From positions 8,184,001-8,248,000 of the forward strand of contig NZ_CP016793.1 of assembly GCF_001701025.1 (NCBI RefSeq): a stretch of 64,000 nucleotides of DNA, in the 5' to 3' direction. Origin of the DNA: Lentzea guizhouensis. GTDB lineage: Bacteria > Actinomycetota > Actinomycetes > Mycobacteriales > Pseudonocardiaceae. Of the stretch, positions 1-64,000 are shown one piece after another; within the stretch, counting starts at the first letter, position 1; every line of letters starts with the position of its first letter. The notes beneath the pieces were generated by a model, which worked only from the letters and a program-made list of their open reading frames with translations, did no database searches and was not told where the DNA came from. The position numbers and the translations under genes were made by a program.

Positions 1-612
1 CGTCCAGCTGCTGCTGATGCTCAGCCGCCCCCAGGACCACGACGACCTGGTCGCCTACCTCTCCGGCGGCCACGTGGACGGCTGCCTGCTGGTGAGCCTG
101 CACGGCGACGACCCGCTCCCCCACCGCTTGCACGCACTCGGCCTCCCGGTGGTCGTCGCCGGCAGGCCGCTGGGCTCGGCCGCGGTCCCGTTCGTCGACT
201 CGGACAACTTCACCGGCGGCCTGGAAGCGGCCCGGCACCTGGTGTCCCTCGGCCGCTCGCGGATGGCCACGGTGACGGGCCCGCGCGACATGGCAGCCGG
301 CCAGGACCGGCTGAGCGGCTGGCGGCGGGGCGCCGGCGGAGACCGGCCTGGCGGTGTGGCGGCGGACTCATCGGGGGGCTGCAGGTGCTGCACGCACGGG
401 GGCGGCGGGTGCCGCAGGACGTGGCGGTGGTGGGGTTCGACGACTCGCTGCTGGCCTCGACCGCGACCCCGCCGCTGACGACGGTGCGGCAGGACGTGGA
501 GGAGCTGGGGCGGACGCTGACGTGGAGGCTGTTCGCGGAGCTGGCCGGGGAGGACGGGCTGCCGCCGTCGCTGCTGCTGCCGACGTCGTTGGTGAGGCGG
601 GAGAGCGCGTAG
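1..612 (+). pseudogene. Broken LacI-family regulator, paralogue of CebR (5' end outside window)
   Basis: The translated fragments match the effector-binding half of the CebR-like regulator at 5393-6412. From base 2 the frame reads VQLLLMLSRP and continues through VAYLSGGHVDG, PFVDSDNF and TGPRDMAAGQDRLSGW. Near 325-345 one extra base and a loss of roughly 95 bases relative to the intact copy shift the frame. The rest resumes in another frame at about 364, with GLIGGLQVLHARG, DVAVVGFDDS and a C-terminus PTSLVRRESA that closely matches the paralogue's PTSLVRRASA. The helix-turn-helix half lies before the window. As read it cannot make a full repressor. It is either a decayed duplicate of cebR or an assembly error; the missing internal block favours true decay. 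Confidence 0.85.
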
Positions 613-775
613 GGGCGGCGCCGACCCGGATGCGCGCCGCGTGCCGTCCGGCGTTCCACCGACCACTCCGAGTGCGGCCACCCGCGTGAACCCCCACTCC
701 CCCAACCGGTCCCGCACCCGCCGAAGCGGTCTGTACCTGTACCCGCACCGAGCGTTAACCCAAACGACATCATTC

Positions 776-789
776 CGGGAACGCTCCCA
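776..789. promoter_or_regulatory. Degenerate CebR-type operator
   Basis: CGGGAACGCTCCCA matches 12 of 14 positions of the CebR/CelR palindrome TGGGAGCGCTCCCA and lies 127 bases before the perfect copy. It could be an auxiliary site for looping or cooperative binding. Confidence 0.5.
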
Positions 790-915
790 GTTTTCTCAAC
801 TGTGACCTCCGTCAAAACGACGAGGTCACCCCACCCACCAGCGTGGAAACGAGCAGCTCCCGGCCTGGGTGTGTCTTGACACACTCTCGACACCAGTACG
901 ACACTCACCGGCACC

Positions 916-929
916 TGGGAGCGCTCCCA
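916..929. promoter_or_regulatory. CebR operator upstream of cebE
   Basis: TGGGAGCGCTCCCA is a perfect 14-bp palindrome, identical to the established binding site of CebR in Streptomyces and CelR in Thermobifida. It lies 33 bases before the cebE start codon and just downstream of the TTGACA-containing promoter candidate. The regulator at the end of the operon (5393-6412) is the likely repressor, released by cellobiose or a related cello-oligosaccharide. Confidence 0.85.
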
Positions 930-962
930 GAATCCGCCCGCCGAGACCAGAGGAGTTCTCCC

Positions 963-2243
963 GTGCGACACCGTTGGGTCAGCGTGCTGATCTGTGCCGC
1001 CGTGTCCGCCACCGCCACGACCGCGTGCGGGTCGGGCGGGGCCGCTCAGACCGCAGACGGCAAGACCGAGCTGACCATCGCCACGTTCAACGAGTTCGGG
1101 TACGAGGAGCTGTTCAAGGAGTACGAGGCAGCCCACTCGGACATCAAGATCACGCAGCGCAAGACAGGTCAGGGGCAGCCGCACCACCAGAACCTGTTCA
1201 CCAAGCTCGGCGCCGGGTCCGGCCTCGCCGACATCGAAGGTGTCGAAGAGGGCTACCTCAGCCAGGTGATGTCGAAGTCCGGGCAGTTCAACGACCTCAA
1301 GGAGATCGGCCCCAAGGTCGAGGACGGTCGCTGGCTGCAGTGGAAGACCGACGCGATCACCAGCAAGGACGGCAAGCTCATCGGCTACGGCACGGACATC
1401 GGTCCGCTGGCCATGTGCTACCGCAAGGACCTGTTCGCGCAGGCCGGGCTGCCGTCCGACCCCGAGGGCGTGAAGGCGCTCTTCGCCACGTGGGACAGCT
1501 ACTTCGCCGCCGGTGACCAGTTCATCGCGAAGGTCCCCGGCGTCGCCTGGTTCGACAGCGCGGCGCAGGTCTACAACGCGATGCACAACCAGCTGGAGAC
1601 CGGCTACTACGACAAGTCCGACAAGCTCGTCGTGGACACCAACGCCGACATCAAGAAGGACTGGAACACCGTGACCGCGGCTGTCGCGAAGGGACAGTCG
1701 GCGCGGCTCGCGGCGTTCAGCCCCGAGTGGAACACGGGCTTCAAGCTCGGCAAGTTCGCCACCAAGACCTGCCCGTCGTGGATGCTCGGCGTGGTCGAGA
1801 CCCAGGCCGGTCCCGAGAACAAGGGCAAGTGGGCGGTCACCGACGCGTTCCCGAACGGTGGCGGCAACTGGGGCGGCTCGTACCTGACCGTGCCGAAGCA
1901 GAGCAAGAACGCGCAGAAGGCCGCCGAGCTCGCCGCGTGGCTGACCGCGCCGGAGCAGCAGATCAAGGCGTTCAAGGCCAAGGGCACCTTCCCCAGCCAG
2001 GTCAAGGCGCTCGACGCGCCGGAGCTGCTGGAGCAGACCAACGCCTACTTCGGTGACGTCAAGGCCGGCGCGCTGTTCGCCACGCAGGCCAAGAAGATCA
2101 AGGCCGCGCAGTACAAGGGCCCGGCCGATGGTCAGATCCAGGAGACCGTGTTCAGCCCGGCACTGCAGTCGGTCGAGCAGGGCAAGAACTCCGAAGAGGC
2201 GTGGAAGGCCGCTGTCGAGGGCGCTCAGAAGGCGGCCAAGTAG
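963..2243 (+). CDS. cebE: Cello-oligosaccharide ABC transporter, lipoprotein substrate-binding protein
   Basis: Extracellular family 1 solute-binding protein of 426 aa that would capture cellobiose or cellotriose outside the membrane and deliver it to the two permeases that follow. The GTG at 963 is preferred because GAGG lies 8-9 bases upstream and the N-terminus becomes a lipoprotein signal: MRHRWV, a hydrophobic run, then a lipobox ending ATTAC with the lipidated Cys near residue 21. An earlier in-frame start at 843 would put the CebR box inside the gene. The mature part begins ELTIATFNEFGYEELF, typical of CebE/NgcE-like proteins. The stop overlaps the next start by one base (TAGTG). Assignment to cellobiose rests on neighbours and the CebR box, not on binding residues. 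Confidence 0.85.
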   Translation: MRHRWVSVLICAAVSATATTACGSGGAAQTADGKTELTIATFNEFGYEELFKEYEAAHSDIKITQRKTGQGQPHHQNLFTKLGAGSGLADIEGVEEGYLSQVMSKSGQFNDLKEIGPKVEDGRWLQWKTDAITSKDGKLIGYGTDIGPLAMCYRKDLFAQAGLPSDPEGVKALFATWDSYFAAGDQFIAKVPGVAWFDSAAQVYNAMHNQLETGYYDKSDKLVVDTNADIKKDWNTVTAAVAKGQSARLAAFSPEWNTGFKLGKFATKTCPSWMLGVVETQAGPENKGKWAVTDAFPNGGGNWGGSYLTVPKQSKNAQKAAELAAWLTAPEQQIKAFKAKGTFPSQVKALDAPELLEQTNAYFGDVKAGALFATQAKKIKAAQYKGPADGQIQETVFSPALQSVEQGKNSEEAWKAAVEGAQKAAK

Positions 2244-3202
2244 TGACCGCCACTCTCTCCAAGGTGGACCGCGGGCGAGCACAGGAGGCTCGCCCGCGGC
2301 CTCCGCGGCGGTACCGGATGTCCCACGTGGACGCCAAGGTCTCGCCGTACCTGTTCGTCGCACCGTTCTTCGTGCTCTTCGGTGCCATCGGGCTGTTCCC
2401 GTTGCTGTACACGGCCTACGTCTCCCTGTTCGACTGGGAGGTGGGCGCCGACGAGCCGCTGTTCATCGGCCTCGAGAACTACCGGACGTTGTTCGACGAC
2501 GGCCAGTTCTGGAACGCGCTGTTCAACACGTTCAGCATCTTCCTGCTCTCGAGCGTCCCGCAGATCATCGTCGCGGTCGTGATCGCCGCGCTGCTGAACG
2601 CCAACCTGCGCGCCCGCACCGGGTGGCGGATGGGCGTGCTGCTGCCCTACGTCGCGAGCCTCGTGGCGTTGACGATCATCTTCGGCAACCTGTTCGGCCC
2701 GCAGTACGGTCTGGTGAACGACGTGCTCGGCCTGATCGGCATCAGCCCGATCGACTGGCAGGCCAGCACCTTCGGCAGCCACGTCGCGATCGCGTCCATG
2801 GTCAACTGGCGGTGGACCGGGTACAACGCGCTGATCATCCTCGCCGCGATGCAGGCGATCCCGCGCGACGTGTACGAGGCGGCGCTGGTGGACGGCGCGA
2901 GCGCGTTGCGGCGGTTCTTCAGCATCACGCTCCCGATGCTGAAGCCCACGCTGATCTTCGTGATCGTCACCTCGACGATCGGCGGCCTGCAGATCTTCAC
3001 CGAGCCCAAGCTGTTCGAGCCGTCGGGCGGCAGCGGCGGTGGCTCGGAGCACCAGTACCAGACCGTCGTGCTCTACCTGTACCAGACGGCCTTCCAGGGG
3101 CTCGACCTCGGTTACGCCTCCGCGATCGCGTGGACGCTGTTCCTGGTCGTGATCGGTGTCGCGGTCCTCAACTTCTTCCTCACCAGGAGGGCCGTCAAAT
3201 GA
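2243..3202 (+). CDS. cebF: Cello-oligosaccharide ABC transporter permease 1
   Basis: MalF-type inner-membrane permease of 319 aa with about six membrane segments; the first spans the region after VSPYLFVAPFFVLFG. The loop EAALVDGASALRRFFSITLPML is the conserved EAA motif that docks the ATPase. GTG at 2243 overlaps the cebE stop by one base; an ATG at 2318 is a less likely alternative because the tight coupling would be lost. No ATPase gene is present in the window, as usual for this family, where a shared MsiK-type ATPase encoded elsewhere serves several importers (known for Streptomyces, inferred here). Confidence 0.87.
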   Translation: MTATLSKVDRGRAQEARPRPPRRYRMSHVDAKVSPYLFVAPFFVLFGAIGLFPLLYTAYVSLFDWEVGADEPLFIGLENYRTLFDDGQFWNALFNTFSIFLLSSVPQIIVAVVIAALLNANLRARTGWRMGVLLPYVASLVALTIIFGNLFGPQYGLVNDVLGLIGISPIDWQASTFGSHVAIASMVNWRWTGYNALIILAAMQAIPRDVYEAALVDGASALRRFFSITLPMLKPTLIFVIVTSTIGGLQIFTEPKLFEPSGGSGGGSEHQYQTVVLYLYQTAFQGLDLGYASAIAWTLFLVVIGVAVLNFFLTRRAVK

Positions 3203-4014
3203 CGAAGCGACCGTCCTTCGCGATCTACGGCATCCTCGCCGCGTTCGTGCTCGGCTCCGCTTTCCCGTTCTACTGGTCGTTCCTCGTCGCGAGCCGCGAC
3301 AACTCGGTGCTGACCGGTGACTTCACGCTGGTCCCCGGCGGGAACTTCTGGTCGAACGCCGTGCGCGTGTTCGACACGGTCCCGTTCTGGAAGGCACTGG
3401 GCAACAGCTTCATCGTGTCCGGCACGGTGACGCTGTCGGTGGTGCTGCTCTCGACGCTGGCCGGGTTCGCGTTCGCCAAGCTGCGGTTCCGCGGCCGCGG
3501 CGTGCTGTTCCTGTTCGTCGTGGCGACGCTCGCGGTGCCGACCCAGCTCGGCATCATCCCGCTCTACATGGCGATGGCCGAGTTCGGCTGGGCCGGTGAG
3601 CTGGAAGCCGTGATCGTGCCGAACCTCGTCACCGCGTTCGGCGTGTTCTGGATGCGGCAGTACCTCCTCGACGCCATCCCCGACGAACTGGTCGAGGCGG
3701 CGCGGATGGACGGCTGCAGCCTGTGGCGCACGTTCTGGCACGTGGCGCTGCCCGCTGCCCGCCCGGCGGCCGCGATGCTGGGTGTGTTCACGTTCATGCA
3801 GTCCTGGAACGACTTCCTCTGGCCGCTCGTCGTGCTCAACGCCGACAACCCGACTCTCCAGGTCGCCCTGGAGAAGCTGCAGAGCGGCTACTACGTCGAC
3901 TACTCGCTCGTGCTCGCCGGGACCACGCTCGCCACGGTTCCGGTTCTCATCGTGTTCCTCGTGCTCGGGCGGCAGATCGTCGCCGGTGTGATGCAGGGCG
4001 CCGTCAAGGGGTGA
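3199..4014 (+). CDS. cebG: Cello-oligosaccharide ABC transporter permease 2
   Basis: MalG-type permease of 271 aa and partner of the preceding permease. It has six predicted membrane spans and the EAA-type loop VEAARMDGCSLWRTFWHVALP. The ATG at 3199 overlaps the preceding stop by four bases (ATGA), with AGGAGG about 9 bases upstream, so the two permeases are translationally coupled. It is followed after two bases by the beta-glucosidase gene, placing uptake and cleavage in one transcript. Confidence 0.87.
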   Translation: MTKRPSFAIYGILAAFVLGSAFPFYWSFLVASRDNSVLTGDFTLVPGGNFWSNAVRVFDTVPFWKALGNSFIVSGTVTLSVVLLSTLAGFAFAKLRFRGRGVLFLFVVATLAVPTQLGIIPLYMAMAEFGWAGELEAVIVPNLVTAFGVFWMRQYLLDAIPDELVEAARMDGCSLWRTFWHVALPAARPAAAMLGVFTFMQSWNDFLWPLVVLNADNPTLQVALEKLQSGYYVDYSLVLAGTTLATVPVLIVFLVLGRQIVAGVMQGAVKG

Positions 4015-4016
4015 AA

Positions 4017-5396
4017 ATGGAGAACATTGTTTTCCCGCAGGGTTTTCTGTGGGGAGCCGCGACCGCGGCGTTCCAGGTTGAAGGCGCGACCGGCATGGAC
4101 GGCCGCACCGACTCCATCTGGGACGCGTTCTGCCGGGTGCCCGGCAAGGTCGTCGGCGGCGACTGCGGCGAACCCGCAGCCGACCACTACCGGCGGTTCG
4201 AGCAGGACGTCGCCATGATGGCCGACCTCGGCCTGAAGGCCTACCGGTTCTCGATCGCGTGGCCGCGGGTGCGCCCGGACGGCGGCGAGGTGAACCCCAA
4301 GGGCCTGGACTTCTACCAGCGGCTCGTGGACACGTTGCTGGCGCACGACATCGTGCCGTGGCCGACGCTGTACCACTGGGACCTGCCGCAGACGCTGGAG
4401 GAGCAGGGCGGCTGGACGTCACGCGAGACCGCGTACCGGTTCGCCGACTACGCGGCGGCGGCCGTCGAGGCGCTCGGTGACCGGGTCGGCACCTGGACGA
4501 CGTTGAACGAGCCGTGGTGCTCGGCGTTCCTCGGGTACGCGGCCGGCGTGCACGCGCCCGGCCGGACCGACCCGAAGGCCGCCGTCGCCGCGGTGCACCA
4601 CCTGCTGCTCGGCCACGGGCTCGCCGCGGACGCCATCCGCGCCGCCCAGCCGGAGTCCAAGGTGGGCATCACGCTCAACATGTACCCGATCATCCCGGTG
4701 GACGCCGGTGACCCGGCGGACCTCGACGTCGCGCGCCGGCTCGACGGGCTGCAGCAGCGGATCTTCCTGGACCCGTTGCTGCGCGGCGAGTACCCGGCCG
4801 ACATCCTCGCGGACCTCGAACCGTACGGGATCCACGAGCACATCAAGGACGGCGACCTCGACATCATCTCAGCGCCGATGGACATGCTTGGCGTGAACTA
4901 CTACTCCGAGCACTACGTCAGCGCGTCGCCGAACGGCAGTGACAGCGCGCCGTCGCCGTGGGTCGGCGTGCAGCACGCGTCGTTCCCCCGCCGTGACGCT
5001 CCCCGCACCGACATGGACTGGGAAGTCCACCCGGACGGCCTCACCGCCGTGCTGCTGCGGCTGCACCACGACTACCCGCGCCTTCCGCTCTACATCACCG
5101 AGAACGGTGCCGCGTTCCGCGACGACTTCTCGGTCAACGGCGCGATCGACGACGTCGACCGGACCGGGTTCATCGCCTCGCACCTGCGTGCGGCGCACAC
5201 GGCCATCGAGGCGGGCGTCGACCTGCGCGGCTACTTCTGCTGGTCGCTGCTGGACAACTTCGAGTGGGCAGAGGGGTACGCGAAGCGGTTCGGCATCGTC
5301 CACGTCGACTACGCGACCCAGGCCCGCACGCCGAAGATGAGTGCGAGGTGGTTCAGCCGGGTGGCCCGCGACAACGCGTTGGTCGCCGTCTCATGA
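4017..5396 (+). CDS. bglC: Intracellular GH1 beta-glucosidase
   Basis: Glycoside hydrolase family 1 enzyme of 459 aa that would hydrolyse imported cellobiose and short cello-oligosaccharides to glucose in the cytoplasm. It has no signal peptide. The start FPQGFLWGAATAAFQVEGA is the GH1 N-terminal signature. The acid/base Glu lies in TLNEPW (about residue 165) and the nucleophile Glu in YITENGA (about residue 363), both in the normal context. The C-terminal FEWAEGYAKRFGIVHVDY is also typical. The gene begins two bases after cebG stops and overlaps the regulator start by four bases. In Streptomyces the matching gene is bglC and is repressed by CebR. Confidence 0.92.
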   Translation: MENIVFPQGFLWGAATAAFQVEGATGMDGRTDSIWDAFCRVPGKVVGGDCGEPAADHYRRFEQDVAMMADLGLKAYRFSIAWPRVRPDGGEVNPKGLDFYQRLVDTLLAHDIVPWPTLYHWDLPQTLEEQGGWTSRETAYRFADYAAAAVEALGDRVGTWTTLNEPWCSAFLGYAAGVHAPGRTDPKAAVAAVHHLLLGHGLAADAIRAAQPESKVGITLNMYPIIPVDAGDPADLDVARRLDGLQQRIFLDPLLRGEYPADILADLEPYGIHEHIKDGDLDIISAPMDMLGVNYYSEHYVSASPNGSDSAPSPWVGVQHASFPRRDAPRTDMDWEVHPDGLTAVLLRLHHDYPRLPLYITENGAAFRDDFSVNGAIDDVDRTGFIASHLRAAHTAIEAGVDLRGYFCWSLLDNFEWAEGYAKRFGIVHVDYATQARTPKMSARWFSRVARDNALVAVS

Positions 5397-6412
5397 CGGA
5401 AGGCAGGAGTCGCCGCCCCGGCCCGCGCATCGAGGAGGTAGCGCGCGTGGCCGGGGTGTCGAAGTCCACCGTCTCGCGGGTCATCAACGGCGAGAAGTAC
5501 GTGAGCGACCGGTCGCGCCAGTCCGTGCACCGCGCGATCGCCCTGCTCGGGTACAGCCCCAACCACGCCGCGCGCACGCTGGCCGGTTCCAAGGCCAACG
5601 CGATCGCGCTGGTGATCTCCGAGCAGGGCAGCCGCGTGCTGGCCGACCCGTTCTTCGCCGGCGTGCTGCGCGGGGTGCACGCCGAGCTGGCCGGGCGGCA
5701 CGTGCAGCTCCTGCTGATGATGAACCAGCCGATGGACGGCGAGGACCAGGTCGCCTACCTCACCGGCGGGCACGTGGACGGCGCGCTCGTCGTGAGCCTG
5801 CACGGCGAGGACCCGTTGCCGCGGACGTTGCACGAGGCGGGGCTGCCCATCGTGGTGGGCGGCCGCCCCCTCGTGGGCGGCACCGTCCCGTTCGTCGACT
5901 CGGACAACTTCAACGGCTCGCTCGAAGCCGTGCGCCTGCTCGTGTCGCTGGGCCGGGAGAAGATCGCCACCATCGCGGGCCCGCGCGACATGGCGGTGGG
6001 CATGGACCGGCTCAGCGGCTGGCGGTGCGGCCTCGCCGAGCACGGCCTGGGCGTGTCCCTGGTGGTGCACAGCGACTTCACCCCGGAAGCAGGCGCGCTG
6101 GCGATGGAGGAGCTGCTGCGGCGGGCACCCGACCTCGACGCGGTGTTCGTCGCGGCGGACATCATGGCGCTCGGTGCCCTGCGCGTGCTGCAGGCCCGCG
6201 GCTACCGCATCCCGGCCGACGTGGCGGTGGTCGGGTTCGACGACTCGGTGCTCGCCTCGAACGCCGTGCCGCCGCTGACCACCGTGCGGCAGGACCTGGA
6301 GCAGTTCGGCCGCACGATGACCTGGCGGCTGCTCGCGGAGCTGGCCGGCGAGGACAAGCTGCCGCTGTCGATGCTGCTGCCGACCTCGCTGGTGCGGCGG
6401 GCGAGCGCCTGA
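5393..6412 (+). CDS. cebR: LacI-family repressor of the cellobiose operon
   Basis: 339-aa LacI/GalR regulator. The N-terminal helix-turn-helix reads IEEVARVAGVSKSTVSRVING (residues about 11-32), followed by the hinge and a periplasmic-binding-protein-like effector domain (FVDSDNF, VAVVGFDDS, PPLTTVRQD). ATG at 5393 overlaps the bglC stop (ATGA). It is the last gene of the operon rather than a separate gene beside it, so it would be autoregulated through the 916-929 operator. A paralogue with matching C-terminal sequence is broken at 1-612. Assignment as CebR rests on the perfect TGGGAGCGCTCCCA box in front of the operon and on the transported sugar inferred from bglC. Confidence 0.85.
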   Translation: MTEGRSRRPGPRIEEVARVAGVSKSTVSRVINGEKYVSDRSRQSVHRAIALLGYSPNHAARTLAGSKANAIALVISEQGSRVLADPFFAGVLRGVHAELAGRHVQLLLMMNQPMDGEDQVAYLTGGHVDGALVVSLHGEDPLPRTLHEAGLPIVVGGRPLVGGTVPFVDSDNFNGSLEAVRLLVSLGREKIATIAGPRDMAVGMDRLSGWRCGLAEHGLGVSLVVHSDFTPEAGALAMEELLRRAPDLDAVFVAADIMALGALRVLQARGYRIPADVAVVGFDDSVLASNAVPPLTTVRQDLEQFGRTMTWRLLAELAGEDKLPLSMLLPTSLVRRASA

Positions 6413-6517
6413 TCGTTCGCCCGCCGTCGAACGCATTCGACGCCGAAGGAGTTGAACCGGCGTCAGGACCAGGCCGTACTACCTGGTGCGTGCGGAAGCG
6501 GAGAACGGGGGTCGCGA

Positions 6518-6823
6518 GTGCGGGCAGGCAGGTTCTCCGGGGACGACTCCCCGGAACTCTCCGAGACGGCGGTGCTGCGCGTGCTGTGGATGACCGCGCA
6601 GGGCATGGTGTGGCCGTGGCTGCTGCAGAGCATGTGCCGCAGGGACGCCATCGAACGCGCCGTGCGGACCGAGCTGATCTCACCGCCGGTCGGTGAGCAC
6701 CTCGGCTACCACATCACGGACGCGGGACGGCGGCGGATCGTGGACTGGTACGAGGAGCACCGGCCCGGCGCCGACGTGGCGGCAGCCGATGCCGAGGAAT
6801 GGCGCGCGGTCACGTTGCGCTGA
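6518..6823 (+). CDS. Small protein of unknown function, possibly winged-helix-like
   Basis: 101 aa if GTG 6518 is used, which has a GGGGG run about 7 bases upstream; a TTG at 6452 is also in frame but its Shine-Dalgarno sequence abuts the codon. I do not recognise the family. The segment SETAVLRVLWMTAQGMVWPWLL could be helix-rich, and LGYHITDAGRRRIVDWYEEHRP resembles the wing and tail of small winged-helix regulators. This is weak evidence. There is no signal peptide. It stands alone between the cellobiose operon and a convergent reductase gene. Confidence 0.55.
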   Translation: MRAGRFSGDDSPELSETAVLRVLWMTAQGMVWPWLLQSMCRRDAIERAVRTELISPPVGEHLGYHITDAGRRRIVDWYEEHRPGADVAAADAEEWRAVTLR

Positions 6824-6870
6824 GGTGCGGGCGCGGGCTCGACGCCCGCGCTCCACGTTCCACCAGCAGG

Positions 6871-7416
6871 TCAGACGCGTGCGGCCAGGCCCTCGATGAC
6901 CACGCCCAGCTTCTCGGTCACCTCGGGGTCCTCCACCGGGTGCAGGTCGGCGAACCGGACCACCGAGCCCGGGATCGACAACGTCAGGTCCTCGGCGACG
7001 TCGGCGCCGGCGATGCGGACGGCCTTGCGGGCCTCGTCCTGCGCCCACACGCCGCCGTACTGGCCGAACGCGGTGCCGACGACGGCGACCGGCTTGCCGG
7101 ACAGCGCACCGGCGCCGTAAGGGCGGGAGAGCCAGTCGATGGCGTTCTTCAGCACCGCGGGGATGGTGCCGTTGTACTCGGGCGAGACCAGCAGCAGCGC
7201 GTCGGCCTCCTTCGCGGCGTCGCGCAGCTTGGCGGCCTGTGCGGGCACGGTGCCCTCGGCGTCGATGTCCTCGTTGTAGAACGGCACGGCGTCCAGGCCT
7301 TCGAACAGGCCGACCTCGACGTGCTCCGGCGCGATCTGCACGGCGGCCTCGGCGAGCCTGCGGTTGTGCGATCCGGCGCGGAGGCTGCCGACGAGGGTGA
7401 GGATGCGGACGGCCAT
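6871..7416 (-). CDS. NADPH-dependent FMN reductase family protein
   Basis: 181-aa flavodoxin-fold protein. The N-terminus ILTLVGSLRAGSHNRRLAEAA contains the phosphate-binding loop of the NADPH-dependent FMN reductase/azoreductase family. SPEYNGTIPAVLKNAIDWLSRPYG is the family signature that contacts flavin. The likely role is two-electron reduction of flavin, quinone or azo compounds in the cytoplasm. AGGAG lies seven bases before the ATG. The divergent gene on the other side is a TetR-type regulator, and the 83-base gap has a palindrome CCCG-ATTAAA-CGGG, suggesting local control. Exact substrate is unknown. Confidence 0.85.
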   Translation of the reverse strand: MAVRILTLVGSLRAGSHNRRLAEAAVQIAPEHVEVGLFEGLDAVPFYNEDIDAEGTVPAQAAKLRDAAKEADALLLVSPEYNGTIPAVLKNAIDWLSRPYGAGALSGKPVAVVGTAFGQYGGVWAQDEARKAVRIAGADVAEDLTLSIPGSVVRFADLHPVEDPEVTEKLGVVIEGLAARV

Positions 7417-7450
7417 GGAGAACTCCTGAGGTGCGGGTCTGACAGGGTCA

Positions 7451-7464
7451 CCCGATTAAACGGG
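7451..7464. promoter_or_regulatory. Palindrome between divergent reductase and tetR genes
   Basis: CCCG and CGGG arms flank ATTAAA in the short divergent gap between the FMN reductase (start 7416) and the TetR gene (start 7500). Position suggests an operator for the TetR protein. The arms are short, so this is tentative. Confidence 0.35.
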
Positions 7465-7499
7465 ACGCGGCCCGCTTGTCTTCCGGATAGGCTGCGGAG

Positions 7500-8104
7500 G
7501 TGATCGACAGCACATCCCTGCCCCTCGTCGGTGCGGGCAGACCCCTGCGCGCGGACGCGGTGCGCAACCAGGCCAGGCTGCTGGAGGCGGCGGCCCGGCT
7601 GGCGGCCGAACGCGGCGCGGCGGCCCTCACGATGGAGGCGGTCGCGGTAGCGGCCGGGGTCGGCAAGGGCACGGTGTCGCGGCGCTTCGGCGACCGCAAC
7701 GGGCTGCTGCAGGCCCTGCTCGACCACGCGGAACGGCAGTTCCAGGAGGCGTTCCTGAGCGGCCCGCCCCGTTGGGCCCCCAACCCCGCGCTGCTGACCG
7801 GCTGCACGCGTTCGGACCGGCCCTGCTGCACCACGAGCGCGCCCACCTCGACCTCTACCTGGCCGCGGAACCCGGGCCCGGCCGGCGGTTCGCGGTCCCG
7901 GCCAAGCGGCTGCGGCACGCCCACGTCGTGACGCTGGTGCGCGCGCTGCTCCCGGACGCCGACGCCGAGCTGCTCGCCCACACGTTGCTCGCCTCGGTCG
8001 ACCTGGTCCTGGCCGACCACCTGGTCCGCGTGCACGGCATGGCGGTGGACCGGGTGGAGGCGGGCTGGCACGACCTGGTCGACCGGCTGCTCACTCGAGG
8101 TTGA
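7500..8104 (+). pseudogene. TetR-family regulator with a frameshift
   Basis: The first frame encodes a normal TetR DNA-binding domain: [42 protein letters not shown]. It then loses homology after FLSGPPRW. The second frame, usable from about 7772, carries a normal TetR C-terminal half (ADRLHAFGPALLHHERAHLDLYL to VDRLLTRG). The switch occurs close to a run of C residues near 7775-7785, so one base may have been miscalled. If real, the regulator is truncated to its DNA-binding part plus about 45 unrelated residues. It is divergent from the FMN reductase gene and overlaps the end of the larE remnant by 14 bases. Confidence 0.75.
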
Positions 8105-8265
8105 GCGCACCCGACCGGAACACGGCGAGCTCGGCCGCGTCGAACCCGGCGGCCTTCACCGCCTCGGCCACTCCTCTTCTGACCCGCGGCAGCTCGACCA
8201 GCTGCGGGTCGAGCTCGACCCGGCCGACGTCGCCGAGGTCGCGCACCCGCAGGTCCCGCGACGGC
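8091..8265 (-). pseudogene. 3' remnant of larE (sulfur transferase for the LarA cofactor)
   Basis: Translation gives about 58 residues ending in VAEAVKAAGF and FRSGALNLE, with DLRVRDLGDVGRVEL upstream. This resembles the C-terminus of LarE, the sacrificial sulfur transferase that makes the nickel-pincer nucleotide of lactate racemase. There is no start codon and no PP-loop ATPase domain. It joins directly, in a different frame, to a larB fragment, so a deletion removed the 3' part of larB, any larC and most of larE. Identification is by memory of the family tail and should be searched. Confidence 0.6.
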
Positions 8266-8410
8266 CGTCGTTGTGCCGCACCAGAGTGCGGACGATTGCC
8301 ACGACCTGATCCGCGGTCTTGCCGGTGCCGTACACCACCTCCGGCAGCCCTTGGCGGGCCTCGCGGCCGACGTCGACCCTGGCAAAACCGAGGTCCACGG
8401 CCTCGCTGTC
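8262..8410 (-). pseudogene. 5' remnant of larB (cofactor carboxylase)
   Basis: The minus-strand frame reads DLGFARVD, REARQGLPEVVYGTGKT and VVAIVRTLVRHNDG, which is the N-terminal segment of LarB, the enzyme that carboxylates and hydrolyses nicotinate adenine dinucleotide for the LarA cofactor. The normal first ~30 residues are replaced by a dispersed repeat (8411-8466) and the C-terminal AIRC-like catalytic domain is absent. At about 8262 it runs out of frame into the larE remnant. It cannot be functional. Confidence 0.65.
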
Positions 8411-8466
8411 GGTAGTAGGAAAGTGCTCGTTGGTCTTGAGTTGGTGGTACTTGCAGACGCCATCAG
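8411..8466. repeat. Half copy of the gene-end palindromic element
   Basis: These 56 bases match 38720-38775 at 45 positions, including an uninterrupted TTGAGTTGGTGGT. It corresponds to the right half of the 126-bp palindrome at 38643-38768. In both places it begins 5-10 bases beyond the stop codon of a minus-strand gene (glycerate kinase here, a GH43 gene there). The left half is missing here. Confidence 0.75.
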
Positions 8467-8475
8467 CCGGACCGG

Positions 8476-9590
8476 TCACGCCGCCCCTCCCTTCGCGACT
8501 ACGGACGGCAGCTCGCGGCCGACCTGCGCCAGCAGGGCGGGTGCCTGCTCCATCGCGGCCGCGAGGCTGCCCGTGCGGTTCAGCAACGACCACGCCGCGC
8601 TCACCCCCGCCGCACGCAACTGCTCCGCGGACAACCGGACGTCGCCGGCCACGACGACGACCGGGACGCCATGCCGTCCGGCCGCCTTCGCCACGCCGAC
8701 AGGTGCCTTGCCGCGCAGGCTCTGCTCGTCGAACCGGCCCTCGCCGACCACCACGAGCGCCGCCGTGCGCAGCGCCTCCTCCAGGCCGATCTCGCCCAGC
8801 ACGAAGTCCGCGCCGGACGAGCGCCGAGCACCGAGGGCGAAGAGGGCGGCGAACCCGGTGCCGCCGGCCGCACCCGCACCCGGCTCCCCGCTCAGGTCGT
8901 GGCCGACAGCTCGTTCCACGACCGACGCGAACTGCCGCAGCCCCCGTTCCAGCACCTCCACGTCCCGCGGTGAGGCACCCTTCTGCGGACCGAACACGGC
9001 CGCGGCGCCGGAGGGTCCGGTCAGCGGGTTGTCCACATCGGACGCCAGCGTCACCCGCGCCAGCCGCAGCCGGAAGTCGAGGCCTGCCAGGTCGACGTGC
9101 GCGACACCGGTCAGCGCGGCACCACCCGGCCCGACCGGCGCGCCGCGCGAGTCGGTGATCCGGCGCCGAGGGCGCAGCAGGCCGCTCCCCCGTCCGTGGT
9201 GGCGCTGCCGCCCACTGCAGCACGATGTCGAGGCACCCGTGGTCGAGCGGCGCGACCAGCCGGTGCCGTACGTGTCGGCCACCAGCGGCCGCCACGCCGT
9301 CCGGCAGACACCGAGCCCGCTCGCGAGCGCCAGCTCGACCACCGCACGGGTCCCGCGACCGCGAACGCCGCCCGCACCGGCCGTCCGGTCGGACCGGTGA
9401 CGTCGACGTGCACCTCGCGGTACCCGGCCCGCGCCAGCGCGGCGAGCGTTCCCTCGCCGCCGTCCGCCACCGGCATCGCCACCGCCGCTCCACCCGCGGC
9501 GACGACGCCGGACACGACGGCCGCGCACGCCTGCTCCGCGGTCAGGCTGCCGCGGAACTTGTCCAGGCACACGAGCACCGTCCTGCTCAT
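8476..9590 (-). pseudogene. Glycerate 2-kinase family gene with several frameshifts
   Basis: The start MSRTVLVCLDKFRGSLTAE and PVADGGEGTL are the N-terminal signature of GlxK/GarK-type glycerate kinases, and the 3' half (DSRGAPVGPGGAALTG, ASDVDNPLTGPSGAA, GFAALFALGA, VGEGRFDEQSLRGK) is also normal. Between about 9180 and 9375 the homology jumps among all three frames: VVELALASGLG and VADTYGTG in one, LDHGCLDIVL in another, VGGSATTDGGA in a third. At least four indels are needed. The start overlaps the LarA stop (ATGA), so it was the third gene of an amidohydrolase-larA-kinase operon. It is either a pseudogene or a badly assembled stretch. Confidence 0.8.
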
Positions 9591-10870
9591 CGCACCGCCC
9601 CGGTGACGTACGGGATGGTCTGCGGTCCTTCAGGAAGCACGCACAGGCGGGCTCCGGGACCGGCGGCCGCGAGCGCCTCCGCCACCGTGCGCGAGATGTC
9701 CGCGGTCTGCTCCAGGTGTGCCGTGGCCAGCTCCGCGTCGGTCAGGTGCGAGGTGTGCACGACGACCCGGCAGTCGGCCTGGATGCGCGCCTGGATCTGC
9801 ACCTGCCACTGGTCGGGCACGGTGACCCGGCGCGAGGAGATCTCCGCGGACAACGCCGCGGGCGAGCCGGCCGAGGCCAGCACCTCGCGGTACGAGCCGT
9901 GGCCGGGGAACCCGTCGCGGCACTCGGCGGCGCACACGATCGTGCCGCCCGGCCGCACCACCTGGTAGGCCGCGGACATGCCCTTCACCGACTGGTAGAG
10001 GTTCTGGTCGAGCGGGTAGCCGGAGTTCGTCGTCACCACCACGTCGAAGGGCTGCGGCACCGGCCGCATCGCGACCTCGCGGGCCGTGCGCACGGCCGCC
10101 GCGTGCATCTCCAGCAGGTCTCCGCCGAACGCGGCGACGACCTCCCTGTCCTGGTTCAGCACCACGTCGAACCCGAACGTCACACCGGTCGCGGCCGCGA
10201 TGGCGCGCACGTCGTCGTGCACCGGGTTGCCCTCGACAACGCCCCAGGCCGCCCGCGGGTGGCCGATGCGGCGGGCGTCGTGCAGCACCAGCACCGTCTC
10301 CAGCGCGGCGAGACCGGGTGCGACGAGCTTCGGCCCGCCGGAGAACCCGGCGAAGAAGTGCGGCTCGACGAACCCCGTGGTGATCCGCACGTCCGCGGCC
10401 ACCCACTCGCTGTTGAGCCACACCGGGACGTCCGCGCCGAGCTTCCCCAGCCACGTCAGGCTGTCCCGGTCGCGGGCGTCGTGGTTGACGACCCGCACCG
10501 AGTCGACCACCTCGTCGCCGAACATCGCCCGCAGCTCCGCGTCGGTGTTGCCGCGGTGGGTGCCGGTCGCGACCAGCACCACGACGTCGTCGAGGTCGAC
10601 CAGCCCGTCGAGCTCCGCCAGCACCGCCGGGATCATCAGGTGGCGCGGCTGCGGCCGGGTGCCGTCACAGGCGGAGATCGCCACGGTCTGCCCGCGGCGC
10701 ACCCGGTCGCGCAACGGCGGTCCCGCGACCGGGAACCGCAACGCCCGGCGCAGCACCTGTTCCGGCGGTTCCGGCACCGGGTGGTGCCGCGGTGTCACGA
10801 CCGTGGTCACCGCCGGGTCGACGCGCAGGTCCAGTCCCGTCTCGCCGTAGGCCGGCCGCACGACGTCCAT
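9587..10870 (-). CDS. larA: LarA-family nickel-dependent racemase
   Basis: 427 aa, normal length for LarA (lactate racemase; relatives racemise other 2-hydroxy acids). The motif EPHFFAGFSGGPKLVAPG carries the conserved His and the Lys that covalently holds the nickel-pincer cofactor, and LHDARRIGHPRA supplies a further conserved His region. ATG 10870 overlaps the upstream amidohydrolase stop by ATGA, and its own stop overlaps the broken glycerate kinase start. Its cofactor genes larB and larE survive only as a fused remnant at 8091-8410, so activity would depend on cofactor genes elsewhere. In context it may interconvert a hydroxy acid formed during sugar-acid breakdown, for example lactate from a deoxysugar; this is inference. 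Confidence 0.85.
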   Translation of the reverse strand: MDVVRPAYGETGLDLRVDPAVTTVVTPRHHPVPEPPEQVLRRALRFPVAGPPLRDRVRRGQTVAISACDGTRPQPRHLMIPAVLAELDGLVDLDDVVVLVATGTHRGNTDAELRAMFGDEVVDSVRVVNHDARDRDSLTWLGKLGADVPVWLNSEWVAADVRITTGFVEPHFFAGFSGGPKLVAPGLAALETVLVLHDARRIGHPRAAWGVVEGNPVHDDVRAIAAATGVTFGFDVVLNQDREVVAAFGGDLLEMHAAAVRTAREVAMRPVPQPFDVVVTTNSGYPLDQNLYQSVKGMSAAYQVVRPGGTIVCAAECRDGFPGHGSYREVLASAGSPAALSAEISSRRVTVPDQWQVQIQARIQADCRVVVHTSHLTDAELATAHLEQTADISRTVAEALAAAGPGARLCVLPEGPQTIPYVTGAVR

Positions 10871-11778
10871 CACCGCCGCCCCAACCGGTAGACGCGGGCG
10901 GCCGTGCCGGCGAGCACCTCGGCGCGCTCGGCCGGGGACAGCCCGCACAGCAACGCTTCGGCCGCGCCCAGCACCTCCCCGTACTCGCCGGCGAGCAGGC
11001 ACACCGGCCAGTCGGAGCCGACCATCAGCCGGTCCGGCCCGAACACCTCCAGCGCCAGGTCGACGCACGGCCGCAGGTCCTCCACCGTCCACTCCGGACC
11101 GGCCTCCGTCACGAGCCCGGACACCTTGGCGGTCACGTTCGGTTCGGCCGCCAGCGCCGACAGGTGCGTGGCCCACGGCTGGTACACCCGGTGGGCGATG
11201 CCCGGCTTGGACAGGTGGTCGACGACGAACACCAAGTCCGGCACCGATCTCACGGCCACCAGCGCGGCGGGCAGCTGGTGCGGACGGGTCAGCAGGTCGT
11301 AGGCCAGCCCGGCGTCGCGCACCGCCCGCAAGCCGGTCAGCACGGCAGGCAGCACCAGCCAGCCGGGGTCGGGTTCGGACTGCACCAGGTGCCGCACGCC
11401 CACCAACCGGTCGCCACCCGGTCCCGACCGCAGCCGGTCGAGCTGCTCGGCGACGTCGGGCGCGGTGAGATCCGCCCAGCCGACGACACCCGCGACGAGC
11501 TCGGACTCCCCTGCCAGAGCGAGGAAGTCGGCCGTCTCGTCGACGTCGTCGAGCACCTGGACCAGCACGGTGGCGTCCACTCCGGCCGGTCCGGTCACCT
11601 CCGCCAGGTCCGCGAGCCCGAAGTCGCGGCGGATCCGTGCGGCCTCCGGCGCGTCGAGCCAGTCCTGCGGGCGGGCGGAGAGGTCCCACAGGTGGTGGTG
11701 GGCGTCGATCCGGCGAGGCGGGGCCGTGCCCGCACCCGCGGCCGGCAGCTCCGCCGTGCTCCCGTCGATGTCACCCAT
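10870..11778 (-). CDS. Amidohydrolase family protein, L-fuconolactonase-like
   Basis: 302-aa member of the amidohydrolase-2/COG3618 group, which includes L-fucono-1,5-lactonase, L-rhamnono-lactonase and 2-pyrone-4,6-dicarboxylate lactonase. Metal or catalytic motifs are DAHHHLWD near residue 24, VVDHLSKPG and MVGSDWPVCL. A role opening a sugar lactone to its aldonic acid fits the divergent neighbours: an enolase-superfamily dehydratase and a rhamnose mutarotase. The N-terminal 20 residues are low-complexity and the true start may be slightly downstream. It is the first gene of the minus-strand amidohydrolase-larA-kinase unit and follows a strong hairpin that ends the gntR transcript. Confidence 0.8.
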   Translation of the reverse strand: MGDIDGSTAELPAAGAGTAPPRRIDAHHHLWDLSARPQDWLDAPEAARIRRDFGLADLAEVTGPAGVDATVLVQVLDDVDETADFLALAGESELVAGVVGWADLTAPDVAEQLDRLRSGPGGDRLVGVRHLVQSEPDPGWLVLPAVLTGLRAVRDAGLAYDLLTRPHQLPAALVAVRSVPDLVFVVDHLSKPGIAHRVYQPWATHLSALAAEPNVTAKVSGLVTEAGPEWTVEDLRPCVDLALEVFGPDRLMVGSDWPVCLLAGEYGEVLGAAEALLCGLSPAERAEVLAGTAARVYRLGRR

Positions 11779-11817
11779 GACCCAGTCGCTCCGTTCGTCG
11801 AATGCGTGCGGGAGGAG

Positions 11818-11851
11818 CGGCGCACCGCGGTGGCGGAACCGCGGTGCGCCG
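11818..11851 (-). terminator. Perfect hairpin after the gntR gene
   Basis: A 14-bp perfect stem (arms 11818-11831 and 11838-11851, starting CGGCGCACCG) closes a 6-base loop, 15 bases beyond the stop codon of the GntR gene. There is no U-tract, as is usual in high-GC actinomycetes. It should separate gntR from the amidohydrolase operon. Confidence 0.75.
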
Positions 11852-11866
11852 GCAGGTGCAACCAGC

Positions 11867-12646
11867 TCAGCGGTCCAGGCGGCCCGGCTCGCCCACGTCC
11901 GTGCGGCGCACGAGCCAGGCCTCGGTGATGTGGGTGGACATGGCCTCGGCGGCGCCTTCCGGGTCGTGCGCCGCGATGCGCTCGCAGATCCGCCGGTGCC
12001 CCCGGTTCGAGGCCGCGCACAGTTCGCTGTCGGTCCTGCCCGTGTACCGGGCGGTGTTGAAGACCTGGCTCTCCAGTGACCGCACCACTCCCCTGGCGAT
12101 GCGGTTGCCGGACGCGCGCATGATCGTGTCGTGGAAGGCGTGGTCCTGTTCGCGGTAGGCGGTGGGATCGTCCACCAGCTGGTCCATCAGGTCCACGAGG
12201 TCGCGCAGCGCGACGACGGTGGCGTTGTCGGCGACCCGCGCGGCGACCAGGGCCATGTCGGACTCGAGCAACCGGCGGGTGACCACCAGGTCGTCCAGCA
12301 CGCCCAGCGTCTCGTCCTCGGCGACCGCGGCGGCCAGCACGAGCTCGTCGAGCATGTTCCACGTCGACGGCGGTGTCACCAGCGTGCCGGCGCCTTGGCG
12401 CACTTGGACGAGGCCCTTCTCCTGCAACACCTTCACCGCCTCGCGGACCACCGTGCGGCTCACCGAGAACGTCTCGCACAGCACCGGCTCCGGTGGCAGC
12501 GACGTCCCCGGCGGGTGGTCTCCGCGCACGATCCGCTCCACGAGCTCGGTCGTGATCGCCCTGGCCAGGTTCGCCGGCCCGCGCACCCACCCCGGCGCGG
12601 GGTGCGCGCCCACGGCGGTGCCGGGGTGCTGACCTGATGCCGTCAT
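11867..12646 (-). CDS. GntR/FadR-family transcriptional regulator
   Basis: 259 aa. The winged helix-turn-helix (about residues 30-95) contains PEPVLCETFSVSRTVVREAVKVLQEKGLVQVRQGAGT, and the C-terminal all-helical FCD effector domain holds His residues typical of metal-binding FCD proteins (HAFHDTIMRASGN, NRGHRRICERIAAHD, HITEAW). FCD regulators usually sense sugar acids or other organic acids. GGAGGGG lies 4 bases before the ATG. It is divergent from the ABC importer at 12797, and the gap contains a promoter covered by palindromes, so it very likely represses that operon. A close paralogue, with nearly identical recognition helix, is at 46383-47156. Confidence 0.9.
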   Translation of the reverse strand: MTASGQHPGTAVGAHPAPGWVRGPANLARAITTELVERIVRGDHPPGTSLPPEPVLCETFSVSRTVVREAVKVLQEKGLVQVRQGAGTLVTPPSTWNMLDELVLAAAVAEDETLGVLDDLVVTRRLLESDMALVAARVADNATVVALRDLVDLMDQLVDDPTAYREQDHAFHDTIMRASGNRIARGVVRSLESQVFNTARYTGRTDSELCAASNRGHRRICERIAAHDPEGAAEAMSTHITEAWLVRRTDVGEPGRLDR

Positions 12647-12712
12647 CCGCCCCTCCGGTCGCGCCCAGCCGATGCGCTGGAACGCGCTGCGGAGCGTACC
12701 CCGAATGACCCG

Positions 12713-12741
12713 TTGACGTAATACGTCATACGAATTACGTT
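12713..12741 (+). promoter_or_regulatory. Promoter with overlapping GntR-type operator
   Basis: -35 TTGACG (12713-12718) and -10 TACGTT (12736-12741) are separated by 17 bases. A perfect 15-bp palindrome TGACGTA-A-TACGTCA (12714-12728) covers the -35, and a second inverted repeat CGTAAT/ATTACG (12717-12722 and 12734-12739) spans the spacer. This is a textbook repressor position. The divergent GntR protein at 11867-12646 is the likely binder. The AT-rich island stands out from its surroundings. Confidence 0.75.
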
Positions 12742-12796
12742 CAGCAGACCTCGTCGGGCCGGTCCCCCGGCCAACCGTCTCGGGAAGTGAGCAGCG

Positions 12797-14062
12797 ATGA
12801 AGCAGCGCACACTGTGGTCGGCCGTCCTGGTGGCGGGACTCGCGTTCACAGCGGGTTGCGGGAGCGCGTCCGGTCCGGGTTCGTCGGCCGGCGGTACGAG
12901 CGACAAGCTCGTGGTGTGGGACTGGAAGTCCGGTGACGCGAAGGCCGCCGCCTACGTCGAGAAGGCCAAGGCGGACTTCGCGAAGAAGCACCCCGGCGTG
13001 CGGGTCGAGTTCGTGGCGCAGCCGTTCGACCAGTACTACACGCTGCTCGGCGCGGCCGTCCAAGCCGGCCAGGGCCCGGACGTGGTGCTTTTCAACGGCG
13101 GTGGCCAGATCCGCGACCGGTCCGACGCGCTCACCCCGCTCGACTCCTACGTGTCCGACGACCGGAAGCGGTTGGCGGGCTGGGACGCGTTCACCGAGGA
13201 CGGCAAGGCCTACGCGGAACCGGTGACCCTGCAGGGCCACCCGATCTACTACAACAAGGACCTGTACCAGAAGGCCGGCCTCGACTCCCCAGCGAAGAAC
13301 TGGGATGACTTCGTGCGCGACTGCGGTGTCGTAACGCAGAAGACCGGAGCCAAGTGCTTCGCGCTGGGCAACAAGGAGGGCATCGGGATCCAGTTCTTCC
13401 TGTCCGCCATGGGTTCCGCGGTGCTGACCCCGCAGGAGTACGACGACTGGATCGCCGGCAGGCGCAACTGGTCGTCACCGGACGTGAAGAAGATCTTCGA
13501 GCTGTGGAAGCAGACCGGCGACAGCGGCCTGAACACCGACGGCGCCAACTCCACCGCGATGTTCAACGACGCGTTCGCCGCGTTCAACTCGGGCAAGGCG
13601 GCCAACGTCATCGGCCTGATGTCCGACGTCGGGCACTGGAAGGACTTCGCCGAGTTCCTCACCCCGGAGAAGGTCGGCGTCATGCCGGCGCCCGTCGTGA
13701 ACCCGGCCGCGAAGCCGAGCCTGGCCTACGACGGCGGAATCGGGTACGCCGTCACGAAGTGGACGAAGGACCAGAAGGTCGCCGCCGACCTGGTGCGGTC
13801 GCTGACCTCCACCGAGGCGCTCAAGGCGTTCTACCTCGACGGTGGCGCGATCGCGGCCGACACGACGATCGACACCTCCGCGGGCGGTCCGGCGGTCAAG
13901 ACCATCGTCAGCGAGGTGAAGTCCGGCAAGCCCGCCCTGCACGTGGCGCTGTCGTCCAAGACGGTCGACCTCATGGGCCGGCTCTCGCAGCAGCTGCTCA
14001 GCGGTTCGACCACAGTGGACGACGTGCTGCAGCAGCTCGCCGCGTCCGACAAGACGGGCTGA
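12797..14062 (+). CDS. Sugar ABC transporter, lipoprotein substrate-binding protein
   Basis: 421-aa family 1 extracellular solute-binding protein. The signal MKQRTLWSAVLVAGLAFTAGC ends in a lipobox with Cys 21, followed by a Gly/Ser-rich tether and the mature start KLVVWDWKSGDAKAAAYVEKAK. GPDVVLFNGGGQIRDRSDALTPLDSYV and HPIYYNKDLYQKAGL are typical of oligosaccharide binders. It is the first gene of binding protein-permease-permease-dehydratase-mutarotase, controlled by the GntR-type operator just upstream. The ligand is unknown; the downstream genes suggest a deoxysugar, uronate or other sugar acid derived from plant polymers. Confidence 0.88.
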   Translation: MKQRTLWSAVLVAGLAFTAGCGSASGPGSSAGGTSDKLVVWDWKSGDAKAAAYVEKAKADFAKKHPGVRVEFVAQPFDQYYTLLGAAVQAGQGPDVVLFNGGGQIRDRSDALTPLDSYVSDDRKRLAGWDAFTEDGKAYAEPVTLQGHPIYYNKDLYQKAGLDSPAKNWDDFVRDCGVVTQKTGAKCFALGNKEGIGIQFFLSAMGSAVLTPQEYDDWIAGRRNWSSPDVKKIFELWKQTGDSGLNTDGANSTAMFNDAFAAFNSGKAANVIGLMSDVGHWKDFAEFLTPEKVGVMPAPVVNPAAKPSLAYDGGIGYAVTKWTKDQKVAADLVRSLTSTEALKAFYLDGGAIAADTTIDTSAGGPAVKTIVSEVKSGKPALHVALSSKTVDLMGRLSQQLLSGSTTVDDVLQQLAASDKTG

Positions 14063-14066
14063 CGGC

Positions 14067-15017
14067 GTGACGGCGCCCTCCCTCTCCCCCGCGGGCCCGG
14101 CCACGACCGGGCCCGCCAGGCCGGTCCCCCGTCCCATGCGGCGGCGCCGCGGTGGCCTGCGGTCCGAACGGCTTGCTCCACTGGTGCTCCTGGCACCGGC
14201 CGTCCTCGTCATCGTCGGGCTGCGGCTGTGGCCGCTGGTGCTCGGGATCAACTTCTCGTTCACCGGCGACGGCGACCGCGACGGCCAGGCCGTCGGGTTC
14301 GACAACTACCTCACGCTGCTCGGCGACCCGCTGTTCCGCACCGCGCTGCGCAACGTCGGTCTGCTCGTGCTGCTGCTGCCGGTGGCGGTGGCGGTCCCCG
14401 GCCTGCTCGCGACGTTCATCTACCTCAAGGTGCCGGGACACCGCGTCCACCGCGGCGTGTACTTCTTCCCGGCCGTGCTCTCGCCGGTGATCGTCGGCGC
14501 GATCTTCACCCTGCTGCTGGCGTTCGACGGTCCGGTCAACGCCCTGCTCGGCCTCGCGGGTCTCGGGCCGGTCGACTGGCTCGGCGACCCCGACGTGGCG
14601 ATCTTCGCGGTGGTCGGCGTGCACGTGTGGGCGACCTTCGGCATGGGGCTGGTCGTGTTCCTGGCCGGGTTCGCCACCCTCGACCGCTCGCTGCTCGACG
14701 CCGCGGAGGTGGACGGGGCGTCGCTGGCGCAGCGGATCCGGCACGTGGTCGTGCCGGGCCTGTCCCGCACGATCCAGTTCGTCTTCGTCACCACCATGAT
14801 CGGGCTGCTGACGTCGATGTTCGGCCTGGTCTACGTGATGACCAGCGGCGGCCCGGAGGGGTCGACCTACCTGCCCGAGTACTACGTCTGGATCCAGCAG
14901 GGGCAGTTCGGCCAGCCGGCGCTCGCCTCCGCGGCTTCCACGGCGTTGTTCCTGATCATGCTCGTCGTCGGGCTGGCGCAGGTCGCCGTCCTGCGGCGGT
15001 CGGGCAGGGAGGACTGA
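14067..15017 (+). CDS. Sugar ABC transporter permease (MalF type)
   Basis: 316 aa, six predicted membrane spans after a charged, Pro-rich N-terminus ending PMRRRRGGLRSERL. The cytoplasmic EAA loop is recognisable as LLDAAEVDGASLAQRIRHVVVP. GTG at 14067 lies four bases after the binding-protein stop. No ATPase gene accompanies it, so a shared MsiK-like ATPase is expected from elsewhere. Confidence 0.88.
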   Translation: MTAPSLSPAGPATTGPARPVPRPMRRRRGGLRSERLAPLVLLAPAVLVIVGLRLWPLVLGINFSFTGDGDRDGQAVGFDNYLTLLGDPLFRTALRNVGLLVLLLPVAVAVPGLLATFIYLKVPGHRVHRGVYFFPAVLSPVIVGAIFTLLLAFDGPVNALLGLAGLGPVDWLGDPDVAIFAVVGVHVWATFGMGLVVFLAGFATLDRSLLDAAEVDGASLAQRIRHVVVPGLSRTIQFVFVTTMIGLLTSMFGLVYVMTSGGPEGSTYLPEYYVWIQQGQFGQPALASAASTALFLIMLVVGLAQVAVLRRSGRED

Positions 15018-15844
15018 TGACCGGCACCCGGCTGACCCGGTGGGTGGTCGCGATCCCGATGGCCCTGCTCGCACTGGCCACGGTCTACCCGCTCGTGTTC
15101 ACGGCCAACGTGGCGATGAAGACCCGCCGCGAGTACGTGCTCGACCGGTTCTCCCCGGCCGGCTCGTTGAGCTTCGACAACGTCGTCAGGGCGTGGACCA
15201 GCGTCGGGATGTCGCGCTACTTCCTCAACTCGGTGGTCGTGGTGACCTGTTCGGTGGCGCTGCTGCTCCTGCTCGGGTCGATGGCGGGTTTCGTGCTGGC
15301 ACGACTGCGGTTCCGCGGCTCGTCGGTGCTCTTCCTGGGCGTGCTGGCGGCGTTGTTCATCCCGTTCCAGGTGATCATGGTGCCGCTGGCGCGGATCATG
15401 GCGGACACGGGGCTCCTCGACACCTACCCCGGGCTGGTGCTGGCCTACGTGGCGCAGTTCCTGCCGTTCACGATCTTCCTGCTCACCAGCTACTACTCGA
15501 CCGTGCCCGCGGAGATCGTGGACGCCGCCCGCATCGACGGGAACTCCGTCTACGGGGTCTACTGGCGCATCATGCTTCCGATCGGCACGCCCGCGTTGCT
15601 GTCGGTCGGTGTGCTCAACGCGCTCTTCTGCTGGAACGACGTGCTCATCTCGTTGCTGGTGATGCCGTCGGCGGAGCACCGCACGCTCATGGTCGGCGTG
15701 ACGTCGTTGCGCGGGCAGTACTCCGACGACATCCCCACCTTCGCCTCCGGCGTGCTCATCGCCGCGGTCCCCGTCCTGCTCGTCTACCTCTTCCTGCAAC
15801 GACAGATCGCCGACGGGGTCACCGCCGGGTCGACGAAGGGCTGA
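15017..15844 (+). CDS. Sugar ABC transporter permease (MalG type)
   Basis: 275 aa, six membrane spans. The EAA loop reads EIVDAARIDGNSVYGVYWRIMLP. ATG overlaps the preceding stop by four bases (ATGA), with AGGGAGGA upstream, so the permease pair is translationally coupled. The dehydratase gene starts immediately afterwards, joining transport and catabolism. Confidence 0.88.
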   Translation: MTGTRLTRWVVAIPMALLALATVYPLVFTANVAMKTRREYVLDRFSPAGSLSFDNVVRAWTSVGMSRYFLNSVVVVTCSVALLLLLGSMAGFVLARLRFRGSSVLFLGVLAALFIPFQVIMVPLARIMADTGLLDTYPGLVLAYVAQFLPFTIFLLTSYYSTVPAEIVDAARIDGNSVYGVYWRIMLPIGTPALLSVGVLNALFCWNDVLISLLVMPSAEHRTLMVGVTSLRGQYSDDIPTFASGVLIAAVPVLLVYLFLQRQIADGVTAGSTKG

Positions 15845-15845
15845 C

Positions 15846-17027
15846 ATGCGCATCACTGGTCTGCGGACCCTCACCACGGTCCAGGACTGGGGCCGGCCGG
15901 TCGGTGACGCCAACGGCGTCTACGCCGACGGGCTGGTCCGGGTCCCCGTCGTCGTCGTGGAGACCGACACCGGCCTGACGGGGGTCGGTCTCGGGCCGCA
16001 CGTGGAGGCCGACGCCGTCTTCGCCGCCATCGAGGGCGAGGACCCGCGGTCGGTCACCGCCCTCTACGACCGGATGCTGCGCCGGGTGTTCAAGGCGGGT
16101 CACTCCGGCGCGGTGTTCGGCACGATCGGCGCGGTCGACACCGCGTTGTGGGACATCAAGGCGCAGGCGGCGGGCGAACCGCTGTGGCGGCTGCTCGGCG
16201 GGCGCGACCGCCGCGTGCCCGCCTACGCCTCCGGGTTGTGCGTGGCGCTGACCGACGACGAGCTCGTCGCCGTGTACCGGGAGTACGCGGCACACGGCGT
16301 GCGCGCGGCGAAGCTCAAGGGCGGTCTCGACGTCGACCGCGACCGGCACCGCCTCACGCTGGTCCGCGACGTCCTCACCGAGGCGGGCCGCGGTGCCCGG
16401 CCCAGCCTGATGCTCGACGTCAACGAGACCTGGACGCGCAAGCAGGCGGTCCGCTACGTGAGCGAGCTGGAACGCAGCTTTGACCTGACCTGGGTCGAGG
16501 AACCGGTGCGGCGCTGGGACGTGGAGGGCCACGCGGCGGTGGGGCGCGGAATCCGCGCGTCGGTCGCCACCGGGGAGAACCTCACCGGGCTCGAACAGCA
16601 CCGCCCGCTGATCGCCGCCGGTGCCGTCGACGTCGTGCAGACCGCCGCGGTCTGGGGCGTCACCCACTTCCTGCGGGTCGCCGCGCTCGCCCACGCGCAC
16701 GACCTGCCCGTGAGCCCCATCGGCACCAGCCCGGTCGGCCTGCTGCACGCCGCCGCGTCCGTGCCCAACCACCTGGTGAGCGAACTGCAGGACCTCCGCC
16801 CGGCGGTGGGCGTGGAGATCGACCTGGCCGTGGCCGACGGGGCGTACGTCCTGGGCGAGGCCCCCGGCCTCGGGCTGCGGATCGACGAGGAGAAGATCGC
16901 CGCGGCCGGGCACCTGCTGCCCGGTGAGCTGTCCGGCGGCCCCCACATCCGGCCGGAACGCGCCGGGCACCGCCTGCACGCCGTGGAGTCCGGTCAGGAC
17001 GTGGAAAGCCCCGTGCTCAACGCGTAG
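15846..17027 (+). CDS. Enolase-superfamily sugar-acid dehydratase (mandelate racemase/muconate lactonizing enzyme type)
   Basis: 393 aa. The capping domain is followed by a TIM barrel with the KxK catalytic pair in AAKLKGG (about residue 157) and metal ligands in LMLDVNETW, WVEEPV and TGENL. This group removes water from aldonic or uronic acids to give 2-keto-3-deoxy acids. The His expected on the opposite face in the mandelate racemase group is not evident: the matching stretch reads LPVSPIGTSPVG. The enzyme may therefore use only the Lys-side base or belong to a distinct subgroup. It sits two bases after the permease and before a rhamnose mutarotase. The substrate cannot be read from sequence. 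Confidence 0.82.
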   Translation: MRITGLRTLTTVQDWGRPVGDANGVYADGLVRVPVVVVETDTGLTGVGLGPHVEADAVFAAIEGEDPRSVTALYDRMLRRVFKAGHSGAVFGTIGAVDTALWDIKAQAAGEPLWRLLGGRDRRVPAYASGLCVALTDDELVAVYREYAAHGVRAAKLKGGLDVDRDRHRLTLVRDVLTEAGRGARPSLMLDVNETWTRKQAVRYVSELERSFDLTWVEEPVRRWDVEGHAAVGRGIRASVATGENLTGLEQHRPLIAAGAVDVVQTAAVWGVTHFLRVAALAHAHDLPVSPIGTSPVGLLHAAASVPNHLVSELQDLRPAVGVEIDLAVADGAYVLGEAPGLGLRIDEEKIAAAGHLLPGELSGGPHIRPERAGHRLHAVESGQDVESPVLNA

Positions 17028-17071
17028 AACCGAATCCGCGACCCCACCGCCGTCGAAGGAGAACTCCCCGC

Positions 17072-17434
17072 ATGGAACCACAGCGCTTCGGCATGCTGAT
17101 CCGGCTCCGCCCGGAGAAGCGCGAGGAGTACCTGGAGCTGCACGCGGCGGTCTGGCCGGCCGTCGAGCAGACCATGCTCGACGCGAACATGCGCAACTTC
17201 ACGATCTTCCTGCACGACGACCTGCTGTTCGGCTACTACGAGTACGTCGGCGAGGACCACGCCGCCGACCAGGCCCGCATCGCCGCCGATCCGGAGACGC
17301 GGCGCTGGTGGACGTTCACCGACCCGTGCCAGGAGTCGCTGGCGGAGCCGGGCTCCGGCCACTGGTGGGTGCCGATGCGGGAGGTGTGGCACCTCGCGGA
17401 CCCTGCCGCACGTCGTGGTGGGCAGCCATCCTGA
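17072..17434 (+). CDS. rhaM: L-rhamnose mutarotase family protein
   Basis: 120 aa, close to the usual ~105 plus a short tail. FGMLIRLRPEKREEYLELHAAVWPAV carries the conserved His, and LLFGYYEYVGEDH plus ETRRWWTFTDPCQESL complete the RhaM signature. RhaM interconverts alpha and beta anomers of L-rhamnose; some relatives act on L-fucose. It is the last gene of the importer-dehydratase operon, with AAGGAG before the ATG. The final 119 bases overlap the 3' end of the convergent qsuB-like gene, so the tail after about residue 107 (HLADPAARRGG) may be a recent extension. Confidence 0.85.
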   Translation: MEPQRFGMLIRLRPEKREEYLELHAAVWPAVEQTMLDANMRNFTIFLHDDLLFGYYEYVGEDHAADQARIAADPETRRWWTFTDPCQESLAEPGSGHWWVPMREVWHLADPAARRGGQPS

Positions 17435-19154
17435 CCGGTGCGTTGACCACGCCGAACCCGGCGTAGCCGCCGATGCGCTGCACCACCTCGAAGAACACCC
17501 GCGCGCCCATCAGCTCGGTGTAGAAGTGCAGGAGCTCGCCGTGCTCGTCGCGGTCGTGCAGCACGTGGTTGCGGCGCAGCTCGTCGATCCGCTCGGGTGG
17601 CATGCCGGTACGGGCCGCGAGGTCGTCGTAGTAGTTGGCGGGGATCTCCAGCAACCGGGCACCACGCTCGCGCAGGGCGGCGGCGCAGGCCACCGCGTCC
17701 GCCGCCGTGAAGGCGATGTGCTGCGGTTCCCGCACCGCCGGCGCCCACCCGCCGCGGCGGACCAGGGCGGAGTCCAGTGACAGCCGGACGCCACCGCTGA
17801 CGCCCCGGCTGCGCACGATCCCGTACGGCGCGGCGAACTCCGTGACCGGGCCCGGCACGAGGCCGAGCACCGCGCGGTGGAAGAGCGTCGCCTCGTCGAA
17901 GTGGTCGAACGGCTGGGTCAGCGCGACGTGGTCGATGCCGGTGATGCCGGCGCCGGCCGGTTCCTCGCCGGTCGGGACGAAGTCGTCGACCCAGTCGTGG
18001 CCGCCGCACAGGAGGAGCTGCGTGCCGTCCGGTGCGGCGATGGCGGCCAGCGCGACCTCGTCCGGGCCCGTCGCGCGGGTCAGCGGCGGTGCCGACATGA
18101 CCTCGGCCCGCCGTGCCGCCGCGGCGGGATCGGGCACGACTAAGCCGAGCGCACCGACCGTTCCCGGTTCGCCCACCGCGTTGACCAGCACCCGCGCTTC
18201 ACCCTGCGTCCACAGCTCGACCGGCTTCGACCGGTGCACGCCGGTGCGCGTGAACCCCAGTGCCGCGAGGCCGGGTTCGCCGACGACCTCGGCGAACGCG
18301 TAGCCGGACGGCACCGGCGCGGGCGGAACGTCCAGCAGTCCCAGGGAGTCCTGAAGCGCCACCAGCGACCGCATCGCGTCGACCGCGGCGCGGTGCGGGT
18401 CGGCCTGCCGGAAGACGTCGTTGAACACTTCCAGCGACAACGGCCCGCGGTACCCGGCGGCGAGCACGTGCCCGGTGAAGGCGGTCAGGTCGAAGTCGCC
18501 CTGGCCGGGGAAGAGCCGGTGGTGGCGGCTCCACTGCAGGACGCCCATCGGCAACGTCGGCGCGTCCGCGAGCTGCAGGAAGAAGATCTTGTCGCCGGGG
18601 ATCGCGCGGATCGGCCGCGGATCGTCCCCTTTGGACAGGATGTGGAAGCTGTCCAGGCACACGCCCAGCGCCGGGTGCGCGGCGCGGCGGACGATCCGCC
18701 ACGCGTGCTCGTAGCCGTGGACGAACCTCCCCCACGCCAGCGCTTCGTACGCGACCCGCAGCCCGCGTTCGTCCGCTTTGGACGCCAGCAGGTGCAGCTG
18801 CTCGGCCGCGAGGTCGTCGTCGTCGATCGCGTCGGACGACACCGACGAGCAGACGAGCACGGTGTCCACGCCGAGCTCGGTCATGAGGTCGAGCTTGCGT
18901 TCCGCTCGGTGCAGGTTGGCGGCCAGCACGTCCGGCGGCACCGCCTCGAAGTCGCGGAACGGCTGGTAGAGGTCGATCGTCAACCCGAGGTCGGCGCAGC
19001 GCTCGCGGACCTCGGCCGGGCTCAGGCGGGACGCGAGCAGGTCGTTCTCGAACAGCTCGATGCCGGCGAACCCGGCCTCGGCGGCCGCGGCGAGCTTGTC
19101 CTCCAGCGTGCCGGACAGGCAGACGGTCGCGATGGCGGTGCGCGGCTCAGGCAT
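17316..19154 (-). CDS. qsuB: 3-dehydroshikimate dehydratase, QsuB-type two-domain enzyme
   Basis: 612 aa. The N-terminal sugar-phosphate-isomerase-like TIM barrel (about 1-275) has metal ligands in YEALAWG, CLDSFH, FFLQLADA and LSLEVFND. The C-terminal half (about 285-575) resembles 4-hydroxyphenylpyruvate dioxygenase, with the iron-binding pattern GIDHVAL, PQHIAFTA and FFEVVQR. This is the QsuB architecture of Corynebacterium, converting 3-dehydroshikimate to protocatechuate for ring cleavage. It overlaps the upstream shikimate dehydrogenase gene by 8 bases. The natural end seems to be near FGVVNAPVRMAAHH; beyond it about 35 low-complexity residues are read from the strand opposite rhaM, as if the original stop was lost. 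Confidence 0.88.
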   Translation of the reverse strand: MPEPRTAIATVCLSGTLEDKLAAAAEAGFAGIELFENDLLASRLSPAEVRERCADLGLTIDLYQPFRDFEAVPPDVLAANLHRAERKLDLMTELGVDTVLVCSSVSSDAIDDDDLAAEQLHLLASKADERGLRVAYEALAWGRFVHGYEHAWRIVRRAAHPALGVCLDSFHILSKGDDPRPIRAIPGDKIFFLQLADAPTLPMGVLQWSRHHRLFPGQGDFDLTAFTGHVLAAGYRGPLSLEVFNDVFRQADPHRAAVDAMRSLVALQDSLGLLDVPPAPVPSGYAFAEVVGEPGLAALGFTRTGVHRSKPVELWTQGEARVLVNAVGEPGTVGALGLVVPDPAAAARRAEVMSAPPLTRATGPDEVALAAIAAPDGTQLLLCGGHDWVDDFVPTGEEPAGAGITGIDHVALTQPFDHFDEATLFHRAVLGLVPGPVTEFAAPYGIVRSRGVSGGVRLSLDSALVRRGGWAPAVREPQHIAFTAADAVACAAALRERGARLLEIPANYYDDLAARTGMPPERIDELRRNHVLHDRDEHGELLHFYTELMGARVFFEVVQRIGGYAGFGVVNAPVRMAAHHDVRQGPRGATPPASAPTSGRSPAPPATPGTGR

Positions 19155-19994
19155 GGGCGGGTTCTCCTTCGAGCTCCTCGAAGTGCGCGAGCATCCGGTC
19201 GGCGTCCGGCTCGACCCCGGTGAACAGCCGCATCGACTCGGCGGCCTGCAGCACGACCATGCCGCCGCCGTGCAGCACGCGGCAGCCGCGCGCCCGTGCC
19301 GCGGCGAGCAGCGCCGTCTCCAGCGGCCGGTAGACGATGTCGGCGACCCAGAGGTCCTCGCGCAACAGGGACTCGTCGATCGGCGAACCGGGGTGCGCGG
19401 CCATGCCGGTGGGTGTCGCGTGCACCAGCCCGTCCGCGGTTTTGATGTCGTCCGGGGTGCACACGACCGCGCGGTCAGGACCGAAACGGCGTTGCAGTGC
19501 CTTCACGAGCTGCGCGCTGCGAGCCTGGTCGAGGTCGTGCACGCCGAGCCGCGCGGTGTGCCGAGCGACAGCAACGCGTGCCCCACCGCGGCGCCCGCAC
19601 CTCCCGCGCCGAGCAGGACGACGTTCTCCAGCGAGGCGTCCGGCAGGCCGCGGCTCAGGCTGCGGGCGAACCCGGTCGCGTCGGTGTTGTGCCCGATCGC
19701 GCGGCCGTCCTCGAAGCACACGGTGTTGACCGCACCGAGCGCGGCCGCACCGGGGTCGACCTCGTCGAGGTGCGGCAGGACGGCCTGCTTGGCGGGGTGC
19801 GTGACGTTGAGCCCGTTGAACCCGGCCGTGCGCGCCGCCGCCAGCACCTCGCCCACCGGCAGCCCGAGCACGTCGAGGTCGAGCAGCCGGTAGAGGTACC
19901 GCAGGCCCAGCCGGTCGGCCTCCCGCTCGTGCAGCGCCGGGCTGAGCGACGGACCGATGCCGGATCCGACGAGCCCGATCAGGTAGCTGGCCAC
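19147..19994 (-). pseudogene. Shikimate/quinate dehydrogenase (AroE family) with one frameshift
   Basis: The first frame (GTG 19994, GGAGGA 6 bases upstream) gives LIGLVGSGIGPSLSPALHE, the catalytic Lys motif NVTHPAK, HNTDATGF and the nucleotide loop LLGAGGAGAAVGHALLSLG. At about 19555-19562 homology moves to another frame, continuing TARLGVHDLDQARSAQL, TPTGMAAHPGSPID and the C-terminal VVLQAAESMRLFTG. One base gained or lost restores an enzyme of about 280 aa. It would oxidise shikimate or quinate with NAD(P) and feed 3-dehydroshikimate to the overlapping QsuB-like enzyme. A sequencing error is plausible since both halves are well conserved. Confidence 0.82.
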
Positions 19995-20014
19995 TCGCGT
20001 CCTCCGCAATGTAC

Positions 20015-20028
20015 GAACTAGTGAGTTC
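20015..20028. promoter_or_regulatory. Inverted repeat before the shikimate dehydrogenase start
   Basis: GAACT-AGTG-AGTTC lies 21 bases before the dehydrogenase start and close to a TACATT -10 candidate on the minus strand. A related sequence sharing AACTnACT and CGTAC lies at 21029-21045 in front of the transporter gene. Both may be sites for the TetR-type regulator at 20281. Confidence 0.4.
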
Positions 20029-20070
20029 ACGGTAGCGCACCTCCACCCCGCCCGAAAGCCCGCACGCGGG

Positions 20071-20223
20071 GTCCTCTCGTGCACTCAGAGCGCACGCGGG
20101 GAGCTTTCGTTCACCACGAACCACCCGCCGAGGCCCGCTCGCCGCACGCGAACTCTCCGGGGACTTGGAGTGCACGCGGGGAGCTTTCGTTCACCACGAG
20201 CGCACGAAAGGTCCCCGCGTGCG
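20071..20223. repeat. Cluster of four CGCACGCGGGG-type short repeats
   Basis: A 28-bp direct repeat that starts GCACGCGGGGAGCTTTCG occurs at 20092-20119 and 20172-20199 (period 80). A variant, CGCACGCGGGGTCCTCTCGT, starts at 20071, and an inverted variant covers 20200-20223 (reads CGCACGCGGGGACCTTTCGT on the minus strand). The cluster fills the non-coding gap between the dehydrogenase promoter and the tetR gene. Each unit is gene-free. It looks like a family of mobile or structural intergenic repeats. Confidence 0.75.
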
Positions 20224-20280
20224 GTGAGCGGGGAGCGAATAGAGTTGGGCCGGTAGTCCGCTGATCAAAAGGGGAACCGC

Positions 20281-20925
20281 GTGGCCGCACCGTCGTCGTC
20301 AGAGGCCGAGCGCCAGCGGGACAAGGACCGCACCCGCGCCGACATCCTCGACGTGGCCACGAAGGAGTTCGCCGACAAGGGCTACACGGGTGCGCGCGTC
20401 GACGAGATCGCCGAACGCACCAGCACCACCAAGCGGATGATCTACTACTACTTCGGCGGCAAGGAACAGCTCTACATCGCCGTCCTGGAACGCGCCTACT
20501 CCGCGATCCGCGCCCTGGAGGCCGAGCTCGACGTCGAGCACCTCGAGCCGGAGGACGCCATCCGCAAGCTCGCCGAGCTGACCTTCGACCACCACGAGGC
20601 CAACCCCGACTTCATCCGCCTGGTCAGCATCGAGAACATCCACCGCGCCGAGCACATCGCGCGCTCCGAGATCCTGGCGGGCCTGGCGAACCCGGCGCTG
20701 GACGGGCTGAGCCGGGTGCTCGACCGCGGGCGTGAGGCCGGCCGGTTCCGCGCCGACGTGGACGCGCTCGACATCCACCAGGTGATCAGCTCGTTCTGCG
20801 TGTTCCGGCTGGCGAACAGGCACACGTTCGCCGCGATCTTCAAGCGGGACATGCTGGACCCGCACCGCCGCGAGCACCACCGGCGGATGCTCGGCGACCT
20901 GCTGATCAACTACCTGACCGCCTGA
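20281..20925 (+). CDS. TetR-family transcriptional regulator
   Basis: 214 aa. The helix-turn-helix is ILDVATKEFADKGYTGARVDEIAERTSTTKRMIYYYFGGKE (about residues 20-62). The C-terminal effector domain is longer than minimal and includes ENIHRAEHIARS. Start is GTG with GGGGAACC upstream. It lies between the shikimate dehydrogenase/QsuB genes and the MHS transporter, so it is the probable local regulator of quinate/shikimate use, possibly sensing an aromatic or alicyclic acid. The effector is inferred only from neighbours. Confidence 0.87.
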   Translation: MAAPSSSEAERQRDKDRTRADILDVATKEFADKGYTGARVDEIAERTSTTKRMIYYYFGGKEQLYIAVLERAYSAIRALEAELDVEHLEPEDAIRKLAELTFDHHEANPDFIRLVSIENIHRAEHIARSEILAGLANPALDGLSRVLDRGREAGRFRADVDALDIHQVISSFCVFRLANRHTFAAIFKRDMLDPHRREHHRRMLGDLLINYLTA

Positions 20926-21021
20926 GTCAGCCGGTCGGCGGCACCTCAAGGCACCCCTGGGCACCGCCGCTCCCGACGCGTGGAACACGACTCTTGACAC
21001 CCCGGGGTCACGTGCCCGACC

Positions 21022-21051
21022 GTTAATTAACTAACTGTTCCGTACAACGGA
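21022..21051. promoter_or_regulatory. Palindromic, AT-rich region in front of the MHS transporter
   Basis: GTTAATTAAC (21022-21031) is a perfect palindrome and TCCGT-ACA-ACGGA (21039-21051) a second one, just before the transporter GTG at 21059. A -35-like TTGACA is at 20994-20999. The AACTnACT...CGTAC segment (21029-21045) resembles the site at 20011-20027. This is probably the promoter-operator of the transporter gene. Confidence 0.5.
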
Positions 21052-21058
21052 GTACGCC

Positions 21059-22351
21059 GTGACCACTTCGATGGCCCGCAAGACCGCGCTCGCAGCCTGG
21101 ATCGGCAGCGCTCTCGAGTACTACGACTTCTTCATCTACGGCACCGCGGCCGCACTGGTGTTCAACAAGGTCTTCTTCCCCGCCTCCTCCCCCGCGACCG
21201 GCACGCTGCTCGCGCTCGCCACGTTCGGCGTCGGCTACCTGGCCAGGCCGGTCGGCGCGTTCGTGCTCGGGCACGTCGGGGACCGGTTCGGGCGCAAGAA
21301 GGTGCTGGTCTTCACCCTGTTGCTGATGGGGGTGGCGACGTTCGCCGTCGGCTGCCTGCCGACCTACGCGACCGCAGGTGTCCTCGCACCCGTCATGCTG
21401 GTGGTTCTCCGCCTCCTGCAGGGGCTTTCGGCGTCCGGTGAGCAGGCCGGGGCGAACGCCATGTCGCTCGAACACGCGCCGGAGGACCGCCGGGCGTACT
21501 TCACCAGCTTCACCCTCAGCGGCACGCAGGCCGGGCAGATCCTGGCCACCGCGATCTTCCTGCCGGTGGCCGCGCTGCCGCAGGAGGACCTGCTGTCGTG
21601 GGGCTGGCGGGTGCCGTTCTGGTGCAGCGCGGTCGTCGTGGTGGTGGGGCTCGTGATCCGCAGCAAGATCGACGAGACCGCCGTCTTCAAGCGCACCAAG
21701 GCCGCGAAGCTGCCGGTCGCCGTGCTGTTCCGGGACCACTGGGTGGACGTGCTGCGGGTCGTCGTCGCCGCCACGATCGCCTCGGTCAGCACGATCTTCA
21801 CCGTCTACGCGTTGAGCTACGCGGTGAACACGGTCGGACTGGACCGCACGCCGATGTTGTGGGTGGGTGTGCTCGCCAACGTCGTCGCGCTCGCCGCGAT
21901 CCCGCTGCTGGCCGGGCTGTCCGACCGGATCGGGCGCAAGCCGGTGTTCCTCGCCGGGTGTGCGGCGTGCGCGGTGCTGATCTTCCCCTACCTCTGGTCG
22001 ATCTCGATCGGCTCGTACGCGCTGGTGTTCGCGCTCGGCATCCTGCTCTTCGGTGTCGCCTACTCGGGCATCAACGGGATCTGGCCGTCGTTGTACGGCG
22101 AGATGTTCAGCACCGAGGTCCGCTTGTCGGGCATGGCGATCGGCACGCAGATCGGGTTCGCCATCGCCGGGCTGGCGCCGACCGTCGTGGCGGCGATCGG
22201 GTCCGGCAAGGACGACTGGATCGGTGTCGCGATCTTCACGGCCGCGGTGTGCGCGGTGAGTGCGGCCGCGATCGCCACCGGGCGCGAGACCTTCCGGCGA
22301 CCTACCGCGGAACTGGGGCGACCGGAGCTCACCGGCGTCCGGGTGAGCTGA
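21059..22351 (+). CDS. MHS-family MFS transporter, shikimate/quinate importer candidate
   Basis: 430 aa with 12 predicted membrane spans. WIGSALEYYDFFIYGTAAALVF and the loop GHVGDRFGRKKVLVFTLLLMG are signatures of the metabolite:H+ symporter (MHS) branch, which includes ShiA, KgtP and ProP. LQGLSASGEQAGANAMSLEHAP is also typical. Start is GTG 21059. Beside the 3-dehydroshikimate dehydratase and shikimate dehydrogenase, the likely substrate is shikimate, quinate or a similar acid. The stop codon runs directly into three 11-bp repeats that belong to the next gene's promoter. Confidence 0.87.
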   Translation: MTTSMARKTALAAWIGSALEYYDFFIYGTAAALVFNKVFFPASSPATGTLLALATFGVGYLARPVGAFVLGHVGDRFGRKKVLVFTLLLMGVATFAVGCLPTYATAGVLAPVMLVVLRLLQGLSASGEQAGANAMSLEHAPEDRRAYFTSFTLSGTQAGQILATAIFLPVAALPQEDLLSWGWRVPFWCSAVVVVVGLVIRSKIDETAVFKRTKAAKLPVAVLFRDHWVDVLRVVVAATIASVSTIFTVYALSYAVNTVGLDRTPMLWVGVLANVVALAAIPLLAGLSDRIGRKPVFLAGCAACAVLIFPYLWSISIGSYALVFALGILLFGVAYSGINGIWPSLYGEMFSTEVRLSGMAIGTQIGFAIAGLAPTVVAAIGSGKDDWIGVAIFTAAVCAVSAAAIATGRETFRRPTAELGRPELTGVRVS

Positions 22352-22393
22352 CAACAGCACGACAACCGCCGTACAACAGCACGCCGGTACTCC
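22351..22393 (+). promoter_or_regulatory. Three tandem 11-bp repeats with SARP-site geometry, plus -10
   Basis: ACAACAGCACG (22351-22361), ACAACCGCCGT (22362-22372) and ACAACAGCACG (22373-22383) follow one another with exact 11-bp period. A -10-like TACTCC (22388-22393) begins 8 bases after the last heptamer ACAACAG. That arrangement, heptamers at 11-bp steps with the last one 8 bp from the -10, is how SARP activators such as ActII-ORF4 bind. An AfsR/SARP gene lies 1.5 kb downstream. Confidence 0.65.
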
Positions 22394-22423
22394 TTCGGTC
22401 AGCAGACCTCAACCGAGGAGGAC

Positions 22424-23377
22424 ATGGTGAGAACCAAGCTGGCGGCGGTACTGGTCGCGGTGCTCTCGGTCGTGGGACTCGTCGTCACACCGGCGGCGAG
22501 TGCCACACCGAGCTACCGCGACGTCTACGTCCGCGACAACCTGGCGGACGTCGGCAACGAGCCCAGCACCGGCAGCATCTACCACAGCCCGGACATCCGG
22601 GTGTGCCACACGCCGGTGCCCTGCGCGGTGTCGCAGCAACCGATCGTCGGCGCCACCAACTACGTGTTCGTCAACCTGCGCCGCAAGCCGGCCGCGCAGG
22701 GCAACGTGAGCGGCACCCTGCACCTGTACCGCAGCAACCTCGGTGGCGGCACGGCGTGGCCGGGCGGCTGGACCTACATCGGCGGGGCGGGGTCGAGCGT
22801 GCCGATCGGCGGCTCGACCGTGATGATCACCTGGCCCGGCTGGAACGTGCCGGGGCCCGCGCACTTCTGCCTGCTCGCCAGGTGGGTCTCGACCGCGGAC
22901 CCGATGACGTTCGCCGAGGTCGCCAACACGCAGCAGAACGCCCAGCGCAACAACAACATCGCGTGGCGCAACGTCGACTCGATCCGGGTGTTCCCCTTCC
23001 GGCCCATCACCGTGCCGTACACGATCGGCAACCCGGATCCCTTCGACAACCGGCAGAACCTCATCTTCGAGCAGCCGGAGCGGCACTTCGCGGGCACCGT
23101 GACGGTCGACCTCGGGCGTGAGCTCGCGGCGCGGTGGAGGGAAGCCGGCCAGCGCGGTACCGGCGTGAAGCAGGTCGGCGAGACGCAGTTCCAGATCGTC
23201 GACCCGAAGCTCGCCCGCTTCGACGGACTGACGCTCAAGGCCGAGGAACGCGTGCAGATCGCGCTGACCTTCGCGACCGACGTGGAGGCCGGCCCGGCGG
23301 CGCTGGAGGTGCGCCAGGTCGACGTGCAGGGCGTGGACCTCGGTGGTGCGCAGTACCGGATCAACGACAAGGAGTGA
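22424..23377 (+). CDS. Secreted protein of unknown function
   Basis: 317 aa with a clear Sec signal peptide (MVRTKLAAVLVAVLSVVGLVV, cleavage after ASA near residue 27). The mature part looks beta-rich: DVYVRDNLADVGNEPS, SPDIRVC, an Ala/Gly-rich middle, then CLLARWVS and NNNIAWRNVDSIRVFP. The pattern CLLAR followed by NNNIA-rN recurs, to my knowledge, in uncharacterised secreted actinobacterial and myxobacterial proteins, but I cannot name a function. Three Cys residues may form disulfides. GAGGAGG lies before the ATG. It is followed by a strong hairpin and a second small secreted protein, and is preceded by SARP-like repeats. Confidence 0.8.
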   Translation: MVRTKLAAVLVAVLSVVGLVVTPAASATPSYRDVYVRDNLADVGNEPSTGSIYHSPDIRVCHTPVPCAVSQQPIVGATNYVFVNLRRKPAAQGNVSGTLHLYRSNLGGGTAWPGGWTYIGGAGSSVPIGGSTVMITWPGWNVPGPAHFCLLARWVSTADPMTFAEVANTQQNAQRNNNIAWRNVDSIRVFPFRPITVPYTIGNPDPFDNRQNLIFEQPERHFAGTVTVDLGRELAARWREAGQRGTGVKQVGETQFQIVDPKLARFDGLTLKAEERVQIALTFATDVEAGPAALEVRQVDVQGVDLGGAQYRINDKE

Positions 23378-23387
23378 GTATCAGCCC

Positions 23388-23426
23388 CGGCGGGTCCGAC
23401 TCCGTTGTACGGAGCCGGACCCGCCG
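23388..23426 (+). terminator. 17-bp hairpin between two secreted-protein genes
   Basis: Arms CGGCGGGTCCG and CTCCGT pair with ACGGAG and CGGACCCGCCG around a 3-base loop (TGT), interrupted by a single A/C mismatch. The stem begins 11 bases after the stop of the 317-aa secreted protein and ends 12 bases before the next ATG. It is likely an intercistronic terminator or attenuator that lowers expression of the downstream gene. Confidence 0.8.
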
Positions 23427-23438
23427 AAGGGGTGGTCA

Positions 23439-23849
23439 ATGAAGACGATCATGGTGTTGTTGCTGCTGTTGCTGGGAATCGTGCCCGCACATGGCGCACC
23501 GGACTGCAACCCGCCCGACTGCCCGGTGGTGGTGGACGCGCAGGACGGCCCGGTGCACGAGAAGACCGGACCGCACGCGGCGGTGCTGAAAATGCGCAAC
23601 GGCGCGTCATGGCAGGACGTCCAGGTGTCCTACCGGTTCGTCGACGGCACCGCGAAGCAGGGTGAGGACTACCGCTCCGCGCAGAGCGGCACGGTCACGA
23701 TCAAGGCGGGCGCCCTGTCCGCCGAGGTGCCCTACACCGTGCTGCGGGTGACCGACCAGCAGAGGCAGTTCTCCCTGCAGATCACCGCGGTGAAGCCGGG
23801 CGAGGCCGGCAAGGCCGTCGCCGTGCTCACGATCGGCGGCAGGAGGTGA
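23439..23849 (+). CDS. Small secreted Calx-beta-like protein
   Basis: 136 aa. A signal peptide MKTIMVLLLLLLGIVPAHG is followed by NPPDCP and a single beta-sandwich. VSYRFVDGTAKQGEDYRSAQSGTVTIKAG is the Calx-beta consensus (DGTA-GxDY-GTVTI), an Ig-like fold that often binds calcium or carbohydrate or acts as an adhesion module. It stands alone, not as part of a large repeat protein, which is unusual. The ATG is 12 bases after the hairpin, with AAGGGGTGG as ribosome site. The last 23 bases overlap the 3' end of the convergent SARP gene. Confidence 0.75.
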   Translation: MKTIMVLLLLLLGIVPAHGAPDCNPPDCPVVVDAQDGPVHEKTGPHAAVLKMRNGASWQDVQVSYRFVDGTAKQGEDYRSAQSGTVTIKAGALSAEVPYTVLRVTDQQRQFSLQITAVKPGEAGKAVAVLTIGGRR

Positions 23850-26625
23850 ACAGGCGCAGGGCCTGAGCCCAGTGCCGAGCGGCCTCGGTCCACCGCCCGC
23901 AGCGACCCTCCAGGTCGGCGAACGTGCGGTGGGCCGAGGCCTCCTCGAACCCGTCCGGTGCCTGCGCCCGCACCGCCAGCGCGGCCACCAGGTGGTCACG
24001 GGCGGCGGCCAGGTCGTCCAGCGCCAGCTCGGTCTCGGCGAGGTGGTGCAGCGCCGAGGCCTCCCGGTGCCGGTCCCCCAGCGCACGGCACACGGCGAGC
24101 GCGTCGGTCAGGTGTTCCCGCGCCACCACGGGATCGCCGAGCGCGAGCTGCGTGACGCCGAGGTGGGCCAGCGCGTCGGCCTCGAACCGGTGGTCGGTCA
24201 CCTCGCGGCTGATCCGCAGCGCGTCCCCGAAGTAGCGCAACGCCGGCGCCCGGTCGGCGAGCTGGTGGAAGGCGTTGCCCAGCGACATCAGCGTCGCCGC
24301 CTCCAACCGGGGGTTCGCCTTGGCGCGGAACGTCTCCAGCGCCGCGAACAACGGCTCGACCGCCTCCCGCGGCCGTCCCATCCGCACGCAGGTGTAGCCG
24401 AGGTTGCGCCGGGCCAGTGCCACGCCCACCTCGTCGCCCGCGGCCCGGTGCACCCGCATCGCCGCCTGGTAGGACTCCAGCGCCAGGTCGAACTCGCGCA
24501 GCTCGGAGTGCGCGTTGCCGATGTTGTTGTGCAGCCGCGCTTCGCCGCGCAGGTCGCCGGCCTCGCGCACGAGGGCGAGCGCCTGTCGTTGCACCACCAT
24601 GGCTTCGGCGATGCGCGAGGTCATCTGCAGCGCGATCCCGAGGCCGCGCAACATCTCCGCCTCCGCGCGCCGGTCGCCGAGCGCGCGGGCGGCCTCGACG
24701 GCGTGCTCGCACTGCTCGACCCGGTCCGCCCAGTTGCCGCGCGCCTCGAAGTAGCTCGTCAGCAGGTACGCCAGCTGCCAGGTCTGCTCCCGCAGCCCCG
24801 ACTTCGCCGCCAGCCGGATCACGTGCAGCAGGGTGTCTCGTTCTGCGTCGAGGTGGGCGAGCACCTCGACGCGGTCCGCCGTGAACGGCAGGTCGTCGCA
24901 CCGCGGCCGGGTCACCAGGTCGTGACGCGGGTTCAGCACGTCGTTGGCCGCGTGCACGACGGTGAGGTACCGGTCGAGCAGACGCTGCACGCCGTCCCCC
25001 AGGTCACCGCTCTGCCTGGCGAACAGCCGGATCAGGTCGTGCAGCGCGTACCGGCCGTTGCCGACCTCGCTGACGAGGTGTGACGCGACGAGCTCGTCGA
25101 GGCCGGGCCCGAGCGCGTCGGCGAGGTCGGCCGGGAAGCTCGCGCCGGGGTGTTCGCCCAGCACGCGGAACAGCCACGCCGCCTGCGGGCTCAACGTGCG
25201 GTGCGCGCTGGCGAAGACCGTGCGGACCGTGCGGTCGTCCCCGTCGACCGCGAGCACGTCCAGCGGGTCGTTGCGGGTCAGCTCCCGCACCAGGTCCGCG
25301 ATCCGCCCAGGCCGCACCGCGAGCCGCGCAGCCGCGATCCGCAGCGCGAGCGGCAGCAGTCCGCAGTGGACGGCCAGGGCCGCGGTCGCGCCGGACTCCG
25401 CGTGCACCCTCGGCGCGCCGAGGATGCCGGCGAGCAGGTCGTGCGCCTCGGGTTCGGTCAGCAGGCCGAGGCGCACGGTGTGCACGGCGTGGTGCGTGCC
25501 GAGCGCGGAGAGGGTGTCGCGGCTGGTGACCAGCAGCAGGTTGCCCTGGTCGCCGGGCACGAGCGGCAGCACGTCCCGCGCGCGGCGGACGTCGTCGAGG
25601 ACGATCAGCAGTCGTTTGCCGTGTGTCAGGGTCCGGTACAACGCGGCCGGATCGGCGGGCGTCCGGTCCGCCGGGACGCCGAGGGCGTGCAGCACCTCGG
25701 TCAGCGCCTGGGCGGGCGTGAGCCGTTGCAGGTCCAGGAACACCTGCCCGTCGGGGAAGCGGTCGGCCACGCGGTGGGCCCACTCGACCGCGAACGTGGT
25801 CTTGCCGACGCCGGCGACACCGGAGACCACGACGATCGGCGGCAGTCCGGCGAGTGCGGCGAGCTCGGTGGCACGGCCGGTGAAGTGCCCGGCACGGGCG
25901 GGCAGCTGAGCGGGCCTGGTGGTGTGCGACCTGGGCGTCGTGCTCTGCAGGGCGGGATCGCGGCGCAGCACGGCGGTGTGCAGGGCGCTCAGCTCGGGGC
26001 CGGGATCGGCTCCGAGCTCGTCGGCGAGCCGGGATCTGAGGCGCTGGAACGCTTCGAGCGCGTCCGCGTGCCTCCCGTCGAGGTGCAGCGCCCGCATCAG
26101 CAGACCGGTGAGCCGTTCCCTGGTCGGGTGGCTCACCACCAGCCGCTCCAGCTCACCGATGGCGTCCTGCCGGTCGAGCCGCTGCGCCCAGTACGCCTCC
26201 AGCGCGACGATCCGCTGTTCGCGCAACCGGCCGATCTCCGCGCGGCCCCACCCGAACAGCTCGGTGCCGCCCAGCGGTTCTCCCCGCCACAGCGTGAGGT
26301 CCCTGGTCCGTTCGAACCGCTCGGCGTCCACGGAGGCGTCCAGCTGGTAGCCGCCGGGCTTGGTCACGAGCGCGCCGGGCATCCCGCAGTCCGCCAACGC
26401 CTGCCGCACCCGTGCGACGTAGCTGTGCAACGACCGCACGGCCGTGCGCGGCGGGTCGTCACCCCACAGCACGTCCACCAGGCGGTCGACGGGAACCGGT
26501 GTGCCGGCCCGCAGGGCGAGCACCGCCACGACACTGCGCTGGCGGACACCGGTCAGCCCGGCCCTGCCGAGCGGGCCGCACACCTCCACGGGCCCGAGGA
26601 TCCGGACCTCGCCACGTTCCCCCAC
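23827..26625 (-). CDS. AfsR/SARP-family transcriptional activator with NB-ARC and TPR domains
   Basis: 932 aa from GTG 26625. The order is an OmpR-like winged helix (residues about 5-95, VRILGPVEV to PGGYQL), the bacterial transcriptional activation domain (about 100-245, ELGADPGPELSALHTAVLRRDP), an NB-ARC ATPase with P-loop GVAGVGKTTF near 270, LLIVLDDVRRA and LLLVTSRD, then TPR repeats to the end (HNNIGNAHSELREFDLALESYQAA and similar). AfsR-type proteins activate promoters that contain 11-bp direct repeats. Exactly such repeats stand at 22351-22383, so local control of the secreted genes is likely. The start is uncertain: no strong ribosome site precedes GTG 26625. It is divergent from the Cip1-like gene. 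Confidence 0.88.
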   Translation of the reverse strand: MGERGEVRILGPVEVCGPLGRAGLTGVRQRSVVAVLALRAGTPVPVDRLVDVLWGDDPPRTAVRSLHSYVARVRQALADCGMPGALVTKPGGYQLDASVDAERFERTRDLTLWRGEPLGGTELFGWGRAEIGRLREQRIVALEAYWAQRLDRQDAIGELERLVVSHPTRERLTGLLMRALHLDGRHADALEAFQRLRSRLADELGADPGPELSALHTAVLRRDPALQSTTPRSHTTRPAQLPARAGHFTGRATELAALAGLPPIVVVSGVAGVGKTTFAVEWAHRVADRFPDGQVFLDLQRLTPAQALTEVLHALGVPADRTPADPAALYRTLTHGKRLLIVLDDVRRARDVLPLVPGDQGNLLLVTSRDTLSALGTHHAVHTVRLGLLTEPEAHDLLAGILGAPRVHAESGATAALAVHCGLLPLALRIAAARLAVRPGRIADLVRELTRNDPLDVLAVDGDDRTVRTVFASAHRTLSPQAAWLFRVLGEHPGASFPADLADALGPGLDELVASHLVSEVGNGRYALHDLIRLFARQSGDLGDGVQRLLDRYLTVVHAANDVLNPRHDLVTRPRCDDLPFTADRVEVLAHLDAERDTLLHVIRLAAKSGLREQTWQLAYLLTSYFEARGNWADRVEQCEHAVEAARALGDRRAEAEMLRGLGIALQMTSRIAEAMVVQRQALALVREAGDLRGEARLHNNIGNAHSELREFDLALESYQAAMRVHRAAGDEVGVALARRNLGYTCVRMGRPREAVEPLFAALETFRAKANPRLEAATLMSLGNAFHQLADRAPALRYFGDALRISREVTDHRFEADALAHLGVTQLALGDPVVAREHLTDALAVCRALGDRHREASALHHLAETELALDDLAAARDHLVAALAVRAQAPDGFEEASAHRTFADLEGRCGRWTEAARHWAQALRLFTSCRRS

Positions 26626-26791
26626 CTGCGCACGGTAGCTGTCGGAACACCCCTCGCGGCAGCGCTGAACCGGGCACACCGCCCGCGCCCGCGAAACTGC
26701 CGGTTGCGTTTCCCAATGGGTCCGCGGCACCGCCACCGCGGCGGCGTCCGTCGAATTCGACTCGAAGATCGCACACCGGAAACCCCGTGCT

Positions 26792-26804
26792 GGCAACGTT
26801 TGCC
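26792..26804. promoter_or_regulatory. Palindrome in the promoter of the Cip1-like gene
   Basis: GGCAA-CGT-TTGCC lies 10 bases before a -10-like TAGATT (26815-26820), and the ATG follows at 26828, so the message would be nearly leaderless. The palindrome occupies the spacer and could be an operator. A second perfect palindrome, GTCGAATTCGAC, is at 26750-26761. Confidence 0.4.
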
Positions 26805-26827
26805 GATGACCTCCTAGATTGCCGGGC

Positions 26828-27589
26828 ATGCGTCTGCGGAAAGCGGTGTCCGTGCTCGTGACCCTTCCCCTCCTGCTCGCGGGCTTGCCGTCCGCCACCG
26901 CGCACACCCGCTCGTGCGCGCGGCCGGACCTGTTGTTCTGCGAGGACTTCCAGTCCGTCCCGCTGGGTGGCGCGACCAGCCTGCGGTGGGGCGTCGACAC
27001 CCGGCACGGCACGCTCACCGTGGAGAAGGCGGCCCGCGGCCAGCGGGTGCTGCACGTGCACACCGAGGCCAACGGCCGCGCGTTCCTGCGCGTCGACGAC
27101 TTCTCCGCGCCGGGCAACAGCTTCTACGGGCGGATCCGGCTGAAGGTGGACACCTTCCCGAAGAAGCCGGACTGGGCGCACTACACCCTCGTCGAGGCCA
27201 CCGGTCAGGGCAGCGCGGAGATCGTGCGACCGCTCGGCGGCCAGTACGTGCCCACCACCGGCCGTGCGCTGTGGGGCGTCGGCGCCGACGGCGGACCGAC
27301 CGGCGACTGGACGAACTGGCGGGAGTCCGCTCCCTCGCGCGAGGACGTGTGGCAGTGCGTCGAGTGGCGGATGGACGCCTCCGACAACCGCGTGGAGCTG
27401 TGGTTCGACGGCGTGCCGCAACCCGATCTGACCGTCTCGACCCGCTCGCACGGCGGCAACCCGGTGGACTTCGTGTTCCCGGCCTTCGACACGGTGAAGA
27501 TCGGGTGGCAGCTCTACCAGCCCAACGACGGCGCCTACGACCTGTGGGTCGACGACATCGCACTCGGGACGCGCCGGGTGGGCTGCTGA
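26828..27589 (+). CDS. Cip1-like secreted protein
   Basis: 253 aa with a signal peptide MRLRKAVSVLVTLPLLLAGLPSATA. The mature part begins RSCARPDLLFCEDFQSVP and contains FLRVDDFSAPGNSFYGRIRLKVD, WAHYTLVEATGQG, LGGQYVPTTGRALWGVGADGG, WQCVEWRMD and DFVFPAFDTVKIGWQLYQ. These fit the bacterial relatives of fungal Cip1 (cellulose-induced protein 1), a concanavalin-like jelly roll related to glucuronan lyases. Exact activity is unsettled in the family. Cys pairs near both ends (residues about 30/40 and 253) may be disulfides. No binding module is attached. It lies just upstream of the GH9 cellulase, which has its own CebR box. Confidence 0.75.
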   Translation: MRLRKAVSVLVTLPLLLAGLPSATAHTRSCARPDLLFCEDFQSVPLGGATSLRWGVDTRHGTLTVEKAARGQRVLHVHTEANGRAFLRVDDFSAPGNSFYGRIRLKVDTFPKKPDWAHYTLVEATGQGSAEIVRPLGGQYVPTTGRALWGVGADGGPTGDWTNWRESAPSREDVWQCVEWRMDASDNRVELWFDGVPQPDLTVSTRSHGGNPVDFVFPAFDTVKIGWQLYQPNDGAYDLWVDDIALGTRRVGC

Positions 27590-27687
27590 CGCAGCGCCTG
27601 CTACGGCACACGGAGCAGGGGCGGCCGACCGGGTGACGCCCGCGGGTCAGGGCTGAACGGGGCTTGCCGATGACGACAGAACCACCC

Positions 27688-27711
27688 TACGGTCACCTGG
27701 GAGCGCTCCCA
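27688..27711 (+). promoter_or_regulatory. Promoter -10 and CebR operator of the GH9 cellulase gene
   Basis: TGGGAGCGCTCCCA at 27698-27711 is identical to the cebE operator. It follows a promoter with -35 TTGCCG (27664-27669) and -10 TACGGT (27688-27693), 18 bases apart, so the operator lies at the transcription start as it does in front of cebE. The ATG is at 27747. Confidence 0.8.
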
Positions 27712-27746
27712 GAACGCCCGTCGACGAGGACGGAGAACCTCGGAAC

Positions 27747-30320
27747 ATGAGATCGCAACCCCCACGCCTGCTCGCCGCGAGCTTGCTCGTGGCGCTCGTG
27801 GCGGCACCTCTCGCCATCCCGGCATCCGCCGCGGAGTACGAGCGCCTGCTCAACGGCACGTTCGACAGCGGCTCCGCCGATCCCTGGTGGGCCAGCGCCG
27901 GCGTGACGAACCGGGTGACCGGCGGCGAGCTGTGCGCGTCCGTCACCGGCGGCACGACTAACCCCTGGGACGCGCTGGTCGGCCAGAACGGCGTGCCGTT
28001 CGAGACCGACCAGTCCTACACGCTGTCGTTCGACGCGCGCGCCACCACGGCGCAGACGGTCGCCGCCGCGGCCGGCGAGAGCGTGAGCCCGTACCGCGGC
28101 ATCGCGCGCCAGGAGTTCGCCCTGACGCCGGAGAAGCAGCGGTTCACCTTCACGTTCACGTCCACTCTGGACTTCCCGGACGCCGGCAACGGCCAGGTCG
28201 CCTTCCAGCTCGGCGGTCAGGCCGCCGACAACACGATCTGCGTCGACAACGTCTCCCTGGTCGGCGGGGTGAAGCCGCCCGGTGGCGTCAACCCCAACCC
28301 CACCAGGAAGGTCCAGGTCGACCAGGTCGGCTACGTGCCGGGCCTGCCCAAGCGCGCCACCCTCGTGTCCACCGCCACGACGCCACAACCGTGGACGCTC
28401 AAGAACTCCGCGGGCGCGGTGGTGGCTTCCGGGCAGAGCACGCCCAAGGGCGCGGACGTCACGTCCGGCGACTCGGTGCACCTGATCGACTTCTCGTCGT
28501 TCGACACGGCGGGCACCGGCTACACGTTGTCGGTGGGTGAGGACACCAGCTTCCCGTTCGACATCTCGGCCGACGCGATCAAGCGGCTGCGCTACGACTC
28601 GCTCGCGTTCTTCTACCACCAGCGCAGCGGAACGCCCATCGAGGCGCAGTACGTGGGCGAGGAGTACTCGCGCCCGGCCGGCCACGTGAACGTCGCACCG
28701 AACCAGGGCGACAACAACGTGCCGTGCCGCGCGGACCTCGCCTGCGGCTACACCCTGGACGTGCGCGGCGGCTGGTACGACGCGGGTGACCACGGCAAGT
28801 ACGTCGTCAACGGCGGCATCTCGGCGTGGCAGCTGCTCAACGCCTACGAGCGCGCCTCCCGCATCGGCGACGCCACCGCGTACCGCGACGGCTCGCTGGC
28901 CATCCCGGAGAAGTCCAACGGCGTGCCGGACCTGCTCGACGAGGCGCGCTGGGAGGTCGACTTCCTGCTGAAGATGCAGGCACCGGACGGCATGGCGCAC
29001 CACAAGATCCACGACGCCAACTGGACCGCGCTGCCCACCCGTCCCGAGCTCGACGACCAGCCGCGCCGGCTGTCCGCGACGAGCACGGCGGCGACGCTGA
29101 ACCTGGCCGCGGTGGCCGCGCAGGCCTCGCGGCTGTGGCGGGGAGTCGACGCGACCTACTCCGCGACGCTGTTGAGCGCGGCCCGCAAGGCGTACACGGC
29201 GGCGAAGGCGAACCCGGCGAAGCTCGCCGACCCCAACGACGGCACCGGCGGCGGCGCCTACAGCGACGACACCGTGACCGACGAGTTCTACTGGGCCGCT
29301 TCGGAGCTGTACGCGACGACGGGTGAGGCGGCCTTCCGCACCGACGTCGCCGGTTCGCCGCACTACAAGGCCGCGAGCCTGAACCGCGGCGGTTTCCACT
29401 GGGGCGGCACCGCACCGCTGGGTGACATCACGCTCGCGCTGGTTCCCACGGGCCTGCCCGCTGCGGACGTCACGGCCATCAAGTCGGCGTTCGCCACAGT
29501 GGCGGACCAGCACCTGACCGCGATGGCGGGCATGGGTTACGCCACCCCGTACGACAACAGCACCGCCGGGTACGTGTGGGGCTCGAACTCCACGGTCCTG
29601 AACAACGCGACGGTGCTCGCCCTCGCGCACGACTTCACCGGCGCCGCGAAGTACCGCGACGGCGTGTTCGAGGCACTGCACTACCTCCTCGGCCGCAACC
29701 CGCTGAGCACCTCCTACGTCGCGGGCTACGGCGAGCAGGCGATGGTCAACGCGCACCACCGGTTCTGGGCCCACCAGAACGACCCGACCCTCCCGATCGC
29801 TCCGCCCGGCTCGCTGTCCGGCGGCCCGAACAGCGCCCTGCAGGACCCGGTGGCCCAGCGCCTGCTCGCCGGCTGCCCGCAGCAGAAGTGCTGGGTCGAC
29901 GACATCGGCGCCTACTCGGTGAACGAGGTCGCGATCAACTGGAACTCCGCCCTCGCCTGGGTCTCCGGCTGGGCGGCGGAGAAGTCCGGCCAGCCGCCGA
30001 CGCCGGTGGCCGACTGCGAGGTCACCTACACCGCCAACAAGTGGCAGGGCGGCCTGTCGGCCCACGTGGCGCTGAAGAACACCGGCACCACCGCGTGGAC
30101 GTCGTGGAAGCTCGGGTTCACGTTCCCCGGCACCCAGAAGGTCAGCAGCGGGTGGTCGGCCAACTGGAGCCAGTCCGGCGCGGACGTCACCGCGACGAAC
30201 ATGTCGTGGAACGGCAAGGTCGAGGCGGGCAAGTCCGTCTACATCGGGTTCAACGCCTCCGGTGGCGGGGCTGACCCGGCCGCGTTCACGATCAACGGGA
30301 AGAGCTGCAAGACGAGCTGA
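27747..30320 (+). CDS. Secreted GH9 endoglucanase with CBM4/9-like and CBM2 modules
   Basis: 857 aa. The signal peptide ends at ASA near residue 28. Domain order: CBM4/9-like beta-sandwich (about 30-175), Ig-like CelD N-terminal domain (about 190-275), GH9 catalytic domain (about 280-750), CBM2 (about 757-857). GH9 residues are GGWYDAGDHGKYVVNGG (catalytic Asp base) and NEVAINWNSALAW (Glu acid), with AHHRFWAHQN carrying a conserved His. The CBM2 begins DCEVTYTANKWQGG and ends with a matching Cys. Unlike most CBM2 enzymes in this window it lacks a poly-Thr linker. It would cut cellulose processively or randomly, giving cello-oligosaccharides for CebEFG, and shares their operator. Confidence 0.92.
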   Translation: MRSQPPRLLAASLLVALVAAPLAIPASAAEYERLLNGTFDSGSADPWWASAGVTNRVTGGELCASVTGGTTNPWDALVGQNGVPFETDQSYTLSFDARATTAQTVAAAAGESVSPYRGIARQEFALTPEKQRFTFTFTSTLDFPDAGNGQVAFQLGGQAADNTICVDNVSLVGGVKPPGGVNPNPTRKVQVDQVGYVPGLPKRATLVSTATTPQPWTLKNSAGAVVASGQSTPKGADVTSGDSVHLIDFSSFDTAGTGYTLSVGEDTSFPFDISADAIKRLRYDSLAFFYHQRSGTPIEAQYVGEEYSRPAGHVNVAPNQGDNNVPCRADLACGYTLDVRGGWYDAGDHGKYVVNGGISAWQLLNAYERASRIGDATAYRDGSLAIPEKSNGVPDLLDEARWEVDFLLKMQAPDGMAHHKIHDANWTALPTRPELDDQPRRLSATSTAATLNLAAVAAQASRLWRGVDATYSATLLSAARKAYTAAKANPAKLADPNDGTGGGAYSDDTVTDEFYWAASELYATTGEAAFRTDVAGSPHYKAASLNRGGFHWGGTAPLGDITLALVPTGLPAADVTAIKSAFATVADQHLTAMAGMGYATPYDNSTAGYVWGSNSTVLNNATVLALAHDFTGAAKYRDGVFEALHYLLGRNPLSTSYVAGYGEQAMVNAHHRFWAHQNDPTLPIAPPGSLSGGPNSALQDPVAQRLLAGCPQQKCWVDDIGAYSVNEVAINWNSALAWVSGWAAEKSGQPPTPVADCEVTYTANKWQGGLSAHVALKNTGTTAWTSWKLGFTFPGTQKVSSGWSANWSQSGADVTATNMSWNGKVEAGKSVYIGFNASGGGADPAAFTINGKSCKTS

Positions 30321-30342
30321 TCCCGGGCAGGACCGGTAGGAC

Positions 30343-30384
30343 GAAGCGCGCCTGCTGCCGCGACCGCGGCGGTGGGCGCGCTTT
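30343..30384 (+). terminator. Nested hairpin after the GH9 gene
   Basis: Outer arms AAGCGCGCC (30344-30352) and GGCGCGCTT (30375-30383) enclose an inner CCGCG-AC-CGCGG stem. It starts 23 bases beyond the GH9 stop and should end that transcript. Confidence 0.6.
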
Positions 30385-30451
30385 CGCGTTCGCCGGGACG
30401 GACCACCGCTCCCCGCCGCGGCCGCCAATCGAGATACCCGGACAACCGTCC

Positions 30452-30465
30452 TGTGAGCGTTAACA
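30452..30465. promoter_or_regulatory. LacI-type operator, TGTGAGCGTTAACA
   Basis: A 14-bp quasi-palindrome with central CG, 118 bases before the ChvE-like gene. The same sequence, with one or two changes, recurs at 45099, 51436, 51578 and 62879, so it marks a regulon. It lies 30 bases upstream of the probable -35. Confidence 0.65.
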
Positions 30466-30494
30466 GCCACTACCTGCGGTTATCAACCTGTCAC

Positions 30495-30523
30495 TTGACT
30501 GGTCCATTGTTAGCGATAACACT
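30495..30523 (+). promoter_or_regulatory. Promoter with embedded LacI-type operator before chvE
   Basis: -35 TTGACT at 30495-30500, a spacer of 16-17 bases and a -10 near 30517-30523 (TAACAC). The operator TGTTAGCGATAACA (30508-30521, arms TGTTA/TAACA around a central CG) fills the spacer and -10. With the second operator at 30452-30465 this is a classic two-site repressor arrangement. Confidence 0.7.
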
Positions 30524-30569
30524 CCCCGCCTACAGCACTGTTGCCTGTCGGTGACATCGAGGAGAACCA

Positions 30570-31655
30570 ATGAGGCTTGTCCGGATCGCGGTCACCACCG
30601 CACTCGCCGTCTCCCTCGCGGCGTGCGGTTCCACGGAGAAGACAGTCGATCAGCAGACCGGCTCGGGGGAAGGCGCACTCGTCGGCATCACGATGCCCAC
30701 CCGATCGTCGGAGCGGTGGGTCCGCGACGGCGACAGCCTCAAGAAGTCCCTGGAGGCCAAGGGGTACAAGGTCGACCTGCAGTACGCGGAGGACAGCATT
30801 CCCACGCAGGCCAACCAGATCGAGAACCAGATCACCCAGAAAGCCAAGCTGCTGATCATCGCGTCGATCGACGGCAAGTCGCTCAGCTCGCAGCTGCAGC
30901 AGGCCGCCGACGCGAAGATCCCGGTGATCTCCTACGACCGGCTCCTGCTCAACACCCCGAACGTCGACTACTACGCGACGTTCGACAACTACAAGGTCGG
31001 TGTGCAGCAGGCGAACTCACTGCTGGCCGGGCTGAAGACCAAGGGCGAGGGGCCGTTCAACATCGAGCTGTTCGCCGGGTCGTCCGACGACAACAACGCG
31101 ACGTTCTTCTTCAACGGCGCGATGTCCGTCCTCCAGCCGTTGATCGACCAGGGCAAGCTCGTCGTGAAGTCGGGCCAGAAGGACTTCAACACCGTCGCGA
31201 TCCTGCGCTGGGACCCGGCCACCGCGCAGCGGCGCATGGAGGACCTGCTCACCTCGACCTACGGCAGTGCCAAGGTCGACGGCGTCCTGTCGCCCTTCGA
31301 CGGCATCTCGATCGGCATCATCTCCGCGCTCGGGAGCAACGGCTACGGCACCGGCGGTCAGGCGCTCCCGATCGTGACCGGGCAGGACGCCCAGGTCGCC
31401 TCGGTGAAGTCGATCATCAAGGGTGAGCAGTACTCCACGATCTTCAAGGACCTGCGCCAGCTCACCGACGTCGCGGCGAAGATGGCCGACTCGCTGCTCA
31501 AGGGCGGCAAGCCGGAGGTCAACAACACCACGGACTACGACAACGGCGTCAAGGTCGTGCCGTCGTTCCTGCTCCAGCCGGTTCCGGTGGACAAGGCGAA
31601 CTACCAGAAGGAGCTCGTCGAGTCCGGCTACTACACCGCCGACCAGCTCAAGTAG
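30570..31655 (+). CDS. chvE: Multiple-sugar ABC transporter, ChvE-type binding lipoprotein
   Basis: 361 aa. The signal [19 protein letters not shown] ends in a lipobox (LAAC, Cys 19). The mature part is a Peripla_BP_4 domain: [30 protein letters not shown], then [35 protein letters not shown] and [14 protein letters not shown]. These are signatures of ChvE/XylF-like proteins that bind arabinose, xylose, galactose, glucose or fucose. The downstream ATPase and permease match GguA/GguB. It is the first gene of a five-gene operon ending in a GH43 enzyme and galactose mutarotase, so arabinose or xylose is the likely cargo. Confidence 0.87.
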
Positions 31656-31661
31656 GTCCCG

Positions 31662-33188
31662 GTGGCCGACGAGATCCTGGTGATGCGCAGCATCACCAAG
31701 AGGTTCGCGGGTGTCACCGCGCTGCACGAGGTCTCGTTGACCGTGCGGCGCGGTGAGATCCACGCGATCTGCGGGGAGAACGGCGCGGGCAAGTCCACGC
31801 TGATGAAGGTGCTGTCCGGGGTGCACCCGCACGGCACGTACGACGGCGACATCCTCTTCGAGGGCGAGCCGTGCGCGTTCCACGGCGTGCGCGACAGCGA
31901 GCGCCGCGGCATCGTGATCATCCACCAGGAGCTGGCGCTGTGCGGGCAGCTCTCCGTCGCCGAGAACCTGTTCCTGGGCAACGAGAGGGCGCGGCGCGGG
32001 TTCATCGACTGGAACCGCACCAACCACGAGGCGCAGGTGCTGCTCGACCGGGTGGGACTGCGGGAGAACCCGACCACCAGGGTCGACGACCTCGGTGTCG
32101 GCAAGCAGCAGCTCGTCGAGATCGCCAAGGCGCTGTCCAAGGAGGTCAAGCTCCTGATCCTGGACGAGCCGACCGCCGCGCTCAACGACGACGACTCGCA
32201 GCACCTGCTCGACCTGCTCGACGGCCTGCGGGACGAGGGCATCACCTCGGTGATCATCTCCCACAAGCTGGGCGAGGTCACCAAGGTCGCCGACTCGGTC
32301 ACCGTGCTGCGCGACGGGAAGACGATCGAGACGTTGCCGGCGAAGGGCCTCAGCGAGGACCGCATCATCGCGGGCATGGTCGGGCGCGACCTCGAGCACC
32401 GGTTCCCGCCGCGCACGCCGGACATCGGCGAGGAGGTGCTGCGCATCGAGGACTGGACGGTGCACAGCCCGGCCCAGCCGGACCGCGTCGTGGTCGACAG
32501 GGCCACGCTGTCGTTGCGGCGCGGGGAGATCGTCGGCCTCGCCGGCCTGATGGGCGCCGGTCGCACGGAGCTCGCCATGAGCGTGTTCGGCCGTTCCTAC
32601 GGCGTGGGCATCTCCGGGCGCGTCGTCAAGGACGGCGAGGAGATCGACACGCGCACCGTGCGCGCCGCCATCGACCACGGGCTCGCGTACGTGAGCGAGG
32701 ACCGCAAGCGCTACGGGCTCAACCTGATCGAGAACGTGCAGCGCAACGTCTCCGCCGCCGCGCTGCACAAGCTCGCGCGCCGCGGCTGGGTCAACGAGAA
32801 CGAGGAGAACTCGGTCGCCGAGCGGTTCCGCACGTCGATGGGCATCAGGACACCGGGCGTCTCGACGCCGACCGGCACGCTGTCCGGCGGCAACCAGCAG
32901 AAGGTGGTGCTGGCGAAGTGGATGTTCACCGACCCGGACGTGCTGATCCTCGACGAGCCGACGCGCGGCATCGACGTCGGCGCCAAGTACGAGATCTACT
33001 CGATCATCAACGACCTGGCCGCGCAGGGCAGGGCGGTGCTGGTGATCTCGTCGGAGCTGCCGGAGCTGCTCGGCCTGTGCGACCGCGTGTACGCGCTGTC
33101 CGAGGGCCGGATCACCGGTGAGGTGGGCCGCGAAGAGGCCACGCAGGAACGCCTGATGCAATACATGACGCGAGGACAAGGCCAATGA
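31662..33188 (+). CDS. gguA: Multiple-sugar ABC transporter ATPase (GguA/MmsA type)
   Basis: 508 aa with two fused nucleotide-binding domains. The first has Walker [10 protein letters not shown] (about residue 36) and Walker [13 protein letters not shown]; the second has the degenerate Walker [13 protein letters not shown] and Walker [15 protein letters not shown] preceded by the signature LSGGNQQKV. This is the layout of ribose/xylose-type importers. GTG 31662 follows the binding-protein stop by six bases, and the stop overlaps the permease ATG by four bases. Confidence 0.9.
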
Positions 33189-34399
33189 CGACGAAGACCG
33201 CGCCGGCACCGGCCACCACGCCCCCTGCCCAGTCCCGGCGGTTCTCGATCAACCTAAGGCAGTCGGGGATCTACGTCGCGTTCGCGTTGATCGTCGTGCT
33301 GTTCACCGTGCTGACGGGCGGCGACCTGCTGCAGCCGCAGAACATCTCGAACATCATCGTGCAGAACTCCTACGTGCTGATCCTCGCGATCGGCATGATC
33401 CTGGTGATCATCGGCGGGCACATCGACCTCTCGGTCGGCTCGACGGTGGCGCTGACCGGGGCGATCTGCGCGGTGCTGACCGTCCAATGGGGACTGCCGT
33501 GGCCGCTCGCCGTGCTGCTGACGCTGCTGGCCGGCGCGCTCATCGGTGCGGCGCAGGGCTACTGGATCGCGTACTTCGGCATCCCCGCGTTCATCGTCAC
33601 CCTGGCGGGCATGCTCGTGTTCCGGGCGCTCACCATGACCACGCTGGGCAACCAGGGCATCGGTCCGTTCCCGGATGAGATCCGGGCGCTGTCCAACGGG
33701 TTCACCGGCGGGTACCTCGGCAACATCGGCCTCGGTCCGCTCGGCGGCGCCGACCTGGTGAGCCTGCTCGCCGGTCTCGCCTGCGTGGCCGGGTTCGCGT
33801 TGTCGCAGTGGCGCAAGCGGGCCGCGCGGCTCGGCTACGGCCAGACCGTCGACCCGATGCCGGTGTTCGTGCTGAAGATCGTCGGCGTGGCGGTCGTCGT
33901 GATGGCCGTCGTCGTGCAGCTCGCCCGGTTCCGCAACCTGCCGTGGGTGCTCGTGCTGCTCGCGGCGCTCACGCTCGGCTACTCGCTGATGGCCGGCAAC
34001 TCGGTGTTCGGACGGCACATCTACTCGATCGGCGGCAACCTGCAGGCCGCCACGCTGTCCGGCGTGAAGGTCAAGGCCGTCACGTTCTGGGTGTTCGTCA
34101 ACATGGGCGCGCTGGCCGCGCTCGCCGGGGTGATCTTCGCCGGGCGGCTCAACCAGGCGGGTCCGACCGCGGGCGCGTCCTTCGAGCTCGACGCCATCGC
34201 GGCGGCGTTCATCGGCGGCGCGGCGGTGCAGGGCGGCGTCGGCAAGGTGGTCGGCGCCATCACCGGCGGCCTGATCATGGGCGTGATCAACAACGGCATG
34301 TCGCTGATCGGCGCGCCCAGTGAACGCGTGATGCTCGTGAAGGGTCTCGTCCTGCTCGCGGCGGTCGCCTACGACGTCTGGACCAAGCGCCGCGCCTGA
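33185..34399 (+). CDS. gguB: Multiple-sugar ABC transporter permease (GguB/MmsB type)
   Basis: 404 aa with about ten membrane segments, longer than RbsC-like permeases as expected for GguB/Xyl[28 protein letters not shown] is the conserved segment of this family, and [26 protein letters not shown] lies near the C-terminus. ATG overlaps the ATPase stop (ATGA). It completes the importer and is followed 31 bases later by the extracellular GH43 gene. Confidence 0.9.
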
Positions 34400-34430
34400 A
34401 GCTCACCCTCCCGGAAGGCGAACAACAACG

Positions 34431-37400
34431 ATGTTGTCCTCCCTGCGCCATCTCGGGGTCGTCGTGGCCGTCACGGCCGCGCTGCTGCCCGTCACCCCCG
34501 CCGCCGCCCAGCCGCTCGTGCGGGCGGCGGCGGACGCGGTGGCGGTGCCGAACCTCGACGACGTCCGCGGCCACCTCACCCTGCCCACCATCGGCGCGAA
34601 CGACACGACCATCACCTGGAGGTCGTCCAACGCCGGGGTGATCACGCCGACCGGTGAGGTGAGCCGCCCACCCGCGGGCAGCAAGGCCACCAAGGTCGTG
34701 TTGACGGCGAAGGTGAGCCGTGGCCAGCAGAGCACCACCCGCGCGCTGACGGCGACCGTGCAGCCGTTGCCGGTCAAGGAACCGCTGGCCGGATACAGCT
34801 TCTTCTACTTCACCGGCGAGAGCAGTCCGATCGGCGAGCAGGTCTACGCCGCCGCGAGCCGCGGCAACAACCCGCTCGACTGGACCGAGGTCAACGGCGG
34901 CCAGCCGGTCCTCAAGTCCAGCCTGGGCGAGCTCGGCGTGCGCGACCCGTTCATCCTGCGCTCGCCCGACGGTGACCGGTTCTACCTGCTGGCCACCGAC
35001 CTGAAGATCAACGGCGGGCGCGGCTGGGACGCCGCCCAGCGCACCGGCAGCCGGTCGATCATGGTCTGGGAGTCGACCGACCTGCGGAACTGGTCGCGCC
35101 AGCGCAGTGTCCAGGTGTCGCCGCCGACCGCGGGCAACACCTGGGCGCCGGAAGCGCTCTGGGACGCTCAGCGCGGCACCTACGTCGTCTACTGGGCCTC
35201 GAAGCTGTACGCGGAGAACGACCCGAACCACACCGGCAGCAGCTACAACCGGATGATGTACGCGACGACCCGCGACTTCGTCACGTTCAGCCCGGCGAAG
35301 GTGTGGATCGACCCCGGCTACTCGGTCATCGACTCGACCGTCATCGAGCACCAGGGCACCTACTACCGCTATACCAAGGACGAGCGCAACAACTCGTCGT
35401 CCTCGCCGTGCAGCAAGTACATCACCGCGGAGAAGTCCACTGACCTGCTCGACCCGAGCTACGACTTCGTCGCCGAGTGCATCGGCAAGGCCACCTCCAC
35501 CAGTCCCGGCCTGTCCGCCGGTGAGGGCCCGACCGGGTTCAAGTCCAACACCGAGGACAGGTGGTACCTGTTCATCGACGAGTACGGCGGCCGCGGCTAC
35601 GTGCCGTTCGAGACCACCGACCTCGCCTCCGGCAGGTGGACCATGTCGACCGGCTTCCGGCTGCCCGCGTCACCGCGGCACGGCACGGTGCTCCCGGTGA
35701 CCCAGGCCGAGCTCGACCGCCTCACCGCTCCCCCGGCTCCCGTCCGGGCCGACAGCGCCGGTCTGGTCGCGCACTGGCCGCTCAACGCCACGTCCGGCGC
35801 GGTCGCCAGGGACGCCACCGGCCACGGGTACGACGGCGTGCTCGCCGGGAACGCGACGTGGAGCTCCGGCGCGCTGTCGTTCGGCGGCGGGCACGTCCAG
35901 CTGCCGAACAACATGCTGACCGGCGCGAGTGCTGCGACGATCTCCGCCGACGTGCTGGTGGACCCGGCGCAGCAGACGCCGTACTTCCTCTACGGCTTCG
36001 GCAACACCGCCGCGAACGGCGTCGGCAACGGCTACCTGTTCAGCACCGGTGACAGCTACCGCGGCGCGATCGCGATTGGCGACTGGACGACCGAGCAGGG
36101 GGTCGACTCCGGTCGCGCCCTGCCTCGCGGGGTCTGGAAGAACGTGACGCTGACCGTGGGCGGTGGCGTCGCGGTGCTCTACCTGGACGGGGTCGAGGTG
36201 GGGCGCACCGCGGCCACGACCAAGCCGTCCGACCTCGGCGGCGGCATCACGGCGGCCAACTACCTGGGCAGGTCCGTGTACGCGGGCGACCGGCCGTTCC
36301 TCGGCAGGATGAAGGACGTCCGGCTGTACAACCGGGCGCTCTCCGGCACCGACGTGGCAGCGCTCCCGTTCAACTCCACCCTGATCCGGTCAGCCGGGCA
36401 CGAGTCGCTCAAAGCGCCCGCCGTCATCGAACCGGGCAGCGTCGTGCTCCCGGTGCGGCCCGGCGCCGACCTGCGCCGGGTCCGGCTGGACTTCGGGCTC
36501 GCCCCCGGCGCGACGATCACGCCCAGCGGACCGGTCGATCTGCGCAAACCACGCAAGTTCGTCGTGCGCTCGGGCCGGGAGAGTCGCGAGTGGACGGTCG
36601 AGGCGCACGAGCTGCGCAGTCCCGTGCTGCCGGGCCTGAACGCCGACCCGCACATCGTGGCGTTCGGCGACACCTACTACCTGTACCCCACCACCGACGG
36701 CTTCCCCGGCTGGAGCGGCACGAAGTTCTCCGCGTGGTCGTCGAAGAACCTGGTGGACTGGCGGGACGAGGGCGTGGTCCTCGACCTCGGGCCGGACGTG
36801 AGCTGGGCGGACGGTCGTGCGTGGGCACCCGCGATCGCCGAACGCAACGGCAGGTACTACTTCTACTTCTGCGCCGAGGCCAAGATCGGGGTCGCCGTCG
36901 GCGACTCCCCCACCGGGCCGTTCGTCGACTCCGGGAAGCCGCTGGTCGCCCGCAACCCGAGCGGTTCCGGTCAGGCCATCGACCCCGCGGTGTTCGTGGA
37001 CGGAACCGGACAGCCGTACCTCTATTGGGGAAATGGCGAAGCGTACGTTGTGCCGCTCAACGAGGACATGGTCTCCTATGACGAGGCCAAGATCACCAGG
37101 ATCGACGGCCTGACGGACTTCCGCGAGGGCCTGTTCATGGTGGAGCGCAAGGGCACGTACTACCTCAGCTGGTCGGTCGACGACACCCGCAGCGAGGACT
37201 ACCGCGTCGCCCACGCCACCGCACCGAGCCCGACCGGTCCGTTCACCAGTCGCGGCCTGGTCCTGAGCAAGGACACCAGGCTCGGCGTCAAGGGCACCGG
37301 CCACAGCTCGATGCTGCAGGTGCCCGGCACCGACGACTGGTACCTCGCCTACCACCGCTTCGCCATCCCCGGCGGTGACGGCGTGCGCCGCGAGACCACG

Positions 37401-37514
37401 ATCGACAAGATGACCTTCGCCGCGGACGGCACGATCAAGCCGGTCGTGCCGACGCTGGAGGGCGTCGCACCGCAACGGGTCCGGCCGCAGCACTGCCGGG
37501 CCCTGTTCAACTGA
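34431..37514 (+). CDS. Secreted tandem GH43 arabinan/xylan-active enzyme with LamG-like module
   Basis: 1027 aa. After a signal peptide (about 1-26) comes an Ig-like domain (about 30-115; ITWRSSNAGVITPTGEVSRP is the atrophied bacterial Ig signature). Then a first GH43 domain (about 120-430: GVRDPFILRSPDGDRFYLL, WAPEALWD, VIDSTVIEHQG), a concanavalin/LamG module (about 445-650: LVAHWPLNATSG to RMKDVRLYNRALSG), and a second GH43 domain (about 725-1010: NADPHIVAFGDTYYLYPTTDGF, AIDPAVFVDGTGQPYLYWGN, FREGLFMVERKG). Each GH43 half keeps the expected Asp/Asp/Glu pattern. The two could be an arabinanase and an arabinofuranosidase acting in series. It is encoded inside the sugar-importer operon, so products are imported directly. 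Confidence 0.85.
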   Translation: MLSSLRHLGVVVAVTAALLPVTPAAAQPLVRAAADAVAVPNLDDVRGHLTLPTIGANDTTITWRSSNAGVITPTGEVSRPPAGSKATKVVLTAKVSRGQQSTTRALTATVQPLPVKEPLAGYSFFYFTGESSPIGEQVYAAASRGNNPLDWTEVNGGQPVLKSSLGELGVRDPFILRSPDGDRFYLLATDLKINGGRGWDAAQRTGSRSIMVWESTDLRNWSRQRSVQVSPPTAGNTWAPEALWDAQRGTYVVYWASKLYAENDPNHTGSSYNRMMYATTRDFVTFSPAKVWIDPGYSVIDSTVIEHQGTYYRYTKDERNNSSSSPCSKYITAEKSTDLLDPSYDFVAECIGKATSTSPGLSAGEGPTGFKSNTEDRWYLFIDEYGGRGYVPFETTDLASGRWTMSTGFRLPASPRHGTVLPVTQAELDRLTAPPAPVRADSAGLVAHWPLNATSGAVARDATGHGYDGVLAGNATWSSGALSFGGGHVQLPNNMLTGASAATISADVLVDPAQQTPYFLYGFGNTAANGVGNGYLFSTGDSYRGAIAIGDWTTEQGVDSGRALPRGVWKNVTLTVGGGVAVLYLDGVEVGRTAATTKPSDLGGGITAANYLGRSVYAGDRPFLGRMKDVRLYNRALSGTDVAALPFNSTLIRSAGHESLKAPAVIEPGSVVLPVRPGADLRRVRLDFGLAPGATITPSGPVDLRKPRKFVVRSGRESREWTVEAHELRSPVLPGLNADPHIVAFGDTYYLYPTTDGFPGWSGTKFSAWSSKNLVDWRDEGVVLDLGPDVSWADGRAWAPAIAERNGRYYFYFCAEAKIGVAVGDSPTGPFVDSGKPLVARNPSGSGQAIDPAVFVDGTGQPYLYWGNGEAYVVPLNEDMVSYDEAKITRIDGLTDFREGLFMVERKGTYYLSWSVDDTRSEDYRVAHATAPSPTGPFTSRGLVLSKDTRLGVKGTGHSSMLQVPGTDDWYLAYHRFAIPGGDGVRRETTIDKMTFAADGTIKPVVPTLEGVAPQRVRPQHCRALFN

Positions 37515-37527
37515 CCAGAGGAGTTCG

Positions 37528-38637
37528 ATGTCGCAACGGGAACCCGCGCTCGGTCGTGAGCTGTTCGGCCGGCTCGGCGACGCCGAGGTGCACCGGTACG
37601 TCCTGGCCTGGCCGGGCGGTCTCACCGTGCGGATCCTCGACCTCGGCGGCGTGGTCCAGTCGCTGGAGGCACCGGACCGCCGCGGGGTCAGCGCCAACGT
37701 GGTGCTCGGGTTCCCCGCGCTCGACGGCTACGCCGCGAACAACGAGCCGGGCGCGCCGAGGGTGTTCCTCGGCGCGCTGATCGGCCGGTACGCCAACCGC
37801 ATCGCGGGCGGCACGTTCACCCTCGACGGCACGGCCCACACCCTGCCCGTCAACAACGGGAAGAACACGCTGCACGGCGGCCCCGAGGCGTTCGACACGC
37901 GGATCTGGTCGGCGACCGAACTGGACGAACCCGGCAGCGTGGGACTGCGGCTGGAGCTCGTGAGCCCGGCCGGCGACCAGGGCTTCCCGGCGACGGTGAC
38001 GACGCAGGTGGCGTACCGCCTCAGCCGCGACAACCGGCTGAGCATCACCTACCGCGCGACCACCGACGCGCCCACCGTGCTCAACCTGACCAACCACACG
38101 TACTGGAACCTCGCCGGCGAGGGCAACGGCGACGTGCACGGCCACTCGCTGCAGCTCAACGCGAGCCGGTTCTGCCCGGTCGACGACGCCCTGATCCCGG
38201 TGGGCGACCCGGTGCCGGTCGAGGCCACGCCGTTCGACTTCCGCACCCCGACCCCGATCGGCGCCCGCATCGACGGCACCGACCCGCAGCTGCTGCTCGG
38301 CGGCGGCTACGACCACAACTGGGCGCTCGACGACTGGACCCCCGCCGCGAACGGCCCGGTGGCGCCCGCTTTCGCCGCCCAGGCCGACGACCCGGTGTCC
38401 GGACGCCGGCTGACCATGTGGACCACGGAGCCGGGCGTGCAGTTCTACTCGGGCAACTTCCTGACGCCGGACCTGATCGGCACCAGTGGTCGTCCGTACG
38501 GCCGCGGCGCCGGGTTCGCGTTGGAGGCGCAGCACTTCCCGGACTCGCCGAACCGCCCGGACTTCCCGAGCACGGTGCTGCGGCCGGGTGAGGTCTACCA
38601 CCAGGAGACGGTCTACCGGCTGTCCACCGTGGACTAG
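37528..38637 (+). CDS. galM: Galactose mutarotase (aldose 1-epimerase)
   Basis: 369 aa, no signal peptide, normal for cytoplasmic GalM. LGALIGRYANRIAGGTFTLDG, NTLHGGPEAFDTRIW, the catalytic His in NLTNHTYWNLAG and the catalytic Glu in FALEAQHFPDSPN are all present. It interconverts anomers of galactose, arabinose or glucose after uptake by ChvE-GguAB. AGAGGAG lies before the ATG. It is the last gene of the operon; a 126-bp palindrome starts five bases after its stop. Confidence 0.92.
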   Translation: MSQREPALGRELFGRLGDAEVHRYVLAWPGGLTVRILDLGGVVQSLEAPDRRGVSANVVLGFPALDGYAANNEPGAPRVFLGALIGRYANRIAGGTFTLDGTAHTLPVNNGKNTLHGGPEAFDTRIWSATELDEPGSVGLRLELVSPAGDQGFPATVTTQVAYRLSRDNRLSITYRATTDAPTVLNLTNHTYWNLAGEGNGDVHGHSLQLNASRFCPVDDALIPVGDPVPVEATPFDFRTPTPIGARIDGTDPQLLLGGGYDHNWALDDWTPAANGPVAPAFAAQADDPVSGRRLTMWTTEPGVQFYSGNFLTPDLIGTSGRPYGRGAGFALEAQHFPDSPNRPDFPSTVLRPGEVYHQETVYRLSTVD

Positions 38638-38642
38638 CTTGA

Positions 38643-38768
38643 CGTCTGCAAGTACCACCAACTCTTGATCGAACCACCTCCAACCACTACCAACCTGTTC
38701 GCCGCGCGGCGAACAGGTTGGTAGTGGAAAAGTGCCTGTTGATGTTGAGTTGGTGGTGCTCGCAGATG
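38643..38768. repeat. 126-bp two-tier palindromic element between convergent genes
   Basis: The core 38684-38727 is a perfect 44-bp palindrome centred at 38705/38706 (left arm begins CCACTACCAACC). Outer arms 38643-38664 and 38747-38768 pair at 19 of 22 positions and share exactly the same centre; the 19 bases between tiers do not pair. It starts 5 bases after the galM stop and ends 11 bases before the GH43 stop codon on the other strand. The right half recurs at 8411-8466. It could be a bidirectional terminator and/or a MITE-like repeat. No transposase is nearby. Confidence 0.85.
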
Positions 38769-38779
38769 CGGTCAGGCGG

Positions 38780-40735
38780 TCAGGGGGTGGTGAGCTCGAA
38801 GCGGGAGACGCCCACCGACCCGCCCAGTGCCTGGGTCGCGTGGTTGAAGATCCCGAACCGGTACCCCATGAAGAACTGCCACTCGTTCTTCAACGTGAAC
38901 CCGCTGCCCAGCGAGGTGAAGTTCACCCCGTCGGTGCTGTAGGAGAACCTGGCCTGCCTGCCGCTGCCTGGACGGATGTTGGCGTTGGCGCGCAACCAGA
39001 TCCGGGTGCCGGTGAAGTTCGTGCTCGCGACCTCCGTGCCGGTGCCGGTGGTGTTCCAGCTGCTGTCCATGGTCAGCCCGTTCACCATCACCACGCGGTT
39101 GCGGCCGCTGTCCCGCTTCACCCCGATCCACGCCGAGGAGTCGCGCAGCATCGCCAGGCCGGTGCGGTCGCCGTCGCGCATCGCGCTGAGATCGAGGGTG
39201 ACCGTGGCCGTGGAGGTCGGGCCCTGCACGCGGTGGGTGAGGGTGTTGCGGGCGTTGTACAGGTCGTTGGTGACAGTCGCGGTGGACAGGCGCAAACCGT
39301 TGTCGACGCTGTACTTCGTCGTGTCGGGGTTGTGGTTCCACTCCCACTGCGGGCCCAGTCTCGTGCCCTGGAAGGTGTCGACGCCGATCATCGGTTTGAC
39401 CTGGCGTGGCGGCGCGGGCAGGTTCGGCATCGGGTAGTTGACGCCCCAGCCGCCGTTGACGGTGGTGATGCGCGGCCAGCCGTCGGAGGTCCAGGTGATC
39501 GGCGCGAGCACCGGCACCCGGCCGCCGGGGTAGGCGTCCACGAAGGCCATGTAGTACCAGTCACCGTTCTGCGTCTGCACCATGCCGCCCTGGTGCGGCA
39601 CGCCGCCGCCCTGGATCGGGGTCGGCATGTTCAGCAGCACCTGCTGAACGGTGTAGGGGCCCCACGGACTGGAGGCCTTGAGCACGTACTGGCCGTTCGC
39701 GGGCCTGGTCAGCCAGATGTAGTAGTTGCCGCCGCGCTTGTAGAAGCGGGCGCCCTCCAGCGTGCCGATGTTCGACGGCGTCTGGAACACCTGCTGCGAG
39801 CGCACCTCGGACTTCCCGTCCGCCGAGAGCTGCGCGACGCTGATCGTGGTGTTGCCGTAGGCGACGTACATCGTGTCGTTGTCGTCGACGAGCATGCCGG
39901 CGTCGTAGTAGCACTTCGGAATGGTGGCGTGCTTGGACCACTGCCCGTCGACCGCGGCCGCGGTGTAGATGTGCGTCTGCGCGAAGTCGATGCAGCCGCC
40001 CCAGTAGAACGTCTTGTTGCTCTTGCGGTGCTGCAGGAACGACGCCCAGATGCCCCGCACGTAACCGCGGCCGCCGGTGAGGTCGTACTTGCTGCCGAAG
40101 TCCAGTCTGGGCACCGAGTGGCCGGCGAACTCCCAGTTCACCAGGTCGTAGGACCGCAGCACGGGCGCGCCCGGCGAGTAGTGCATGGTGGAGGCGGAGT
40201 AGTAGTACGCGTCGTCCACACGGATGATGTCGATGTCCGCGAAGTCCTGCCACAGCACCGGGTTCGTGAACGACGACGGCCGGGGCGTGGTCGTCGTGGT
40301 CGTCGTGGTGGTCGTCGTCGTGGTGGGTGTGCCGGTGTCGTTGCACGTCGTGCCGTTGAGCCGGAACGACACCGGGTCGGGGTTGGTCGAGCTCGTCGTG
40401 GCGTTGAAGCCGAACTCCACCTTGCCGCCGGTGGACACGGAGCCGTTGTACGACACGTTGCGCGCGCTCACCTGATCGCCGCTCTGCGTGATCGTGGCGT
40501 TCCAGTGCTGGCCGACCTGCTGACCGGAGGCATAGGTCCATTCGAGGGTCCAGCCGTTGATCGCATCACCGGTGTTCGTGATCGACACGGACGCACCGAA
40601 CCCGCCCTGCCACTCGGAGGTCTTGCTGTAGGTCACCGAACAGCCCGGTGCCGCCTGAGCTGCGGTGCTCGCCGCGAGCCCGCCCGCGACCAGGGTGGCC
40701 GCGGCCAGTGCGGCCGCGAGCGGTGCCCGCCTCAC
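38780..40735 (-). CDS. Secreted GH43 enzyme with CBM2 and C-terminal beta-sandwich
   Basis: 651 aa from GTG 40735, which overlaps the GH27 stop. The signal peptide ends at AQA near residue 28. CBM2 (about 30-132, [17 protein letters not shown] to LNGTTCND) is followed by a linker of about a dozen Thr. The GH43 domain (about 150-450) has VLWQDFADIDIIRVDDAYYY, YYDAGMLVDD and GTLEGARFYKRGG. The last 200 residues (IGVDTFQGTRLGPQWEWNHNP to ALGGSVGVSRFELTTP) form the GH43 C-terminal concanavalin-like domain found in beta-xylosidases. Likely activity is on xylan or arabinoxylan side chains or ends. Confidence 0.88.
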   Translation of the reverse strand: MRRAPLAAALAAATLVAGGLAASTAAQAAPGCSVTYSKTSEWQGGFGASVSITNTGDAINGWTLEWTYASGQQVGQHWNATITQSGDQVSARNVSYNGSVSTGGKVEFGFNATTSSTNPDPVSFRLNGTTCNDTGTPTTTTTTTTTTTTTPRPSSFTNPVLWQDFADIDIIRVDDAYYYSASTMHYSPGAPVLRSYDLVNWEFAGHSVPRLDFGSKYDLTGGRGYVRGIWASFLQHRKSNKTFYWGGCIDFAQTHIYTAAAVDGQWSKHATIPKCYYDAGMLVDDNDTMYVAYGNTTISVAQLSADGKSEVRSQQVFQTPSNIGTLEGARFYKRGGNYYIWLTRPANGQYVLKASSPWGPYTVQQVLLNMPTPIQGGGVPHQGGMVQTQNGDWYYMAFVDAYPGGRVPVLAPITWTSDGWPRITTVNGGWGVNYPMPNLPAPPRQVKPMIGVDTFQGTRLGPQWEWNHNPDTTKYSVDNGLRLSTATVTNDLYNARNTLTHRVQGPTSTATVTLDLSAMRDGDRTGLAMLRDSSAWIGVKRDSGRNRVVMVNGLTMDSSWNTTGTGTEVASTNFTGTRIWLRANANIRPGSGRQARFSYSTDGVNFTSLGSGFTLKNEWQFFMGYRFGIFNHATQALGGSVGVSRFELTTP

Positions 40736-42373
40736 GACCGGCTCCACTTCTGGTTCGACTGGCCGTTGCAGGTCCACAGCACGAGCCGGGACCCGTTGCC
40801 GGTCGCCGCCCGTTCGACGTCCAGGCACAGACCGGCCTGCGTGTTGCGCAGCGAGCCGTCGGCCTCGGCGGTCCAGCGCTGGTTGGCCTGGCCGTTGCAC
40901 TGCCAGATGATCACGCGCGTGCCGTTGGCGGTGCCCTGGTTGTAGGCGTCGAGGCACTTGTCGCCGAACACCCGCACCTCCCCGCCCGCCCAGCTGGTCC
41001 ACTGCTGGCTCGCGGCGGTGGCGCAGTCCTGGATCACGGTGTTCGCGCCGGCCGCGGTCGAGCTGTTCTCGACGTCGAGGCAGCGGTTCGATCCGGCGCC
41101 GCGCAGCCGTGCGGTGGTCGACTGCACCGGGCTGCCACCGCTCACCCGGAACGCGGCGACGCCGTGCGCGGGAACGGAGGCCGAGATCGCACCCGAGGTC
41201 GTCGACGTGCCACCGGTCCACAGGTCGGTCAGCGTGAAGCTCGTGCCGGACAACCCGATCTGGGCGGCCGTGGTGGACACCGTCACGGTGCCGCTGCCCC
41301 GGTTCAGCAAGCCGACGGCGACCGAGCCGTCCGCGAGCGGTTTGGCGAAGACCTCGGTGTTGCCGTCGTCGCGCACCCGCCGCCCACCGGCGCCCAGGCC
41401 GTCCTGGTTCACGGCGAGCAGCCGCGGGTTGCGCAGCACCGCGCTCACGTCCGCGGACATGGTGCGGATGTCGTTGCCCGCCATCAGCGGAGCCGCCATC
41501 AACGCCCACAGCGCGAAGTGCGCGCGGGACTCGGTCAGGCTGAGGCCCGGCCTGCCGACGACCAGCATGTCGGGGTCGTTCCAGTGACCGGGACCTGCCT
41601 GCGCGGCCAGCGGCGCGGTGATGTCCAGGACGTTGCCCACGCCCATCGGGTAGCTGTTGACGTTGCCGTTCTGCCAGATGTCCAGCAGGTCCTCGGTCGT
41701 GCGCCAGAGGTCGGCGACCTCGCCCCAGTTGTACTTGTCGCCGGTGGGCGCGTGGAAGCTGTTGGGGTTGATGCTGTAGACGATCGGGCGGCCGGTGGCG
41801 CGCAACGCGTCGCGCATGATCGTGAACCGGGCGACCTGCTCGTCGCGGGTGCCGCTGCCGGAGCACCAGTCGTACTTCAGGTAGTCGACCCCCCACGACG
41901 CGAACGACCGGGCGTCCTGGACCTCGTGGCCCTTGCTGCCGGTGGAGCCGGGGTGGGTGCCGACGCCCTGCGCGCAGGTCTTCTCGTTCGGCGCCTGGTA
42001 GATGCCGAACTTCAGCCCGCGGGCGTGGATGTAGTCGCCGAGCGCCTTCATGCCGCTCGGGAACTTGGTCGGGTGTGCCCGCAGGTTGCCGGCGGAGTCG
42101 CGTTGCGGGTCGAACCAGCAGTCGTCCACGACCACGTACTGGTAGCCGGCGTCGCGCATGCCGGAGGACACCATCGCGTCCGCGGCCTGACGGACCTGGC
42201 CCTCGGTGATGCCGCAGCCGAAGCTGTTCCAGCTGTTCCAGCCCAGCGGCGGGGTGAGCGCCGGGCTGCCGGGCGCGGCGCGGCGCTGCGGTGACGGGGT
42301 TCGCGGTGACGGCGGCGACCGCGGTCAGCAGGGCGGCGGCGAGGTGCGCCAGTCTTCTCGACCGGGTGGGCAT
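40732..42373 (-). pseudogene. Secreted GH27 alpha-galactosidase with ricin-type module; frameshift in the signal region
   Basis: The catalytic frame is intact from about 42285 downward: PALTPPLGWNSWNSFGCGI, VVVDDCWFD, the nucleophile Asp in YLKYDWCSGSG, the acid/base region HWNDPDMLVVG, then a ricin-like beta-trefoil module (about the last 125 residues, NRCLDVENSS and QCNGQANQRW repeats). The signal peptide MPTRSRRLAHLAAALLTAVAAVTA is in another frame starting at 42373. One indel near 42270-42300, in a GCGCGGCGCGGCGC stretch, would join them into a normal enzyme of about 547 aa. A base-call error is therefore likely. It would remove alpha-1,6-galactose from galactomannan or related polymers. 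Confidence 0.85.
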
Positions 42374-42426
42374 CGTTGCCTTCTCTCGGGCAGGGAGGGT
42401 TCCGGACTGTTGCGGGGGCAGGGGGA

Positions 42427-42459
42427 GGACGCCGCCGGGGCGGGTGTCCGGCGGCGTCC
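42427..42459 (-). terminator. Perfect hairpin after the GH62 gene
   Basis: A 12-bp perfect stem (42427-42438 with 42448-42459, arm GGACGCCGCCGG) around a 9-base loop, 12 bases beyond the GH62 stop on the minus strand. It should end the SGNH-GH62 transcript before the GH27 gene. Confidence 0.75.
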
Positions 42460-42470
42460 GTCAGGGGCGG

Positions 42471-43928
42471 TCAGCAGGGCGAGTTGGTCTGCGTCAGCAG
42501 GCCGAGCTTCCAGGGCAGGTGGTTGTACTCACCACCGGCGCCGGGGTCCATGCCCTGGTAGAGGAACTTCAGCTGGCAGGGACTGATCTCCATGGTCTGG
42601 TCGACTCCGGAGCGGATCATCTCGCCGTGGCTGATGTCACGCGTCCACTGTCCACCTGGGAACGTCACGTTGTTGGCGCGGGCGAACGGGTTCGACTCCT
42701 CCGCGGCCAGCGGTGTCCACGGGCCGGTGATCGCCGGCGCGGTCCAGGTCCGGAACCAGCGCCTGCCGTCGGAACCGATCGCCTCGTGCACCAGCAGGTA
42801 CTGGTTCTTGCCCGCGATCTTGTAGACGTTGGCGGCTTCGAACAACCTGTTGCGGTTCGAGTCCTGCATCGCGATCACGGTGTTGGTGAACCCGTTGGGG
42901 TACTGCGCGAGCGTCGTCTCCGAGCGGTACAGGTGGCCGTTGTCGTCAGAGGAGAACAGGTAGCACTTGACGGTGTCGCACACCACCCAGAAGTCGACCC
43001 AGTAGCCGTTGCCGATGTTGTCGCGGATGATCTGCGGCATGCCGTTGGCGTAGAAGTTCTTCGGCGCCGACCACGACGACGGGTTCGCGATGTCGGTGGT
43101 CGTGGAGTACGACGCGTTGTCCCCCGTCTGGTACACCAGGTACCAGAGGCGTTGGGGCGCGAAGTAGAACACGTGTGGCGCCGCCTTGTAGCCGGTGCCG
43201 ACGGCCGTGCGGTCCAGGTAGTGGTGCGGTGCCGACGACGCCTGCGAGAAGTCCGTGAAGCTGGTGTACATCAGGTTGTAGCCGGTGGTGTACACCGAGG
43301 CGAACACGTGGTACTTGCCGTTGTGGTAGACGATGCTCGGGTCCTTGACCGAGTACACGGTCGGGTGTGCCGAGTCCGGCTTGGGCGAGATCAGCGCGCC
43401 GCTGGAGGACCAGCGGAAGCTCGACGGCAGGTTCCCGACCGGCGGGTTGCCCGTTGTCGTGGTGGTCGTGGTCGTCGTCGTGGGGCCGACCTCACCGGTG
43501 CACAGCGTGCCGTTGAGGGTGAACGCCGTGGGGCTCGGGTTGTTCGTGCCGGACGCCGAACCGTTGAACCCGAACTCGACGCGACCACCGGTGGGGATCG
43601 TCGCGTTGTAGGAGACGTTGCGCGCGGTCACGTCGGCGCCGGCCTGGGTCACCTGGGCGTTCCACGCCTGCGTCACCTTCTGGCCGGCGCCGTAGCTCCA
43701 GGTCAGCGTCCAGCCGTCGACCGCGTCACCGAGGTTGGTGACGCTGACGTTCGCGGTGAACCCACCGTCCCATTGCGACGGTGCGGAGTAGGTGACCGAG
43801 CAGCCGGGGGCGGCCGCGGCAGGCGGTAGCGCGACCGCGGTCAGCGTGGTCACCGCCAGCAGCGGTACCGCGGCCAGTGCCGTGAGCCTGGCCCGGCGGG
43901 AGGAGAACAGTCGTCGTACGAGGAACAT
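42471..43928 (-). CDS. Secreted GH62 alpha-L-arabinofuranosidase with CBM2
   Basis: 485 aa. The long signal peptide ends at AAA near residue 39. CBM2 (about 40-145, [17 protein letters not shown] to LNGTLC) precedes a run of ten Thr, then the GH62 domain (about 165-485). GH62 motifs include [17 protein letters not shown], the catalytic Asp in [16 protein letters not shown] and the Glu in [11 protein letters not shown], with [11 protein letters not shown] at the C-terminus. It removes arabinose from arabinoxylan. It is the second gene of an operon with the SGNH esterase and is followed by a strong hairpin. Confidence 0.92.
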
Positions 43929-43961
43929 GATCGTCCTTCGACGTCGGAGGGATCGGGTGGG

Positions 43962-44966
43962 TCACGCGCAGGTGGCCGCGCTGAGGGCGGGCGCGCCGGA
44001 GCCGGCGGCGAGGAAGCCGAACGTGGTGCTCGCGCCGGGGGCGAGCACGCCGTTGTAGGGGGCGTTGGTGACGACCACCGAACCGCTGGCCGCACCACCC
44101 CAGAGCTGGGAGACGGTGTGGCCGCCGGGAAGCGTGAACCGGACGGTCCAGCCGGTCAGCGCCGCCGCGGTGGGGTTGGTGACGGTCACCTCGGCCTGGA
44201 AGCCGCCGTTCCAGTCGCCGGTGACCTGCGCGGTCGCGGTGCACGAGCCGCCGGGCTGCGGCTGCTGCGGGTCTCCGACGCTGCCGGGCACGGAGTTGAG
44301 GGCGTTGAACCACGTCGTCGCCATCTTGCTGTAGCCGGCGGCGTTCGGGTGGATCCCGTCCGGCAGGTCGGAGACCGGCACCGACGGGTACATGTCGACG
44401 ACGTGCACCCGCTTGCCCGCCGCGCCCTTCGCGCGCAGCAACGGGACGATCGCCGCGTTGTAGTTGCGCACGGTGGCGTCGGCGAACCGGATCGGGATGA
44501 TCGTCGAGACGAACACGTTCGCGTTCGGTGCCTGCGCGGTGATCTTGTCCACCAGCGCGGACAACCGCCGCGGCGCACCACCGGGATCGCTGCCGTACAT
44601 GTCGTTGGTGCCGATGTGCAGCAGGACCGTGCGTGGCGTGTAGGTGCGCAGCCAGTTCACGACGTTGGCGTCGACCTGGGCGATGGTCCAGCCGGGGTGG
44701 CCCTCGTGGTTGCGGTCGGGCATCGAGGAGGGACCGTCGGCGAGCGACCCGACGAAGTCGACCGTGCGCCCGGCGGCGCGCAGCTTCGTCCCCAGGTCGA
44801 GGCGGTAGCCGCCGATCGAACCGCCCTGGGTGATGGAGTCGCCGAGCGGCATGACCCGCACGGGGTCCGCCGCTTCCTCCACCGTGGACTGTTCGGCCGC
44901 CGCGGGTGGGGCGGTCAGCAGAAGGGCGAGGGCGGCTGCGCACAGCGCCGTGAGCGGGCTCGGCAT
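43962..44966 (-). CDS. Secreted SGNH/GDSL hydrolase with CBM2, probable acetylxylan esterase
   Basis: 334 aa from ATG 44966 (GGAAGG upstream); the upstream in-frame codons would extend into the promoter. After the signal peptide, block I VMPLGDSITQGG (Ser), block III LLHIGTNDMYG and block V LPDGIHPNAAGYS give the Ser-Asp-His set of SGNH hydrolases (about 36-225). A C-terminal CBM2 (about 237-334, GSCTATAQVTGDWNGGF) follows a short Gln/Pro linker rather than poly-Thr. Together with GH62 in the same operon, deacetylation of xylan is the likely role. The promoter upstream carries a composite operator. Confidence 0.85.
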   Translation of the reverse strand: MPSPLTALCAAALALLLTAPPAAAEQSTVEEAADPVRVMPLGDSITQGGSIGGYRLDLGTKLRAAGRTVDFVGSLADGPSSMPDRNHEGHPGWTIAQVDANVVNWLRTYTPRTVLLHIGTNDMYGSDPGGAPRRLSALVDKITAQAPNANVFVSTIIPIRFADATVRNYNAAIVPLLRAKGAAGKRVHVVDMYPSVPVSDLPDGIHPNAAGYSKMATTWFNALNSVPGSVGDPQQPQPGGSCTATAQVTGDWNGGFQAEVTVTNPTAAALTGWTVRFTLPGGHTVSQLWGGAASGSVVVTNAPYNGVLAPGASTTFGFLAAGSGAPALSAATCA

Positions 44967-45060
44967 GGATGAGCCTTCCCGGGAGACGGGGGTGGCAGGC
45001 CCCGCGGTCTCCCTGCGTCGTCGGTGACGAGCGGTCCGCGGCAGGGGGCCGACTCCGGTC

Positions 45061-45120
45061 AATGTAACCAGGCCGACACACCCGGTCAAAGCTAAAGTTG
45101 TGAGCGTTAACCTTTAGCTT
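45061..45120 (-). promoter_or_regulatory. Promoter with nested composite operator for the SGNH-GH62 operon
   Basis: On the minus strand, -35 TTGACC (plus positions 45084-45089) and -10 TACATT (45061-45066) are 17 bases apart. Directly upstream and touching the -35 lies AAGCTAAAG (45089-45097) paired with CTTTAGCTT (45112-45120), enclosing TGTGAGCGTTAACC (45099-45112). The same nested layout stands in front of the GH6 gene at 51420-51455. Confidence 0.75.
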
Positions 45121-45135
45121 CAACCAGCGCTAGCC

Positions 45136-45178
45136 ATCGAATCTCATTCGATTGAGCCAGATACTGTTAACGCGCACA
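45136..45178. promoter_or_regulatory. Two further operator-like sites upstream of the SGNH-GH62 promoter
   Basis: ATCGAAT-CTC-ATTCGAT (45136-45152) is a perfect 17-bp palindrome. TGTTAACGCGCACA (45165-45178) is a variant of the TGTGAGCGTTAACA operator in reverse orientation. The latter lies 10 bases beyond the lacI stop, so it serves the esterase operon. Confidence 0.5.
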
Positions 45179-45187
45179 TCGACCGTG

Positions 45188-46246
45188 TCAGCGCTGCGGA
45201 CCCGCCACCGAGCCGCCCTCGCGGACCGGCATCGGCACCCGGTGGACCAGCGGCCGGCGTGCGTCGTGACCCGGTCGTTCCACCATGTCCACGAGCACCT
45301 CGACCGCCTTCGCACCGAGCTCGTGGTGCGGCAGCGCGACCGTGGTCAGCCGAGGCCGCATCCACGAGGCGATCGGGTGGTCGTCGAACCCGATCACCGA
45401 GACGTCGCCGGGCACCGAGAGCCCCGCCTCGGCCAGTGCCTGGTAGGCACCGAACGCCAGCCGGTCGTTGAAGCAGACCAGCGCCTTGGGTCGGTGGCGG
45501 CGCATCAGGTCCCTGGTGGCGTCGTACCCGCACTCGGGTGTCCACTTCGGACACCGCTGCGCGCTGACCACCTCGACCCCGGCCGCGGTGAACACGTCGC
45601 GCAGCCCGAGGAGCCGTTCCACGGCCGCGATGCTGTTCGGCGGCACGTCGTAGGCGCCGGGTCCGGCGCCCACGAGGTGGACGCCGCTGTCGTGCCCGGC
45701 CTCGACCAGCACCCGCGCGGCCGAGCGACCTGCCTGCAGCTCGTCCGGCACCACCGACGGTGCCCGTGTCCTGGTCCACGCCGCCGCGTTGAGCAGCACG
45801 GCGGGACCGTCGTGCACGGTGTCGGGCACCACGACCGCCCTGGTGTGCGTGGCGGCGAGGATGACACCGTCCGCCCGCCGGTCGCGCATCGCCTCGACCA
45901 GCGCGCGTTCCACCGCCGGGTCGCCGCCGGACTCGCCGACGAACAGCATGAACCCGTTGCGGTAGGCGGCGTCCGCGGCTCCGCGGACCATGTCACCGGT
46001 CAGGCCGGAGGAGGCCACCGCGTCGGAGATGAACCCGATCGTCTGCGACCGGCCGGTGCGCGGGCCCGCCGTCAGGGCGCTGCCGCGCCGGTAGCCCAGC
46101 TCCTGCGCCGTGGAGCGCACCCTGCGCTCGGCCGCCTCGGAGATGCGCAGCTCCCGTGCTCTGCCGGTGAGGACGAGCGACGCGGTGGTGACCGAGACCC
46201 CGCTCGCCGCCGCCACGTCGGCCAGTGTCACGCGCGTTCGTCCCAC
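45188..46246 (-). CDS. LacI-family transcriptional regulator
   Basis: 352 aa. The helix-turn-helix VTLADVAAASGVSVTTASLVLTGRA (about residues 6-30) precedes a longer than usual hinge, then the effector domain (TIGFISDAVASSGL, VILAATHTRA, GDVSVIGFDDHPIASWMRPRLTTV). It is a candidate regulator of the downstream SGNH-GH62 operon and, through the TGTGAGCGTTAACA operators, of other arabinoxylan genes; the LacI protein at 61767 is the main rival. A hairpin separates it from the upstream gntR gene. Confidence 0.9.
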   Translation of the reverse strand: MGRTRVTLADVAAASGVSVTTASLVLTGRARELRISEAAERRVRSTAQELGYRRGSALTAGPRTGRSQTIGFISDAVASSGLTGDMVRGAADAAYRNGFMLFVGESGGDPAVERALVEAMRDRRADGVILAATHTRAVVVPDTVHDGPAVLLNAAAWTRTRAPSVVPDELQAGRSAARVLVEAGHDSGVHLVGAGPGAYDVPPNSIAAVERLLGLRDVFTAAGVEVVSAQRCPKWTPECGYDATRDLMRRHRPKALVCFNDRLAFGAYQALAEAGLSVPGDVSVIGFDDHPIASWMRPRLTTVALPHHELGAKAVEVLVDMVERPGHDARRPLVHRVPMPVREGGSVAGPQR

Positions 46247-46334
46247 TCCGGATCCGCCTCCCGTCGCAGTGCGGGCACCGACCGCGTTGTCCGGTCGGAA
46301 GGTTGCACGAATTGCTCGTGGTCACACGTCGGAC

Positions 46335-46375
46335 GCTCGCCGGCCGGTCCTGGCGGAGGGGACCGGCCGGCGAGC
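46335..46375 (-). terminator. 16-bp perfect hairpin after the second gntR gene
   Basis: Arms 46335-46350 and 46360-46375 (GCTCGCCGGCCGGTCC and its complement) are perfectly paired around a 9-base loop, 7 bases beyond the GntR stop. It is the strongest simple terminator in the window. Confidence 0.8.
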
Positions 46376-46382
46376 CACACCA

Positions 46383-47156
46383 CTAGCGCTTCAGCCGGCC
46401 GGGATCACCGGCCGCACCGCGGCGCACCAGCCACGCCTCGGTGATGTGGGTGAACATCGCGTCCGCCGCGCCGGGCGCGTCGTGGGCGGCGATGCGTTCG
46501 CAGATGCGGCGGTGGCCGCGGTTGGAGGCCTTGCACATGTCGCGGCCGCTCTTGCCCTGGTAGCCGGAAGAGTTGATGACCTGGCCCTCCAGCGAACGCA
46601 CGACGCCGCGGGCGATGCGGTTGCCGGAGGCCTGCATGATCGTGTCGTGGAACAGCCGGTCGTGTTCCTCGTAGGTCGCGGTGTCGTCGACGAGCTCGTC
46701 CATCCGGTCGACCAGCTCCCGCAGCCTGTCGAGCACGTCCTGCCCGGCCGTGCGCGCGGCGACGTGGGCCATGTCCGACTCGAGCAGCCGCCGGGTCACG
46801 ACGACGTCGTCGAGTATCGCGAGCGTCTCGTCCTCGGCGATCGTGGCGGCGAGGACGAGCTCGTCGAGCATGTTCCACTGCGCCTGCGGGGTGACCGTGG
46901 TGCCCGCGCCCTGCCGGACCCGGACCAGGCCCTTCTCCTGCAGGATCTTCACGGCCTCGCGGATCACGGTCCTGCTCACCGAGAACGTCTCGCAGAGCAC
47001 CGGTTCCGGCGGCAGCGTCGAGCCGGTCGGGTAGTTGCCGCGCACGACCCGCTGCACCAGCTCGGCGGTCACCGCCGCGGCCAGGTTCGCCGGTCGCCGC
47101 GTCCAGCCGGGAGACTCGGCGACCACCGGCTCCGGTTGCGAACGTGTCGCTGACAT
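46383..47156 (-). CDS. GntR/FadR-family transcriptional regulator, paralogue of 11867-12646
   Basis: 257 aa. The winged-helix region contains PEPVLCETFSVSRTVIREAVKILQEKGLVRVRQGAGT, almost identical to the paralogue at 11867-12646, and the FCD domain keeps HDRLFHDTIMQASGN, NRGHRRICERIAAHD and HITEAW. It is divergent from the beta-helix enzyme gene (start 47296), which is its likely target; the palindrome seen at the first paralogue's promoter is not found here. The near-identical DNA-reading helix suggests the two proteins could bind overlapping sites. Confidence 0.9.
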   Translation of the reverse strand: MSATRSQPEPVVAESPGWTRRPANLAAAVTAELVQRVVRGNYPTGSTLPPEPVLCETFSVSRTVIREAVKILQEKGLVRVRQGAGTTVTPQAQWNMLDELVLAATIAEDETLAILDDVVVTRRLLESDMAHVAARTAGQDVLDRLRELVDRMDELVDDTATYEEHDRLFHDTIMQASGNRIARGVVRSLEGQVINSSGYQGKSGRDMCKASNRGHRRICERIAAHDAPGAADAMFTHITEAWLVRRGAAGDPGRLKR

Positions 47157-47268
47157 CTGGGTGTCAACCCTCAGCCCGCCTCCTGGTGCGCCAGCCAGGC
47201 CGCGGCCGCCCGTGCCTCTTCATCCACACAGGACACAGCTCCGCCCGTCGCCGCACCGGGAGGGGTGA

Positions 47269-49662
<2,394 letters not shown>

Positions 49663-49828
49663 GGGGCCGCGCGGTGGGTGCGGGGGCCGGCGCCGTCCGG
49701 TCCCCGCATCGTGCCGGGTGGTGGGCGTGCGGTGGGCTGGGCGCGGCGGGACCGTCCTCTGCGACGGCCTGTTCCCGGGCCGGCGAACCCGTTGCCCGGC
49801 AACGCCTCCCACCTCCGCGAACGGCAGT

Positions 49829-49862
49829 CCCCGGCACGGCCGGGGTGTGGGCCGTGCCGGGG
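49829..49862 (-). terminator. 13-bp hairpin after the GH6 gene
   Basis: Arms 49829-49841 and 49850-49862 (CCCCGGCACGGCC and complement) pair perfectly around an 8-base loop, 24 bases beyond the GH6 stop, in the gap between two convergent genes. It can serve both directions. Confidence 0.7.
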
Positions 49863-49885
49863 AACCGGTTCCCTGCCGAGGAACG

Positions 49886-51281
<1,396 letters not shown>

Positions 51282-51329
51282 TCAGGGGTCCTCGCAGCGT
51301 CGTTGCTGTTGCGATATGGGGCCGAACAA

Positions 51330-51349
51330 TTGTGAGAGCGCTCTCACAA
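51330..51349. promoter_or_regulatory. Perfect 20-bp palindrome in the GH6 leader
   Basis: Arms TTGTGAGAGC and GCTCTCACAA meet at 51339/51340. The core GAGAGCGCTCTC differs from the CebR box at one position per half (GAGAGC for GGGAGC). It lies downstream of the minus-strand GH6 promoter, so a bound LacI protein could block elongation. Confidence 0.65.
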
Positions 51350-51395
51350 ACCACCGAAGGAGATTTCCACCAACAGGTGCGTCCGGACTCGAACC

Positions 51396-53090
<1,695 letters not shown>

Positions 53091-53119
53091 CGCAACGGCG
53101 GCAAGCACCCGCCGCGGAC

Positions 53120-53149
53120 GGTTCTGCGGGCCGGGCGGCCCGCAGAACC
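53120..53149 (+). terminator. 13-bp perfect hairpin between GH10 and GH43 genes
   Basis: GGTTCTGCGGGCC (53120-53132) pairs with its exact complement (53137-53149) around GGGC. It is 30 bases after the xylanase stop and 23 bases before the next ATG. As no separate promoter is evident after it, it may be a leaky terminator or a processing hairpin that sets the ratio of xylanase to downstream enzymes. Confidence 0.75.
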
Positions 53150-53172
53150 TCCCCTGCCCCTGGGAGACGACG

Positions 53173-54645
53173 ATGGTCACGACACGCAGGTTCTTCACGC
53201 GCCTTGCCCTGGTGACGGGCATGCTTCTGGCGGTGACCGCCCCGGCGAGGGCGGACAACCCGATCGTGCAACACATCTACACGGCCGACCCGGCACCGTT
53301 GGTCCACAACGGACGGGTCTACCTCTACACCGGACACGACGAGGACGGCTCGACCTGGTTCACCATGAAGGAGTGGCGGGTCTTCTCGTCGGCCGACATG
53401 GTCAACTGGACCGACCACGGCTCCCCCATGAACCTCGGCACCTTCAGCTGGGCGAGCAAGGACGCGTGGGCCGGCCAGGCGGTGCAGCGCAACGGCAAGT
53501 TCTACTGGTACGTCTCCGCCGTCAACCGCGCCACCGGGCGGATGGCCATCGGCGTCGGCGTCTCGGACAGCCCCACCGGCCCGTTCCGCGACGCGCTCGG
53601 CCGCCCGCTGGTCGAGAACGGCGAGATCGACCCGTCTGTCATGGTCGACAACAGCGGCCAGGCCTACCTGTACTGGGGCAACCCCAACCTCTGGTACGTC
53701 CGCCTGAACGCCGACATGACCTCGTTCTCCGGCGGTGTCAACCAGATCCCGCTCACCACGGCCGGGTTCGGCACTCGCACCGGCGACCCCAACCGGCCCA
53801 CCCTCTACGAGGAGGGTCCCTGGGTCTACCAGCGCAACGGCCAGTACTACAACGTCTTCGCCGCGAAGTGCTGCTCGGAGTTCATCGCCTACTCGACGGC
53901 GCCGAGCCCCACCGGGCCGTGGACCTACCGCGGCACCGTGATGCCCACGCAGGGCAGCGCCTTCACCAACCACCCGGGCATCGTCGACTTCAAGGGCAGC
54001 TCGTACTTCTTCTACCACAACGGCGCACTGCCGGGTGGCGGCGGTTTCACCCGGTCCGTGGCCGTGGAGAGGTTCAGCTACAACGCCGACGGCACCATCC
54101 CGCAGCTGACCATGAGCACGGCCGGGCCACCGGCGGCGGACACGCTGAACCCGTACGTCCGCCAGGAGGGTGAGACCATCGCGTGGGGCAGCGGCGTCGA
54201 GACCGAGGTGTCCTCCGAGGGCGGGCTGAACCTCAGCCACACCAACAACGGCGACCACGTGAAGCTCAAGAACGTCGCGTTCGGTGGCGGCGCCGCGACC
54301 TTCACCGCCCGCGTTGCCTCCACCGTCGCCGGCAGCTCGATCGAGGTCCGCACCGGCGGCCCGACCGGCACCCTCGCCGGCCGCTGCTCGGTGCCCAGCA
54401 CCGGTGCCTGGCAGTCGTGGACCACCGTCACCTGCCCGGTGAGCGGTCTGACCGGCACCCGCGACCTGTACCTCAGGTTCGCCGGCGGCAGCGGCTACCT
54501 GCTCAACCTGAACTGGTGGCAGTTCGGTCCCACCACCGTGAGCTCCGCCGCCGTCCGACAACCGATCCCGGAGGACACCATGTGCTCGACGATCCAGATC
54601 GTCACCGCCACGCGGTCGAGCGACCTCACGTGTGACGCGTCATGA
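53173..54645 (+). CDS. Secreted GH43 enzyme with CBM6-like module
   Basis: 490 aa. A signal peptide (about 1-27) is followed by a GH43 domain (about 30-320): IVQHIYTADPAPLVHNGRVYLYTGHDED, ENGEIDPSVMVDNSGQAYLYWGN and TLYEEGPWVYQRNGQYY hold the catalytic Asp, modulating Asp and Glu. A CBM6-like beta-sandwich (about 325-458: NPYVRQEGETIAW to YLLNLNWWQFGP) follows. Likely activity is arabinoxylan arabinofuranohydrolase or beta-xylosidase. After the CBM6 the frame continues for about 32 residues (VSSAAVRQPIPEDTMC onward) with no recognisable domain and runs into the next gene, overlapping its ATG by four bases. That tail looks like read-through of former intergenic DNA. Confidence 0.88.
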   Translation: MVTTRRFFTRLALVTGMLLAVTAPARADNPIVQHIYTADPAPLVHNGRVYLYTGHDEDGSTWFTMKEWRVFSSADMVNWTDHGSPMNLGTFSWASKDAWAGQAVQRNGKFYWYVSAVNRATGRMAIGVGVSDSPTGPFRDALGRPLVENGEIDPSVMVDNSGQAYLYWGNPNLWYVRLNADMTSFSGGVNQIPLTTAGFGTRTGDPNRPTLYEEGPWVYQRNGQYYNVFAAKCCSEFIAYSTAPSPTGPWTYRGTVMPTQGSAFTNHPGIVDFKGSSYFFYHNGALPGGGGFTRSVAVERFSYNADGTIPQLTMSTAGPPAADTLNPYVRQEGETIAWGSGVETEVSSEGGLNLSHTNNGDHVKLKNVAFGGGAATFTARVASTVAGSSIEVRTGGPTGTLAGRCSVPSTGAWQSWTTVTCPVSGLTGTRDLYLRFAGGSGYLLNLNWWQFGPTTVSSAAVRQPIPEDTMCSTIQIVTATRSSDLTCDAS

Positions 54646-55961
54646 CCGCCCGGTCCCACCCGAACAGGTTCGGGCTCGTCGCGCTCGTCTCCGCGCTGCT
54701 GCTCCTGCTGGCCGCTCTCGCGGTCTCCCTGGTGCCGCAGCCGGCGCGGGCCGCGTCGCTGGTCCGCGTCACGAACTTCGGCACCAACCCGACCGGCCTG
54801 AACATGTACGTCTACGCCCCCGACCGGGTCGCGCCCAGGCCGGCGTTGCTCGTGATGATCCACTACTGCACCGGGTCCGCGAGCGCCGTGCACAACGGCG
54901 GCGCCCGCGACTTCGTCACCGCGGCGGACCGGCTCGGGTACGTGATCGTCTACCCGGAGGCGACGCGGGAGGGTCGCTGCTTCGACGTGTCGACCGCCAA
55001 CGCGTTGCGCCGCAACGGTGGCAGCGACTCCACCGGCATCATGTCGATGGTCTCGCACGCGCGGCAGACCTACAACGCCGATCCGGCGCGCATCGTCGTC
55101 GCCGGCATCTCGTCCGGCGCGATGATGACCAACGTGCTGGCCGCCCAGTACCCGGACGTGTTCAGCGCTGGCGCGTCGTTCGCCGGTGTCCCCGCCGGGT
55201 GCTTCGCGACGTCGGACGGGTCTCTGTGGAACAGCCAGTGCTCCGGCGGCACCCTGCTGAAGACCCCGCAGCAGTGGGGTGACCAGGCCAGGGCGATGTA
55301 CCCCGGCTACACCGGCCGGTACCCGCGGATGCAGCTGTGGCACGGCACCAACGACACCACGCTGGCGTACCCGAACTTCGGCGAGGCGCTCGACCAGTGG
55401 ACCAACGTGCACGGCGTCAGCAGGAACCCGGTGTCCACGGACCAGCCGCGGCAGGGCTGGACCCGCACGCGGTACGGCACCACCGGCACGTCGGCGACCG
55501 TCGAGGGCATCAGCCTGCAGGGCGTCGGCCACGACGTCCCGCAGACCGGGATGCTCGCCTACGCGATCGCGTTCCTCGGTCTGGACGCACCGCCGACAAC
55601 CACTACCACCACGACTACCACCACGACCACGCCCGTTCCCACGGCCGGATGCGCGGTCACGGCCGCGGTCAACGCCTGGAACAACGGCCTGACCGAGACG
55701 ATCACCATCACCAACACGTCGACCACCGCGGTCGACGGCTGGCAGCTCGGCTTCACGCTGCCCGGCGGGCAGACGATCACCGGCGGCTGGAGCGCGAGCT
55801 ACTCCCCCGCCACCGGCGCGGTGACGGCGCGCAACGTCGGCTACAACGGCCAGATCCCGCCGAACGGCTCGATCTCGATCGGCTTCCAGGCCACGCACAG
55901 CGGTGACAGCGCGGCCGCGTCCGGCTTCACCCTCAACGGCGCGCGGTGCTCCACGGCCTGA
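54642..55961 (+). CDS. Secreted CE1-type esterase with CBM2 (PHB-depolymerase-like acetylxylan or feruloyl esterase)
   Basis: 439 aa. Signal peptide (about 1-38). The alpha/beta-hydrolase domain (about 40-315) begins [21 protein letters not shown], with oxyanion region [10 protein letters not shown], nucleophile elbow VAGISSGAM, Asp region LWHGTNDTT and His in LQGVGHDVP. This is the esterase_phb group of carbohydrate esterase family 1, as in Streptomyces acetylxylan esterases. A run of Thr joins it to a CBM2 (about 335-439, [22 protein letters not shown]). ATG overlaps the GH43 stop (ATGA). Confidence 0.88.
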
Positions 55962-56049
55962 GCCCCGCGCACGGCAGCACTTCCCCGCTCCTCGTGGCGA
56001 GCCCACCAGGGGTTGTTCAGCGACCGCTCACACCCCTTGGAGGATCGGC

Positions 56050-58893
56050 ATGTCCGACCTGAACCGGCGGCAGCTCATCAAGCTCGGCGCGGGAGCGGTG
56101 CTGACGCAGGCGGGGTGGACGGCGACCGCGGCCGCCACTCCGCCTCAGGCACGCGCGGCCGGTGACCTCTCGCTCTGGTACGACCGGCAGGCGGGCTCCG
56201 ACTGGCTGCGCGCGCTGCCGGTGGGCAACGGCCGGCTCGGCGCCATGGTGTTCGGCAACACCGACACCGAACGCCTGCAGCTCAACGAGGACACGGTCTG
56301 GGCGGGCGGCCCGCACGACTACAGCAACCCGCGCGGTGCGGGTGCGCTCGCCCAGATCCGGCAGCTCGTCTTCTCGAACCAGTGGTCGCAGGCGCAGACG
56401 CTGATCGACCAGACGATGCTGGGCAGCCCGGCCGGCCAGCTCGCCTACCAACCGGTCGGCGACCTCCGGCTGGCCTTCCCCTCCGCGACCACCACCAACT
56501 ACCAGCGGTCGCTCGACCTCACCACCGCGACGACCGACGTCACCTACACGGCGAACAACGTGCGTCACCGGCGTGAGGTGTTCGCGAGCGCGCCGGACCA
56601 GGTCATCGTCATGCGGCTGACGGCGGAGACACCGGGCTCGGTCACGTTCACCGCGTCGTTCACCTCACCGCAGCGCGTCACCACGTCCAGCCCGGACGCG
56701 ACGACGATCGCACTCGACGGCATCTCCGGCAACCAGCGCAACATCGCGGGCACGGTGCGGTTCCTGGCGCTGGCCAGGGTGGTGGCCGAGGGTGGCACGG
56801 TCAGCAGCTCCGGCGGCACGCTGCGGGTCACCGGGGCCAACGCCGTCACGGTCCTGGTCTCGATCGGCACCAGCTACGTCGACCACCGGACGGTCAACGG
56901 CGACTACCAGGGCCGTGCCCGGAACCGCCTGAACGCGGCCCAGGGCGTCCCGCACGCCACGCTGCGCGCCCGGCACCTCTCCGACTACCAGGCCCTGTTC
57001 GGACGCGTCACGCTCGACCTGGGCCGCACCTCCGCGGCCGACCAGCCGACCGACGTCCGCATCTCGCGGCACGGCGGCACCAGCGACCCGCAGTTCTCCA
57101 CCCTGCTGTTCCAGTACGGCCGGTACCTGCTGATCTCCTCGTCGCGGCCCGGCACGCAGCCGGCGAACCTGCAGGGCATCTGGAACGACCAGCTCGCCCC
57201 GGCGTGGGACTCGAAGTACACGATCAACGCGAACCTGCCGATGAACTACTGGCCCGCCGACACCACGAACCTCGCCGAGTGCTTCGAGCCGGTGTTCCGG
57301 ATGATCAACGACCTCACCGTCACCGGCGCCCGCACGGCGCAGGTGCAGTACGGCGCCCGCGGCTGGGTCACCCACCACAACACCGACGCGTGGCGCGGGT
57401 CCTCGGTCGTCGACTTCGCCGCGGCCGGCATGTGGCAGACCGGCGGCGCGTGGCTGTCGACGCTGATCTGGGAGCACTACCGGTTCACCGGCGACGTGGC
57501 GTTCCTGCGCACGTACTACCCGGCGCTCAAGGGGTGCGCGCAGTTCTTCCTCGACACCCTCGTCACCGAGCCGGCGCTGGGCCACCTCGTCACGAACCCG
57601 TCGAACTCGCCGGAGCTCAACCACCACTCGGGTGTCAGCGTCTGCGCGGGACCGACGATGGACATGCAGATCCTGCGCGACCTGTTCGACGGCTGCGCCG
57701 CCGCGTCCGAGGTGCTGGGCGTGGACGCCGACTTCCGCACCCAGGTGCGCGCGGCCAGGCAACGGCTCGCGCCCACCAGGGTCGGCTCGCGCGGCAACGT
57801 CATGGAGTGGCAGTACGACTGGGTCGAGACCGAGCCGAACCACCGGCACGTCTCGCACCTCTACGGCCTGCACCCGAGCAACCAGATCACCAAGCGCGGC
57901 ACTCCCCAGCTGCACACCGCGGCCCGCAGGACGCTGGAGCTGCGCGGTGACGCCGGTACCGGGTGGTCGCTCGCGTGGAAGATCAACTTCTGGGCGCGGC
58001 TGGAGGAGGGCTCGCGGGCGCACGACCTGCTCCGCTCGCTGGTGACGACGGACCGCCTGGCGCCCAACATGTTCGACCTGCACCCGCCGTTTCAGATCGA
58101 CGGCAACTTCGGCGCCACGGCCGGCATCGCGGAGATGCTGCTGCACAGCCACAACGGCGAGCTGCACGTGCTGCCCGCGCTGCCACCGGCCTGGCCGGCG
58201 GGCAGCGTCACCGGCCTGCGCGGCCGCGGCGGGTACACCGTCGGCGCGACCTGGGCCGCCGACGGTGCCGTGACGCTGACCGTCACGCCCGACCGCGACG
58301 GCACCGTGCGCCTGCGCAACCGGATCTTCGGCGGCACCTTCGAGCTGCGCGACACCACGACCGGCGCGGTGGTCCAGCCCGCGCAGCCGGAGAGCGGCGT
58401 CGCCGAGTTCCCCGGACTGGCCGGGCACGTCTACCGCGCGACCGGCCAGGGTTCGGCTCCGGCGGTGGTCCGGCCGGGCGTGCACTACCGGCTCGTCGCC
58501 CGGCACAGCGGGAAGCACCTCGACATCAGCGGTGTCTCGACCGCGGCGGGTGCGCTGCTGCAGCAGTGGTCGCCGACGAGCGGCCTCAACCAGCAGTTCG
58601 ACTTCCTCGACTCCGGCGGCGGCTACTACCGGCTGCGCGCCCGGCACAGCGGTCTCGTGATGCAGGTGGCGAGCTCGAGCACCGGCGCCGACGTCACCCA
58701 GCAGCCCGACACCGGTGCCACCGGCCAGCAGTGGCGGGTGGTCGACCAGGGCGGCGGCGTGATCAGCCTGGTCAACAGGCAGAGCGGCCTCGCCGTGGAC
58801 GTCTGGGGCGCGGCGACCACCGACGGCACCCGCGTGTCCCAGTGGAACCAGAGCGCGGCCGACAACCAGCGGTTCCAACTCCAGCAAGTCTGA
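56050..58893 (+). CDS. Secreted GH95 alpha-L-fucosidase with ricin-type module
   Basis: 947 aa from ATG 56050 (GGAGGATC upstream). The N-terminus [19 protein letters not shown] looks like a twin-arginine signal, different from its Sec-exported neighbours. GH95 (about 40-790) is clear from [79 protein letters not shown] and [22 protein letters not shown]-terminal beta-trefoil (about 805-947) carries [13 protein letters not shown] and [17 protein letters not shown]95 enzymes remove alpha-1,2-linked L-fucose (or L-galactose), for example from xyloglucan. It could supply fucose to the deoxysugar region near 12-17 kb; that link is inference. Confidence 0.9.
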
Positions 58894-58939
58894 CAACCGA
58901 AGGGGACGACGATGTTCCACCGACACGAGGAGCGCTGCC

Positions 58940-60241
58940 GTGACAAGGGCTAGGGCGGTGCTGGGCCTGGCCGTCGCGAGTGCCGTGGTGCTGCTGGGCG
59001 CCGCCGGCATCGCGATCGGCGGCACGACCACGACCACCGGCGGCGTCGGCACGGCGGCGGCGACGGCGGGGTGCGGCAAGGCGCCCACGCTGACGAGCGG
59101 CCGGCAGACGATCAGCAGCGGCGGCCAGAACCGCCAGTACGTTCTGCGGTTGCCGGCCAACTACGACCCCAACCGGCAGTACCGCCTGTTCGTGGGGTTC
59201 CACTGGCTCAACGGCACCGCGAACGACGTCGACACCGGCGGGTCCGACGGCTACAACTGGTCCTACTACGGGCTGCGCAAGCTCGCCGACGCCGAGAACA
59301 ACGGCACGATCTTCGTCGCACCCCAGGGCAACAACAACGGGTGGGCCAACCCCGGCGGCCAGGACCTGACGTTCGTCGACGACATGCTCCGCCAGCTCGA
59401 CGCCGCGCTGTGCTTCGACACGACGCAGCGTTACGCGGGTGGGTTCAGCTACGGCGGCGGGATGTCCTACGCCGTCGCGTGCGCCCGTGCGAACGTCTTC
59501 CGCGCGGTCGTCGTCTACGCGGGCGCGCAGCTCAGCGGCTGCAACGGCGGCACGCAACCCATCGCGTACTTGGGCATCCACGGCATCAGCGACAACGTGC
59601 TCAACATCGCGCAGGGCCGTGCGTTGCGCGACACGTTCGTGCGCAACAACGGTTGTACCGCGCAGAGTCCGCGCGAGCCGAGCGCGGGCAGCCGGACCCA
59701 CATCGTGACCGCCTACAGCGGTTGCCGGGCCGGGTACCCGGTGGTGTGGGCGGCGTTCGACGGCGGTCACACGCCCGCCCCGGTCGACGGCGGCGGCGAC
59801 GGCTGGCGGACCTGGACCTCCGGTGAGGCGTGGAAGTTCATCACCCAGTTCGCGGGCGGTCCCACGACCACCACGACCACGACCACCACGAGCGGCCCCA
59901 CGACCTCGACGCCGCTGCCCAAGGGCGACTGCAGGGTCGGCGCCGAGGTCAACGCCTGGAACAACGGCCTGACGTCGACCATCACCATCACGAACACCGG
60001 CACCACCGCGATCAGCGGCTGGTTGCTGGGCTTCACGCTGGGCAGCGGGCAGACCATCACCGGCGGGTGGAACGCCACCTACGACTCCAACACCGGGCGG
60101 GTGGGCGCGACCAACGCCTCCTACAACGGCGACATCGCGCCGGGCGCGTCGACCAGCATCGGCTTCCAGGCCACGCACACCGGCAACACCGCGGCGCCGT
60201 CGTTGTTCACCCTCAACGGCATGACGTGCACGACCGCATGA
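58940..60241 (+). CDS. Secreted CE1-type esterase with CBM2 (feruloyl esterase-like)
   Basis: 433 aa from GTG 58940 (GAGGAGC upstream). Signal peptide, then the typical CE1 feruloyl-esterase opening GCGKAPTLTSGRQTI. RQYVLRLPANYDPNRQYRLFVGFHWL, FVAPQGNNNGW, nucleophile elbow GGFSYGGG, GIHGISDNV and WAAFDGGHTP (His) follow. After the catalytic domain (about residues 38-305) a Thr-rich linker leads to CBM2 (about 330-433, [16 protein letters not shown]). It may release ferulate or acetate from arabinoxylan. The stop overlaps an ATG of the next gene's frame, and the neighbour is a paralogue with a different binding module. Confidence 0.88.
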   Translation: MTRARAVLGLAVASAVVLLGAAGIAIGGTTTTTGGVGTAAATAGCGKAPTLTSGRQTISSGGQNRQYVLRLPANYDPNRQYRLFVGFHWLNGTANDVDTGGSDGYNWSYYGLRKLADAENNGTIFVAPQGNNNGWANPGGQDLTFVDDMLRQLDAALCFDTTQRYAGGFSYGGGMSYAVACARANVFRAVVVYAGAQLSGCNGGTQPIAYLGIHGISDNVLNIAQGRALRDTFVRNNGCTAQSPREPSAGSRTHIVTAYSGCRAGYPVVWAAFDGGHTPAPVDGGGDGWRTWTSGEAWKFITQFAGGPTTTTTTTTTSGPTTSTPLPKGDCRVGAEVNAWNNGLTSTITITNTGTTAISGWLLGFTLGSGQTITGGWNATYDSNTGRVGATNASYNGDIAPGASTSIGFQATHTGNTAAPSLFTLNGMTCTTA

Positions 60242-60270
60242 TCACCACCACAGGGAGCGTGACCAACCTG

Positions 60271-61560
60271 ATGCGCATCAAACAGATCCTCCGCCGGACG
60301 GGGTGGCTGCTCGCGGCCGCCGCGCTCGCGCTGCCCGGCGGCGGGGTCGCGCAGGCGCAGGTGCCTGCCGACCCGGCCCCGCTCGCCGCCACTCCCGGCT
60401 GCGGCAAGGCACCGACGCTGCGCAGCGGCAACCAGACCATCCAGAGCAGCGGCAAGAACCGGTCGTTCGTCCTGAGCATCCCGGACGACTACGACAACAC
60501 CCGCCAGTACCGGCTCGTCTTCGGCCTGCACTGGCTCGGCGGCACCGCGCAGCAGGTGGCGGGCGGCGGCAGCGACGGCGACGTCTACGCCTACTACGGC
60601 CTGCGCAGGCTGGCGAACAACTCGACGATCTTCGTCGCACCGCAGGGCCTCAACAACGGCTGGGGCAACAGCGGCGGCGAGGACGTCCGGTTCGTCGACG
60701 ACATGCTGAGCCGCATCGAGAGCGACCTCTGCGTCGACACGGCACAGCGGTTCTCGCTCGGCTTCAGCTACGGCGGCGCGATGAGCATCTCCCTCGCGTG
60801 CTCACGCCCGACCGTGTTCCGCGCCATCGCCGCCATCGCCTCCCCCGGCGAGATCAGCGGCTGCGCCGGTGGCACCGCACCGGTGGCGTACATGGGCATC
60901 CACGGCATCGGCGACAACATCGGTTCCGGTCGCGGCCAGCGCGACCGGTGGGTGCGCAACAACGGCTGCACGCCGCAGAACGCGCCCGAGCCCGCCGCGG
61001 GCAGCCGCACGCACATCACCACGCAGTACACGAACTGCCGAGCCGGCTACCCGGTGGTGTGGGCGCCGTTCGACGGCGGCCACCAGCAGGGACCGGTCGA
61101 CGGGTGCGCGGGTTGCGAGAGCGGTGCCCGCAGCTGGGTGAAGAACGAGGTGTGGAGGTTCTTCACCGGTGAGACGCCACCGGCGCCGACCACGTTCCGG
61201 TTGCGCGGTGAGGCGGCCGGTCGCTGCCTCGACGTCAACGGGGCGAGCACGGCCAACGGCGCTCAGATGATCACGTGGGACTGCCACGTCAACGCCAACC
61301 AGCAGTTCACCCAGAACGGCCAGGCGCTGCAGGTCACCGGCAAGTGCCTGGACGCGCCGAACAACGCCGCCTCCGGCGCGCGGGTGCAGATCTGGGACTG
61401 CCACGGCGGTGCGAACCAGGGCTGGCAGCTCACGGGCAGCGGCACGGTGACCAGCGTCCAAACCGGGCTCTGCCTCACCTCCGCCGGCACCGGCAACGGC
61501 GCGGCCGTGACGGTCGCGACCTGCCAGGGCGGTGCCGACCAGCGCTGGGCCAAGGCCTGA
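60271..61560 (+). CDS. Secreted CE1-type esterase with ricin-type module (feruloyl esterase-like)
   Basis: 429 aa from ATG 60271, which gives a good signal peptide MRIKQILRRTGWLLAAAALA. GTG 60259 and an ATG at 60238 overlapping the previous stop are alternatives. The catalytic part mirrors the preceding gene: GCGKAPTLRSGNQTI, FVAPQGLNNGW, GFSYGGAM (Ser), GIHGIGDNI, FDGGHQQGP (His). Instead of a Thr linker and CBM2 it carries a ricin B-like trefoil (about 310-429: GRCLDVNGASTANGAQMITWDC and two further repeats). The pair therefore arose by duplication and module exchange. Two hairpins follow the stop. Confidence 0.88.
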   Translation: MRIKQILRRTGWLLAAAALALPGGGVAQAQVPADPAPLAATPGCGKAPTLRSGNQTIQSSGKNRSFVLSIPDDYDNTRQYRLVFGLHWLGGTAQQVAGGGSDGDVYAYYGLRRLANNSTIFVAPQGLNNGWGNSGGEDVRFVDDMLSRIESDLCVDTAQRFSLGFSYGGAMSISLACSRPTVFRAIAAIASPGEISGCAGGTAPVAYMGIHGIGDNIGSGRGQRDRWVRNNGCTPQNAPEPAAGSRTHITTQYTNCRAGYPVVWAPFDGGHQQGPVDGCAGCESGARSWVKNEVWRFFTGETPPAPTTFRLRGEAAGRCLDVNGASTANGAQMITWDCHVNANQQFTQNGQALQVTGKCLDAPNNAASGARVQIWDCHGGANQGWQLTGSGTVTSVQTGLCLTSAGTGNGAAVTVATCQGGADQRWAKA

Positions 61561-61573
61561 CCGCCTGAAGTCC

Positions 61574-61633
61574 CGGCGAAAACGCCGAAATGAGGAGTGC
61601 ACGACTCTCTCCGCCGAGGGCCGCGCACTCCTC
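61574..61633. terminator. Hairpins between convergent esterase and lacI genes
   Basis: CGGCG-AAAA-CGCCG (61574-61587) is followed by GAGGAGTGC (61592-61600) pairing with GCACTCCTC (61625-61633). Both lie within 75 bases of the esterase stop, in a convergent gap, and would end the esterase transcript. Confidence 0.6.
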
Positions 61634-61766
61634 CAGGACGGTGTTCGCCGGTGGCCACCCACCCGTGCGGGCCGCATTCCGCACGAGCAGGACCACCCGC
61701 TCGACCGCCCGGTCTTCGTTCCCGGACGTCCGCCCGCGCACCTCACTGCACGACGGCGGAGCCGGG

Positions 61767-62801
61767 TCAGCCGGACTGCGCCGCTCTGCGGTGCACCAAC
61801 GCCGGGTCCGGGGTGCTCGCCCGCCGCGAGAGCCGCGGCGGCAGGAGCATCAACGGCGGCGGCTGCTTGCCGTCCAGCTTGGCCGCCAGCAGGTCCACCG
61901 CGTGCCTGCCGAGCTCCTCCGCCGGCAGCCGCACCGAGGTGAGCGGCGGCGACATCTGCTCGGCCAGCTCGTCGGGGCAGATCGCGACCACGGCCACGTC
62001 ACCGGGCACCTGGCGGCCGGAGGCGCGCAGGCAGGCGGTGATCCAGCCGAGCGCCGCCTCGTTGTGCACCACCAACGCGGTCATCGACGGGTGCGCGCGG
62101 ACGAGTGCCTTGGTGGCCCGCAGGACCGAGTCGTGGTCGTCCTCGACGGACAGCGCGGTGGCGGCGACGCCCCGGCGCATCGCGGCCGCGCTGAAGCCGT
62201 TCATGGTGCGGTGGGCCGAACCGGTGCTGCGGCGGTAGACCGCGCTCGGGGCACCGAGGAACCCGATGGACCGGTGACCGAGGTCGGCCAGGTGGTCGAC
62301 GCACTTGGCACCCGCCGCCTCGAAGTCGAGGTCCACGCAGGTGAGGCCGCGGGCGGTGGCGGGGTGTCCGATGAGGACGGAGGGCTTGGAGAGCTGGCGC
62401 AGCAGCGGGACGCGGTCGTCGTCCATCTCCACGTCCATCACCAGGAAGCCGTCGACCTGGGCGCTGTTCGCGGCCCTGCGCAGGCCGGAGGCACCGTCGT
62501 CGGCGGTCATCAGCAGCAGGTCCATGTCGTGGCGGCGGGCGGTCGTGACCGCGGCGGTGACGAACCGCATCATGCCCGGCAGGTGCATGCCCGCTCGCAG
62601 CGGCAGCACCAGGCCGATCACGCCCGTTCTGCTGGAGGACGTGCCGCGGTCGGTGACGTGCGGCTGGTAGCCCAGCGTCCTGATGCTCTCCCTGACCCGC
62701 GACTTCGTGTCCGCGGAGATCGACCGCTTGCCCGTGAGCACGTAGGAGACGGTGCTCGGGGCGACCCCGGCGTGCCGCGCGACGTCCGCGATGGTGACCA
62801 C
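61767..62801 (-). CDS. LacI-family transcriptional regulator
   Basis: 344 aa from GTG 62801. Helix-turn-helix VTIADVARHAGVAPSTVSYVLTGKRSIS (about residues 2-29), then GVIGLVLPLRAGMHLPGMMRFV and a typical effector fold (VDGFLVMDVEMDDDRVPLLRQL, DVAVVAICPDELAEQMSPPLTSVRLP). The promoter region upstream has a TGTTTGCGTTAACA operator between the -35 and -10, so it probably represses itself and is the best candidate for the TGTGAGCGTTAACA regulon. The GH127-like gene precedes it on the same strand, suggesting an arabinose-related effector. Confidence 0.88.
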   Translation of the reverse strand: MVTIADVARHAGVAPSTVSYVLTGKRSISADTKSRVRESIRTLGYQPHVTDRGTSSSRTGVIGLVLPLRAGMHLPGMMRFVTAAVTTARRHDMDLLLMTADDGASGLRRAANSAQVDGFLVMDVEMDDDRVPLLRQLSKPSVLIGHPATARGLTCVDLDFEAAGAKCVDHLADLGHRSIGFLGAPSAVYRRSTGSAHRTMNGFSAAAMRRGVAATALSVEDDHDSVLRATKALVRAHPSMTALVVHNEAALGWITACLRASGRQVPGDVAVVAICPDELAEQMSPPLTSVRLPAEELGRHAVDLLAAKLDGKQPPPLMLLPPRLSRRASTPDPALVHRRAAQSG

Positions 62802-62878
62802 ACCGCCCCCTTTCCCGGATCCGCTCGTCGAGGCGTTCCGACACCATAGGGATCCGGATCAGTTGCATACAAGAGTTA

Positions 62879-62900
62879 TGTTTGCGTTAACATTGGTCAA
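62879..62900 (-). promoter_or_regulatory. Promoter -35 and LacI-type operator of the last lacI gene
   Basis: TGTTTGCGTTAACA (62879-62892) lies on the minus strand immediately downstream of -35 TTGACC (62895-62900); a TAACTC -10 candidate (62873-62878) follows 16 bases from the -35. The surrounding 62865-62940 is strikingly AT-rich for this genome. Confidence 0.6.
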
Positions 62901-62955
62901 TTCTTATGGTCCAGACGAATTTTCTATTGTATGGAGAGTTCCCTGTTGGGCACGC

Positions 62956-64000
62956 TCACACACGTCGACCAGCCAGGACCAGCTGGACGACGTCACCGTT
63001 GATCCACGCGCGGTCGACGCGGGCGTAGGTCCCCGGTGTCACCACGACCGCGGCACCGTTCACCAGCAACCGCGCGCCCGGCGTCCACGACGGCACCCGC
63101 ACGCGCAGCGAGAACCGGCCGGAACCGCCGATCGTGAGCCTGGTGCCGGAGCCCTCCGGGAACGCCGTCTCCTGCCGCACCGAGACACCCCGGCTGGTCC
63201 AGGTCAGCACCGACGGGATGAACAGGTTGACGTACAACGTCCTCCCGTCGTGGAAGTAGACGCCCGCGCCGTGCTTGGTGTTGCTCTTCAGGTCCGTGCC
63301 GTGGCAACAGCCGAAGTCGTACGGGCGCATCCCGCCCAGCACCCCGTCGCAGAGCGCCCGGGAGCAGAAGTCGAAGTAGCGCACGTCGGCCGGGTCGGTG
63401 CGGAACAGCTGCCGGGCCAGCTCCAGCATGTGGTAGGTGCCGCACCAGGTCAGGTCGTCCACCTCCGCCGACCGCCAGAAGCGCACGGCGACGTCGCGGT
63501 ACCGGAGGTCACCGGTCGCGTGGTACTCCCGGATCGCGCCGACCACCTCGGACACGTGCGAACCGGTGAGGTCGCACCCCTGCGCCGGCGGGCCGGACCC
63601 CTCGGCGTGGTCGAAGTACCGGGCCGCCGCCAGGTGCGCCGGGTCACCGGTCAGCTGGTACAGGTTCGCCAGCACCTCGTTCATGCCGCCGCACCCGGTG
63701 CGCAGCACGTCCCGCCGGTGCGCCTCGGTCAACCGGCCCGCCCGCCAGCCGACCCACGCCGCCATCCTCGTCAGCGCCCGCAACGCACCGGGACTGCCGA
63801 CGAGCCGGTGCACGTCGAGCAGCCCGGCCATGATCCGGTGGAGGGTGGCGTAGGGCGCCTGGACGCGTTCGCGCGCCTCGGCCCTGCCGACGAAGCCCTC
63901 CGGGAACGCCGACACGTACCCGGTGCTGTACCCGGCGATCCTGGCCCGCTCCTGGCACAGCGCCAGCTGCTCGACCAGGTAGTCGGCCCGCACCGAGAAC
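62956..64000 (-). CDS. GH127-like glycoside hydrolase (beta-L-arabinofuranosidase family), 5' end outside window
   Basis: The visible 348 residues are the C-terminal two-thirds of a DUF1680/GH127 protein: YSTGYVSAFPEGFVGRAE, GGMNEVLANLYQLTGD, FDHAEGSGPPAQGCDLTGSHVSEVVGAIREYHATGD, then FGCCHGTDLKSNTKHGAGVYF and LYVNLFIPSVLTW. The CC pair matches the nucleophile and metal-binding cysteines of the family. The usual ESC-TYNMLKL motif reads TWCGTYHMLEL here, so the metal-ligand Glu appears to be Thr. Activity may differ from classical GH127. No signal can be judged because the start is missing. It lies upstream of and codirectional with the lacI gene. Confidence 0.8.
   Translation of the reverse strand, partial: FSVRADYLVEQLALCQERARIAGYSTGYVSAFPEGFVGRAEARERVQAPYATLHRIMAGLLDVHRLVGSPGALRALTRMAAWVGWRAGRLTEAHRRDVLRTGCGGMNEVLANLYQLTGDPAHLAAARYFDHAEGSGPPAQGCDLTGSHVSEVVGAIREYHATGDLRYRDVAVRFWRSAEVDDLTWCGTYHMLELARQLFRTDPADVRYFDFCSRALCDGVLGGMRPYDFGCCHGTDLKSNTKHGAGVYFHDGRTLYVNLFIPSVLTWTSRGVSVRQETAFPEGSGTRLTIGGSGRFSLRVRVPSWTPGARLLVNGAAVVVTPGTYARVDRAWINGDVVQLVLAGRRV

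What the first reader, a model, noticed from the sequence alone, without database searches (positions are those of the whole stretch)
38643..38768. 126-bp two-tier palindrome at convergent gene ends, with a half copy 30 kb away
A perfect 44-bp palindrome (38684-38727) sits inside a second pair of 22-bp arms (19/22 paired) that share the same centre. The element begins 5 bases after the galM stop and ends 11 bases before the opposite GH43 stop. Its right half recurs at 8411-8466 (45/56 identical), again just beyond a minus-strand stop codon. Association with stop codons, rather than with promoters, suggests a mobile or structural 3'-end element: bidirectional terminator, RNA-processing site or MITE. 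I know of no named family for it.
Basis: seen in the sequence. Interest (0 to 1): 0.72.

Follow-up and report, generated by a model that had tools for sequence, protein, structure and literature searches.

The report
Stop-codon palindromes with their own nuclease
The palindrome between two genes of this soil bacterium appears to be a shrunken copy of a mobile DNA element that settles right behind genes, and the full-size element carries a gene for a DNA-cutting enzyme of a different kind from the usual transposases.

Summary
The two-tier palindrome is real. It is one of 35 analysed copies (22 hairpins of 49-50 bp, 11 nested palindromes of 129-161 bp, 2 partial) in this 10-Mb Lentzea genome. 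Copies sit at gene 3' ends: 23 of 35 lie between convergent genes (7 of 48 gene pairs in the window are convergent), median 9 bp from the stop codon. Related Lentzea species lack many insertions. In three species the same ends bound a 1,074-bp element with one gene: an AbiEi-like half fused to a Vsr-type endonuclease (fold of homing endonuclease I-Bth0305I). The window copy pairs one end of each type, so it is best read as an internally deleted, non-autonomous derivative; the 'half copy' (8404-8459) is one end. Homologous nucleases across Actinobacteria are often flanked by other, lineage-specific palindromes. In 160 Micromonosporaceae genomes nuclease and repeat abundance go together (31 of 46 repeat-rich with it, 9 of 114 without). 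I propose a REP/RAYT-like system built on a Vsr-type nuclease. Polymorphic insertion is shown by genome comparison; the nuclease's role is inferred. No terminator T-tract was found (0 of 66 sides); termination remains a possible side effect.

The parts
38643..38768 (.). non-autonomous palindromic element, long class (130 bp if counted from 38641 to 38770)
38684..38727 (.). inner perfect 44-bp palindrome
38643..38664 (+). left outer arm, family terminal sequence CGTCTGCAAGTACCACCAACTC
38747..38768 (-). right outer arm, 19 of 22 complementary to the left
38641..38705 (+). B-type end (resembles the gene-3' side end of the 1,074-bp element; score 12 vs 8)
38706..38770 (-). A-type end (resembles the gene-5' side end of the 1,074-bp element; score 24 vs 3)
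8404..8459 (-). single A-type end (half copy), 42 of 56 identical to the right half of the element

Best explanation
The element is an internally deleted, non-autonomous copy of a mobile palindromic element. The full element (1,074 bp, same ends, seen in three other Lentzea genomes) encodes one protein of 306 aa or so: an AbiEi-like N-terminal part and a C-terminal Vsr-type (PD-(D/E)XK) endonuclease. Proposed mechanism: the AbiEi-like part recognises the palindromic ends, the nuclease part nicks or cuts at ends and/or target, and repair or replication copies the palindrome into a new site; survivors are those that landed at 3' ends of genes, often exactly where two convergent genes' stop codons meet, so that both genes keep a stop. 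It thus works like REP sequences with their RAYT enzyme, but with an unrelated nuclease. Shown: repeat family, placement, polymorphic sites, full element with matching ends, deletion-derivative make-up, the same arrangement with other palindromes around homologous nucleases, and co-occurrence. Inferred: that this nuclease causes the movement, and every chemical step.
Against: The window's own genome (66 arms) and G012 (74) have no close nuclease; G021 (25) neither: loss or past activity must be assumed. 9 of 114 Micromonosporaceae genomes are repeat-rich without the nuclease and 15 of 46 have it without being rich in this pattern; kinship is not corrected for and the cut-off of 20 arms was chosen after seeing the counts. 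51 of 76 loci do not pass the 99% mark and 30 not the 95% mark. In Mycolicibacter only 1 hit per pattern in 400 kb. Four 98-100% identical copies in G015 share outer flanks and may have moved as part of a larger composite. Of transposase families only Y1_Tnp (RAYT type) was sought (absent); another mobiliser is not excluded. Target duplications are suggestive only.
Confidence: 0.65

Rival explanations
1. The palindromes are MITE/REP-like repeats moved by some other transposase, and the nuclease gene is a passenger or a selfish gene that uses them as landing pads.
For: Copy-rich genomes without a close nuclease exist (G000, G012, G021; 9 of 114). Only one transposase family was searched.
Against: The nuclease is the only ORF called over almost the whole 1,074-bp element, and homologues in other lineages are flanked by different palindromes specific to those lineages, which a chance passenger would not be.
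Confidence: 0.2
2. The copies are selected bidirectional terminators or mRNA 3'-end stabilisers; repetition reflects conserved function rather than mobility.
For: Placement at stop codons; stems up to 24 bp; arms of one copy match each other more than shuffled arms (596 vs 574.8, sd 5.35); relatives carry unrelated long hairpins at the same junctions (S050 in 6 of 7 relatives, S051 in 2 of 2).
Against: No T-tract (0 of 66 sides); near-invariant outer sequence over 56 arms goes beyond what a stem needs; patchy presence in 12 of 24 Lentzea genomes; clean empty sites; a full-size gene-bearing version.
Confidence: 0.1
3. The element is a host-benign regulatory or nucleoid site (protein-binding palindrome) with the AbiEi-type protein as its regulator.
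For: AbiEi-type antitoxins bind inverted repeats (PMC7319586, listing); N-terminal half is AbiEi-like.
Against: Copies lie behind genes, not before them: 1 of 35 in a divergent gap; the protein carries a conserved nuclease half.
Confidence: 0.05

Closest known systems
REP sequences with RAYT (TnpA-REP), GTAG superfamily
   Same: Short palindromes in tens to hundreds of copies, mostly behind genes and between convergent genes; an enzyme gene flanked by the same palindromes; patchy, lineage-specific families (PMC3733652, abstract and passages).
   Different: Enzyme is a Vsr-type REase with an AbiEi-like half, not a Y1 HuH enzyme; no unpaired GTAG tag; stems of 24 bp against 5-13 bp; Y1_Tnp absent from G000.
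CGTC-tagged REPs
   Same: Palindromes with no known transposase; that paper says they 'apparently lack a dedicated transposase'. The Lentzea ends contain CGTC.
   Different: There CGTC is unpaired, stems are 8-9 bp and loops 4-5 bp; here CGTC is inside a long paired arm. No Actinobacteria occur in the searched text. Kinship not claimed.
MITEs
   Same: Internally deleted derivatives with both terminal repeats of a longer gene-bearing element.
   Different: No classical transposase in the parent element; target duplication only suggestive.
Vsr-type homing endonuclease I-Bth0305I and DUF559 proteins
   Different: I-Bth0305I is titled a mobile intron protein in the PDB; here no intron, and the gene lies between palindromes.
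AbiEi antitoxins (AbiE type IV toxin-antitoxin)
   Different: No partner toxin gene inside the element; fused to a nuclease.
Intrinsic terminators
   Same: Long GC-rich stem right behind a stop codon.
   Different: No T-tract; repeated sequence; polymorphic presence.

Membership tests
REP/RAYT | short palindromes, many copies, mainly behind genes | tested here: met
REP/RAYT | enzyme gene flanked by the same palindromes | tested here: met
   Lentzea; Micromonospora
REP/RAYT | enzyme is a Y1 (HuH) transposase | tested here: not met
   PF01797 absent from G000; enzyme fold is Vsr-type
REP/RAYT | unpaired GTAG tag at the foot of the stem | tested here: not met
   flank profile of 68 arms of the own genome shows no conserved tag outside GGCGTC
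CGTC REP | unpaired CGTC, stem 8-9 bp, loop 4-5 bp | tested here: not met
   CGTC lies within the paired arm; definition from PMC3733652 passages
MITE | both terminal repeats of an autonomous element, no gene | tested here: met
   window copy has one B and one A end; parent element
MITE | target site duplication | tested here: inconclusive
   G018 copy at the L220 site: TCAG on both sides, G021 copy at S062: TCCTGA / TCCTAA; other sites unclear
MITE | parent encodes a transposase | not testable with these tools
   parent encodes a Vsr-type nuclease; activity needs an experiment
intrinsic terminator | stem-loop followed by a T-tract | tested here: not met
   0 of 66 sides with 5 or more T in 12 nt
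AbiE toxin-antitoxin | AbiEi antitoxin with AbiEii toxin partner | tested here: not met
   AbiEi-like half met but the element holds one gene of 306 aa and no room for a toxin gene; neighbours outside the element not screened
Vsr-type REase | fold and conserved acidic/histidine positions | tested here: met

The most novel reading that the evidence does not exclude
A previously unnamed class of mobile palindromes in Actinobacteria, in which a fusion of an AbiEi-type DNA-binding protein with a Vsr-type nicking endonuclease, and no transposase, copies hairpin DNA into stop-codon sites; its solo palindromes make up REP-like families in Lentzea, Micromonospora and others.
Probability: 0.5. Interest if true: 0.9.

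Novelty: new variant of a known kind. Interest (0 to 1): 0.8.

Why it matters
Many bacterial palindromic repeats have no known mobiliser; the 2013 survey of REPs left that open for its CGTC class. This case offers a concrete enzyme-repeat pair, with empty and filled sites and many genomes, that makes the question testable. If the nuclease does move its palindrome, Vsr/DUF559-type proteins, common and mostly unnamed in Actinobacteria, gain a role, and a source of hairpins behind genes is explained.

Tried and rejected
Rfam at gathering threshold: 0 matches in the window. Y1_Tnp: absent from G000, while the control rang in 5 of 14 genomes; other transposase families were not searched. CGTC-REP membership: rejected on structure. 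Intrinsic terminator: rejected as the sole reading (no T-tract). Empty site for the window copy itself: the galM-side and GH43-side flanks were found apart in the relatives listed (list truncated), so it cannot be shown. The flank profile outside the arms gave no conserved tag. A first end-typing run had the two ends of L095 mislabelled (gave 6 of 18); one search replaces it. One loose lead was a shared head such as CCCTGCTGTTGG before GGCGTC in some copies; not general. Sites L218 and L223 gave doubtful overlaps and are not counted as clean. Literature: ten searches found no paper linking DUF559/MTES_1575/AbiEi nucleases to palindromic repeats; subscription papers and preprints are not held there.

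Selection of rows: 12 site pairs were queried (rpsA, L098, the window and 9 own copies); 5 were followed by alignment. Of 20 G022 loci fetched, 12 were queried and 11 gave data. The 20 Micromonospora copies come from one genome and were picked from paired arms in a truncated list.

Full report
OBSERVATION. The structure is far from chance (z -11.3).

A REPEAT FAMILY. The genome (G000, one contig of 9,997,872 b) has 33 + 33 arms at up to 3 mismatches, control 3 + 4. I analysed 35 copies: 22 short hairpins of 49-50 bp (arms ggcgtcTGCAAGTACYACC.. almost touching), 11 long ones of 129-161 bp (lengths) that hold a second palindrome inside, and 2 partial ones, among them the half copy. In 28 short copies (22 own, 6 from G022) the outer part of the arms is almost invariant, and within a copy the two arms agree more than shuffled arms (596 of 672 against 574.8, sd 5.35, maximum 595 in 5,000 shuffles).

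PLACEMENT. With a codon-usage gene caller of my own, 23 of 35 copies lie between convergent genes, 11 between a 3' and a 5' end, 1 between two 5' ends; 57 facing 3' ends have a median distance of 9 bp, 52 of them at most 30 bp; the 13 facing 5' ends are 36 bp or more away. In the window 7 of 48 adjacent gene pairs are convergent (binomial p about 1e-11 for 23 of 35). In Micromonospora alfalfae the analogous palindromes behave alike: of 20 copies, 19 with both sides called, 11 convergent, 7 mixed, 1 divergent, median stop distance 35 bp.

POLYMORPHIC SITES. Pattern matches occur in 12 of 24 Lentzea genomes, with 25-153 arms in seven of them and none in twelve. The 126-bp query itself matched 11 of 60 relatives at E <= 0.01, ten of them Lentzea, the own genome included. 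At 15 orthologous sites compared with up to seven relatives each, 9 have a relative with at most 7 nt between the conserved flanks where the filled genome has the element: clean empty sites. Some empty sites have overlapping stop codons of convergent genes (L231, L225, S062). Target duplications can be suspected (TCAG at the L220 site in G018, TCCTRA at S062 in G021) but not proven. At S050 (6 of 7 relatives), S051 (2 of 2), L226 and L227 (G019) and S070 (G006) a relative carries an unrelated long hairpin at the same place, so such junctions often hold some hairpin.

THE FULL ELEMENT. In G019 (L. alba by contig) two exact arms lie 1,074 bp apart and enclose one ORF of 306 aa. Close homologues exist in 4 of 24 Lentzea genomes. 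In G019, G022 and G015 (L. nigeriaca) the element is exactly 1,074 bp; in G018 (L. aerocolonigenes) its left end is lost at a contig end. Three share the rpsA 3' site; G015 has it elsewhere and is empty at rpsA. The two ends of the full element differ below the terminal arm (A at the gene's 5' side, B at the 3' side). 12 of 18 long copies have one A and one B end, the rest B/B or tied, none A/A; the window copy is B (12 vs 8) and A (24 vs 3); the half copy is A (20 vs 3). So the window element is best read as an internal deletion derivative.

BEYOND LENTZEA. A protein search gave 172 homologues (120 listed), at least 11 of the listed ones on contigs of 1,044-1,110 b, about the element's length, as expected if assemblies break at repeats. 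Of 79 named loci, 76 had enough flank: 25 exceed the 99th percentile of 912 mismatched left/right pairings and 46 the 95th (0.8 and 3.8 expected). The flanking sequences are palindromes that differ by lineage (Micromonospora, Mycolicibacter/Mycobacterium, Blastococcus, Catellatospora and others). In 21 of 21 Micromonospora/Verrucosispora genomes the flanking palindrome's arm occurs 35-161 times (control 0-1); in 7 genomes of other genera that hold other versions it occurs 0-12 times. In 160 Micromonosporaceae genomes, 46 have the nuclease at E <= 1e-25: median 53 arms, 31 with 20 or more; the 114 without: median 2, 9 with 20 or more (Fisher 4e-14; kinship not corrected, cut-off chosen after the fact). 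Against a simple rule: 15 nuclease holders are not rich in this pattern, and in Mycolicibacter a 400-kb sample held one hit per pattern.

MECHANISM. By analogy with REP/RAYT, I propose that the AbiEi-like half binds the palindrome and the Vsr-like half nicks DNA, after which repair or replication copies the palindrome. AbiEi antitoxins are reported to bind inverted repeats (PMC7319586, abstract start in a listing). Only the genomic pattern is shown; binding, cutting and dependence are untested. The 3' placement may come from target choice (stop-codon tetranucleotides) or from selection against other sites; these data cannot separate the two.

NOVELTY. Ten full-text searches found no report of this link (listed in Tried and rejected). 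The survey of REPs (PMC3733652; abstract, section list and 12 passages seen) has GTAG REPs with RAYT and CGTC REPs without a dedicated transposase, and the term Actinobacteria does not occur in it. I file the case as a new variant of REP-like systems; if the nuclease is the mover, the enzyme class is new for this role.

Noticed in passing
L205, L207, L210, L236, L245 (junctions S050, L226, L227): A second hairpin type in Lentzea with 20-27 bp stems and a core like ACCTGAGGT or CACGTGAGGTG, at the same convergent junctions; may be terminators or another repeat family.
   Followed up: no
L292-L295 (G015), L299-L300 (G015), L224, L302-L305: Copies nested inside other palindromic flanks (for example CCGGCAAAGTCG.. 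/ ..CGACTTTGCCGG); four copies in G015 are 98-100% identical and may have spread as composites.
   Followed up: partly
L212-L215, L219, L221, L222 (G022): Several arms share an upstream stretch around GCAGGCTGCCAGAAGTTGTGTCC, so a larger repeat seems to carry an arm.
   Followed up: no
L197 (G012, site S062): TCCTAG-ACGCCAGAAGAGCAG-TCCTAA at a site empty in G001 and G006: looks like a remnant left by loss of an element.
   Followed up: partly
L076-L078, L082 (G018): Several contigs begin within an arm, so these repeats break assemblies and copy numbers in drafts are lower bounds.
   Followed up: no
L289 (Mycolicibacter), around 9892-10155: Two weak hits to the nuclease-flanking palindrome about 200 b apart in the 400-kb sample.
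   Followed up: no
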